A program made the translations under genes and the position numbers. From Candidatus Avamphibacillus intestinigallinarum (GTDB taxonomy: Bacteria; Bacillota; Bacilli; Bacillales; Amphibacillaceae): a stretch of 46,633 bases of DNA. The notes beneath the pieces were generated by a model that saw only the letters and a program-made list of their open reading frames with translations, searched no databases and was not told the DNA's origin. The stretch spans positions 1 to 46,633 of the forward strand of contig DVIO01000127.1 in NCBI GenBank assembly GCA_018711205.1, in the 5' to 3' direction. Below are positions 1-46,633 of the stretch, in pieces (positions within the stretch are counted from its first letter, which is position 1; every line of letters begins with the position of its first letter).

Positions 1-45
1 TTAGAACATAATTTACATCGATAAATGATAACTAAATGATAATAG

Positions 46-82
46 AGCTAGTGTCTTGCGAATGGAGATACTAGCTTTATTC
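46..82 (+). terminator. Intrinsic terminator of the gene upstream of the window
   Basis: AGCTAGTGTCT (46-56) pairs with AGATACTAGCT (66-76), giving an 11-bp stem with a 9-base loop followed by TTTATTCTGTT. It separates the suf operon from an upstream gene that lies outside the window. The T tract is interrupted, so efficiency is uncertain. Confidence 0.65.
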
Positions 83-238
83 TGTTATACTAATAAATAA
101 ATAGAATATCTAGCTCCTAGAAGATTCATAATTTGTGGACAAATCTTTAAAAAGGCTAGATAAATTAAGCATTTTACTTTAGAAGAATATTCTCATTTCT
201 TTGAAAATAGTTGATAAAAGACTACATATGATTTAAGA
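83..238. other. Intergenic, no gene seen
   Basis: AT-rich spacer between the upstream terminator and sufC. I see no convincing open reading frame. Partial promoter-like words occur (TTGATA at 211-216, TTGAAA at 201-206), but their spacing to the TATAAT at 240-245 is too long (23 bp or more), so I cannot place the suf promoter with confidence. Confidence 0.4.
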
Positions 239-253
239 TTATAATGAGAATCA
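239..253. promoter_or_regulatory. Fur/PerR-like inverted repeat with embedded TATAAT upstream of sufC
   Basis: TTATAAT, G, AGAATCA matches the 7-1-7 consensus of Fur (TGATAAT-N-ATTATCA) at 11 of 14 positions and that of PerR (TTATAAT-N-ATTATAA) also at 11 of 14. The left half contains TATAAT (240-245), a possible -10 element. Position, about 60 bases before the sufC start, suits a promoter operator. The assignment is by eye and the two families cannot be told apart. Confidence 0.35.
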
Positions 254-311
254 ATTTAGAATGGATATAAAGTCCACAATCAATATAATATTACACTTTG
301 GAGGTATCAAT

Positions 312-1091
312 ATGTCAGTATTAGAAATTAAGGATCTTCATGTATCAATTGAAGAGAAAGAAATTTTAAAAGGTGTAAATCTTACTATAAAAAGTGGGGA
401 ATTCCACGCAATCATGGGACCAAACGGTACTGGTAAATCAACACTAGCATCAGCTATCATGGGTCATCCAAGCTATGAAGTAACTGAAGGGTCTATCACA
501 TTTGACGGTGAAGACGTATTAGAAATGGAAGTTGACGAAAGAGCACGTGCTGGTCTATTCCTAGCTATGCAATACCCAAGTGAAATCAATGGTGTGACAA
601 CTTCAGATTTCTTACGCTCTGCAATGAACGTTCGCCGTGAAGAAGGTGACGAAATTTCACTAATGCAATTCATTAAAGAAATGGACGAAGCATTAGAATT
701 CTTAGATATTGATAAAAACATGGCACAACGTTACTTGAACGAAGGTTTCTCTGGTGGGGAGAAAAAACGTAACGAGATTCTACAACTATTACTATTAAAA
801 CCAGAAATTGGAATTCTTGACGAAATTGACTCTGGTCTAGACATTGATGCACTTAAAGTTGTATCAAAAGGAATTAACAAACTACGTGATGAGAACTTTG
901 GTACATTAATTATTACTCACTACCAACGTTTACTTGACTATATTACTCCAGATTTCGTACACGTGATGATGCAAGGTCGTGTTGTAAAATCAGGTGGACC
1001 TGAACTAGCACAACGACTAGAAAAAGAAGGGTACGAATGGATTAAAGAAGAACTAGGAATTGAAGATGAAACAGTAGGACAAGAAGGCTAA
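312..1091 (+). CDS. sufC: SufC, Fe-S cluster assembly ATPase
   Basis: 259-residue ABC-type ATPase that drives the SufBCD scaffold on which Fe-S clusters are built in the cytoplasm. Walker A GPNGTGKS is at residues 36-43, the signature FSGGEKKR at 146-153, and Walker B ILDEIDSGLD at 168-177, all intact. No membrane segments, as expected for SufC. The start is set at 312 because GGAGG (300-304) lies 7 bases upstream. The same frame extends to an ATG at 261, but that start has no ribosome binding site and its extra 17 residues do not resemble SufC. First gene of sufCDSUB, with short gaps or overlaps throughout, so one transcript is likely. Confidence 0.97.
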   Translation: MSVLEIKDLHVSIEEKEILKGVNLTIKSGEFHAIMGPNGTGKSTLASAIMGHPSYEVTEGSITFDGEDVLEMEVDERARAGLFLAMQYPSEINGVTTSDFLRSAMNVRREEGDEISLMQFIKEMDEALEFLDIDKNMAQRYLNEGFSGGEKKRNEILQLLLLKPEIGILDEIDSGLDIDALKVVSKGINKLRDENFGTLIITHYQRLLDYITPDFVHVMMQGRVVKSGGPELAQRLEKEGYEWIKEELGIEDETVGQEG

Positions 1092-1121
1092 ATACAATCA
1101 ATTTCAGATAGGAGGGTAAAT

Positions 1122-4076
<2,955 letters not shown>

Positions 4077-4108
4077 GTTTTCGATCATCTCAAAGGAGGT
4101 TTTATATT

Positions 4109-5506
4109 ATGGCTAAAAAAGCGCCAGTTGAAGAAGAATATAAATATGGTTTTCATGATAAAGACGTGTCTGTTTTCCGTACAGAACGAGGGTTAACGAA
4201 GGCAGTTGTCGAAGAAATCTCAAGAATGAAAGAAGAACCAGAATGGATGTTAGAAGAACGCTTAAAAGCATTAGAAATCTTCTATAGTAAACCAATGCCA
4301 CAATGGGGTGGAGATTTATCAGAACTAGATTTTGATGAAATTGTTTACTATGTTAAACCATCTGAAGCACAAGGTCGTACTTGGGATGAAGTTCCAGAGG
4401 AAATTAAGAAAACATTTGATGTGCTTGGTATCCCTGAAGCTGAACAAAAATATTTAGCAGGTGTATCTGCACAATATGAATCTGAGGTTGTTTACCAAAG
4501 TCTAGAAGAAGACCTAGCGAAAATGGGTATCATCTTTATGGACACAGATTCAGCGCTTCAAGAACATGAAGAATTATTTAAAGAGTACTTCGGTAAAGTA
4601 ATTCCAGCTGCAGATAACAAATTCTCAGCTTTAAATACAGCTGTATGGTCTGGTGGAAGTTTCATCTACGTTCCAAAAGGTGTTAAAGCGACATCACCAC
4701 TACAAGCTTACTTCCGTATTAACTCAGAAAATATGGGACAGTTTGAAAGAACCTTAATTATTGTTGATGAAGGTGGATCTGTTCACTATGTAGAAGGTTG
4801 TACAGCACCTACGTATACTACAAACTCACTGCATAGTGCAGTTGTTGAAATCTTTGTTAAAAAAGATGCAGACTGCCGTTATACAACAATTCAAAACTGG
4901 GCAAATAACGTTTATAACTTAGTTACAAAACGTGCAACATGTGATGAGAACGCTACTATGGAATGGATTGATGGTAACTTAGGTTCTAAGTTAACGATGA
5001 AATATCCATCAGTTCTTCTTAAAGGCCGTGGTTCTAGAGGTTTAACGACTTCTATTGCATATGCTGGTAGAGGACAACATCAAGATGCTGGTGCTAAGAT
5101 GTACCATCTAGGTCCAGATACATCATCATCAATCGTGTCGAAATCAATGTCTAAATTCGGTGGTAAAGTATCTTATCGCGGTATCGTTCACTTTGGACGT
5201 AAAGCAGAAGGTGCAAAATCTACAATTGAATGTGATACGTTGATTCTTGATAACGAATCAACTTCAGATACGATTCCATATAACGAAATTCTAAACGATA
5301 ACATTTCACTAGAGCATGAGGCAAAAGTTTCTAAAATTTCTGCTGAGCAATTGTTCTACCTTATGAGCCGTGGTATCGGTGAACAAGAAGCGAGTGAAAT
5401 GATTGTACTTGGTTTCATTGAACCATTTACAAAAGAACTTCCAATGGAATATGCAGTGGAAATGAACCGTCTAATCAGGCACGAAATGGAAGGATCTATT
5501 GGTTAA
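4109..5506 (+). CDS. sufB: SufB, Fe-S scaffold subunit
   Basis: 465-residue SufB, the main scaffold subunit that receives sulfur and carries the nascent cluster in SufBC2D. The sequence is typical of the family over its whole length, including the conserved [16 protein letters not shown] segment (around 323-338) and the C-terminal [20 protein letters not shown] segment shared with SufD. AAAGGAGG ends 8-9 bases before the ATG at 4109. Last gene of the operon; a strong terminator follows. No sufT or sufA gene is attached, but an A-type carrier and an Nfu protein are encoded at about 17.4-18.6 kb. Confidence 0.97.
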
Positions 5507-5547
5507 TCCTTGATATATGTGTTTGATTTATCAAGATAAATGATAAC

Positions 5548-5590
5548 AAGAAGGAATCTTACTTTAGAAGTAGATTCCTTCTTTTCTTTT
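5548..5590 (+). terminator. Terminator of the suf operon
   Basis: AAGAAGGAATC (5548-5558) pairs with GATTCCTTCTT (5573-5583); the inner TACTT/AAGTA extends the stem past one bulged base. A T-rich tail (TTCTTTTAC) follows. Confidence 0.85.
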
Positions 5591-5672
5591 ACCTATAGCC
5601 AATTAAACATTGACGAAGTGGCATACATATATTGATACAGGAACGACTTCATTTTTAAAAGGAGTTAGTCTC

Positions 5673-7070
5673 ATGCAAGAACATATCTTTTTTTACTATA
5701 CAAATGATTTCCATAGTTATTTTGAGCAATGGCCGAAAGTGGCAGATTTTCTAAAGGGAAAACAGCGTATCCATACACAATTGGAACAAGATTATTATAT
5801 TGTTGACATTGGAGACCATATTGATCGCGTTCATCCAATTGCTGAAGCAAGTCTTGGTAAAGAGAATATTACATTACTCAATGCTCTTCGATATGATGCT
5901 GTGACACTAGGAAATAATGAGGGCATTACGTTACCATATGATGCTTTATATCATTTGTACGATGAAGCAGCGTTTGATGTAGTGTGTGCCAATCTACAAC
6001 CTATTGGTGATGCGCCTCCTACATGGTTGCAATCTAGTACAACGTTTACGACAAAGCAAGGCACAACGATTGCTCTAGTTGGTTTAACAGCAGCGTTTTA
6101 TACATTTTATCGTCGACTCGGCTGGCAAATTGAGGATCCTTATATAGCTTTACAAGAGGAGCTTGCTTCGCTTCGATCGACACATGATATTGTCATATTA
6201 TTATCTCATTTGGGGTTACATGAGGATGAAAAAATTGCTGAACAATTCCCTGAAATCGATTGTATCATTGGGGGTCATACTCATCATTTATTGAAATCTG
6301 GAAAGTATGTTCATAAAACATTGATTACTTCCGCTGGAAAATTTGCCTTTTATGTAGGAGAAGTAATCTTTACATGGGACACGGTTCAGAAGAAAATCAC
6401 AAACCATTCTGCACAAGCTGTACATATCGCTGATTTAAAAAATGATAAAGCGACTGAACGACATGTGAATAAGCTCAAGCAACAAGCCATTGATCAAATG
6501 GAGCAGTCTGTGTTGACATTAAATAGAAAGTTCGAAGTGGACTGGTTTAAACAAACAGACTTAATTCAATTGTTGACGAGTGGCTTACGTAAATGGACAA
6601 AGGCAGACTGTGCGATGTTAAATGCGGGCGTATTATTAAACAGCTGGCTTGGTGGAACGATTACAGATTATGACATTCATAAAATATGTCCGCATCCGAT
6701 TAATCCATGTGTTATTGAGTTAACGGGAGATGAACTCTTAGAGGTCGTTCGAGGTGCTCATATGGAAGAATTAATTCATTTTCCGTTGAAAGGATTCGGC
6801 TTCCGTGGTGAAGTGTTAGGTGTATTTGTTTTTGCTGGACTAGATATTTATGCAACGATTTTAGAAGACGGGCATACATTTATTCAAGCTGTATATATGA
6901 ATGGCGCCCCAATTGAAAAACACAAGCTATACACACTTGCAACGGCTGACACATTTACGTTTGGTGATTTATTTCCAGCCATTCGTAGGGCGAAAAACAA
7001 GGCGTTTTTTATGCCTGAATTTTTACGAGATGTCTTAAAGCAAACATTAATCGATACGTATGGACATTAA
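5673..7070 (+). CDS. yunD: YunD-type metallophosphatase of the 5'-nucleotidase family
   Basis: 465-residue cytoplasmic member of the 5'-nucleotidase/UshA superfamily: N-terminal metallophosphatase domain (about 1-250) and C-terminal 5'-nucleotidase domain (about 290-465). Metal-site motifs are visible: TNDFH near residue 10, DIGD near 45, SHLG near 180 and GHTHH near 203. The motif usually written GNHE reads GNNEG here, so the catalytic-dyad histidine is asparagine; the dimetal ligands themselves look intact. No signal peptide, unlike secreted UshA. Start at 5673 chosen because AAAAGGAG lies 8 bases upstream; the frame runs back to 5610 without a binding site. The true substrate of the YunD group is not something the sequence shows. 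Confidence 0.88.
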   Translation: MQEHIFFYYTNDFHSYFEQWPKVADFLKGKQRIHTQLEQDYYIVDIGDHIDRVHPIAEASLGKENITLLNALRYDAVTLGNNEGITLPYDALYHLYDEAAFDVVCANLQPIGDAPPTWLQSSTTFTTKQGTTIALVGLTAAFYTFYRRLGWQIEDPYIALQEELASLRSTHDIVILLSHLGLHEDEKIAEQFPEIDCIIGGHTHHLLKSGKYVHKTLITSAGKFAFYVGEVIFTWDTVQKKITNHSAQAVHIADLKNDKATERHVNKLKQQAIDQMEQSVLTLNRKFEVDWFKQTDLIQLLTSGLRKWTKADCAMLNAGVLLNSWLGGTITDYDIHKICPHPINPCVIELTGDELLEVVRGAHMEELIHFPLKGFGFRGEVLGVFVFAGLDIYATILEDGHTFIQAVYMNGAPIEKHKLYTLATADTFTFGDLFPAIRRAKNKAFFMPEFLRDVLKQTLIDTYGH

Positions 7071-7134
7071 ATTATCACACCTTATCTCGCCTTACATACA
7101 GTAATACTGATGTTAAAAGGAGGAGAAGGTTGTC

Positions 7135-7443
7135 ATGATTTCAGTTTACCCAGTCCATATTGAAAATGGTGTATTTACAGCTACACAAGTAAGATTACCA
7201 GATACGAATTTATTAATTGTATCGAATGAAAAAGCTTATATTATGTGCGCAGCTTTAGATGTATCTATTCTAAATACGGCATTAAAAGAACGAAATGTGA
7301 TTGCAGGTAGAGCAAGAGGTGTGAAAACGATTGAAGAATTATTGAATGCACCTCTAGAACAAGTAACAGATGCTTCGCACAAGCAGTTTGGTTGGCAAAC
7401 AGGTTTAACGGGTAAAGAAGCATTGCTAAAAACGGTAGAATAG
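7135..7443 (+). CDS. yunC: YunC, DUF1805 family protein
   Basis: 102-residue small cytoplasmic protein of the DUF1805 (YunC) family, function unknown. No membrane segment or signal peptide. Repeated hydrophobic strand patterns (for example NLLIVSNEKAYIMCAALDV at 25-43) suggest a compact alpha/beta fold. AAGGAGGAGAAGG upstream gives a strong start at 7135. The neighbours yunD and yunB match the B. subtilis yun cluster. A terminator follows 20 bases after the stop. Confidence 0.85.
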   Translation: MISVYPVHIENGVFTATQVRLPDTNLLIVSNEKAYIMCAALDVSILNTALKERNVIAGRARGVKTIEELLNAPLEQVTDASHKQFGWQTGLTGKEALLKTVE

Positions 7444-7462
7444 ATTACTTAAAAATGTGTCT

Positions 7463-7507
7463 AACCCCCTTTGTACTTGCATAAGATAATGCGCAAGGGG
7501 GTTTTTT
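7463..7507 (+). terminator. Terminator of yunC that also contains the yunB ribosome binding site
   Basis: AACCCCCTT (7463-7471) pairs with AAGGGGGTT (7495-7503), followed by TTTTTT up to 7507. The yunB start codon begins at 7509, two bases after the T run, and the only Shine-Dalgarno-like sequence for yunB is AAGGGGG (7495-7501) in the descending arm of the stem. Confidence 0.85.
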
Positions 7508-7508
7508 A

Positions 7509-8288
7509 ATGTTTCGGCGTCGTATTATAAAAAAATATAAACGTACACCTCCAATTAAACTTGTATTATTGATTACGAGCATAATATTTATTTGTTTTAT
7601 TTTTCTTAGCATTTGGTTAATCGATAGAAGAATTGAACCAACTCTTATGAATGTAGCAGAAATTAAAACGGATGAATTTGCAACCCGAGCGATTAACGCA
7701 GCCGTTGAATTTACCGAAGAAATTGAATTTGAAGATTTAATGAATATTCACATTGATGATAAAGGAAATGTCGCGAGAATGGGCTGGAATTCTGCAGTCG
7801 TAAATAAAGTACTACGAAAATCAACAGATCGTGTTGAATATTTTTTACATAATATGAACAAAGGCGAAACAATTGATACAGAGGATCCCGAACTTGGCGC
7901 AGAAGAATATGGAGAAACTGTTGGAGATTTAGCCGAAAGAGATCCGACTGTTGTTGAAATACCGGTTGGTCAGGCGACAGGGAATACGATTCTGGCGAAC
8001 TTAGGACCGAAGATTCCCGTTCATTTTGAAATTGTTGGGAATATTAAAACAGACGTGATTCATGAAGTGAAAGAATGGGGTGTCAACTCGGCCTTATATG
8101 AAATATATATTAATGTTCATGTGAATGTACAAATTGTCGTGCCATTTTCTACTAAAACGTCACAGGTTGAAACGAAAATTTTTATCGATTCCGGTGTCAT
8201 TATGGGGGATGTACCAGAATTTTATAATAAAGGTGAAGGGGATTCTTCCATATCGATTCCAAAAGGAAACTTGAAAAAAGATGAATAG
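7509..8288 (+). CDS. yunB: YunB, sporulation protein
   Basis: 259-residue YunB family protein, known in B. subtilis to be needed for efficient sporulation; molecular role unknown. One N-terminal membrane helix (about residues 17-38) follows a basic stretch (RRRIIKKYKR), so the rest (40-259) should lie outside the cytoplasmic membrane. The body shows ERDPTVVEIPVGQATGN (about 141-157), typical of the family. Start at 7509 is the first ATG, and its binding site lies inside the preceding hairpin. A second hairpin at 8410 may end this transcript. Confidence 0.88.
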   Translation: MFRRRIIKKYKRTPPIKLVLLITSIIFICFIFLSIWLIDRRIEPTLMNVAEIKTDEFATRAINAAVEFTEEIEFEDLMNIHIDDKGNVARMGWNSAVVNKVLRKSTDRVEYFLHNMNKGETIDTEDPELGAEEYGETVGDLAERDPTVVEIPVGQATGNTILANLGPKIPVHFEIVGNIKTDVIHEVKEWGVNSALYEIYINVHVNVQIVVPFSTKTSQVETKIFIDSGVIMGDVPEFYNKGEGDSSISIPKGNLKKDE

Positions 8289-8366
8289 TCTATTATAATT
8301 ATTCATATAATTTAATAAACATCTAATCAGTTCAATACTCAATAAATGTAATAAAATGTTAAAAAC

Positions 8367-8394
8367 TTGACGTCTGAAATAGACTTTATATCAT
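8367..8394 (+). promoter_or_regulatory. Promoter-like sequence directly ahead of a terminator hairpin
   Basis: TTGACG (8367-8372), 16-bp spacer, TATCAT (8389-8394): five of six matches in each box to the sigma-A consensus. Predicted transcription start about 8401, only some 10 bases before the hairpin at 8410-8440. Confidence 0.45.
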
Positions 8395-8409
8395 TTACAT
8401 GAATGAGAG

Positions 8410-8446
8410 AACAATGATAGATACCCATTCTATCATTGTTTTTTTT
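8410..8446 (+). terminator. Strong intrinsic terminator between yunB and nhaC
   Basis: AACAATGATAGA (8410-8421) pairs perfectly with TCTATCATTGTT (8429-8440) over a 7-base loop, followed by an unbroken T run to 8446. It either ends yunB transcription or acts as an attenuator of a short leader from the promoter-like site at 8367-8394. Confidence 0.88.
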
Positions 8447-8500
8447 ATGAAAAGATTGCAAGATAGAATACATATAATGGAATTACTGGAGGTGAATGAG

Positions 8501-10066
8501 GTGGATACTTTTCTTCCACTTTTGCCAGCAATATTAATGTTAGCACTCGTTATTTTCACTAGAAAAATCGTGCTTTCGTTAGGAACTGGGATTTTCGTTG
8601 GAGCATTTATTTATACAGATTTTTCGATAGGACAAACATTAAAAACCATTTGGCTCTATTTTTATCAAATTTTTTATAGCGACGGGGCATTAGAAACGAG
8701 TAATCTTCTTTTACTTGGTTTTCTATTACTATTAGGTATTATGACAGCGCTCCTCGCAGCATCAGGTGGAAGTCAAGCTTTTGGTGACTGGATGATTCAA
8801 AAGATTAAAACAAGAACAGGTGCCCAAATGATGCCAATTATTTTGGGGTTGGTGATCTTTATTGATGATTATTTTAATAGTTTAGCGGTCGGTCAAGTAG
8901 CTAGACCATTAACAGATCGTCATCATATATCACGTGCAAAACTTGCTTATTATATTGACTCAACATCAGCGCCAGTTACGGTCATATCTCCAATCTCAAG
9001 TTGGGGTGCGTTTATTATTGGGATTTTAGGCAGTTTATTTGCAGCTAATCAAATTACAGATATGAAGCCACTTACATCATTTATTCAAATGATTCCTTAT
9101 AATTTTTATGCAATCGCTGCATTACTCATTGTATTTTTAGTAGCCTTATTTAAATTTGACATCGGTCCTATGAAAAAGCATGAAGAGCGTGCGGTTCGTG
9201 ATCATCAGTTAGTGGATCCGGACCCTAAAAAAGCTCATATTCCAGGTGATTTAAATGCGGTATTTAAACCGCATCAAGATGGTCGAGTCTATCATCTACT
9301 TGTTCCGATTATCATTTTGCTTGTGGTAACAGTCTCTTTAATGATTGTAACAGGCATCGTCCATACAGAAGATGAGCTTACATTTTTACACATATTTGAA
9401 AATACAGATGTCAATATTTCACTTTTCTCAGGTGGATTCATGGCAGTCTTAGCAGGCTTTATATTTCATTTCCGACAACAGTCACCTAAAGCACGTAGTA
9501 TGAAGATTTTTGTTGAAGGTATTAAGACGATGTTGCCAGCTATTTTCATTCTCATATTAGCATGGATGATTGGATCAACGATGAGTGATTTGAAAACGGG
9601 TGAGCATTTGGCACATATTGTACAAAATTCATCTATACAAGCTCCGATGTTACCGTTTATCTTCTTCATCATTGCAGGGGTTATGTCGCTTGCGACAGGT
9701 ACTTCTTGGGGTACATTCAGTATTATGTTACCGATCGGGGCAGAAGTTGTGCTTAATTTAGATACAAGCTTATTACTACCTGTTTTATCAGCTGTACTGG
9801 CTGGTTCGGTTTTCGGAGATCACTGTACACCGATTTCAGATACGACGATCTTATCTTCAACAGGGGCAGGTGCTAATCATATTGATCATGTGATCACGCA
9901 ATTACCATATGCGTTTATTGCAGCATTATCAGCAGGGGTTGGCTATTTAAGTACAGGATTATTTGGCAATCTCTGGATTAGTCTAATTATCGTCATCGCC
10001 ATTCCGCTTATCATTGCTTGGTTGAATCAGGCGATGAACCAGAAAAAACAGACAAATATAGAATAG
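8501..10066 (+). CDS. nhaC: NhaC-family Na+/H+ antiporter
   Basis: 521-residue integral membrane protein with about a dozen hydrophobic helices, of the NhaC antiporter family (sodium export coupled to proton entry; some relatives exchange malate for lactate). Conserved features include IDDYFNSLAVG (about 123-133), SSWGAFI (about 165-171) and GDHCTPISDTT (about 440-450). The start is GTG at 8501: GGAGGTG (8488-8494) lies 6 bases upstream. Longer readings of the frame from 8399 run through the terminator hairpin at 8410-8446 and so are not coding. A TATAAT at 8473-8478 may serve as a -10. The ion or organic substrate cannot be told from sequence. Confidence 0.9.
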   Translation: MDTFLPLLPAILMLALVIFTRKIVLSLGTGIFVGAFIYTDFSIGQTLKTIWLYFYQIFYSDGALETSNLLLLGFLLLLGIMTALLAASGGSQAFGDWMIQKIKTRTGAQMMPIILGLVIFIDDYFNSLAVGQVARPLTDRHHISRAKLAYYIDSTSAPVTVISPISSWGAFIIGILGSLFAANQITDMKPLTSFIQMIPYNFYAIAALLIVFLVALFKFDIGPMKKHEERAVRDHQLVDPDPKKAHIPGDLNAVFKPHQDGRVYHLLVPIIILLVVTVSLMIVTGIVHTEDELTFLHIFENTDVNISLFSGGFMAVLAGFIFHFRQQSPKARSMKIFVEGIKTMLPAIFILILAWMIGSTMSDLKTGEHLAHIVQNSSIQAPMLPFIFFIIAGVMSLATGTSWGTFSIMLPIGAEVVLNLDTSLLLPVLSAVLAGSVFGDHCTPISDTTILSSTGAGANHIDHVITQLPYAFIAALSAGVGYLSTGLFGNLWISLIIVIAIPLIIAWLNQAMNQKKQTNIE

Positions 10067-10156
10067 AGTGCCAGGTCCCTTTTATGAATAGTTAAAATGG
10101 CCTATAATAGAAGTGGAATGTAAAAGGAAGTAAAACATTTAATGAGGAGTTTACGT

Positions 10157-10675
10157 ATGACAACAGATATACACTTACGACCGCTAGAAAAAGATGATTT
10201 AACATTTTTACACCGATTGAATAACGACCCGGATATTATGACTTTTTGGTTTGAAGAACCTTATCGTTCATTAACGCATTTACAGCATGAATATGATGAA
10301 AACCTTAAAGAACAGCTATCTCGTCAATTTGTCATTATGCATGGCGAGGAAAAGGTAGGGTTTGTTGGTTTATTTGATTTTGATCATCTGCATAGAAAAG
10401 CAGAGTTTGGCATTATGATTGATACAGCCTATCAAGGTAAAGGCTACGCAAAAGCCGCAACAAAGCTGGCAATGTCTTATGCATTTTATAGAATGAATGT
10501 ACGTAAGCTATTTTTAATTGTCGATTTATATAATGAAAAAGCGATTCATATTTATGAAAAAATGGGCTTTAAAAGAGAAGCTGAATTAGAAAAAGAATAC
10601 TTTGTAAATGGTGAATACCACGATGTATTGACGATGAGAATTTTCCAAGATGAGTATTTCACAATGAATCAATAA
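10157..10675 (+). CDS. speG: SpeG-type spermidine N-acetyltransferase
   Basis: 172-residue GNAT-family acetyltransferase closely resembling E. coli SpeG: LRPLEKDDL at the N-terminus, FWFEEPYRSL (about 31-40), HRKAEFGIMI, the acetyl-CoA loop YQGKGYAKAA (about 95-104), and IVDLYNEKAIHIYEKMGF near the end. SpeG acetylates spermidine and spermine to relieve polyamine toxicity. Start at 10157 rather than the ATG at 10142, since GAGGAG (10144-10149) lies 7 bases upstream. It stands alone between terminators; a TATAAT at 10103-10108 is a possible -10 with a poor -35. Substrate range would need assay, since other GNATs such as PaiA act on polyamines too. Confidence 0.85.
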   Translation: MTTDIHLRPLEKDDLTFLHRLNNDPDIMTFWFEEPYRSLTHLQHEYDENLKEQLSRQFVIMHGEEKVGFVGLFDFDHLHRKAEFGIMIDTAYQGKGYAKAATKLAMSYAFYRMNVRKLFLIVDLYNEKAIHIYEKMGFKREAELEKEYFVNGEYHDVLTMRIFQDEYFTMNQ

Positions 10676-10681
10676 GTGTTA

Positions 10682-10713
10682 AAAAAGTAATCATCTTAGT
10701 ATGGTTACTTTTT
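10682..10713. terminator. Terminator after speG
   Basis: AAAAAGTAATCAT (10682-10694) pairs with ATGGTTACTTTTT (10701-10713) over a 6-base loop, 13 bp with one G-T pair. A-rich and T-rich outer ends make it usable in both directions. Confidence 0.8.
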
Positions 10714-10802
10714 AATACTTTCCTGATTAAATTATTTGAAAATTAAAACATATGATTATACTCGTGAAATGTTATAAGTTCAAAGTATTATTTATGATAA
10801 TT

Positions 10803-10831
10803 TTGACATATAGTTTAACACTAGCTATAAT
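10803..10831 (+). promoter_or_regulatory. Consensus sigma-A promoter of the NSS symporter operon
   Basis: TTGACA (10803-10808), 17-bp spacer, TATAAT (10826-10831), a perfect consensus. Predicted transcription start near 10838, about 60 bases before the metP start. Confidence 0.88.
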
Positions 10832-10898
10832 ATAGAAATGAATTATTCAGAAAATATGGACGGTTCAAAACAATAACAACATGAAAGGGTGCAATGAA

Positions 10899-12434
10899 AT
10901 GGATTCACGTTCACAGTGGGGAACGAGAGCTGGCTTTATTATGGCAGCAGTTGGTTCTGCAATTGGTTTAGGTAATATTTGGAGATTCCCGGCGGTTGCT
11001 TATGAAAATGGGGGAGGCGCCTTCTTCATACCGTATTTATTCGCACTACTTACTGCAGGTATTCCGATTTTGATTATGGAATTTACGATGGGTCATAAAT
11101 ACAGGGGTTCTTCGCCTTTAACTTTCAGAAAAATCAATAAAAGGGCGGAATTTGTTGGTTGGTGGGGCGTTTTCGTATCCTTTGTCATCTCGACCTATTA
11201 TTCTGTTATTATTGCCTGGGCAATATCGTACTCATACTTCTCATTAAAATTAAGCTGGGGTAAAGACCCAAATAGTTTTCTAGGAAATGATTATTTACAA
11301 AATACTGTCGACCCAGGTGCTGTTGGATCGTTTGTTCCAGGTGTTTTAGTGCCGCTCATTATTGTATGGGTTATTGTATTAGGAATCTTATCTAAAGGTG
11401 TCAAAAAAGGGATTGAAGCGGCGAATAGAATTTTTATACCATTACTTGTTTTTGCATTCCTCTTAATTGTTATTCGCGCAGTTACATTACCTGGCGCTTT
11501 AGATGGTTTACAAGCCTTCTTCCAACCAGATTTTTCACAAATTATGAAACCTTCTGTATGGGTTGAAGCATATGGTCAAATCTTCTTTAGTATGTCGATT
11601 GCATTTGCTATTATGATTACGTATTCTAGTTATTTACCACGTAAAGCTGATATTACCAACAACGCATTTATCACTGGTTTTGGTAACTCTAGTTTTGAAT
11701 TATTAGCGGGTATTGGTGTGTTTTCGGTGTTAGGCTTTATGTCAGCACAACAAGGTATACCCATTGATGAGGTTGTAACAGATGGGGTTGGGCTTGCATT
11801 TGTTGTTTTCCCGGAAATTATTAACCAGTTCCCAGCGTTTAATCAAGCCTTTGGTTTCCTATTTTTCTTCTCGCTATTTTTAGCGGGTCTTACATCTTTA
11901 ATGTCGATTACAGAGACATATGTCGCGGCAGTTTCTGATAAATTTAATGTGTCAAGAAAGAAAGCTGTGCTGTTTGGTGGCGGTCTTTCAGCAGTGGTTT
12001 CATTAATTTATGCCACACAAGGTGGATTATCGTTCCTAGACAACGTTGACTACTTTATTAACCAATTCGGTGTAGCTGTTTTAGGTCTCGTTGAAGTTGT
12101 CTTAATTGCTTGGGTCTTTAGAAAACTTGGCGAATATAAAAGACATGCGAACGCGATATCTGATATTCAATTAGGTAGCTGGTGGACGATTTGCTTAACA
12201 ACGATTACACCGATTGTTCTTGGCTTCCAAATGGTGCGTCTATTCCAACAAAACTTAGGTAAAACATTTGACACAGATACCGGAAACTATTCGGGTTACT
12301 CGGATATGTTTATCTTCTATGGTGGTTGGCTCGTTGCCATCACAGTAGTCATTGTAGCGATTATCTTCTCACTAATGAAATGGAGATCGAATCAAAATGA
12401 TACATTCGAAAGCACAGAGGGGGAAAACAACTGA
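10899..12434 (+). CDS. metP: NSS-family Na+-dependent symporter, probably methionine/alanine (MetP-like)
   Basis: 511-residue sodium:neurotransmitter symporter family protein with about 11-12 membrane helices. The N-terminal signature WGTRAGFIMAAVGSAIGLGN (residues 4-23) and IWRFPAVAYENGGGAFFIPY immediately after carry the Na+ and substrate site of this LeuT-fold family. The start at 10899 has GAAAGGGTG 7 bases upstream; an ATG at 10881 in the same frame has no such site. It is followed, with a one-base overlap, by a 38-codon gene of the MetS type, which is why I favour a methionine/alanine importer like MetPS of Corynebacterium glutamicum. Substrate is inferred from this pairing only. Confidence 0.88.
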   Translation: MDSRSQWGTRAGFIMAAVGSAIGLGNIWRFPAVAYENGGGAFFIPYLFALLTAGIPILIMEFTMGHKYRGSSPLTFRKINKRAEFVGWWGVFVSFVISTYYSVIIAWAISYSYFSLKLSWGKDPNSFLGNDYLQNTVDPGAVGSFVPGVLVPLIIVWVIVLGILSKGVKKGIEAANRIFIPLLVFAFLLIVIRAVTLPGALDGLQAFFQPDFSQIMKPSVWVEAYGQIFFSMSIAFAIMITYSSYLPRKADITNNAFITGFGNSSFELLAGIGVFSVLGFMSAQQGIPIDEVVTDGVGLAFVVFPEIINQFPAFNQAFGFLFFFSLFLAGLTSLMSITETYVAAVSDKFNVSRKKAVLFGGGLSAVVSLIYATQGGLSFLDNVDYFINQFGVAVLGLVEVVLIAWVFRKLGEYKRHANAISDIQLGSWWTICLTTITPIVLGFQMVRLFQQNLGKTFDTDTGNYSGYSDMFIFYGGWLVAITVVIVAIIFSLMKWRSNQNDTFESTEGENN

Positions 12435-12550
12435 TGAGTACTAGTTCGATTGTCGTCATGATTATTGGAATCGTTATTATATGGGGAGGACTTGGCGCTA
12501 GTATTTTAAATGCCTATCTTTCATCTAAAAAACATAAAGACACTATGTAA
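12434..12550 (+). CDS. metS: MetS-type small subunit of the NSS transporter
   Basis: 38 codons from ATG 12434 to TAA 12550. The protein begins MSTSSIVVMIIGIVIIWGGL, has one membrane helix (about 5-23), then a short basic tail ending SSKKHKDTM. This matches the small methionine/alanine importer subunit family in length, single helix and the GIVIIWGGLGAS pattern. Its ATG shares a base with the metP stop codon, and AGAGGGGGAAAAC upstream supplies a binding site, so the two are coupled. In C. glutamicum the small subunit is needed for transport. Too short for most gene callers. Confidence 0.85.
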   Translation: MSTSSIVVMIIGIVIIWGGLGASILNAYLSSKKHKDTM

Positions 12551-12556
12551 TATAGA

Positions 12557-12598
12557 CCAAGAACTGCTTACAATGAAGCGGTTCTTGGCTTTTTTATT
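12557..12598 (+). terminator. Terminator of metPS
   Basis: CCAAGAACTGCTT (12557-12569) pairs with AAGCGGTTCTTGG (12576-12588), 13 bp with one T-G pair, followed by CTTTTTTATT. The tail touches the stop codon of the convergent lytH gene. Confidence 0.88.
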
Positions 12599-13568
12599 AA
12601 GCTTCCCATTTCTTTAAATACGGAAACGGGTCAAAGGACCATTCTTGTTGTCCGTTATCACGATACATGCCGTAATGTAAATGAGGTGGGAATTTACCAG
12701 ATGTTCCAGGAGGGCCATATCCAGTAGAACCGACAGAGCCTAATACATCTCCAGGTTTAACGATATCGCCAACTTTTATACCCTTTGTATAGCCATTTAA
12801 ATGGGCATAATAATGATAAACATTTTGATGATCACGAATGCCGATACGCCATCCTCCATACATATTCCAGCCTTTTAACTCAACAACGCCATAGGTAGTC
12901 GAACGTACAGGAACACCATAATTTGCAAAAATATCAGTTCCCTCATGAATCCTTCTACCTCCAAAACCACGTGAATCTCCCCATGTGTTTTTGTAACTGT
13001 AATTGTGAGTTTGCTCAACAGGAAAAGCGCGTTCAGATAAATCAATCGTGTTAAACTTTTGATACATATGCGCGATATTCATGATTGTTTGTACGGTGAG
13101 GTCTCTTTGATAATAAGACCAAAGTGCAATTTTGAAATCATCCTCTGAATGCCCTTGTTCTAAGAGCAATTGAGCCATCGTATATAAGATATCTTCAGGA
13201 TTTTTTGGATCCGCTTGTTGGTCTGCATTTCCGGTTTTACCAATCCCATTAAACAGTTGAATCGCATCGACATGTTGATTATTAAATATATTACCTATTC
13301 CAAACCATGTCTCATGTGGGATGTCTATAGCTATTAATTGTTCTGTTGGCGTTTTTTCTTGTATGTTGCGTTCATATTGATCAATTGCTGCTATATAATA
13401 CCAGGGCACTTGTGTAATGGTTTCTATTTTTTCGTATAAAGCCATCCGTTCAGCATGTTGTTTATCAGATGACGTTTGGGCGTTGGCTGTGTTTGGGAGG
13501 ATACAGATCACAATAGTATTTATGATGAGTATAGTCGCTATAACATATGATTTTAAATGCATATACAA
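12597..13568 (-). CDS. lytH: LytH-like sporulation M23 endopeptidase
   Basis: 323-residue exported peptidoglycan hydrolase. N-terminal hydrophobic signal (about 5-30, ending TANA), a middle region (35-185) typical of LytH, and an M23/LytM domain (190-323). The zinc-site residues are present: H208 and D212 (HEGTD) and H298 of HLH; H256 and H296 complete the active site. In B. subtilis LytH is an L-alanoyl-D-glutamate endopeptidase that trims spore cortex peptides. The frame opens with TTG at 13568, 7 bases after AGAAGAG; an ATG two codons later (13562) is the alternative. It follows yutC directly, so both are probably co-transcribed. Confidence 0.9.
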   Translation of the reverse strand: MYMHLKSYVIATILIINTIVICILPNTANAQTSSDKQHAERMALYEKIETITQVPWYYIAAIDQYERNIQEKTPTEQLIAIDIPHETWFGIGNIFNNQHVDAIQLFNGIGKTGNADQQADPKNPEDILYTMAQLLLEQGHSEDDFKIALWSYYQRDLTVQTIMNIAHMYQKFNTIDLSERAFPVEQTHNYSYKNTWGDSRGFGGRRIHEGTDIFANYGVPVRSTTYGVVELKGWNMYGGWRIGIRDHQNVYHYYAHLNGYTKGIKVGDIVKPGDVLGSVGSTGYGPPGTSGKFPPHLHYGMYRDNGQQEWSFDPFPYLKKWEA

Positions 13569-14144
13569 TTAAATCTCTTCTTTCTCGGGTTCTTTCGTTT
13601 TTGTCATGTTATCGATGATTTTTTCAATCGTGTGATCTGTATCATTACTTGGTGTTTCTCGATGTAAACTATGAATGTCATCCATATGAATTGGGTTAGC
13701 TGACACATATACATCATAAAAACCAGGGACAATGGATTCAGCTGTTTTAGTCGCAATCTTTTTAAGCTTTTCTGAATCCTTGTTTTCTTCACCAGCATCA
13801 TAAGCAATTAAGACATGTTGATCTGTTACTAAGGTAGCTGCTTCTTTATACGGTTTTTGTTGCATCAAAATTTTAGTAATGGTATCTGCCATCTGTTCTC
13901 TATTTAATTGTGGGGTTTTCTTTTCGTCGTCATCCATCACATCAAGATCCTCTTCTGAATAGCGGACAAACCCTAATTGATGCTCTAATTCTTCATCTTG
14001 CTCCGGTTTTTCTCTTGTGGGTTCGAAGTAATTTGTATTTTCTTCATTAGGATTTGTGTTAAGTTGCTTTTCGTTTGTACATGCGCTTGCTATAATAAGA
14101 AGAGTAAGAATCATGATATAATGACTGATTCGTATATATTTCAT
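13569..14144 (-). CDS. yutC: YutC, YhcN/YlaJ-family sporulation lipoprotein
   Basis: 191-residue lipoprotein: signal peptide with lipobox IASAC (modified cysteine C22), then an acidic linker and a YhcN/YlaJ-type domain (about 80-160) with VTDQHVLIAYDAG and FYDVYVSANP. The family is linked to spores in Bacillus; its biochemical role is unknown. AGGAG lies 9 bases before the ATG. It is immediately upstream of lytH on the same strand, as in B. subtilis. The tail (160-191) is highly charged. Confidence 0.85.
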   Translation of the reverse strand: MKYIRISHYIMILTLLIIASACTNEKQLNTNPNEENTNYFEPTREKPEQDEELEHQLGFVRYSEEDLDVMDDDEKKTPQLNREQMADTITKILMQQKPYKEAATLVTDQHVLIAYDAGEENKDSEKLKKIATKTAESIVPGFYDVYVSANPIHMDDIHSLHRETPSNDTDHTIEKIIDNMTKTKEPEKEEI

Positions 14145-14256
14145 TAATTGATACTCCTAACTTTAGTGTGGTATGTTTAGTTTGTTTATATTTTCGAATT
14201 TCATACATAATGAAATGCAGAAGAGATGAATTGGATCGGGGAAACGAGGGATTGAG

Positions 14257-14532
14257 ATGGTTGAATGTAATGGAGTCACTTATGAGATAATTGAGGATGT
14301 TCGTAATGGCTTTGATCAGGAAGTGTTTGAGGAACGCTATTCGGAAATATTAAAAAAGTATGATTATGTAGTCGGAGATTGGGGATACGATCAGTTACGT
14401 TTAAAAGGATTTTATGAAGATCATCACTCAAAAGCCAATTTTGATATGAAAATCAGTACATTAGATGATTATATATATGAATATTGTAATTTTGGTTGTG
14501 CGTATTTTGTGTTAAGAAGAGTCGAATCATAA
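14257..14532 (+). CDS. yutD: YutD, DUF1027 family protein
   Basis: 91-residue cytoplasmic protein of the YutD family, function unknown. The family core YDYVVGDWGYDQLRLKGFY (about 35-53) and the ending DYIYEYCNFGCAYFVLRR (71-88) with a CxxxC pair are clear. Start at 14257 follows CGAGGGATTGAG. It begins a tightly packed yutD-yutE-yutF run (gaps of 12 and 9 bases), as in other Bacillaceae. Confidence 0.85.
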   Translation: MVECNGVTYEIIEDVRNGFDQEVFEERYSEILKKYDYVVGDWGYDQLRLKGFYEDHHSKANFDMKISTLDDYIYEYCNFGCAYFVLRRVES

Positions 14533-14544
14533 GGGAGGCGTTTT

Positions 14545-14988
14545 ATGTATTTCGTTGATGTAGGAGAAATTGAAAAGCGACTCACTTATATGGATCAATT
14601 GATTGCACAATTTAAGAATGAACCAAAGGAGCAAACAACGACATATCGTTTGGCAAGTGAACGTTATGTAGATGTTGTGGTTGAAGTTATTCTGGATGTT
14701 GGGCACCAAGTGATTGACGGGTTTTTAATGCGCGACGCAGGGAGTTATGAAGACATCATTACGATTTTATTGGAAGAGGATGTTATTTCAGAAAGAAACG
14801 CAGTCGTGTATAAAGATTTTATCCGACTCCGTAAAAAAGTGAGAAAATCATACACTAGTATTGAACGAGCGGAAATTGAACAGATGATACATGACAATCA
14901 GGATGCCATTACAAGTTATACAAACGACATTCGCAACTATATTAAAAATCATGATGGAGTTGCCCATATATTCCATCAAGACATATGA
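14545..14988 (+). CDS. yutE: YutE, HepT-like (DUF86) protein
   Basis: 147-residue all-helical protein of the DUF86/HepT-like family. HepT toxins are ribonucleases with an R-x4-H-x-Y motif; here the equivalent reads RKKVRKSY (near residue 95), with lysine at the histidine position, so nuclease activity of that kind is not expected. No MntA-type nucleotidyltransferase partner lies beside it; the neighbours are yutD and yutF. GGGAGGCG precedes the ATG. Role unknown. Confidence 0.8.
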   Translation: MYFVDVGEIEKRLTYMDQLIAQFKNEPKEQTTTYRLASERYVDVVVEVILDVGHQVIDGFLMRDAGSYEDIITILLEEDVISERNAVVYKDFIRLRKKVRKSYTSIERAEIEQMIHDNQDAITSYTNDIRNYIKNHDGVAHIFHQDI

Positions 14989-14997
14989 GGTGAAAGC

Positions 14998-15771
14998 ATG
15001 AAAACATATGAAGGATATTTAATTGATTTAGATGGTACAATGTATCGCGGAGATAGTGAGGTTAAAGGGGCAGCAGAGTTTATCCATCGTCTACAAGAGC
15101 ATGCTATACCGTATTTGTTTGTTACGAATAATGCTTCACTTACACCAGATGAGATTGTTGAAAAATTACATGGCTTTCAAATTCCTGCACGGAAAAAAGA
15201 TGTGTTTACATCAGCATTAGCAACGGCATCATATATTAAGCGAAAAGAAGAAACTGCGAAATGTTTTGTCATTGGTGAAAATGGCTTACAGGAAGCGATT
15301 AAAGATGCAAATCTGCCGATTGTTCAAGAAGATGCTGACTATGTTGTTATTGGTCTTGATCGCGAAATGACTTATCAACAAATGGCAGAGGCAGGCTTAC
15401 AAATTCAATCTGGTGCAGAACTCATTTCGACAAATCAGGATAAAGCAATACCGAAAACACGCGGATTGTATCCAGGAAATGGGGCACTTACAGCTATCCT
15501 TACGACTACAACGGGTGTAGAAGCCACATTTGTTGGTAAGCCAAACAAGATTATTATGAATGAAGCAATTAAGCGATTAGGCGTGGAAAAAGATAAGGTT
15601 ATGATGATCGGCGACAATTATGAAACCGATATCCAAGCAGGTATGCAAGCGGATTTAGATACATTAATGGTTTTAACTGGGGTAACAAAATACGAAGATA
15701 TTAAAACATTCTCAGAAAAACCTACATATTATGTGAATGATTTAACTGAATGGTTACAGCATCTTACATAA
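14998..15771 (+). CDS. yutF: YutF, HAD-superfamily (NagD-like) phosphatase
   Basis: 257-residue HAD subfamily IIA phosphatase. Motif I DLDGTMY (D10, D12), motif II VTNNAS (about 42-47), the lysine of motif III (GKPNKII, about 180-186) and motif IV MMIGDNYETDI (about 201-211) are intact, with a NagD-type cap between. Acts on small phosphorylated metabolites; the substrate is not evident. The stop codon lies inside the ascending arm of the following terminator. Confidence 0.88.
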   Translation: MKTYEGYLIDLDGTMYRGDSEVKGAAEFIHRLQEHAIPYLFVTNNASLTPDEIVEKLHGFQIPARKKDVFTSALATASYIKRKEETAKCFVIGENGLQEAIKDANLPIVQEDADYVVIGLDREMTYQQMAEAGLQIQSGAELISTNQDKAIPKTRGLYPGNGALTAILTTTTGVEATFVGKPNKIIMNEAIKRLGVEKDKVMMIGDNYETDIQAGMQADLDTLMVLTGVTKYEDIKTFSEKPTYYVNDLTEWLQHLT

Positions 15772-15815
15772 CCCTTTATGCGTGAGAAATCGCGCATAAA
15801 GGGTTATGTTTTTTA
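15767..15815 (+). terminator. Terminator of the yutDEF operon
   Basis: CATAACCCTTTATGCG (15767-15782) pairs perfectly with CGCATAAAGGGTTATG (15793-15808), followed by a run of T. The stem includes the yutF stop codon, and the T tract reaches the stop of convergent yutG. Confidence 0.92.
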
Positions 15816-16331
15816 ATCGTCTAATAGAATGTCATCGGCTTGTGAGTGAGCGAGACGACTAGAGGCTGCTGCAGCAATGGCTCCAACAATATCATCGAGG
15901 AATGTATGAACCACACCAGGTTTTGGCTCATTTAATTCTTTTAAAATGCCCGGTTTAATTTTGTCGATATAACCAAAGTTGGTAAATCCAATTGAGCCAT
16001 AAACATTTACGATAGAAAGCGCGACAACTTCATCAATACCATATAAACTTTCATCTGCTGCAATCGTTTCTTGCAAAGGAGAATCCAGTTGTTGTTTTTC
16101 AGCTAAAACATCCAACTGAATGCCAGTCATAATGGCATGCTGTACTTCTCTTTTTCCAAGTACTTTGTCGACATTAGAGATACATTCTTCCATCGTTAAA
16201 TTATCATGGTATTTTGCTTGTAAGTGATATACCAATTCAGCCATATCCTGCATCGTTACACCACGTTTATGTAACCATTCTCTCGCTTCAGTTTCTAGCT
16301 TACTTCGATGTGTATTTTGATTCGTATTCAT
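15813..16331 (-). CDS. yutG: YutG, PgpA-like phosphatase-family protein
   Basis: 172-residue protein of the YutG/PgpA family. The C-terminal half carries the family motif around DKIKPGILKELN and VHTFLDDIVGAIAAA. Unlike E. coli PgpA (phosphatidylglycerophosphatase A), I see no strong membrane helix apart from the final alanine-rich helix. Start at 16331 (MNTNQNTH) has AAGGTGG 5 bases upstream; a GTG three codons earlier is an alternative. Activity on phosphatidylglycerophosphate is family-based inference. Confidence 0.8.
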   Translation of the reverse strand: MNTNQNTHRSKLETEAREWLHKRGVTMQDMAELVYHLQAKYHDNLTMEECISNVDKVLGKREVQHAIMTGIQLDVLAEKQQLDSPLQETIAADESLYGIDEVVALSIVNVYGSIGFTNFGYIDKIKPGILKELNEPKPGVVHTFLDDIVGAIAAAASSRLAHSQADDILLDD

Positions 16332-16361
16332 ATGTTCCACCTTACTTTCTTATTTTCAATT

Positions 16362-16389
16362 AATGTTTTAGAGTCTCATCACATACAAT
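16362..16389 (+). promoter_or_regulatory. Possible sporulation (sigma-E/K type) promoter of yutH
   Basis: CATACAAT (16382-16389) fits the sigma-E -10 consensus CATACAnT, with AATGTT (16362-16367) 14 bp upstream as a partial match to the -35 ATATT-type box. Consistent with yutH being a spore coat gene, but the -35 match is modest. Confidence 0.42.
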
Positions 16390-16421
16390 GAAATATATTA
16401 TATTCCGATAGGAGGTATATC

Positions 16422-17345
16422 ATGCATGAACTGCTGCATGATGCTTACGGACTTCATATCAAAGATGAGGTCACACGATTTGGACGACATGGCTATACAG
16501 ATGGAGAGTCCCTTTACTTTATCATAAAGCTGGAGAAAAAAGAGGCGTGTTATATTGAACAATGTATGCTTGCCAGGTTTTTAAGAGAACAAGGTTGTCG
16601 CCAAATAGCTCTGCCCATTCAAAATCATCATCACTCATGGATAACCAACACTTCACATATGTATGTCATTGTCTTTAAATTACCCTACATGAATGTACTT
16701 GAACCTTCAATACCCTTTCAGCATTTAGCTACCTTTCACAAAATTTCTCAAACATTTCCTTTTGAACCACAATATATGAATGATTATGGATTTTGGTCTA
16801 CAATATGGCAGGATCAGGTTATAACGATGAAAAGGCAAGTAGAGAAAGCAATCGTATTAAACAACTCAACAGTACTTAACACCATAATAGACAATTTACC
16901 TGAGTTTATGCGTTTGTCTAAGCTTGCCATACAATTACTTACAGAAGCAGAAAACGAAAGTTATTTTAATAGGACAGATAAACCAGCTATTTGCTTTAAT
17001 CGATACGAGGGACAGCAACAAACGCCAATTATTTTACCAATTGAGCTCGTATATGATCATCCTGTTCGAGATATAGCTGAACGAATTCGCTATCACGTCT
17101 TACACGATTCGATACATAGAGATATTGAAGTGAAAGAGTGGCTAGAACGCTATCAAGCAGTGCAACCCTTATCAACTTTAGGCATGCGTATGTTATATGC
17201 TCGACTTTTGTATCCAAGTCATTTTTGGGAGATGTGTGATTGGATGATTGCAGCACCAAGAAGTAAGAAGTATGTCGAGGTTATAGAAAGATTGATTAAG
17301 CGTCACCGCTCTTATTTAAACAGAGTTAATGATATGTTTAAATAA
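16422..17345 (+). CDS. yutH: YutH, CotS-related spore coat pseudokinase
   Basis: 307-residue protein of the CotS/YutH spore coat family, related to aminoglycoside-phosphotransferase-like kinases. The C-terminal element VYDHPVRDIAERIRYH (about 210-225) resembles the family's D-x-D-x-P-x-x-D-L-A segment, but the catalytic HGDxxxxN loop is not recognisable: the expected place reads ICFNRYEGQ. Activity as a kinase is therefore doubtful. AGGAGG 7-8 bases before the ATG gives a strong start. A possible mother-cell promoter lies at 16362-16389. Confidence 0.82.
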   Translation: MHELLHDAYGLHIKDEVTRFGRHGYTDGESLYFIIKLEKKEACYIEQCMLARFLREQGCRQIALPIQNHHHSWITNTSHMYVIVFKLPYMNVLEPSIPFQHLATFHKISQTFPFEPQYMNDYGFWSTIWQDQVITMKRQVEKAIVLNNSTVLNTIIDNLPEFMRLSKLAIQLLTEAENESYFNRTDKPAICFNRYEGQQQTPIILPIELVYDHPVRDIAERIRYHVLHDSIHRDIEVKEWLERYQAVQPLSTLGMRMLYARLLYPSHFWEMCDWMIAAPRSKKYVEVIERLIKRHRSYLNRVNDMFK

Positions 17346-17378
17346 TTGACTTCAATCAATAGATTGGGATTGAATGTA

Positions 17379-17419
17379 AAAGAGGCGGGGCATAAAGATT
17401 TATCCCAGCCTCTTTATTT
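17379..17419. terminator. Bidirectional terminator between yutH and yutI
   Basis: AAAGAGGC (17379-17386) pairs with GCCTCTTT (17408-17415), with inner GGGG/CCC pairs; A's precede and T's follow the stem, so both convergent genes can use it. Confidence 0.82.
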
Positions 17420-17433
17420 ATAAAATAAGCATC

Positions 17434-17658
17434 TTAGAATACTTGTTCGATTTCTGACACGCCTGGAACCTCAGCCATTAATGCACGCTCAATTCCAGCT
17501 TTTAACGTAATTGCAGAACTTGGACAGTTTCCACAAGCGCCCATTAATTTCAGTAAGACAACACCATCGTCATCCACATCAATTAATTCAACGTCTCCAC
17601 CATCACGTAATAAAAAAGGACGTAGTTTACCTAACACTTCACGGACTTGTTCTTCCAT
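17434..17658 (-). CDS. yutI: YutI, Nfu-type Fe-S cluster carrier
   Basis: 74-residue NifU C-terminal (Nfu) domain protein. The cluster-binding CGNC motif is C42-x2-C45, followed by [12 protein letters not shown]. Such proteins carry a 4Fe-4S cluster between two subunits and hand it to apo-enzymes. AAAGGGGAAG precedes the ATG. Together with SufCDSUB and the A-type carrier at 18244 it completes the Fe-S transfer set in the window. Confidence 0.93.
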
Positions 17659-17749
17659 GATTTATCTTCCCCTTTCTTACCTCTATTATAAAATGAATTC
17701 TTTAAAAAATCTATTCATTATTATTTACTTTAAATTCAGATACTTTCAT

Positions 17750-17778
17750 TTTAACTTTTTACCCAATTGATGTAAAAT
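17750..17778 (+). promoter_or_regulatory. Promoter of yuzD
   Basis: TTTAAC (17750-17755) with 17-bp spacing, or TTAACT with 16, to TAAAAT (17773-17778), which is preceded by TG. About 70 bases upstream of the yuzD start. Confidence 0.5.
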
Positions 17779-17847
17779 GAAACTAACTACAAAATAAGAT
17801 TTAAATGTTCATAAAACATTAGCAACTACAAAAAGGGGGCTTTGGCT

Positions 17848-18177
17848 ATGGCTAAAGATATTACAATTACGGTTTACGGTGCTGATCAAATTTGTGCAAG
17901 TTGTGTTGGTGCACCTGGTTCTAAAGATACTTATGAATGGTTACAAGCTGCTATTGGAAGAAAATATGTAGCAGATGATTTAAAATATACGTATATTGAT
18001 ATTACTCATAAACAAGATGATCCTGCACATCAAGCTTTTGTAGATAGAATTTATGAAGAGGACTTATTTTATCCGATTGTCTTTGTAAATGATGAAATGG
18101 TTGGAGAAGGTATTCCAAAACTGAAAACAATTTATCAAGAGTTAGATAAAAGAGGTATAGAACTTCAAGAAGCCTAA
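17848..18177 (+). CDS. yuzD: YuzD, DUF1462 thioredoxin-like protein
   Basis: 109-residue cytoplasmic protein of the YuzD family with a thioredoxin-like look: beta strand ITITVYGA, then CASC (C16-C19), and later FYPIVFVNDEMVGEG (about 74-88), which resembles the cis-proline region. Start at 17848 because AAAGGGGGC ends 7 bases before it; a TTG at 17842 would be too close. It is encoded between yutI and yutM, two Fe-S carrier genes, which suggests but does not prove a redox role near Fe-S handling. Confidence 0.82.
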   Translation: MAKDITITVYGADQICASCVGAPGSKDTYEWLQAAIGRKYVADDLKYTYIDITHKQDDPAHQAFVDRIYEEDLFYPIVFVNDEMVGEGIPKLKTIYQELDKRGIELQEA

Positions 18178-18243
18178 GTCTAAAAAGATTAATCAACTAT
18201 ATTTTTGGGCATATATGTATAAAAGGACAAGGAGGACGTATAA

Positions 18244-18600
18244 ATGAAAATTGAAATTTCAGATGATGCAAGAGAACAAATTAAAGAAATGATGGCTGAT
18301 GAAACGGATGACGTTCGCCTTAGATTTGGCATTAAAGGTGGGGGTTGTAGCGGTTTATCTTATTCATTAGGATTTGAATATGAGATTAATGAAGAATTAG
18401 ATGAAACGGCTGAAATTAATGAGATTCCTGTCGTGATGGCAAAAATGGATATGCCAATCGTTGAAAATACAGTCATTGATTTTAAACAAAATATGATGGG
18501 CGGCGGATTTGTGATTGATAATCCTAATGCTATCGTTTCCTGTGGTTGTGGCTCTTCATTTAGAACGAAGACAAATGCTGGAGCACCAGGAGATTGCTAA
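18244..18600 (+). CDS. yutM: YutM, A-type Fe-S carrier (HesB/ErpA family)
   Basis: 118-residue HesB/IscA-type protein. The three cluster cysteines are C35 (GGGCSGLSY) and C100/C102 (SCGCGSSF). It should accept clusters from SufBCD and pass them on. AAGGAGG 9 bases before the ATG gives a strong start. A fourth cysteine ends the protein (GDC), which is outside the usual set. Confidence 0.92.
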   Translation: MKIEISDDAREQIKEMMADETDDVRLRFGIKGGGCSGLSYSLGFEYEINEELDETAEINEIPVVMAKMDMPIVENTVIDFKQNMMGGGFVIDNPNAIVSCGCGSSFRTKTNAGAPGDC

Positions 18601-18601
18601 T

Positions 18602-18639
18602 ACAAATGGGACCTATTCAAAAGAATAGGTCCCATTTGT
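18602..18639. terminator. Hairpin between convergent yutM and yumC
   Basis: ACAAATGGGACCTATTC (18602-18618) pairs perfectly with GAATAGGTCCCATTTGT (18623-18639) over a 4-base loop. The stem is excellent, but the tails are only moderately T-rich on either strand. Confidence 0.75.
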
Positions 18640-18642
18640 TCA

Positions 18643-19629
18643 TTAATCAAACATAGCAGTTGAATGCTTAGGTTGTAAACGAGCTTTTGGATCGATGTAG
18701 TGTTTAGCATTACTAACGGCTGTAGGTCCCTCACCGAAGCCAGTGACAATCAATTTGATTTTGCCATCATATGTTGTAATGTCACCTGCAGCATAAATAC
18801 CAGGAATATTTGTTTCCATTTTACTATTAACGACGATACTATTACGTTCAATTTCAAGGCCCCAATCCTTAATTGGACCGAGAGCAGAAATGAAGCCGTA
18901 GTTACAAATAACAGAATCGACATCAAGTTCTATGATGCGATCACCTTTTACTTCTTCAAGTACAACTTTTTCGATTTTGTCTTGTCCGATCATTTCTTTA
19001 GGTACAAATGGTGTCATCACATGTACATTTGAATCGTTGAGTTCTTGAACAGAGCTTTCGTGAGCGCGGAATGTATCACGACGATGTACTAGAGTTACCT
19101 TTTTAGCAATCTTCTCGAGCATCAATGCCCAATCCACTGCAGAATCTCCACCACCAAGAAGGAGTACTTCTTGATCTTTAAATTGTTCCATATCATTTAC
19201 GAAATAATGAAGATTAACCCCTTCAAATTGATCACAAGCATCTAGATTTAAACGTCTCGGGGCGAATGCACCATTTCCAGCTGTAATGATAATTGTTTTC
19301 GTGTAGTGTGTTTCTTCATTTGTTGTCAGTTTGAACGTACCATCTTCTAGACGTTCTAACGTTTCAACAGATTGGCCAAGTACAATCGTAGGATCGAACA
19401 TTTTTGCTTGTTCTTCTAATTGATCGACTAAATCCTGAGCACGTACTTTAGGAAAACCTGCAACATCATATATATACTTCTCTGGATATAGGGCAGTTAA
19501 TTGGCCACCTGTGTGAGGCAGGCTTTCGATTATTTTGACACTAGCTTGTCTCATACCACCATAAAAAGCTGTAAATAAACCAGTAGGTCCAGCTCCAATA
19601 ATTGTTATATCATAAACTTCTTCTGACAT
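18643..19629 (-). CDS. yumC: YumC, ferredoxin/flavodoxin-NADP+ reductase type 2
   Basis: 328-residue thioredoxin-reductase-like flavoprotein without the redox CxxC pair, which identifies it as the YumC-type FNR rather than TrxB. FAD site GAGPTG (12-17), NADP site GGGDSA (about 159-164), and C-terminal GDITTYDGK (about 286-294) are present. It moves electrons between NADPH and ferredoxin or flavodoxin and is essential in B. subtilis. GGAGG lies 9 bases before the ATG. Low-potential electrons may also support the Fe-S machinery; that is inference. Confidence 0.93.
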
Positions 19630-19805
19630 GGAATCATCCTCCTACTATATATTGAAACGATATGGTTGTATATTTTGTTAAAAAATATGTATATCGTAAA
19701 GAGTGCTGAATACTTTCTTATTTTAACATAAATCGATTTAAAACGTTATGAAGAAAGCTTATTATTACGTGAAAAGTCAAACAATTCGGAAAGTATCTTA
19801 AACAC
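19630..19805. other. Divergent intergenic region, yumC side
   Basis: AT-rich spacer between the divergent yumC and yumB genes. ACGATAT near 19658 and ATATCGT near 19693 form a loose inverted repeat. I see no ORF and no clear yumC promoter. Confidence 0.3.
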
Positions 19806-19834
19806 TTGAAAAAGCATGCTAAAAGGTCTACTAT
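19806..19834 (+). promoter_or_regulatory. Promoter of yumB
   Basis: TTGAAA (19806-19811), 17-bp spacer, TACTAT (19829-19834). Transcription would start near 19841, leaving a leader of about 130 bases that contains the Rex-like sites. Confidence 0.6.
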
Positions 19835-19859
19835 TATCAATGGACTAATGATTGATAAG

Positions 19860-19916
19860 TATGTGATATATTAAACAAACTTTTTTATTGATTAAACAAG
19901 TGAAAAATATCACATA
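19860..19916. promoter_or_regulatory. Pair of Rex-like operators in the yumB leader
   Basis: ATGTGATATATTAAACAA (19861-19878) and AAGTGAAAAATATCACAT (19898-19915) each match the Rex consensus TTGTGAAN4TTCACAA at 10 of 14 positions. The outer arms TATGTGATAT (19860-19869) and ATATCACATA (19907-19916) are perfect inverted repeats, and ATTAAACAA recurs at 21-bp spacing (19870, 19891). Rex represses NDH-2 in B. subtilis when NADH is low. Confidence 0.45.
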
Positions 19917-19968
19917 TTAAATCGTACGATGAATAATAATTGAAAATATAAATTGGAAGTGATGGATA

Positions 19969-21183
19969 ATGAAAAAGGATATAGTCATTCTTGGCGCTGG
20001 ATATGCTGGTATGATGACTTCTGTAAAATTACAAAAAAAGTTAAGTGTCAATGAAGCGAATATTACATTGGTAAACAAACATGATTATCATTACCAATCT
20101 ACATGGTTACATGAAGTATCAGCCGGTACAATTGATCCAAATCAATGTAAGATTGATATTAAAGATGTTGTGAATACAAATAAAGTCAATCTTGTTATTG
20201 ATTCTGTCGTTGAAATTAACCCAGAAGAAAAGAAAGTGAAGCTAGAAAATAGTGAATTATCTTATGATATTTTAGTGATCTGTTTAGGTTTCCAAGCAGC
20301 TACATTTGGTATTCCAGGAATTGAAGAACATGCATTTACTGTAGAAAATATTAGTACATCTCTTCTAATTCGTGAACATATTGAGTATAACTTTGCGAAA
20401 TATCAAGAATCTGAAGAAAAAGATCAAAGCTTATTGAATATTGTCGTTGGTGGTGGCGGTTTTACAGGTGTTGAAGTAGTCGGAGAGCTTGCTAATAAAC
20501 TTCCTAAGCTATGTGAAGAATATCATATTGATAAAAATCTCGTTCGAATTTTCAACATTGATGGGTCACCAACTGTATTAAATGGCTTTGACCCTGAATT
20601 GGTAGAATATGCGATGAATTCATTAGAATCACGTGGTGTAGAGTTTATCAATGGTTCCATTCTAAAAGAAGTACGTGAAGATGGTATTACGTATGAAACA
20701 GATGGAGAGCAATTTGATATTCCGACAAGAACGGCTATTTGGGCTGCAGGTGTACGAGCTAACGAAATTGTTGAAGCCTCAGGTCTTGAAACAAACCGTG
20801 GTAAAGTACCTGTCACACCAGAAATGCGTGCACCAGGTCATGATGACATCTTTGTTGTCGGAGATTGTGCACTTGTTATGGATGAAGAAACAGGGCGACC
20901 ATTCCCTCCAACTGCACAAATTGCCCTGCAACAAGCACCAGTCGTTGCTCATAACGTAGAAGCGCTTGTAAAAGATGGAGAATTAGAGCCATTTGAAGCG
21001 AATCTATTAGGTTCAGTTGCTTCACTAGGTCATGATGATGCCATTGGTGTCATTTTAAACGGCAAAAAAATCTTTGGTTGGAAAGCAACTGTCATGAAGA
21101 AAATCATTGATAACCGTTATTTAATTAAACTTGGTGGACTTGGTTTATTGTTTAAAAAAGGGAAATTTAAAATCTTCTATTAA
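19969..21183 (+). CDS. yumB: Type II NADH:quinone oxidoreductase (NDH-2), YumB-like
   Basis: 404-residue single-subunit NADH dehydrogenase that feeds electrons to menaquinone at the inner face of the membrane. FAD-binding GAGYAG (9-14), NADH-binding GGGGFTGVE (about 161-169), and the second FAD motif VVGDCAL (about 297-303) are seen. The C-terminal GGLGLLFKKGKFKIFY is a typical amphipathic membrane anchor. GGAAGTGAT precedes the ATG. It belongs with the men genes and yumC as respiratory functions in this window and probably responds to NADH through the Rex-like sites upstream. Confidence 0.92.
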   Translation: MKKDIVILGAGYAGMMTSVKLQKKLSVNEANITLVNKHDYHYQSTWLHEVSAGTIDPNQCKIDIKDVVNTNKVNLVIDSVVEINPEEKKVKLENSELSYDILVICLGFQAATFGIPGIEEHAFTVENISTSLLIREHIEYNFAKYQESEEKDQSLLNIVVGGGGFTGVEVVGELANKLPKLCEEYHIDKNLVRIFNIDGSPTVLNGFDPELVEYAMNSLESRGVEFINGSILKEVREDGITYETDGEQFDIPTRTAIWAAGVRANEIVEASGLETNRGKVPVTPEMRAPGHDDIFVVGDCALVMDEETGRPFPPTAQIALQQAPVVAHNVEALVKDGELEPFEANLLGSVASLGHDDAIGVILNGKKIFGWKATVMKKIIDNRYLIKLGGLGLLFKKGKFKIFY

Positions 21184-21189
21184 AAATTG

Positions 21190-21225
21190 TTAGCAAAGAT
21201 GACAATATGTTGTCTTTGCTTTTCG
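21190..21225 (+). terminator. Probable terminator of yumB
   Basis: AGCAAAG and CTTTGCT form the outer stem with ACAA/TTGT inside and a small bulge; followed by TTTTCGTTT. Moderately strong. Confidence 0.6.
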
Positions 21226-21287
21226 TTTATTTTCATATAAAATGAAGTAGATATCGTACATAAAATGTTTTTTAGGAGAGAGTTATT

Positions 21288-21599
21288 TTGGTTCAATTTG
21301 TTGTTGCCATATTATTATATTTTGTTATTTTCTTTGGGGTTGCGTTTATTTTAAATATGCTGTTACGACAAACGTGGTTAATGGCGTTTTTATATCCGAT
21401 TTTTGTCGTGATTATGGTTGATAATCAATCTACTACAGAATATTTCAAAGCACCTAAAGGCGCTTTTAATCAAGCGTGGGATCGGATCGTCGGTTTGACG
21501 CCTGCAGATATTGCTATTTTAACAGCTGGTTTTGCAGGTACAATTGTTTGTGCATTTGTGATTAAATTTTTACGCAAAAGTGGTTATCAAATGTTTTAA
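21288..21599 (+). CDS. yuiB: YuiB family membrane protein
   Basis: 103-residue membrane protein with three hydrophobic segments (about 2-22, 27-44 and 75-94). The conserved middle segment contains KAPKGAFNQAWDRIVGLTPAD. Function unknown; it sits next to yuiC and yumC/yumB as in B. subtilis. The start is TTG at 21288, 8-9 bases after TAGGAGAG; no ATG offers a better fit. Confidence 0.82.
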   Translation: MVQFVVAILLYFVIFFGVAFILNMLLRQTWLMAFLYPIFVVIMVDNQSTTEYFKAPKGAFNQAWDRIVGLTPADIAILTAGFAGTIVCAFVIKFLRKSGYQMF

Positions 21600-21631
21600 A
21601 TATTCTAGTATAAATTTCATTAGCTATGCCC

Positions 21632-21662
21632 AAGATAACATCTAAAGAGGTGTTATCTTTTG
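21632..21662 (+). terminator. Terminator-like hairpin carrying the yuiC ribosome binding site in its loop
   Basis: AAGATAACA (21632-21640) pairs with TGTTATCTT (21651-21659); the loop TCTAAAGAGG contains the yuiC Shine-Dalgarno AAAGAGG. The TTG start of yuiC begins at 21660, directly after the stem. The T run is short, so this may be a weak terminator or a translational control hairpin. Confidence 0.6.
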
Positions 21663-22301
21663 TATTGTAAAAATTATATCGGTCTAATATGTAGCCTCAT
21701 GATAGGGGTTGCTCTATTTGTCTTGTTGAGTGCTCTAGATGTCGATAAAACGGTATTGGCTAAAGATCATCAAAAAAGAGATATTCAATTAGCGGAAAAA
21801 AATTGGAATGAAGCGATTCCGGACACGCGGTATTTATCAAATGAAAAAAAGATTGTTCAAACACAATCCATTGAGTCTATCATGCAGAAAGAAGGGCATG
21901 AGACAGTAGAGGTAACAGCTACCGGCTACACAGCTGGACACGAATCTACTGGAAAAACGAAAGAAGATCCTGCATATGGGATTACCTTTTCTGGGGTTCC
22001 AGTAACGAGAGACTTATACTCGACGATTGCAGCAGATCCTGATGTATTCCCAATTGGAACGGTGATGTATATTCCGGATTATGGATTTGGAGTTGTCGCA
22101 GATACAGGTAGCGCGATTAAAGGACATAAAATAGACTTGTATTACGAGACGGTTGATGATGTATATGACAATTGGGGCAAGCAGGATACAAAAGTGTACA
22201 TCATTGAGGAAGGCAATGGTCAATTATCAAAAACAGCTTTCAATCAGTTGAATGAAGGCGACTCGGCAAACGTATTCCGCTCTGTTTGGGAAGCAGAATA
22301 A
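21660..22301 (+). CDS. yuiC: YuiC, exported 3D-domain protein
   Basis: 213-residue exported protein: N-terminal hydrophobic signal or anchor (about 7-26), then a C-terminal 3D domain (about 85-165). The domain is named for three aspartates; the pattern [13 protein letters not shown] (138-150) and GHKIDLYY (155-162) shows D148 and D159. 3D domains resemble the catalytic core of MltA-like lytic transglycosylases, and YuiC is described as a stationary-phase transglycosylase-like protein. Start TTG at 21660 is 7 bases after AAAGAGGTG. Confidence 0.85.
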
Positions 22302-22334
22302 AAGACCTTACTAGAGAACTGGTAAGGTCTTCTT
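22302..22334 (+). terminator. Terminator of yuiC
   Basis: AAGACCTTACTAG (22302-22314) pairs with CTGGTAAGGTCTT (22319-22331), 13 bp with one T-G pair and an AGAA loop, then TCTTATGTTT. Confidence 0.8.
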
Positions 22335-22338
22335 ATGT

Positions 22339-23046
22339 TTATTGGATGGCAGTATCGAGTGATAATGTCATCATATCTTTAAATGACGTTTCTCTTTCTT
22401 TTGCTGTTGTTTCTTCTCCAGTTAATACATGGTCTGAAACGGTTAAAATTGACAAGGCTTGACGCCCAAATTTCTGAGCTAAAGTGTACAAGGCAGTTGT
22501 TTCCATTTCAATGGCAAGGACATTATATTGAGCAAGTAAACGATTGACTTCTTTAGCATTATCACGGTAAAAGGTATCGCTTGTAAAGACATTGCCAACC
22601 TTTACATGTAAAGAACGTTGTATGGCATTGTCGTAAGCAGTTTTTAATAAGGAAAAGTCAGCAAGTGGGGCATAGTCAATCCCACCAAATACCATTCGAT
22701 TCATTTGAGAATCTGTCGTTGATCCTTGTGCTAAAATAATATCACGTACTTGGACGTTTTCTTGAATTGCTCCACAAGTACCCACACGAATAAGCTTTTG
22801 GACATCGTAACTTTGAATTAACTCATTTACATAGATTGAAATTGACGGGACACCCATTCCAGTACCTTGAACAGAAATGCGTTTTCCTTTATATGTACCC
22901 GTATAACCGTGCATTCCACGAACATGGTTATATTGAACAGGATTTTCTAAGAAATGTTCGGCAATGTATTTTGCACGTAGGGGATCGCCCGGTAATAATA
23001 TTGTATCTGCAATTGTTTCTTTTTCCGCACCAATATGTACACTCAC
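22339..23046 (-). CDS. deoD: DeoD-type purine-nucleoside phosphorylase
   Basis: 235-residue hexameric PNP that splits purine (deoxy)ribonucleosides with phosphate. Motifs: [14 protein letters not shown] (about 18-25), GTGMGVPSI (about 61-69), [16 protein letters not shown] (about 179-188) and the SDH(V) catalytic aspartate region (about 204-206). Start is GTG at 23046, 10 bases after AAAGGAG. The upstream strand carries an inverted repeat TTATCA/TGATAA near 23086-23106 overlapping the likely promoter, a possible operator. Confidence 0.94.
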
Positions 23047-23163
23047 GACACGTCAGCTCCTTTACTCCTCTTTAGGTCAATACATTATCATAATTTTTTG
23101 ATAAACTCAATTTCATTTGTGTCATGCTAAATTTTACAGAATTTCAACAGTTTCTAAAATTGA

Positions 23164-23191
23164 TTGGCAAGTATATGAAATCTGTTATAAT
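23164..23191 (+). promoter_or_regulatory. Extended -10 promoter of the small membrane protein gene
   Basis: TTGGCA (23164-23169), 16-bp spacer, TATAAT (23186-23191) preceded by TGT, an extended -10. About 20 bases before the start codon of the next gene. Confidence 0.75.
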
Positions 23192-23215
23192 CGAGAAGAA
23201 GGAAGTGACGAAATT

Positions 23216-23488
23216 ATGGAGTTTTTGTATTTTCCAGAAGATAAGACTGAATACATTCCGTCTTTTATATTGTTAGTTATTTTTATGATTGGCGCAATTG
23301 CTGCAATGGTATTCTTTTATAAAAAGTCGAAAAAAGAAGAAAAGTATTTTAATGATAAATATATGAATTTTGATATGGATACAGATGATTCAAATGATAT
23401 ATTTGAAGAAAATGAGTCTCACTCGCATTCAAAAGAAGCAAAAGCTACTGAGTCCTCTTCAAGTGATCGAGAACATGAACCAGAATAA
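23216..23488 (+). CDS. Small membrane protein with acidic tail, unknown function
   Basis: 90 residues. One membrane helix (about 13-36), a short basic stretch KKSKKEEK (about 38-45), then a cytoplasmic tail rich in Asp, Glu, Ser and His (50-90). Start at 23216 has AAGGAAGTG 8-9 bases upstream; the longer frame from 23117 would include the promoter and is rejected. I do not recognise the family. It lies between deoD and the SodC-like gene and has its own strong promoter. Confidence 0.65.
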   Translation: MEFLYFPEDKTEYIPSFILLVIFMIGAIAAMVFFYKKSKKEEKYFNDKYMNFDMDTDDSNDIFEENESHSHSKEAKATESSSSDREHEPE

Positions 23489-23569
23489 CGGTTTATGTTC
23501 TTTTTTTGTATGGAATAATTGCGAATGCTTCATACTAGTAGTAGAAGATGTATGAAGAGAGGGAAAATC

Positions 23570-24151
23570 GTGAAAAGAATTGGAATCATTTGTTTACTTT
23601 TATGTTTAGCTGCCTGTTCAAAAACAATTTCTGCCGTTAACGTGAATATGTACAACGCAGATGGAGATATGATTGGGACAGCGGCTTTAAGTGAGGTAAA
23701 AGATGCTGTAAAGATTAAATTAAAAGTCGAGGGAATAGATACAGGATTTCATGGGATTCACATTCATGAATTGCCTAAATGTAAGGGGCCGGCATTTAAA
23801 TCCGCAGGAAATCATTTGAATCCTGAAGATAAACAGCATGGACTGATGAATGATAAAGGCTCACATTTAGGCGATTTACCGAATGTAAAAGCGGATGACA
23901 AAGGCATGATTAATGCAGAGCTCACTGTACCAAAGGCTACATTGAAGGAAGGTAAAACGTCTCTATTACAAAATGATGGCACTTCATTAGTCATTACGAA
24001 AGGTATTGATGATGGGAGGAGTCAGCCAAGTGGTAAATCAGGGAAGCGTATTGCTTGTGGGGTGATTCAGGAAGAGAAGCAACGAACAAACGATAAAGGC
24101 TCACCTACTGACCCAACAGAATCTTTAGATGAACAAGATACAGAAAAGTAA
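23570..24151 (+). CDS. SodC-like lipoprotein (YojM type) with an altered copper site
   Basis: 193-residue lipoprotein: signal with lipobox LAAC (C16), then a Cu/Zn superoxide dismutase domain (about 22-166) and a charged tail. Ligands are found at H64 and H66 (GIHIHE), H82 (GNHLNP), H90, H99 and D102 (SHLGD). The last copper histidine, usually in a VVH sequence, is threonine here (VIT, T143). The disulfide cysteines C71 and C163 are kept. B. subtilis YojM is also known to lack copper ligands, so catalysis as a true SOD is doubtful. Start GTG at 23570 has AGAGGG 6 bases upstream. Confidence 0.85.
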   Translation: MKRIGIICLLLCLAACSKTISAVNVNMYNADGDMIGTAALSEVKDAVKIKLKVEGIDTGFHGIHIHELPKCKGPAFKSAGNHLNPEDKQHGLMNDKGSHLGDLPNVKADDKGMINAELTVPKATLKEGKTSLLQNDGTSLVITKGIDDGRSQPSGKSGKRIACGVIQEEKQRTNDKGSPTDPTESLDEQDTEK

Positions 24152-24166
24152 CATAACACCAAAAGC

Positions 24167-24202
24167 TGAGCACAGACTTTACTCATCGTCTGTGCTCATT
24201 TT
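24167..24202. terminator. Bidirectional terminator between sodC-like gene and patB
   Basis: TGAGCACAGAC (24167-24177) pairs with GTCTGTGCTCA (24188-24198); TTTT follows on the plus strand, and AAAAGC before it gives a T run on the minus strand. Confidence 0.85.
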
Positions 24203-24208
24203 CCTGCA

Positions 24209-25393
24209 TTATTTACTTTCTTGATGCTTGCTAATGGCATGAATCATTTGATTTACCGCTTGTTCTAATATGTCTGGATGACACGCAATATTCATTCGCA
24301 TAAATTGACTACCTTCTTCACCGTAGGCGAGACCAGCATTTAAGCCGACCTTAGCTTGTTGAATCATAAACTGTTGTAATTCCAATGGTGTAAAGCCTAA
24401 TTTCGAACAATCTAGCCATAATAGATAAGTTCCTTCGGGTTCGATGATGCGAATTTCTGGAGCTTCCTTTTTAAATGTGTTGATGACATAGTTCTTATGC
24501 TGTGTTAATCGTGATAATAAATCTTGTAGCCATTCGCCGCCATGTTTATAAACAGCCTCCAATGCCATATTTCCCATTGTATTTAATTGTTTATGTCCCG
24601 CTTTTTGCAATGTAAATTCTTGTTTTCTTCTTAATGTGTCATTTTTAATGATTGAAAAAGAGGCTTGTAAGCCGGCCATGTTGAATGTTTTTGACGGCGC
24701 CATATAGGTGACTGTTTGCTGCGCAATCTCTTCAGATAATGATGCAATGGGAATATGCTGATGCCCTTCATATACTAAATCACAATGTATCTCATCGGAT
24801 AATATTAGGACGTCATATTGCACACATAAATTCGCTAAGTGTTTCAATTCATCCTTTGTCCAAACACGTCCAACTGGATTATGTGGTGAACACAATAGGA
24901 AGGCTGTAATATTCTGATTTTTAAACTTCTCTTCAATATCAGTAAAGTCCATTTCAAAATGTCCTTGATTGTCGATTAAACTACTTGTAACGAGTTTACG
25001 ATCATGATCTTTAATCATTTTGAAAAAGGGTGTGTATACAGGTGTTTGAATTAAAATTTGGTCACCTGGATTAGTAAATGCCTCTATTGACATGGCAATA
25101 CTTGCGACAACACTTGGACTAAAAGATAACCAATTCGGTTCAATTGGCCATTTATGATGTTCATTAATCCATTTAACAATTGGGTTTGTGATGTCTTCAT
25201 CGACAATTGTATAACCATAAATACCATGTTTTGCACGTTTTATTAAAGCTTCATTAACAGCGTCCGGGGCGGTGAAATCCATATCAGCAATCCATAAAGG
25301 AATAATATCTTCAGCTTGAAAAGTGCTGTTAAGGCTGTCCCATTTTACTGAGCGTGTATGAGTTCGATCATGTTTGATATCAAATGAATTCAT
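24209..25393 (-). CDS. patB: PatB/MalY-type C-S lyase (cystathionine beta-lyase)
   Basis: 394-residue fold-type I PLP enzyme. The PLP lysine is K235 (APSKTFNMAG); CSPHNPVGRVW (168-178) and DEIHCDLVYEG (200-210) are typical of MalY/PatB. These enzymes split cystathionine or cysteine to give pyruvate, ammonia and a thiol. AGGAG lies 7 bases before the ATG. A promoter with a palindrome over the -35 lies upstream (25429-25472), so regulated expression is likely. Terminated against the SodC-like gene. Confidence 0.92.
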   Translation of the reverse strand: MNSFDIKHDRTHTRSVKWDSLNSTFQAEDIIPLWIADMDFTAPDAVNEALIKRAKHGIYGYTIVDEDITNPIVKWINEHHKWPIEPNWLSFSPSVVASIAMSIEAFTNPGDQILIQTPVYTPFFKMIKDHDRKLVTSSLIDNQGHFEMDFTDIEEKFKNQNITAFLLCSPHNPVGRVWTKDELKHLANLCVQYDVLILSDEIHCDLVYEGHQHIPIASLSEEIAQQTVTYMAPSKTFNMAGLQASFSIIKNDTLRRKQEFTLQKAGHKQLNTMGNMALEAVYKHGGEWLQDLLSRLTQHKNYVINTFKKEAPEIRIIEPEGTYLLWLDCSKLGFTPLELQQFMIQQAKVGLNAGLAYGEEGSQFMRMNIACHPDILEQAVNQMIHAISKHQESK

Positions 25394-25428
25394 AATAGAT
25401 CTCCTTTAACGATAATGATGTGCTTATA

Positions 25429-25457
25429 TTTATATTAGACGGATTAAACGATGTAAA
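25429..25457 (-). promoter_or_regulatory. Promoter of patB
   Basis: On the minus strand TTTACA (25457-25452), 17-bp spacer, TATAAA (25434-25429). About 30-40 bases upstream of the patB start. Confidence 0.65.
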
Positions 25458-25472
25458 CAAATGGTTTGTTTA
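25454..25472. promoter_or_regulatory. Perfect 8-3-8 palindrome over the patB -35 region
   Basis: TAAACAAA-TGG-TTTGTTTA overlaps the -35 box of the patB promoter, the usual place for a repressor. It does not match the CcpA cre consensus. The regulator is unknown. Confidence 0.6.
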
Positions 25473-25489
25473 ACTATGAGAAAAAAGAT

Positions 25490-25551
25490 AAAAAAAACAA
25501 AGCGTCATGTGACGCTTTGTCTACAGGGGGAATACGAGAAAGTCTTACATT
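25490..25551 (-). ncRNA. Predicted sigma-B-dependent small RNA with C-rich loop
   Basis: A compact unit of about 60 bases on the minus strand: a sigma-B-type promoter at 25582-25558, a predicted start near 25551, an unpaired 5' part ending in ATTCCCCCTG (about 25532-25523), then ACAAAGCGTC/GACGCTTTGT (25520-25511 with 25506-25497) followed by an 8-base T run. No ORF fits. A separate terminator for the upstream yugI gene lies at 25645-25678, so this second one needs its own transcript to terminate. C-rich single-stranded loops are a hallmark of several Firmicutes sRNAs that mask Shine-Dalgarno sequences. Prediction only. Confidence 0.5.
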
Positions 25552-25557
25552 CAAAGT

Positions 25558-25582
25558 ATACCCAAATGTGTTAAAGATAAAC
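25558..25582 (-). promoter_or_regulatory. Sigma-B-type promoter
   Basis: On the minus strand GTTTAT (25582-25577), 13-bp spacer, GGGTAT (25563-25558); consensus is GTTTAA-N12-15-GGGTAT, so 11 of 12 positions match. No good sigma-A -35 exists at 17 bp from the overlapping TATACT. Confidence 0.6.
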
Positions 25583-25639
25583 TTTACAAAAGTATTTTTT
25601 AAAAATTAATTTTTAATGACCACAAAAGCTGCCAAAATA

Positions 25640-25678
25640 AAGAAAACAAACTCCAAATTCTATGTTGAATTTGGAGTT
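25640..25678 (-). terminator. Terminator of yugI
   Basis: AACTCCAAATTC (25649-25660) pairs with GAATTTGGAGTT (25667-25678), 12 bp; on the minus strand TTTGTTTTCT follows. Confidence 0.82.
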
Positions 25679-25700
25679 GGAACGAAATACATGATATTGC

Positions 25701-26093
25701 TTATTTCTTAAATGTATTTTCGCGGTCTTTCGATTGTTCAATCCAATCTTGAAGTTTGTCTTTTAACGTGTTAAACCCAGCACTAGCTCCAGTGTCTTCT
25801 TGTTGCTGTTGTTTAGGTTGTGGAGTTCTTTTTTCTTGTTTTTGTGGAGCTTCTTCAGTTGCACGAATTGATAGTGAAACTTTGTTCTTTTCAGCATCAA
25901 CATTTAAAACTTTAACGTTTACAGTGTCTCCAATTTTTAAGTGCTCGTTCACGTCTTGTACATATCCATGAGTGATTTCTGAAATATGAACAAGTCCTTG
26001 AGTTTCTTCATCTAAAGCAACAAAAGCACCATATGGTTGAATACCTGTTACTTTACCTTCTAATACTTGACCAGCTTCAAACTTGTCTGTCAT
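25701..26093 (-). CDS. yugI: YugI, S1-domain general stress protein 13
   Basis: 130-residue RNA-binding protein. S1 domain at about 5-75 (GKVTGIQPYGAFVAL, LVHISEIT, VKVLNVDAEKNKVSLSIR), then a glutamine- and proline-rich linker and a charged C-terminal helix (about 105-130). B. subtilis YugI is GSP13, a ribosome-associated stress protein. The start at 26093 (MTDKFEAG) is 9 bases after AGGAG; the ATG three codons earlier abuts the Shine-Dalgarno and is unlikely. Confidence 0.9.
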   Translation of the reverse strand: MTDKFEAGQVLEGKVTGIQPYGAFVALDEETQGLVHISEITHGYVQDVNEHLKIGDTVNVKVLNVDAEKNKVSLSIRATEEAPQKQEKRTPQPKQQQQEDTGASAGFNTLKDKLQDWIEQSKDRENTFKK

Positions 26094-26242
26094 GCTGAAC
26101 ATCTCCTATACATATATTCAAATTCGATTCTTTTCACACAGTAATATATGTTAACACAAATTACAGACATCGGCAAAGGGGCATTATCATTTTTTTGTAG
26201 GATTATCTTGGAACGATTTAGGGACTATAAAAAATAGATATT

Positions 26243-26251
26243 TGTTATAAT
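26243..26251 (+). promoter_or_regulatory. Extended -10 promoter of the M42 peptidase gene
   Basis: TGT followed by TATAAT (26246-26251); no good -35. Start codon lies 28 bases downstream. Confidence 0.5.
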
Positions 26252-26278
26252 AATGATGACGATGAGGAGGAATGAACG

Positions 26279-27337
26279 ATGTCAAATATCGAACAAGATT
26301 TTTTAATGGAATTATTAAAAACGCCATCACCTTCAAGCTATGAAATGCATATACAACATAAGTGGATCAATCGAACAAAACCATTTGTAGATGAATTGTT
26401 AACAGATGATGCTGGAAATGCAATTGGCGTGTTAAACCCTGATGCGCCTTTTAAAGTTTTACTAGCGGGACACTGTGATGAAATTGGTCTGATGATTACA
26501 AGGATCGATGAAAATGGCTTTTTATTTATGGATAAAGTTGGAGGCATTAATCCAAAAGCAGCTGTAGGTATGCGTGTACGTGTTTTAGGTGAAGCGAAGA
26601 GCTTCAATGGTGTGATTGGCTGTAATGCTCAGCATCATGGTGGTTTAAAGGATGACTTTGGTTTAGAGGACTTGTTTATTGATTGTGGATTTAAAACAAA
26701 GTCTGAAGCAGAAGCATTTGTCCAAGTTGGGGATTTAGCTGTGTATGAAAGAAATCCAGAAATGCTACAAGATCGCTATGTTGCTGGAAGAGGTCTAGAT
26801 AATCGTACAGGAGCCTTTATCGTCTCAGAAGTATTAAGACGTCTTTCTAATCAAGATTTGAAGATTGGTGTGTACGGAGCAAGTACAGTCAATGAAGAGA
26901 CGAATATGGGTGGAGCGTACTTCGCAGCGGCAGGCATTAAACCGACACTTGCAATTGCTTGTGATGTGACGTTCGCAACAGATTACCCACATGTGAATAA
27001 AGCGAAATATGGAGATATCACATTAGATGGTGGACCTGTCTTGGCTAAAGGAGCACCCATTAATCGACAAGCCAATCGACTATTGGAACAATCCGCAAAA
27101 GCATTAAGCATGAATGTGCAATATGAACTAACGCCTGCGATGACAGGAACAGATGCAGATCGAATGCGACTAACGGGTAAAGGTGTGCCGATTGCACTCG
27201 TATCATTACCACTTCGATATATGCATTCACCAGTAGAAACAGCAAGCATGCAAGATATCGAACAAGAAATTGAGCTACTTGTGCATATGTTGACGCATTT
27301 AAATGGTAAGGAGAGCTTAAATCCTTTAGATTTATAA
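26279..27337 (+). CDS. M42-family aminopeptidase (glutamyl aminopeptidase/endoglucanase-like)
   Basis: 352-residue cytoplasmic metallopeptidase of family M42, which forms large tetrahedral oligomers and trims peptides. Metal and catalytic residues: H65 and D67 (GHCDEIG), D174 (GRGLDNRTG), E206 and E207 (VNEETNMGG), D229, and the C-terminal H of RYMHSPVE (about 318). Full length. GAGGAGGAATG precedes the ATG. B. subtilis has three relatives (YsdC, YtoP, YhfE); I cannot say which this equals. Confidence 0.9.
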   Translation: MSNIEQDFLMELLKTPSPSSYEMHIQHKWINRTKPFVDELLTDDAGNAIGVLNPDAPFKVLLAGHCDEIGLMITRIDENGFLFMDKVGGINPKAAVGMRVRVLGEAKSFNGVIGCNAQHHGGLKDDFGLEDLFIDCGFKTKSEAEAFVQVGDLAVYERNPEMLQDRYVAGRGLDNRTGAFIVSEVLRRLSNQDLKIGVYGASTVNEETNMGGAYFAAAGIKPTLAIACDVTFATDYPHVNKAKYGDITLDGGPVLAKGAPINRQANRLLEQSAKALSMNVQYELTPAMTGTDADRMRLTGKGVPIALVSLPLRYMHSPVETASMQDIEQEIELLVHMLTHLNGKESLNPLDL

Positions 27338-27352
27338 TCTCTGAGCAGATGG

Positions 27353-27381
27353 TTGGCAAAGTTTAAAAAGAGATGTATAAT
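27353..27381 (+). promoter_or_regulatory. Promoter of the FMN riboswitch-ribU unit
   Basis: TTGGCA (27353-27358), 17-bp spacer, TATAAT (27376-27381). Transcription would begin near 27388, about 25 bases before the aptamer. Confidence 0.82.
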
Positions 27382-27412
27382 AAAGTTAGACAATCAAATA
27401 TCGCATATCGAT

Positions 27413-27551
27413 TCATCTTCGGGGCAGGGTGTAATTCCCGACCGACGGTAAATGAGTGTTACAACTCAAAGTCCGTGACCCACTTATTCAAAGTGGCTGA
27501 GCCGGTGCAATTCCGGGACCGACAGTTAAAGTCTGGATGGGAGAAGATGGA
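27413..27551 (+). promoter_or_regulatory. FMN riboswitch (RFN element)
   Basis: Classical RFN element: opening ATCTTCGGGGCAGGGTG (27415-27431), the internal ATTCCCGACCGACGGTAA (27433-27450), GAGCCGGTGCAATTCCG, and the closing GGGAGAAGAT that pairs with the 5' strand. It is followed by a terminator at 27603-27640, so FMN should stop transcription of the riboflavin transporter gene ribU. Confidence 0.96.
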
Positions 27552-27602
27552 AGCCTATGTATAGATGTTTTTGTGCATCTATATTTTCCAATAGATTCTA
27601 TT

Positions 27603-27640
27603 ACCCAAAAACCCTTGAAGCAATGGTTTTTGGGTTTTTT
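27603..27640 (+). terminator. Riboswitch-controlled terminator before ribU
   Basis: ACCCAAAAACC (27603-27613) pairs with GGTTTTTGGGT (27625-27635), then TTTTTT. Located about 50 bases after the FMN aptamer. Confidence 0.9.
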
Positions 27641-27717
27641 AATGGAATTTATACCAGGCTAAATTCCTTCATCAACATCAGATGTAATCGATATGTAGGA
27701 TGAAGGAGGAGATTGTG

Positions 27718-28302
27718 ATGACACATAGTCAATCATCACGAAAATTATTAAAAATGATCATCATTGCTTTATTAGGTACAGTATCTTTATTCTTATTCTT
27801 TTTAAACTTCCCGTTGCCTTTATTGCCGGCCTACTTGAAAATTGACTTTAGCGATGTACCAGCTATTTTAGCTGCCTTTGTATTTTCGCCTGTAGCAGGT
27901 ATAGCGGTTGTCGGGATTAAAAATATTTTATATTTTGCAACTGTCGGTTCAGGGGATCCAGTTGGCGTATTAGCAAACTTCTTAGCCGGTGTGATGTTTA
28001 TCGTACCTGTCTCATTTATGTATCACAAGTATAGAAAAGGTGTGAAGAGCATCATTACTGGACTTATAGCAGGTACAGTCGTTATGACCATTGGGATGGT
28101 TGTATTGAATTATTTAGTCATCTTACCAACTTATGCAACGGTAATGGGTTGGGAAATGAGTGCAACTGAAAAATGGTGGAGTGTGCTTGTGGGGATTTTA
28201 CCATTTAATGTGATTAAAGGTATTATTGTCAGTATGCTATTCGTCCCATTATACTTGAGAATGCGTACGTGGATTGAACAGAAGCGTATGAACTTTGCTT
28301 AA
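27718..28302 (+). CDS. ribU: RibU, riboflavin ECF transporter S component
   Basis: 194-residue membrane protein with about six helices, the substrate-binding S component that captures riboflavin and works with a shared EcfAA'T module encoded elsewhere. Typical motifs: LKIDFSDVPAILAAFVFSP (about 39-57), VVGIKNILYF (about 63-72), and GVLANFLAG. The FMN riboswitch upstream confirms the substrate. Start at 27718 since AAGGAGGAG ends 7-8 bases before it; an ATG at 27700 lies upstream of the binding site. Confidence 0.95.
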   Translation: MTHSQSSRKLLKMIIIALLGTVSLFLFFLNFPLPLLPAYLKIDFSDVPAILAAFVFSPVAGIAVVGIKNILYFATVGSGDPVGVLANFLAGVMFIVPVSFMYHKYRKGVKSIITGLIAGTVVMTIGMVVLNYLVILPTYATVMGWEMSATEKWWSVLVGILPFNVIKGIIVSMLFVPLYLRMRTWIEQKRMNFA

Positions 28303-28312
28303 AAATATATTT

Positions 28313-28353
28313 AAAAGGATTGAATGTCTTCTAAGGACATTCAATCCTTTTTT
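28313..28353. terminator. Terminator between ribU and the LOV-STAS gene
   Basis: AAAAGGATTGAATGTC (28313-28328) pairs with GACATTCAATCCTTTT (28336-28351); 16 bp, T-rich and A-rich ends, usable in both directions. Confidence 0.9.
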
Positions 28354-28378
28354 GCATAATAGATCATCGATTCTAGAC

Positions 28379-29170
28379 TCAAGTTGTTAACTGTGCAAGT
28401 GCAGATTTTACATCATTGTAGGTGTGGAATTTGTTAAAATCTAACATAGCTTGATTGAATCCGATTGCAAGATTTGGTGTGATTCCAGTTAATATTAAAC
28501 ATGACCCCATAATACTTAATAGTTGATCTAGTGAACGAATCGTTTCATAAATGCCTTCTGTCACATTACCGATACTAGATAAATCAATGATTAAATAATC
28601 ACTCTGGTTTTTTAAAATATGAGCACTAATTGAGTCCATTAATGTAGTTAAACGGTCTTCTGTAACCCGGCCAATAAGTGGTAGGACAGATATCGAGTCT
28701 GTAATCGGCAAAATAGGGGTCGATAAAGAACGCACATCTTCAACATATGCTTTCAATTCCATTTCTTTTTCAACATCTTCTGTTATATCATTTTGAATGG
28801 CTATGAAAAATGATTGATTGAGCTCTTCAATTGTAACGGGAAAGATATTTAAAAAGTTCCAAAAAGGTGTGCCGTCTTTTTTAAAGTTTTTCAACCTGAT
28901 GCGTACAGGTTTATTTTCAGAAACGCCGTCTTCGATTTCGTAAAATTTAATAGGATCTGGATTATCCCCCTGTAAAAAACGTGCGTTTAAACCAAGTACT
29001 TCCTCAGGTTCGTATCCAGTTATTTTTGTAAACCCTTCATTCACATATATAATCGGATTATCTTCTTGATTCGGGTCAGTGATACTAACGCCAACACCAA
29101 GACGTTCAATCGTTGAACGGATGATTTGATTTTGATGAATAAGGTCATATTTATGTAAATAATCTTTCAT
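28379..29170 (-). CDS. ytvA: LOV-STAS protein (YtvA-like) lacking the photoactive cysteine
   Basis: 263 residues: N-terminal cap helix (1-20), LOV/PAS domain (about 21-127), linker helix (128-148) and STAS domain (about 149-258). B. subtilis YtvA is a blue-light input to the sigma-B stressosome. Flavin-contacting residues are kept: N62, R64, Q67, N95, N105, N108 and Q126. The photoactive cysteine of NCRFLQG is alanine here (A63, codon GCA): the site reads LNARFLQG. A flavin can still be held, but the cysteinyl adduct cannot form. The gene is otherwise intact, with AGGAG before its ATG, so it is not an obvious pseudogene. Confidence 0.92.
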   Translation of the reverse strand: MKDYLHKYDLIHQNQIIRSTIERLGVGVSITDPNQEDNPIIYVNEGFTKITGYEPEEVLGLNARFLQGDNPDPIKFYEIEDGVSENKPVRIRLKNFKKDGTPFWNFLNIFPVTIEELNQSFFIAIQNDITEDVEKEMELKAYVEDVRSLSTPILPITDSISVLPLIGRVTEDRLTTLMDSISAHILKNQSDYLIIDLSSIGNVTEGIYETIRSLDQLLSIMGSCLILTGITPNLAIGFNQAMLDFNKFHTYNDVKSALAQLTT

Positions 29171-29258
29171 ATTGCGTTGCTCCTCTCATTGTGTTCTGCA
29201 TCAACGTTAAAATATAATAAGTTTATCCACTTTAATAAGACGTTTAGCTCGTGCTCAT

Positions 29259-29648
29259 TTATCTTAATGGGACAACACCAATGGTACAACGTGAGATACA
29301 AATCAGCTTGTCCGCTTCGTCGGTTATTTTAATATCCCAAACCATAGTTGTACGCCCTACATGATAGGGCGTAGCAATGGCTGTAACGATTCCGTCTTTT
29401 TTGGAACGCATGTGATTCGCGTTAATCTCCATCCCAAATACGGTATGAGTTTCGGGATTAATATTAGCAAATCCACCAAAGCTTGCCGCGGTTTCTGCAA
29501 GGGCTACACTTGCTCCGCCATGTAAAAAGCCTGCTGGCTGACGAGTTGCATCATGGACGGGCATTGTCATTTCGACATAGTCTTTTTTTAATGTAACCAT
29601 CTCTATACCTAATGCTTCCATTAACGTGTTATCTAATTGCCATTCCAA
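29259..29648 (-). CDS. menI: Hotdog-fold thioesterase, probable DHNA-CoA thioesterase
   Basis: 129-residue PaaI/YdiI-type hotdog thioesterase. The active-site helix carries LHGGASVALAE, with H43 and the likely catalytic E52. E. coli MenI (YdiI) with the same motif hydrolyses 1,4-dihydroxy-2-naphthoyl-CoA, the step between MenB and MenA. It lies 22 bases after menA on the same strand and opposite the menFDHB genes, which supports that role. The start is TTG at 29648, 5-6 bases after GAGGTGAT. Substrate inferred from context and motif. Confidence 0.82.
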   Translation of the reverse strand: MEWQLDNTLMEALGIEMVTLKKDYVEMTMPVHDATRQPAGFLHGGASVALAETAASFGGFANINPETHTVFGMEINANHMRSKKDGIVTAIATPYHVGRTTMVWDIKITDEADKLICISRCTIGVVPLR

Positions 29649-29670
29649 TTGTGATCACCTCTCATATTAT

Positions 29671-30609
29671 TTAAGATAGTTCAACGAGTTTACTAATGAG
29701 TAAAGAGATACCTAAGAGCATTCCATATATTGTGTTTGTTTTACCTGTAGCTGCCATCGCTGGCATCATTTCTATTGGATTGTTTTTCCCTTTAAATTTC
29801 GTAATGACTTCTGCGGCTTTTTTCGCACTTAAGAGCGTAATAAACGACCACATAGGTAATAAACCGATGAATATAAAGAGAATCGTTAAAGCGTATGACA
29901 CGATAAATAATATCGTTAATAATGAAATGGCTCGTTTTTGCCCAAGTAAAATGGCGAGTGTTTTTCGTCCGTTTTGTTTATCACCATCATGGTCGCGGAT
30001 ATTGTTCGCGAAATTTAAGCATCCAATGAAAATGGCTACTGGTATAGAAATATACATGACATCAGCGTGGATTGTACCAGATTGAATAAAATAACTTATG
30101 CCGATAATCACTGTCCCCATGAAAAAACCAGCAAATACTTCTCCAAAAGGTGTTCTTGAAATGGGAAATGGTCCACCAGTATATAAATAACCGAAAGCCA
30201 TACAAATTAGACCAATGACAGCGATCCACCAGCTCGAAGCGATACAAATATAAACGCCAAGTAATATAGAAATGCCGTAAAAAACAAGCGCTAAGTTTAG
30301 CACTGTTTTTGGTGAAATCCCGTCACGTACAATTGTGCCACCAATCCCGACAGAGTGCTCTGTATCAATGCCGCCAACAAAATCATAATATTCATTAAAC
30401 ATATTTGTGGCAGACTGAATTAAAATGGAAGCCAGTAACATCGCAGCAAGTAGTAAGATATGTAGATGTCCATCAAGCCATGCTAACATCGTGCCGACAA
30501 ATACAGGTACGAAAGATGCGGTTAGTGTGTGCGGACGTAGCATACGCCACCATATATGTAATCCATCCTGTTCATTTAATGCTTCTTTTATATTGCTTTC
30601 TTTTGGCAT
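29671..30609 (-). CDS. menA: MenA, 1,4-dihydroxy-2-naphthoate polyprenyltransferase
   Basis: 312-residue UbiA-family membrane prenyltransferase with eight or nine helices, attaching the isoprenoid tail in menaquinone synthesis. The two Mg-diphosphate motifs are present: NMFNEYYD (69-76) and NNIRDHDGD (202-210). AGGAGG lies 9 bases before the ATG. It is divergent from menF and has a near-consensus promoter (30643-30671). Confidence 0.94.
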   Translation of the reverse strand: MPKESNIKEALNEQDGLHIWWRMLRPHTLTASFVPVFVGTMLAWLDGHLHILLLAAMLLASILIQSATNMFNEYYDFVGGIDTEHSVGIGGTIVRDGISPKTVLNLALVFYGISILLGVYICIASSWWIAVIGLICMAFGYLYTGGPFPISRTPFGEVFAGFFMGTVIIGISYFIQSGTIHADVMYISIPVAIFIGCLNFANNIRDHDGDKQNGRKTLAILLGQKRAISLLTILFIVSYALTILFIFIGLLPMWSFITLLSAKKAAEVITKFKGKNNPIEMMPAMAATGKTNTIYGMLLGISLLISKLVELS

Positions 30610-30642
30610 ACGTATAGCCTCCTGTATTTTCTATCCTATCAT

Positions 30643-30671
30643 ATCGTATGAAAAGCATGGGGATGTGTCAA
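30643..30671 (-). promoter_or_regulatory. Promoter of menA-menI
   Basis: On the minus strand a perfect TTGACA (30671-30666), 17-bp spacer, TACGAT (30648-30643). Start codon about 35 bases downstream. Confidence 0.75.
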
Positions 30672-30748
30672 TTGTATTGTGCGGATTTACGTTATTTTCG
30701 CGTAGAGAAGTGATCGTTGCTTATGACTGTCGAAAACTATAGATGATA

Positions 30749-30757
30749 TGCTAAAAT
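30749..30757 (+). promoter_or_regulatory. Extended -10 promoter of menF
   Basis: TGC followed by TAAAAT (30752-30757); the -35 region (TGTCGA) is weak. Start codon about 40 bases downstream. Confidence 0.45.
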
Positions 30758-30797
30758 AGAAATAATGATTAGTGGAGAATTACGGAGGTCAGCATAC

Positions 30798-32186
30798 ATG
30801 TTTGAGGCAATACGACAAGCAAATTTATTTACATATCAAGAAAAGATACAACAGTTAAAAGCTGAAGCAACAGGGAGACTTTTTAGTGTAACAAATGAAA
30901 TTGAGAAAGTTGATCCACTTGCTTTTTTTAGTGCATATGAAGCAATAGAGGAAGATCGTTGGTTTTGGACAAGTGCTGATCAGCAAACATTTTTTGTAGG
31001 AATCGGTTCTGCAATACAATTTGAATCCGAAAAAGCTGATCTCCAGTTTATTCAAAATGAATGGAATGACATACTGCAGCATGCAGAAATCGACAATCCA
31101 TACGAAAACATCGGAACAGGTCCAGTCATTTATGGTGGCGAACCATTTGATTATAAAAAAGCAACAACATCATTATGGAAGCATTTTGAAACGAGTCGAT
31201 TCATCTTGCCGAAATATATGCTTGTTGTAGATAAAGATCAATGTTTTATGACTTATAATCTGTTTGTAAAAGCAACAACAGCAAGTGAACAGTTTACCGA
31301 TGACTGGGAGAAGCTAGAAATGGGTTTAAAAGAAAAGCCAATTTATGAGGAAATTGTCACAAAATCTATACGTGCCGAAGAGATAGAACCAGAAGATTGG
31401 AAAGATACAATTCAGTTAGCAACTGACACCATTGCACGTGGTGAAGCTCATAAAATTGTACTTGCTCGTGAAATCAGAGTGACATTATCAGCATCTGCCT
31501 ATATTGGTGCTTTATTACATGAGCTGTTACAGACCCAACCGAACAGCTATGTATTTGCATTCTCGCACCAAGGGGATAGTTTTATTGGTGCTTCACCGGA
31601 ACGGCTTGTACGTGTATATGATGATGAAGTTTTATCAACATGCCTTGCAGGGACCGCACCACGTGGAAAACATCCAATTGAAGATGAGACTTTGTCACGG
31701 GATTTATTAAATGACCCTAAAAATCGTAGTGAACATCATTTTGTTGTTGACATGATACGAAAGGCTGTACAACCATTTTGTGATGAATTGAACATACCGG
31801 AGAAGCCGACAGTTACGCAATTGAAAAATTTACAACATTTATACACGCCAGTTGAAGCGACATTAAAACCGTCTGCCCACCTGTTTAATTTAGTGCAAGC
31901 TCTGCATCCGACTCCGGCATTAGGCGGGACACCGAAAGAAGCGTCATTGGCCTTCATTCGCGAACACGAATTGCTTGATCGTGGTTGGTATGGAGCGCCA
32001 ATAGGTTGGTTAGATGCGCAGCAAAATGGCGAATTTGCTGTAGCGATACGATCAGGTCTAATTCAAAAAGATGAGGCTTCATTGTTTGCTGGCTGTGGCG
32101 TCGTAGAGGATTCTGATCCTGAAATGGAATATGCAGAAACGAAAATGAAATTCAGACCGATGTTATCTATCTTGGAGGATGAATGA
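30798..32186 (+). CDS. menF: MenF, isochorismate synthase
   Basis: 462-residue chorismate-utilising enzyme that turns chorismate into isochorismate, the first step to menaquinone. The catalytic C-terminal domain shows KIVLAREI (about 218-225), the FIGASPERLV segment, LAGTAPRG, SEHHFVVDMI, the Mg-binding HPTPALGGTPKEAS, and CGVVEDSDPEMEYAET near the end. Start at 30798, 10 bases after GGAGG; an ATG at 30765 is upstream of that site. Stop overlaps the menD start region. Confidence 0.92.
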   Translation: MFEAIRQANLFTYQEKIQQLKAEATGRLFSVTNEIEKVDPLAFFSAYEAIEEDRWFWTSADQQTFFVGIGSAIQFESEKADLQFIQNEWNDILQHAEIDNPYENIGTGPVIYGGEPFDYKKATTSLWKHFETSRFILPKYMLVVDKDQCFMTYNLFVKATTASEQFTDDWEKLEMGLKEKPIYEEIVTKSIRAEEIEPEDWKDTIQLATDTIARGEAHKIVLAREIRVTLSASAYIGALLHELLQTQPNSYVFAFSHQGDSFIGASPERLVRVYDDEVLSTCLAGTAPRGKHPIEDETLSRDLLNDPKNRSEHHFVVDMIRKAVQPFCDELNIPEKPTVTQLKNLQHLYTPVEATLKPSAHLFNLVQALHPTPALGGTPKEASLAFIREHELLDRGWYGAPIGWLDAQQNGEFAVAIRSGLIQKDEASLFAGCGVVEDSDPEMEYAETKMKFRPMLSILEDE

Positions 32187-33919
32187 TGGAGCATACAGAA
32201 GTATTATCAAAATATGTGGGAAATTTTGTTGATGAATTGGTGGCAAGTGGTTTAACACATGCAGTCATTTCGCCGGGGTCAAGGTCAACTCCGATTGCAA
32301 TGCTGTTAGAAGCACACCAAGCCATCGAAACAACTGTCATTGTAGATGAACGTTCGGCTAGTTTCTTTGCCTTAGGGATTGCAAAAGAAACGAAAAAACC
32401 AGTTGTGATTGTGTGTACATCTGGTACAGCTGCTGCAAATTATTATCCAGCAATTATTGAAGCATATTATAGCCAGGTCCCATTGCTTATTTTAACAGCT
32501 GATCGTCCTCATGAATTACGGGATGTAGATGCCCCCCAAGCGATTCAGCAATTGAATATGTTTGGCGAATATCCAGTGTGGTTTCATGAAATGGCATTGC
32601 CTGAAGCGACTCCTAATATGCTAAATTATGCTAGAAGTAAGGCAGCAAGAGCAATGCATATTGCCATGTTAGAACATGGTCCTGTTCATTTGAATTTTCC
32701 TTTAAGGGAACCATTAATACCTAATGTTGAATTAGACGATGTATGGGGCAAACGACGAGGCATGTCGTTTTATCCAACGATGGATGGAGAACTGGAGCCG
32801 AATGCGGAAAGTCTTTCACTATTAAGTAATCATTTATCTGAATGTGATAACGGCTTAATTGTGTGTGGTCCTCTTGTTGATGAAGGAGAAGCTCAAGCGA
32901 TTGTTCGTTTAGCTTCACATTTGCAAGTTCCTTTATTAGCTGATCCATTATCACAAGTGCGCACAATTGGTATGAAAGACACTGTCATTATTGAAAGCTA
33001 TGATGCCATTTTACGAGATAAAGTACGTAGGGAGCAACTACGGCCAGATTATATATTACGCTTTGGAGCGATGCCTGTTTCGAAGATGTATCGTTTTTAT
33101 TTAGAAACACATTATGAAGCGGAAAGATATGTTGTCTCAGCACGTCAACAATATCGTGAGCCCTCTGCGATTGAAACGCATTTTGTCCATTCGAATGTAG
33201 AACTGTTCGTAGAGGGGTTGATTGAACAGACAAGTGTGTCAGATAAACATACGACTTGGTTGTCTCGTTGGATACAAATGGATGAAGCAGCATGCAGTGT
33301 CTTATGTACAAACGATTCGGAAGTATTAACTGAAGGCGAAGTTGTGACACAATTAAGCCAAATCCTTCCAGATGACGAGTTGTTATTTGTAGGCAACAGT
33401 ATGGCAATTCGTGATGTCGATACATTTATGATACATGTCCAAAATCAAATGCGTATTTTAGCAAATCGTGGAGCAAATGGAATTGATGGTGTTGTGTCAA
33501 CAGCAGCAGGTACGGCTAAAACAGGCAAACATGTGACATTATTAATTGGTGATTTATCTTTCTATCATGATATGAATGGGTTACACGCAATTCAAAAAGA
33601 GCAATTATCTGTAACGATTATTTTGATTAATAATGAAGGTGGGGGTATTTTTTCATTTTTACCTCAACATAATGATAAAGCGCATTTTGAATCATTATTT
33701 GGTACACCTTTAAACATTGATTTTAAACATGCTGCACATTTATACAATGCGGATTATGCTCACGTTCGAACGATTGATGAATTTACTAAATGTTATAAAC
33801 AAGCTTTGGAACAAAAAGGCTTAACGATTATTGAAGTCCAAACCAATCGAGAAGAGAATATGTACTGGCATAAAGCGAAATGGGCAGAGATTCATGACAG
33901 ATTAAGCCAGATGGAGTGA
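32186..33919 (+). CDS. menD: MenD, SEPHCHC synthase
   Basis: 577-residue thiamine-diphosphate enzyme joining isochorismate and 2-oxoglutarate. N-terminal VISPGSRSTP (about 29-38), the activating glutamate region DERSASFFALG (about 53-63), TSGTAAANYYPA, and the ThDP-binding GDLSFYHDMNGL (about 450-461) are clear. Two adjacent ATGs (32183, 32186) overlap the menF stop; the second is 7 bases after GGAGG and is preferred. Translational coupling with menF is likely. Confidence 0.94.
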   Translation: MEHTEVLSKYVGNFVDELVASGLTHAVISPGSRSTPIAMLLEAHQAIETTVIVDERSASFFALGIAKETKKPVVIVCTSGTAAANYYPAIIEAYYSQVPLLILTADRPHELRDVDAPQAIQQLNMFGEYPVWFHEMALPEATPNMLNYARSKAARAMHIAMLEHGPVHLNFPLREPLIPNVELDDVWGKRRGMSFYPTMDGELEPNAESLSLLSNHLSECDNGLIVCGPLVDEGEAQAIVRLASHLQVPLLADPLSQVRTIGMKDTVIIESYDAILRDKVRREQLRPDYILRFGAMPVSKMYRFYLETHYEAERYVVSARQQYREPSAIETHFVHSNVELFVEGLIEQTSVSDKHTTWLSRWIQMDEAACSVLCTNDSEVLTEGEVVTQLSQILPDDELLFVGNSMAIRDVDTFMIHVQNQMRILANRGANGIDGVVSTAAGTAKTGKHVTLLIGDLSFYHDMNGLHAIQKEQLSVTIILINNEGGGIFSFLPQHNDKAHFESLFGTPLNIDFKHAAHLYNADYAHVRTIDEFTKCYKQALEQKGLTIIEVQTNREENMYWHKAKWAEIHDRLSQME

Positions 33920-33923
33920 TAAC

Positions 33924-34730
33924 GTGTATATTCGCACGGAGATGGCAACTTATCATTATGAGGAAGTCGGGCACGGCCCGGCACTTATCTTACTGCACGG
34001 ATTTACTGGTACGTTACAGACATGGAAGCCTTATATCGAAAAATGGGCTGATACGCACCGGGTAATCGCAATCGATTTGCCAGGGCATGGGAAGACGCGT
34101 ACACAGATGTTTCCGAGCATGGAAGTATTTGTAGATGAGCTTGCGATTATATTAAAACAGTTAAATGTAGATAAATGTACGATGCTAGGCTACTCTATGG
34201 GAGGCAGAACGGCTTTATCATTTGCAGTTCGTTATCCAGAACAGGTGAGCCGATTAATCTTAGAATCAGCTTCACCAGGCCTTCAAACGACAGAAGAACG
34301 AGCACAACGTCAACAAAATGATGCACAATTAGCTAGTCGAATTGAATCTGAGGGTCTGGAGGCATTTGTGAATCGTTGGGAGAATACGCCACTGTTTGCA
34401 AGTCAAAAAGGTGTACCAGAAACAAAACGTCAAGCTGTACGCAATGAACGCTTAAGTCAAACAGAAGCTGGACTAGCAGCTTCCTTAAGATATATGGGAA
34501 CAGGTGCCCAACAGTCTAATTGGGATCATTTACAGAGATTACAATGCCCTGTACACCTTGTTGTTGGAGCACTTGATCAAAAGTTTGTTCGCATGAATCA
34601 ACTGATGGAACAACGACTTCCATATGCTTCATTACAGATTGTTCCAAACACAGGTCATGCAATTCATGTGGAAAATGATGTAGAATTTGATAAACTAGTA
34701 AAGCAATTTATTATTAAAGATCGTCTTTAG
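33924..34730 (+). CDS. menH: MenH, SHCHC synthase
   Basis: 268-residue alpha/beta-hydrolase that removes pyruvate from SEPHCHC. LHGFTG oxyanion region (24-29), nucleophile elbow GYSMGGR (S91), an aspartate in VVGALDQ (about 216) and the histidine of NTGHAIH (about 245) make the Ser-Asp-His triad. The start is GTG at 33924; the GGAGTGAT that overlaps the menD stop serves as binding site. Confidence 0.9.
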   Translation: MYIRTEMATYHYEEVGHGPALILLHGFTGTLQTWKPYIEKWADTHRVIAIDLPGHGKTRTQMFPSMEVFVDELAIILKQLNVDKCTMLGYSMGGRTALSFAVRYPEQVSRLILESASPGLQTTEERAQRQQNDAQLASRIESEGLEAFVNRWENTPLFASQKGVPETKRQAVRNERLSQTEAGLAASLRYMGTGAQQSNWDHLQRLQCPVHLVVGALDQKFVRMNQLMEQRLPYASLQIVPNTGHAIHVENDVEFDKLVKQFIIKDRL

Positions 34731-34751
34731 ATCTAAGGAGGAAATCACTTT

Positions 34752-35570
34752 ATGGCAGTTGCTTGGGAAACAGTTCGTGAATATAAAGAAATTTATTATG
34801 AAAAGTATAACGGAATTGCAAAAGTTACAATCAATCGTCCCGAAAAACGAAATGCATTTACCCCGTTAACAGTAAATGAAATGATTGATGCATTTGCAGA
34901 TGCACGAGATGACTCAGAAATTGGTGTAATCGTATTAGCAGGTGCAGGAGATAAAGCATTCTGCTCAGGTGGAGACCAATCGGTTAGAGGCCATGGTGGT
35001 TATGTAGGAGAAGACCAGGTTCCTCGTTTGAACGTTTTAGATTTACAACGTCTGATTCGTACCATTCCAAAACCAGTCATTGCAATGGTGTCAGGTTATG
35101 CAGTAGGTGGCGGTCATGTCTTACATGTTGTATGTGATTTGACAATCGCTGCAGATAATGCGATTTTTGGACAAACAGGACCAAAAGTTGGAAGCTTTGA
35201 TGCAGGCTATGGTGCTGGTTTACTTGCTGAAATGGTCGGTCAAAAACGTGCACGTGAAATTTGGTTCTTATGCCGTCAATATAATGCAGAAGAAGCTTAT
35301 GAAATGGGACTTGTCAACAAAGTTGTACCACTTGATGAATTAGAAACGGAAACGATTCAATGGTGCTCTGAAATCTTGGAAAAATCTCCAACAGCCCTAC
35401 GCTTCTTAAAAGCATCCTTTAATGCAGCAACAGACGGCTTAGCAGGATTGCAGCAAATGGGTGGAGACGCAACGTTATTGTATTATACAACAGATGAAGC
35501 AAAAGAAGGACGCGATGCTTTTAAAGAAAAAAGAAGTCCGGACTTCAAACAATTTCCACGTTTTCCATAA
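34752..35570 (+). CDS. menB: MenB, 1,4-dihydroxy-2-naphthoyl-CoA synthase
   Basis: 272-residue crotonase-family enzyme that closes the second ring from o-succinylbenzoyl-CoA. [11 protein letters not shown] (oxyanion loop, about 74-84), [12 protein letters not shown] (about 115-126), and [15 protein letters not shown] (about 140-154) are diagnostic. AAGGAGG lies 11 bases before the ATG. A terminator follows, so menE is transcribed separately. Confidence 0.96.
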
Positions 35571-35578
35571 GCATAAGG

Positions 35579-35616
35579 AAAAACACCTTCTGTCATTTCA
35601 ACAGTAGGTGTTTTTT
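35579..35616 (+). terminator. Terminator after menB
   Basis: AAAAACACCT pairs with AGGTGTTTTT, with inner CTGT/ACAG across a T-T mismatch, followed by a T run to 35616. Confidence 0.82.
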
Positions 35617-35715
35617 AATGATTTCGTAAGTAATTGGATGAACACCCTAAACTAATCAAAACGTTTATCGTATGTTGTAAAGAAAATGCATTTTTGAGAG
35701 AGGGATGAGAAGAAC

Positions 35716-37224
35716 ATGAAGGAGATGCCGCATTGGTTGTCAAAACAAAGTGAACAAAACCCTAACAAAATTGCATTAGAAGATGAATATGGCAATCAAT
35801 GGACTTTTTGGGAAATTGAACAAACAAGTAAAAGCTATGCTAGGAAATTGTATAAAGCTGGAATTAGAGGCGGAGATCACGTTGGAATATGTTCACATAA
35901 TGAACCTCATATGATTATGGTCATCTATGCATTGAGTTATTTAGGAGCAGTCGCCGTGCTTTTAAATACAAAATTAACAAAAGCTGAGCTTACCTATCAA
36001 ATAAAAGATGCCGAGATAAGCATGATGATCACCAACGAAGCATTGTCATCATACATAAAAGATTTAGAAATCGTATCTTCGTGCTTTACGTTTTCTGAAT
36101 TAACGAATGTAGCCGAAGCAGATGTTAGGCTAAACGACCATATCGTATTATCCGATGTGTTCACGATTATGTATACTTCTGGCACAACAGGAGCACCTAA
36201 AGGGGTTATGCAAACATACGAAAATCATTGGTGGAGCGCGATTAGTTCGATGCTAAATCTAGGGCTAGATAAGCATGATAAATGGCTATGTTCTGTACCT
36301 ATGTTTCATATAAGCGGCTTATCTATTTTTTTAAAAAGCATTATATATGGCATGTCGGTATTATTATTTAAAAAATTTAAAGCAGAAACAGTTCATCAAG
36401 CTATTTTTTCAAAACAAGTGACGATGATTTCGGTTGTCACTGTCATGGCAAGAAGTTTGTTAAATGAATTGCAAAAGTCTACAGAAACAAGCTATCCCGA
36501 TTATTTTCGTTGCATGCTTTTAGGTGGGGGGATTGTTCCGTTATCTGATTTAGAAAAGGCGAGAGCCTACGGTGTTCCGCTTTATCAATCTTATGGTATG
36601 ACCGAAACGAGCTCACAAATCGTTACGCTATCTCCAGAAAGTATTAATGCAAAAATTGGCTCTGCTGGTAAACCTTTATTACCTGCATCATTACGCATCA
36701 CATCAGTTGATGCAGCGGGCATTGGTGAAATTGAAGTGAAAGGCCCTATGGTTACAAAAGGTTATTATAATAAACCAGCAGCAACGCAAGCAGCTTTTTG
36801 TGACGAGTGGTTAAAAACCGGGGATATGGGCTATTTAGATGAAGACGGATTCGTTTATATTGTGGATAGGCGCAATGATTTGATTATTTCTGGAGGAGAA
36901 AATATTTATCCAGCTGAGCTTGAAAAGGCTTTAATGAATATTAAAGGGATTTCTGCGGCAGGTGTTTGTGGGATGAGTGATGCAAACTGGGGTGAAAGAC
37001 CAGTTGCTTTTATTGAATCCAATGATGCGCATCTCTCCGCTTCAGAAATCAAGCTGACATTACAAGAATCTCTTGCACCATACAAAATTCCTGACAAAAT
37101 TTTTCTTGTTTCAACCTTACCAAGAAACGCATCTAATAAATTGTTGCGACGTACTTTACAAGAGTGGTTGCAGAAAAAACTCGAAAATTCATGTTTTAAA
37201 TTAGAAATTAAGGAAATAGATTAA
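35716..37224 (+). CDS. menE: MenE, o-succinylbenzoate-CoA ligase
   Basis: 502-residue adenylate-forming enzyme. P-loop YTSGTTGAPKGV (about 154-165), PMFHISGLS (about 195-203), YGMTETSSQIVTLSPE (about 294-309), KTGDMGYLDEDGF, DLIISGGENIYPAE (about 390-403), and the catalytic lysine in LPRNASNKLLRR match MenE closely. It follows the menB terminator by 100 bases, so it needs its own promoter, which I cannot place clearly. menC, which usually follows menE, is absent; a membrane-protein gene takes that place. Confidence 0.92.
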   Translation: MKEMPHWLSKQSEQNPNKIALEDEYGNQWTFWEIEQTSKSYARKLYKAGIRGGDHVGICSHNEPHMIMVIYALSYLGAVAVLLNTKLTKAELTYQIKDAEISMMITNEALSSYIKDLEIVSSCFTFSELTNVAEADVRLNDHIVLSDVFTIMYTSGTTGAPKGVMQTYENHWWSAISSMLNLGLDKHDKWLCSVPMFHISGLSIFLKSIIYGMSVLLFKKFKAETVHQAIFSKQVTMISVVTVMARSLLNELQKSTETSYPDYFRCMLLGGGIVPLSDLEKARAYGVPLYQSYGMTETSSQIVTLSPESINAKIGSAGKPLLPASLRITSVDAAGIGEIEVKGPMVTKGYYNKPAATQAAFCDEWLKTGDMGYLDEDGFVYIVDRRNDLIISGGENIYPAELEKALMNIKGISAAGVCGMSDANWGERPVAFIESNDAHLSASEIKLTLQESLAPYKIPDKIFLVSTLPRNASNKLLRRTLQEWLQKKLENSCFKLEIKEID

Positions 37225-37256
37225 TGACTTACATGTAGAAAGGATTGAAGAAGCAA

Positions 37257-38807
37257 ATGAACAACTTTATGGATGACTATTTCTCATCAAGTTTTGCACA
37301 AGGCGTACAGAATTTCATTATCGCACTTATCGTCTTGCTTATTGGTTGGCTTATCGCCAAGGCGATTGGTAATATTGTCGAAAAGGCAATGAAAAAAGTC
37401 GATCTTGACAATAAAGTATTTAATAAATTTAGTCAGGATGACAAGCCCGTTAATTCGCATACGATTATTGGTAAAACGATTTATTACATTTTACTAATTT
37501 TTGTATTCATTATGTTCTTTAACATTTTGAATCTAGATATGATTGCTACACCATTATCACAGTTAATTGATACATTCTTAGCATTCATTCCAGCTGTATT
37601 AAAAGCAGGTTTAATTTTATTACTTGCTTGGGTGATTGCCTCAGCAGTGAAATGGTTAATCGTTACTTTAGCTGACAAGCTAAACTTAACACATCTTTTC
37701 TTTAAGCTGAAAATTAAGAAAACAGAAGAAGAAATTAAATCATATATTGCGAAGTTCGCACAAATTATCTTCTATCTAATTATTTTACTATTCATCCCTG
37801 GTGTGATGAATGCGTTAAGCATCCAAGGGGTTGCAGAACCATTTAGTAGTCTCATTGCAACAATGCTTGCATTTGTTCCAAAATTATTAGCAGCTGCATT
37901 GATTTTTGCAATTGGTTGGTTTATTGCACGTATTATCAAAAACATTGTGGCGAGTCTATTAGAAGCAGTAGGGTCTGAGAATCTGGTTTCTCGTCTGAAA
38001 TTGCAAAAAGTATTTGAAGGTACATCACTGGCACAATTTGTCGGTAACCTACTATTTATTCTAATTATGATTCCAGTTACGATTTCTGCACTTGAGAAAT
38101 TAGACTTAACAGGGATCTCAGAACCAGCTATTTCAATGTTGAATGACATCATGAATATGGTGCCAAATATTCTAATTGGAATTGCCTTGATTCTAGTTGG
38201 TGTTTGGTTAGGTAAATTCATTGGTGACTTCGTTCGCGATTATTTAGAAAAACTAGGATTTAACCGTCTTGTATCTAAGATGGAAATGAATCAAGAAAAA
38301 GCTGGAACAATGACACCAGCAGCAATTGTTGGTTATGTTGTTCAAGTGTTGATCATATTCCTTCTAGTGGTCCAAGCATTAACATTAGTTAAACTTGATT
38401 TCTTAGTTAATATTGCAACGGCCATTACGGCTTATTTACCAAGTGTATTAGCTGCAGTATTAATTGTAGGTATTGCCCTGATCTTGGCAAATATCGTACA
38501 AAAAGTTCTGAAAAACATTCTTGTTGGCCAAGCAGCTGGCTTACTAGCTGGCTTAGCAAAATATACCATCCTCGTTATTGCTACATTCATGGCATTAACA
38601 CAATTAGGCATTGCAACTAGTATCGTAACAACAGCATTTACACTCATTCTTGGTGGATTAGCACTTGCATTTGGTCTTGCGTTCGGACTCGGTGGTAAAG
38701 AATTTGCACAAAAATATTTACAAAAATTCGACCACACGATTGAAAAAACAAATGTTCAAGCGAAAAACCAAGATCAGGATTCAACAAATGATGACAATCA
38801 ATTCTAA
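37257..38807 (+). CDS. Membrane protein with five tandem conserved-TM-helix repeats (mechanosensitive-channel related)
   Basis: 516-residue membrane protein composed of about five copies of the conserved TM-helix repeat (PF05552 type). They begin near residues 12, 105, 200, 285 and 370 and share a pattern of aromatic/leucine helix, PxxLxAxxIL or ILIGIALILVG, then a basic amphipathic stretch (for example FIPAVLKAGLILLLAWVIAS, FVPKLLAAALIFAIGWFIAR, YLPSVLAAVLIVGIALILAN). No MscS beta domain is visible. Such proteins (CmpX-like) are annotated as mechanosensitive channels, mostly by weak similarity. Start: ATG 37257 is 12 bases after AAAGGA, and TTG 37245 in the same frame touches that site, so the start is not certain. 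Confidence 0.78.
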   Translation: MNNFMDDYFSSSFAQGVQNFIIALIVLLIGWLIAKAIGNIVEKAMKKVDLDNKVFNKFSQDDKPVNSHTIIGKTIYYILLIFVFIMFFNILNLDMIATPLSQLIDTFLAFIPAVLKAGLILLLAWVIASAVKWLIVTLADKLNLTHLFFKLKIKKTEEEIKSYIAKFAQIIFYLIILLFIPGVMNALSIQGVAEPFSSLIATMLAFVPKLLAAALIFAIGWFIARIIKNIVASLLEAVGSENLVSRLKLQKVFEGTSLAQFVGNLLFILIMIPVTISALEKLDLTGISEPAISMLNDIMNMVPNILIGIALILVGVWLGKFIGDFVRDYLEKLGFNRLVSKMEMNQEKAGTMTPAAIVGYVVQVLIIFLLVVQALTLVKLDFLVNIATAITAYLPSVLAAVLIVGIALILANIVQKVLKNILVGQAAGLLAGLAKYTILVIATFMALTQLGIATSIVTTAFTLILGGLALAFGLAFGLGGKEFAQKYLQKFDHTIEKTNVQAKNQDQDSTNDDNQF

Positions 38808-38818
38808 AAGACTAAAAC

Positions 38819-38859
38819 AGGACTGTGTCAGATATGCTGGCACAGTCCTTTATTTTTTG
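38819..38859 (+). terminator. Terminator of the TM-repeat gene
   Basis: AGGACTGTGTCAG (38819-38831) pairs with CTGGCACAGTCCT (38837-38849), then TTATTTTTTG. Confidence 0.88.
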
Positions 38860-38872
38860 ACATGAGAAGATA

Positions 38873-38881
38873 TGTTATACT
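38873..38881 (+). promoter_or_regulatory. Extended -10 promoter of queF
   Basis: TGT followed by TATACT (38876-38881). TTGACA at 38857-38862 is only 13 bp away, so it is not a normal -35 partner. Confidence 0.45.
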
Positions 38882-38932
38882 ATCAAAAGTGAAGAAAACG
38901 ATATCATTCAATCAAATAAAGGGGGATCTTTG

Positions 38933-39403
38933 ATGGAAAAGAGACATAAAGAAAACTTAGATGGTCTGACCTTACTCGGGAATCAAGGTGTGCCGTATAC
39001 GTTTGATTACCAACCAGAATTATTAGAAGCCTTTGATAATAAACATCCGCATCGAGATTATTTTGTTAAATTTAATTGTCCTGAATTTACGACACTTTGT
39101 CCGATGACAAATCAACCGGATTTTGCAACGATATATATTAATTATATTCCTGATGAGAAAATGGTTGAGAGTAAATCCTTGAAACTATACTTATTTAGTT
39201 ACCGAAATCATGGTGGTTTTCATGAAGATAGTGTGAATACGATTATGGATGACCTTATCCAATTAATGGAGCCTCGTTATATAGAAGTATGGGGTGTGTT
39301 TACTCCAAGGGGCGGTATCTCAATCGACCCGTTTTGTAATTACGGAAAACCTGGAACAAAATATGAAGCCATTGCGACTGATCGTTTGTTGCAATATCGT
39401 TAA
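38933..39403 (+). CDS. queF: QueF, NADPH-dependent preQ0 reductase
   Basis: 156-residue nitrile oxidoreductase that makes preQ1, a precursor of queuosine in tRNA. The nucleophilic cysteine C55 ([13 protein letters not shown]) is present, as are [20 protein letters not shown] (about 76-95) and the C-terminal [12 protein letters not shown]. Start at ATG 38933, after GGGGGATCTT; a TTG one codon earlier is also in frame. No queCDE genes and no preQ1 riboswitch are beside it; it is a single-gene unit here. Confidence 0.95.
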
Positions 39404-39432
39404 AAGTTTCCCGATGTTGGGGAACTTTTTTT
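39402..39432 (+). terminator. Terminator of queF
   Basis: AAAAGTTTCCC pairs with GGGGAACTTTT over a 6-base loop (11 bp including one T-G pair) followed by T's. It begins within the queF stop codon. Confidence 0.85.
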
Positions 39433-39481
39433 CTACATAAAAGGCAGACGGGTAAGCCATACTATGGTTGAGGTGAACGTA

Positions 39482-39808
39482 ATGGAAAAAGAAAAGTATT
39501 ATGTTAATATAGCAACAGGAGAAATTTCGCAAAACCTAGTTGGCAATAATCAAAGTTATACAATCTATGCGAATTTAGCTGATTTAAGTTCATTACGTAT
39601 AGCGCTTAACCGAATGCATGAAGGTGGCATGAGTTCCTTTTGGAGAAGTCATATTCCGATTATGAGCTATCATCATGACAGTGGAAATGATCAATACGAT
39701 GCCAATTTAAATGAAGTGTTTTCAATACTATATGAGTGCGGAGATGCAGCTGCACGAGAGCATATTGCCAATTTTCAACTTGGTATAAATGGAGAAATGG
39801 AGAAATGA
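39482..39808 (+). CDS. Conserved-looking small cytoplasmic protein, family not recognised
   Basis: 108 residues, no signal or membrane segment. N-terminal KYYVNIATGEIS looks like a beta hairpin; the middle HEGGMSSFWRSHIPIMSYHHDSG (about 52-74) is rich in histidine and aromatic residues and could be an active or metal site. Start at 39482 is 8 bases after GAGGTGA. It stands alone between two terminators. I do not assign a function. Confidence 0.68.
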   Translation: MEKEKYYVNIATGEISQNLVGNNQSYTIYANLADLSSLRIALNRMHEGGMSSFWRSHIPIMSYHHDSGNDQYDANLNEVFSILYECGDAAAREHIANFQLGINGEMEK

Positions 39809-39839
39809 AGCAATCGTAAGCTTTGTTTCTCCATTTTTT
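39795..39839 (+). terminator. Terminator overlapping the end of the preceding gene
   Basis: AAATGGAGAAATGAAGC (39795-39811) pairs with GCTTTGTTTCTCCATTT (39820-39836), 17 bp with two G-T pairs, then TTT. The stop codon lies inside the stem. Confidence 0.88.
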
Positions 39840-39842
39840 GGG

Positions 39843-39872
39843 TTTACTTTATATGAATTTGGTGTATATACT
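39843..39872 (+). promoter_or_regulatory. Probable promoter of the following exported-protein gene
   Basis: TTTACT (39843-39848), 18-bp spacer, TATACT (39867-39872), about 42 bases before the start codon. Confidence 0.45.
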
Positions 39873-39913
39873 AATTATAAGTAAAAGATTTCCAACATGA
39901 GGGGAGCGGCATC

Positions 39914-40441
39914 ATGCGCAAGTCATATATACTCGGAATCGTATTTGCACTTATCTTAATCATTGCACCGATTGCTGTTGTGATGACTTCTACCGATTCG
40001 ACTGATCAAGCGGCTGAAGGTAAAACATCGGCAGCAAAGGAAGATACACCAAAGTTAACGAAAGATGAAATCATTTCATTAACAAAAGAATTCAAGCAAC
40101 AGTTGATGTCAAAAACGGATGAATCTGGAAAAGTGCTCGATTTTGAGTCAAAAGAGGAATATGTAGATTCATTTTCAAATATTGCAAAGCGAGAAAGTTT
40201 ACCACAGTTTCTTGACGTCTTATATGAAGAAAAGGCGGATGGGCTGTATTTAAAAGCAATGGATACACCACCTTGGTTCAATGAATATAATGACTATGAT
40301 ATGATAGAGACAGACAATGGAACATTTGTTGTCACACAAGAGAACACATCTGATTTACACGGAGAATATACCATACAGTTAGAATTTGTGTATGACCAAA
40401 ACTGGAAAATAAAAGATGTGCAATACGAATCTGATAAGTAA
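39914..40441 (+). CDS. Membrane-anchored or exported protein, family not recognised
   Basis: 175 residues with an N-terminal hydrophobic segment (about 5-26) after MRKS; no lipobox cysteine. A low-complexity Thr/Ala/Lys linker (27-50) leads to a domain (about 50-175) with FSNIAKRESLPQFLDVLYEE, TPPWFNEYNDYDMI, and a closing strand pattern YTIQLEFVYDQNWKIKDVQY. This looks like an extracytoplasmic domain tethered to the membrane. GAGGGGAG before the ATG is a good binding site. Function unknown. Confidence 0.68.
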   Translation: MRKSYILGIVFALILIIAPIAVVMTSTDSTDQAAEGKTSAAKEDTPKLTKDEIISLTKEFKQQLMSKTDESGKVLDFESKEEYVDSFSNIAKRESLPQFLDVLYEEKADGLYLKAMDTPPWFNEYNDYDMIETDNGTFVVTQENTSDLHGEYTIQLEFVYDQNWKIKDVQYESDK

Positions 40442-40465
40442 ATGACAAGAAGATGATAAAGGCAG

Positions 40466-40957
40466 TTGATTGGATTGCATACTTTTAAAGACTTTTATAA
40501 AAATACCGTTCGTTTATCTTTTGATAAAAATCCCTATTCAGAAGAACCATGGCATGTGTGGGTGATTTGTAAATATGGTGACGAATGGTTACTCACTGAA
40601 CATGCAGAACGTGGTTTAGAATTTCCTGGTGGTAAGGTAGAAATAGGAGAAACAGCTGAAGAAGCAGCAGTACGTGAAGTGATGGAAGAGACTGGTGCTG
40701 TAGCTAAGAATCTCTATTATGTAGGCCAATATACAGTTGAGGGTAGAAGTGCGACAATTGTTAAAAATGTTTACTATGTAGAGGTTGATAAGCTGTTGCC
40801 ACGTGCGACCTACTATGAAACAAATGGGCCTGTTCTTTTGAAAACGTTACCTACTAATGTGAAGAAGAATAAGGCATTTAGTTTCATTATGAAAGATGAT
40901 GTGTTAACGCATTGTTTAGAAGAAATTGAACAAAAACACAAACAATGGGTTAAATAA
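40466..40957 (+). CDS. ytkD: YtkD, Nudix-type nucleoside triphosphatase
   Basis: 163-residue Nudix hydrolase close to B. subtilis YtkD, which hydrolyses oxidised (8-oxo-dGTP) and other purine nucleoside triphosphates. The Nudix box is complete, from G56 through E62, R70, E71, E74, E75 to G77. The conserved start of the family (FKDFYKNTVRLSFD) is at 8-20. No ATG is available: TTG at 40466 is 4 bases after AAAGGC, and TTG at 40475 fits the B. subtilis N-terminus better but lies 12 bases away, so the start is unsure. Its neighbours ytl and pckA match B. subtilis. Confidence 0.88.
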   Translation: MIGLHTFKDFYKNTVRLSFDKNPYSEEPWHVWVICKYGDEWLLTEHAERGLEFPGGKVEIGETAEEAAVREVMEETGAVAKNLYYVGQYTVEGRSATIVKNVYYVEVDKLLPRATYYETNGPVLLKTLPTNVKKNKAFSFIMKDDVLTHCLEEIEQKHKQWVK

Positions 40958-40963
40958 AGGAAG

Positions 40964-40990
40964 CGCCAGCATATTTTATGCTGGCGTTTT
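40964..40990 (+). terminator. Terminator of ytkD
   Basis: CGCCAGCATA (40964-40973) pairs with TATGCTGGCG (40977-40986), followed by TTTTG. Confidence 0.85.
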
Positions 40991-40991
40991 G

Positions 40992-41804
40992 TTATGAATC
41001 TGTACGATGCTGGATCAACCAACTTTCGAGTTTTTCAACGGCGATATACATAAAGACTGCGAAAATGGCAATCAATAATAAACTAGCCATGACTAACGTA
41101 AAATCAAATACTTGGAATCCATAAATAATTAAAAAGCCAAGACCTTGTTTTGAAACGAGAAATTCACCAACAATGACTCCGACCCAGGATAAGCCAACAT
41201 TTACTTTAAATGTTGAAATCATCGTAGGAAATGTAGCTGGAAATATAGCTTCTTTAAATACTTGCCATCTTGTTGCCCCGAAGCTTTTTAAAACCGTTTC
41301 GTAATTCACATCAACTTCACGAAAACCTGCGTATACAACAAGTGTTGTAATAATGATTGAAACCATTGCGCCCATTGCAATAATTGCAAAATAACTTGGT
41401 CCAAAAGCAACAATGATAATAGGACCTAGTGCTACTTTAGGCATGGCATTTAAGACAACAAGATAGGGATTGGTAATTTGCGATATTTTATTTGAAAACC
41501 ATAATCCAGTCGCTAGCATGATGCCCCCAACTGTACCGATTAAAAAGCCAATCAATGTCTCAATAACGGTGACCCATACATGATTGAGTAAGGTTCCTTG
41601 CTGAATTCGAGCCCAAATTAATTCAATGATACGAGAAGGTGAACTGAATAATAGGGGATCAATCCAATGCAGTCTGCTTGCGATTTCCCATAATCCAAAA
41701 AACGATATAAAAATTAATATTTGCCAACCTATGACAATATATTTTTCATGCTGGATTTGCTTTTGATAAGCTTTATATCGTTGTTTATCTTCGGTTGAGA
41801 TCAT
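40992..41804 (-). CDS. ytlD: ABC transporter permease, SsuC/ThiX-like (YtlD)
   Basis: 270-residue inner-membrane permease with about six helices (first about 20-42). The cytoplasmic EAA loop ([20 protein letters not shown], about 175-194) is the site where the ATPase docks. It belongs to the nitrate/sulfonate/taurine and thiamine-precursor group. Its start overlaps the ytlC stop by 4 bases, and the two are translated together. The exact substrate is not evident; no TPP riboswitch or sulfur-box precedes the operon. Confidence 0.87.
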
Positions 41805-42598
41805 GTTGTTCCCTCATTTCCACGTGAGCCTTTCTGTTCCAGATGATTCATAATGCCCCAAACCTTATCAAAAATTGGCTGATATGTTGGATGACGTCGT
41901 GACAAAAAAGGTGTTTCTTGACGCAATTCTGCTGGAATTTCAATTGTTTCTACGAGTTTTCCAGGCTGTTTACTTAAAATGAAGATACGGTCACTCATTG
42001 AAATAGCTTCACCAATATCATGTGTCACCAAAATCGTTGTCTTATGATATTCTTTTAAAATAGTAGCAATCAGATCTTCTAATTTTAATTTTGTAAAATA
42101 ATCTAGAGCGGAAAACGGTTCATCTAATAAGAAAATAGAAGGATCATTCATAAGTGTCCGGACTAACGCAACTCTTTGTCGCATGCCTCCGGATAAGGCA
42201 TGAGGATATTGTTCGGAGATATCTGGAAGGCCAACTTCTTCTAATAACGTATGAGCTTTTTCTTTAGCTTCGATTAGTTGTGCTTTTTGAACTTTTGGAC
42301 CTAAAAGAATGTTATCCATAATCGTTTTCCAAGGGAATAAATAATCTTGTTGCAGCATGTAGCCAATTTTCTCCTTTGACTGTTTAAGCGGTTTCTGTTG
42401 AAGAGAAATTTGACCAAATGTTTCTTCAGTAATGCCAGCTAGTATGGAGAGTAGAGTGGATTTTCCACATCCACTTGGACCGAGAATCGATACAAATTCG
42501 CCTTCTTCAATCGCACAATCGACATCTTCAAGTGCTTTTGTAAAGCCATGTCGATTAAAAAATAAATGTGATACATGCTCTATTTGTAAGTAAGACAT
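41801..42598 (-). CDS. ytlC: ABC transporter ATPase (YtlC)
   Basis: 265-residue ATPase. Walker [10 protein letters not shown] (40-48), signature LSGGMRQR (about 142-149), Walker [12 protein letters not shown] (about 163-173), and the H-loop VTHD are intact. It energises import with YtlD and YtlA. Twelve bases separate it from ytlA upstream, and GGAGGG precedes its ATG. Confidence 0.92.
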
Positions 42599-42610
42599 GT
42601 TCCAACCCTC

Positions 42611-43606
42611 CTATTTTTTCGTAGCTTGCTCAGCAAAATCGGAATCAACTAATTTGTCATAAGGTGCTTTACCAGGTAATTCACCAGCTGTATCCATGAT
42701 TTCCTGTAAATTATCCCAAGCAGCTTTTTCTAGAAGAGGGTCAGTTGCAAAGGAATCTTGTTTTTTATAACGTTCAACAGAAGATGCGAGCATATCAAGA
42801 TCTGTGTCTTTAAAATAGGGCTCTATCGTTTTAGCAATCGTTTTAGCATCCTTTTTATCTACCCATGTTTGTGCTTTATAAATAGCATTTGTGAATTTCT
42901 GTATGTTGTCAGGATCGTCTTTTAACATACTTTGTTTCGCCATGAAAACGGTATAGGGCACTGCTCCGGATGCTTCACCAAACGAAGCTAGAATATGACC
43001 TTTGCCTTCTTTTTCAAAAATACTCGCTGTAGGTTCAAATAATTGAACATATTCAGCATCGCCGGAAACAAATGCACTTGGAATATTAGCGAAATCGATA
43101 TTTTGCTGTAAATCCAAATCTTTATGCGGATCAATGTCTTCATTTTTCAATACATATTCACCGACCATTTGAGGCATTCCGCCTTTTCTTTGGCCGAGAA
43201 ATGTTTCGTTCTTCACATCATCCCAAGAGAAATCTGGATTGTCTTCTTTACCAACTAAAAAAGTGCCATCTGTCTGGGTTAATTGAGCAAAATTCACAGC
43301 ATAATCTTTAGAATCTTGATGATAGACATAAATTGATGTTTCAGAACCGACTAATGCGATATCAATGGAGTCAGACAGTAAGGCAGTCATCGTTTTATCG
43401 CCACCCCAAGTCGTTTGTAAATTGATATCTAAGCCTTCTTCTGCAAAGAATCCTTCTTCAATCGCAACATAAAGTGGTGTATAGAATACAGAACGGGTGA
43501 CTTCACCTAATTGAATGGTTTGTTTATTTTTTGAACCACACGCGGTCATACCAATCGTAGCGATTAAGATAAGTAAACAGATACACAACTTTTTAAAATG
43601 TTTCAT
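42611..43606 (-). CDS. ytlA: ABC transporter substrate-binding lipoprotein (YtlA)
   Basis: 331-residue lipoprotein with signal peptide and lipobox GMTAC (C23). The mature part is an NMT1/SsuA-type binding protein: PLYVAIEEGFFAEEGLDINL (about 43-62) and the repeated use of GS/ETS and WGGDK near the ligand cleft. It would capture a small anion or pyrimidine-like nutrient. First gene of the ytlA-C-D operon; AAAAGGAGG precedes the ATG, with a possible promoter TTCACA/CATAAA about 60 bases upstream. Confidence 0.88.
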   Translation of the reverse strand: MKHFKKLCICLLILIATIGMTACGSKNKQTIQLGEVTRSVFYTPLYVAIEEGFFAEEGLDINLQTTWGGDKTMTALLSDSIDIALVGSETSIYVYHQDSKDYAVNFAQLTQTDGTFLVGKEDNPDFSWDDVKNETFLGQRKGGMPQMVGEYVLKNEDIDPHKDLDLQQNIDFANIPSAFVSGDAEYVQLFEPTASIFEKEGKGHILASFGEASGAVPYTVFMAKQSMLKDDPDNIQKFTNAIYKAQTWVDKKDAKTIAKTIEPYFKDTDLDMLASSVERYKKQDSFATDPLLEKAAWDNLQEIMDTAGELPGKAPYDKLVDSDFAEQATKK

Positions 43607-43679
43607 TGAATCCTCCTTTTCTAAATAGACGAATGTGCTGTCTGAAGTAATTTATGTAGAAAAGGAAAAAAATGTGAAC

Positions 43680-43719
43680 AAAAAAATCACGCTTTTCTAT
43701 AATAAGAAAAGCGTGATTT
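43680..43719 (-). terminator. Terminator of pckA
   Basis: AAATCACGCTTTTCT (43684-43698) pairs with AGAAAAGCGTGATTT (43705-43719), 15 bp perfect; on the minus strand the stem is followed by a T run. Confidence 0.9.
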
Positions 43720-43742
43720 GAGAATATATTGTATGATACGAA

Positions 43743-45332
43743 TTATCCTTTATAAATAGGTGCTGCATCTTTAATAGCCTGACTTGCACTAGAGAACGTT
43801 TCAAAATTCTCATGGAACTTCATAGCAAGTTCTTTTGCAGCTTTATCATAGGCAGCTTTATCTTCCCAAGTATTTTTAGGGATGAGTACTTCATCAGGAA
43901 CACCAGGTACATTAATTGGCATGCTTAAGCCAAAAATGTCATCTGTAACGGTTTCTACTGAATTCAATTCACCTTCAAGTGCTGAATGAATCATCGCACG
44001 AGTGTATGAAAGTTTCATACGTTTACCGACCCCGTATGATCCACCAGTCCAACCTGTGTTTACAAGGAAGACGCGTGCGTTAAATTCATCAATTTTCTCA
44101 CCAAGCATTTCTGCATATGTAGCAGGTTTTAAAGGTAAGAATGGTGCGCCGAAACAAGCTGAAAATGTTGCTTGAGGTTCTGTAATGCCACGTTCTGTAC
44201 CAGCTAATTTAGATGTGTATCCATTTAAGAAATGATACATTGCTTGTTCTTTCGTTAGCTTACTAATAGGTGGTAAAGTACCAGAAGCATCAGCCGTTAA
44301 GAAAATAATTGTATTTGGATGCCCAGCGATACTAGGTGAAACAATGTTATCGATATTTTCTAAAGGATATGCCGCACGTGTATTTTCTGTTAATGAGACA
44401 TCATCATAATCAGGTATACGACTTTTTTCATCTAAGATAACGTTTTCTAAAACAGAACCAAAGCGGATAGCATTAAAAATTTGTGGTTCTTTTTCTGCCG
44501 AAAGGTTGATACATTTTGCGTAGCAACCACCTTCTATGTTAAATACGCCATTAGGTCCCCAAGCATGTTCATCATCACCAATTAAACGACGGTATGGATC
44601 TGCTGACAATGTTGTTTTTCCAGTACCAGAAAGTCCAAAGAATAATGCAACATCGCCTTCTTGACCGACGTTTGCTGAACAGTGCATAGATAAAATATTC
44701 TTTTGTGGAAGTAAGAAGTTCATAACAGAGAAAATCGATTTTTTCATTTCTCCAGCATATTCAGTTCCACCAATTAAAATAATACGCTTCGTAAAGTTAA
44801 TGATGATAAATGTTTCAGATTTTGTACCATCCAATTCAGGGTTTGCCTTGAATGTAGGAGCTGAAACGATTGTGAATTCTGCTTGATGATTTTCTAGTTC
44901 TTCTTCAGTTGGGCGAATGAATAACTGACGAGCAAATAAATTATGCCAAGCATATTCATTAAATACTTGGATTGGAAGACGATATTTCTCATCCGCACCT
45001 GCAAAACCACGGAATTGGAAAATTTCCTCTTTACCTTTTAAGTAACTAATCACTTTTTCGTATAATTTATCAAAAGATTCTGGATCAATAGGTTGGTTTA
45101 AATTACCCCAATCGACAATATCTTCTGTCGTTTTATCTTTTACAACAAATCTGTCTTTGGGAGAGCGGCCAGTATATTTACCAGTATGTGCACTAACTGC
45201 TCCAGTTTCACTAATACGACCTTCATTGCGAGAAGAGATTTTTTCGATTAAAATAGGAACAGATAAATTTTTTTGTAAGCCTTTATGCTCGTTTAATTCC
45301 TTTAATAATACTGAGTGTTCCACCGTGTTCAT
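43743..45332 (-). CDS. pckA: PckA, ATP-dependent phosphoenolpyruvate carboxykinase
   Basis: 529-residue enzyme converting oxaloacetate and ATP to phosphoenolpyruvate, the entry to gluconeogenesis. The kinase P-loop GLSGTGKTT (about 233-241), the metal-binding [12 protein letters not shown] (about 343-354) and the substrate-binding GRSPKDRF (about 53-60) are conserved. Full length for the ATP-type enzyme. Its start is preceded by AAAAAGGTAGGTAAG, a modest binding site. The promoter overlaps a CcpN-like sequence (45412-45422). Confidence 0.96.
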
Positions 45333-45411
45333 CTATGCCTTACCTACCTTTTTAACGGATTTATTTGAAAAGCAATCGCTTTCCATGACGATTATTCATC
45401 TTATGCATAAT

Positions 45412-45422
45412 AGTATAACACA
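45412..45422 (-). promoter_or_regulatory. pckA extended -10 with a CcpN-like site
   Basis: On the minus strand TGTGTTATACT (45422-45412) contains TGT plus TATACT, an extended -10, and fits the CcpN operator consensus TRTGHYATAYW as I recall it. CcpN represses pckA and gapB in B. subtilis during glycolytic growth. Only one copy is seen here. Confidence 0.5.
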
Positions 45423-45508
45423 TTTCAATTAATATTCCATACTATTTAAAAAAGAATCTTTATTTTAATAATATTTTTGTGAGATGCTTCGCAAAAAACT
45501 GCGATATG

Positions 45509-45537
45509 TTGACATCTATCGTTATTTCATTTAACAT
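45509..45537 (+). promoter_or_regulatory. Promoter of the SAM riboswitch-metK unit
   Basis: Perfect TTGACA (45509-45514), 17-bp spacer, TAACAT (45532-45537); start expected near 45544, ten bases before the aptamer. Confidence 0.82.
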
Positions 45538-45553
45538 AGTTTTTATGTAAATA

Positions 45554-45658
45554 CTCTTATTCAGAGATGGTGGAGGGACAGTCCCAATGAAGCCCAGCAA
45601 CCTCACATCATGTGAAAGGTGCTAACTTGAAGCGAGGAAATTCCTTGAACAATAAGAG
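45554..45658 (+). promoter_or_regulatory. SAM-I (S-box) riboswitch
   Basis: P1 helix CTCTTATT (45554-45561) with AATAAGAG (45651-45658). The core has TCAGAGATGGTGGAGGGAC (45561-45579), GAAGCCCAGCAACC (45589-45602) and GGTGCTAACTTGAAGCGAGG. Diagnostic of the S-box; SAM binding should favour the terminator at 45669-45702 and stop metK transcription. Confidence 0.96.
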
Positions 45659-45668
45659 CGAAGGTAAA

Positions 45669-45702
45669 CCCTTTCCTTATTATTGAAGGAAGGGATTTTT
45701 TT
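45669..45702 (+). terminator. S-box-controlled terminator before metK
   Basis: CCCTTTCCTT (45669-45678) pairs with AAGGAAGGG (45686-45694) with one bulged T, followed by a T run of seven (45696-45702). Confidence 0.85.
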
Positions 45703-45832
45703 ATAATTGGAATAAATACCTGAGTCTTCTGAAAAGTTAAACAATTATTTCAAATAAATGATTCTTTTCTCGATAAACATTGCTCATAGAGATATATTTA
45801 CAATAAAATATGATTTTAGGAGGACATATGAT

Positions 45833-46633
45833 ATGTCAGGAAAAACGCGATTATTTACATCTGAATCAGTAACTGAGGGGCATCCCGACAAAATTTGTGA
45901 TCAAATATCTGATGCTATTCTTGATGAAATTATTAAAAATGATCCACATGCACGTGTTGCTTGTGAAACAACGGTGACAACTGGAATGGTGCTTGTTTCT
46001 GGAGAAATTTCAACCACTACATATGTCGATATTCCCAAAGTAGTACGTAATACAATTAAAGATATTGGTTATACCCGTGCAAAATATGGTTTTGATGGGG
46101 ATACCTGTGGTGTATTAACGGCAATTGATGAACAATCACCAGACATTGCTGAAGGTGTTGACACCGCATTAGAATCAAGAAACCAGGAAAAAACAGAATC
46201 TGAAATCGCTGCCATTGGCGCAGGTGATCAAGGGTTGATGTTTGGATTTGCTTGTGATGAGACTGAAGAATACATGCCTCTAGCGATTTCACTCGCTCAT
46301 AAATTGGCTAAACGTTTAGCAGATGTTCGTAAAGATGGGATTCTATCTTATTTAAGGCCAGACGGAAAAACACAAGTTACGATTGAATACGATGAGAACG
46401 ATCAAGCAATTCGTGTAGATACAATTGTCATTTCGACACAACATCATGAAGCGATTTCCTTAGAACAAATTGAAAAAGATTTACAGCAACATGTCATTAA
46501 AGAAGTCGTTCCATCCCATTTATTAGATGATCAGACAAAATATTTTATCAACCCAACTGGACGTTTTGTCATTGGAGGACCACAAGGTGATGCAGGTCTA
46601 ACAGGGCGTAAAATTATTGTAGATACGTATGGA
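45833..46633 (+). CDS. metK: MetK, S-adenosylmethionine synthetase (5' part)
   Basis: Open to the window end, 267 codons seen, no stop. N-terminal [20 protein letters not shown] (about 7-26) is the MetK signature; [15 protein letters not shown] (about 128-142) and the closing [19 protein letters not shown] are likewise diagnostic. AGGAGG lies 9 bases before ATG 45833; an ATG at 45828 is out of frame. It makes SAM from methionine and ATP and is under S-box control. A nearby NSS transporter (10.9 kb) may supply methionine, though not linked in regulation here. Confidence 0.97.

Follow-up and report, generated by a model that had tools for sequence, protein, structure and literature searches.

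The window, that is, the whole stretch of DNA analysed here, comprises 46,633 nucleotides of contig DVIO01000127.1 from Candidatus Avamphibacillus intestinigallinarum (Bacillota; Amphibacillaceae). It encodes, on the minus strand, a LOV-STAS protein of the YtvA / RsbR-paralog family, the gene for which converges on a riboswitch-preceded ribU-like gene. The features of the locus are as follows.

27411..27552, plus strand: FMN riboswitch (RFN element) 5′ of the ribU-like gene (117 bits; gathering score, 66)
27700..28302, plus strand: RibU-like substrate-binding component of an ECF transporter (riboflavin uptake), convergent neighbour of the LOV-STAS gene, also adjoining the ortholog in genome G001
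28313..28351, no strand assigned: inverted repeat flanked by A/T runs, located where the LOV-STAS and ribU-like genes converge
28379..29170, minus strand: LOV-STAS protein (YtvA / RsbR-paralog family), 263 aa (open reading frame, Pfam, NCBIfam and structure match)
28400..28717, minus strand: STAS domain, residues 152-257 (Pfam)
28778..29119, minus strand: LOV (PAS) domain, residues 18-131 (Pfam and predicted structure)
28799..28801, minus strand: codon GCC (Ala124), at YtvA Gly121 on strand I-beta, a glycine in 157/157 relatives
28931..28933, minus strand: codon GAA (Glu80), at YtvA Arg79, the second FMN-phosphate arginine (by alignment; role of R79, PMC3836802)
28982..28984, minus strand: codon GCA (Ala63), at the adduct-forming Cys62 of YtvA

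The inverted repeat at 28313..28351 likely represents a bidirectional terminator shared by the two genes, judging from its position and form. Co-regulation of the LOV-STAS and ribU-like genes was considered and rejected, since they are convergent and a terminator-like hairpin lies between them. The ribU-M42 neighbourhood is conserved in G001. Lumazine synthase is encoded in the window genome; therefore, riboflavin auxotrophy is not obvious.

The LOV-STAS open reading frame is uninterrupted and starts with ATG, immediately 5′ of which a Shine-Dalgarno-like AGAGGAG can be read from the sequence. Pfam matches place a PAS_9 domain at residues 34-131 and a STAS domain at residues 152-257, and the protein scores 285 bits against the NCBIfam family YtvA_fam (NF052652), the cut-off of which is 250. 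A first-pass annotation of this DNA had called the protein a YtvA relative with its STAS domain kept, and both statements are borne out by the LOV/PAS-STAS order, the family score and the Pfam match. The top match among solved structures is full-length YtvA (2mwg, E=2e-66), and the predicted LOV core superimposes on the crystal structure of the YtvA LOV domain (2pr5) at 1.2 A over 125 columns. The alignment used for the structure prediction contained only the LOV segments of Ala-LOV loci, because of which confidence is low for the STAS half. The gene is not a pseudogene.

The LOV motif of the window protein reads G-L-N-A63-R-F-L-Q-G, with alanine (codon GCA) at the position of YtvA Cys62, as the first-pass annotation had pointed out; the photoactive cysteine in NCRFLQ that marks adduct-forming LOV photoreceptors is thus absent. 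No alternative LOV cysteine is available in the translation, because the only cysteine of the protein belongs to the GSCLIL stretch of the STAS domain. Compared with TGC in the G001 ortholog, GCA is different at all three bases; therefore, a single base miscall cannot give Ala63.

Beyond the cysteine, the same annotation had described the flavin pocket as otherwise kept, a description that is only partly true: it stands for the polar contacts. The residues that it listed as flavin contacts (N62, R64, Q67, N95, N105, N108 and Q126) are all present, including those corresponding to the polar contacts N61, R63, Q66, N94, N104 and Q123 in YtvA numbering. However, three substitutions, R80E, G124A and T71P, hit strongly conserved LOV positions, which weakens the first-pass argument that an otherwise intact pocket speaks against a pure loss of function. 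The second phosphate-binding arginine of YtvA, R79 (PMC3836802), is Glu80 in the window protein, in a column occupied by R or K in 152/157 relatives; Ala124 occupies a column that is Gly in 157/157 LOV-STAS relatives, and Pro71 one that is Thr in 146/157. The YtvA LOV domain has similar affinities for riboflavin and FMN, the flavin in endogenous YtvA was 71% riboflavin (PMC3836802), and R79L is tolerated in a fluorescent YtvA-LOV C62A protein (PMC4041573). By analogy with these cases, the window LOV domain may possibly still bind flavin despite R80E. When the four Cys-less LOV-STAS proteins were pooled, the conserved LOV columns showed 24 changes versus 10.2 expected after divergence correction (P=1.7e-4), a value that is only indicative, as sites and thresholds were picked on the same data and the two proteins from genus g3 are non-independent; the conserved STAS columns of the same proteins showed 11 changes versus 10.9 expected. 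The window protein taken alone had 5 changes in conserved LOV columns versus 2.45 expected, which is not significant (P=0.10).

The comparison covered 157 LOV-STAS relatives from the same family and order. In this comparison, of the kind suggested at first pass, the photoactive position is Cys in 154 of the 157, so chance does not account for the alanine; the remaining three are Ser, Gly and Ser. Two of these three, L192 in G002 (Ser) and L204 in G004 (Gly), belong to g3, a genus with small genomes in the same family, and the third, L256 in G466 (Ser), belongs to another family of the same order. Motif residues are also changed in these proteins (F65I/L; Q67H and N105S in G466). The nearest match of the window protein is the ortholog in G001, with 47% identity and TGC at the photoactive codon, and the gene order menA-menI-LOVSTAS-ribU-M42 is common to both genomes. 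As this syntenic ortholog keeps TGC, the cysteine was lost on the branch of the window genome after its split from the G001 ortholog. Parsimony on a tree built without the Cys column gave three changes at that column, and there were at least three separate losses among the 157 relatives and the window protein, namely here (A), in g3 (S, G) and in G466 (S). For the g3 pair, dN and dS were 0.12 and 1.5 in the LOV domain and 0.18 and 2.2 in the STAS domain, giving a dN/dS of about 0.08, with dS near saturation. This low ratio indicates that the protein is under purifying selection there; if the ancestor of the pair was already Cys-less, the LOV domain would have retained a selected role without the cysteine. 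At 47% identity, even the closest relative is too distant for dN/dS to be measured on the window branch itself. The LOV/STAS dN ratio is 0.74-0.79 for the window gene, from distant comparisons only, versus 0.60 for the Cys-containing G001 ortholog. The motif of that ortholog (L008) reads NCRFLQH, with His at the usually invariant Gly that follows NCRFLQ.

As for the output pathway, contig C132 of the same genome (L188, G000:C132:4000-11500) carries a full rsbRA-rsbS-rsbT-rsbU-rsbV-rsbW-sigB-rsbX operon, and the rsb-sigB partners to be expected beside a YtvA-family protein were found by domain and family matches. A MazEF-like pair lies upstream of the operon, as is usual in Bacillales; the names MazEF-like and rsbX on this contig are putative assignments from gene position rather than from a family cut-off. 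Apart from RsbRA and the window LOV-STAS protein, no RsbR-type STAS protein was found in the genome. The sigma-B stressosome, which had been proposed as the target of the protein, is therefore present and intact.

Genes related to light exposure were also surveyed. No photolyase was found in genomes G000-G005, and the enzyme is absent from 134/159 genomes of the family. Photolyase occurs in 19/43 family genomes with a LOV-STAS gene versus 6/116 without one (P=3e-8), and its absence did not differ significantly between Cys-less and Cys-containing genomes (P=0.16). Neither a photolyase nor a CrtM-like phytoene synthase was found in any of the three family genomes with a Cys-less LOV-STAS protein (P=0.037, Fisher's test with kinship ignored), which is a weak proxy of lifestyle, as it concerns three genomes only, two of them from one genus. 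As a control, B. subtilis gave no photolyase match although YtvA serves light sensing there. The absence of photolyase was thus not accepted as proof of a dark lifestyle, given its absence from most of the family and the P value of 0.16.

With moderate confidence, the window gene is interpreted as encoding a stressosome subunit of the RsbR type that no longer undergoes adduct photochemistry and is maintained by a light-independent role. In the proposed mechanism, the STAS domain would join RsbRA and RsbS in the stressosome, and the LOV-STAS subunit would ease the release of the kinase RsbT, which would switch on RsbU and, in turn, sigmaB. The LOV domain would stay a folded dimeric module, possibly with flavin (riboflavin being tolerated), and would form no cysteinyl-flavin adduct. 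We infer incorporation into the stressosome, a positive effect on sigmaB and the absence of a physiological light response. In B. subtilis, overexpressed Cys62-mutant YtvA still raises sigmaB activity in a light-independent manner and loses the blue-light response (reviewed in PMC4844311); therefore, a light-independent role is favoured over adduct-free light sensing. A ytvA null mutant of B. subtilis shows an ethanol response reduced by 20-25% (PMC3944199). The light-independent role is also supported by the excess of changes at conserved LOV columns, and not at STAS columns, in the Cys-less proteins. Further support comes from the intact gene with its family score, the full rsb-sigB operon, the TGC of the syntenic G001 ortholog, the repeated Cys losses, the purifying selection on the g3 pair and, weakly, the lack of photolyase and CrtM-like synthase in the Cys-less genomes. 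Counting against it, the LOV core of the window protein does not evolve clearly faster than its STAS domain, the evidence on lifestyle (P=0.037) is weak, and N62, R64, Q67, N95, N105 and Q126 are kept, which would be needless if no flavin were bound.

A second reading, which we consider unlikely, is that a flavin bound by the LOV domain is (photo)reduced to the neutral semiquinone or the hydroquinone and that this reduction is the signal passed to the stressosome, the domain acting as a light or redox sensor. The claim of the first-pass annotation that a Cys-less LOV domain can signal by flavin photoreduction is well founded for an engineered protein: YF1 C62A, a YtvA-based kinase, still shows ~60% light repression with wild-type-like dose dependence, and a response to reduction is known for natural LOV-like regulators without the cysteine (PMC4682037), which makes such a sensor a fair rival. 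Midpoint potentials of LOV domains near -250 to -300 mV would permit the flavin to be partly reduced inside cells (PMC11151830), and the retained polar flavin contacts, the purifying selection on the Cys-less g3 orthologs and the recurrence of Ala-LOV domains in other bacteria, sometimes in several related species, point in the same direction. However, R80E, G124A and T71P hit conserved LOV positions, two of which, R80 and G124, are retained in most of the Ala-LOVs from other bacteria, and the other Cys-less LOV-STAS proteins have lost motif residues as well. Native B. subtilis YtvA needs Cys62 for its blue-light response (PMC4844311), and the S59-independent ethanol signal was not attributed to a redox input of YtvA (PMC3944199).

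It is rather improbable that the gene is simply a decaying photoreceptor heading for loss in a dark habitat where light sensing is worthless. The small genome (1.99 Mb at 91% completeness), the long branch of the window protein, the lack of photolyase in G000-G005 and the complete absence of LOV-STAS from G003 (genus g3) and G005 are what such decay would leave, but the reading frame is uninterrupted with a normal start, synteny is conserved, the STAS domain and most LOV invariants are kept, and the Cys-less g3 pair has a dN/dS of about 0.08. It seems highly doubtful that loss of the phosphate arginine has shifted binding from FMN to riboflavin so that the stressosome reads flavin supply, as the adjoining riboswitch-controlled ribU would hint. 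R80E is a charge reversal, the riboflavin binding of YtvA and the tolerance of R79L described above would permit such a shift, and ribU adjoins LOV-STAS in both g1 and g2; however, the convergent ribU has its own riboswitch and a terminator in between, which argue against co-transcription, in G001 the LOV-STAS protein encoded beside ribU has the usual Cys and Arg, and the window genome also makes riboflavin. A sequencing or assembly error at the Ala63 codon, conceivable in a draft of 181 contigs from a single strain, was rejected as hardly credible, in view of the three-base difference from TGC in a clean surrounding frame, the two further unusual LOV residues within the same gene and the independent Cys losses in related genera.

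The notion that alanine at this position is unique in nature was rejected: across 84,980 species genomes, the pattern GxNARFLQG matched 98 stretches, and 20 of these could be aligned as LOV domains. None of the 10 Ala-LOV loci scanned with Pfam had the LOV-STAS architecture; most had GGDEF/EAL, hybrid kinases, short LOV proteins or no recognised output. The Ala-LOV domains from distant bacteria (L117, L126, L122, L147, L127, L149, L077, L096, L119, L129, L106, L141, L151, L160, L157 and others) often have GGDEF/EAL or histidine kinase outputs, mostly keep the rest of the pocket, and in some cases are shared within a clade, as in two Halomonas and in several gammaproteobacteria. They make more promising candidates than the window protein for a functional adduct-free LOV sensor.

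Natural LOV domains lacking the cysteine, some with Ala in its place, were reported in 2015, and by the sequence criteria set out there the window protein is one of them. A literature search, which covered open-licence papers only, found no description of recurrent Cys loss within the LOV-STAS family, and the repeated losses are more interesting than the window protein singly. A quite unlikely but broader possibility is that several Bacillales lineages have independently made YtvA an adduct-free stressosome input that is still selected and reads flavin occupancy or redox state, in which case an ancestral or secondary role of LOV in the stressosome would not be light sensing. To our knowledge, stressosome inputs besides blue light are mostly unknown. 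The natural set of Cys-less LOV-STAS proteins, with at least three losses and purifying selection in the sole measurable pair, would help to tell apart what YtvA does independently of light and what depends on its photochemistry. The set also provides natural equivalents of the engineered C62A flavin fluorescent proteins.

Among known systems, the closest are YtvA of Bacillus subtilis and RsbL (Lmo0799) of Listeria, the LOV-STAS blue-light receptors of the stressosome, with which the window protein shares domain order, length, NF052652 membership, the LOV fold (2pr5, 1.2 A), the STAS domain and the rsb-sigB operon, whereas it has Ala for the adduct Cys, Glu for the second phosphate Arg and Ala for the invariant Gly. 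The natural Cys-less LOV-like domains (LOV*) collected by Yee et al. in 2015, about 70 entries in which Cys is replaced by Ala, His, Pro or others, for example halobacterial BAT (PMC4682037), have a LOV pocket motif with a replaced Cys as well; all 9/9 LOV* positions (G59, N61, R63, F64, L65, Q66, N94, N104 and Q123, YtvA numbering) are kept in the window protein, in which the replacement is Ala, whereas the characterised BAT has Pro and another architecture. The Cys-less LOV-STAS proteins L192 and L204 (g3) and L256 (G466) are of the same family and keep the STAS domain, but represent independent losses with other replacements and other additional changes (F65I/L, Q67H, N105S). EcFbFP (YtvA LOV C62A) and YF1 C62A carry the identical substitution in the same domain; these engineered proteins retain R79 and G121 unchanged, whereas the window protein is natural and has a full-length STAS output.
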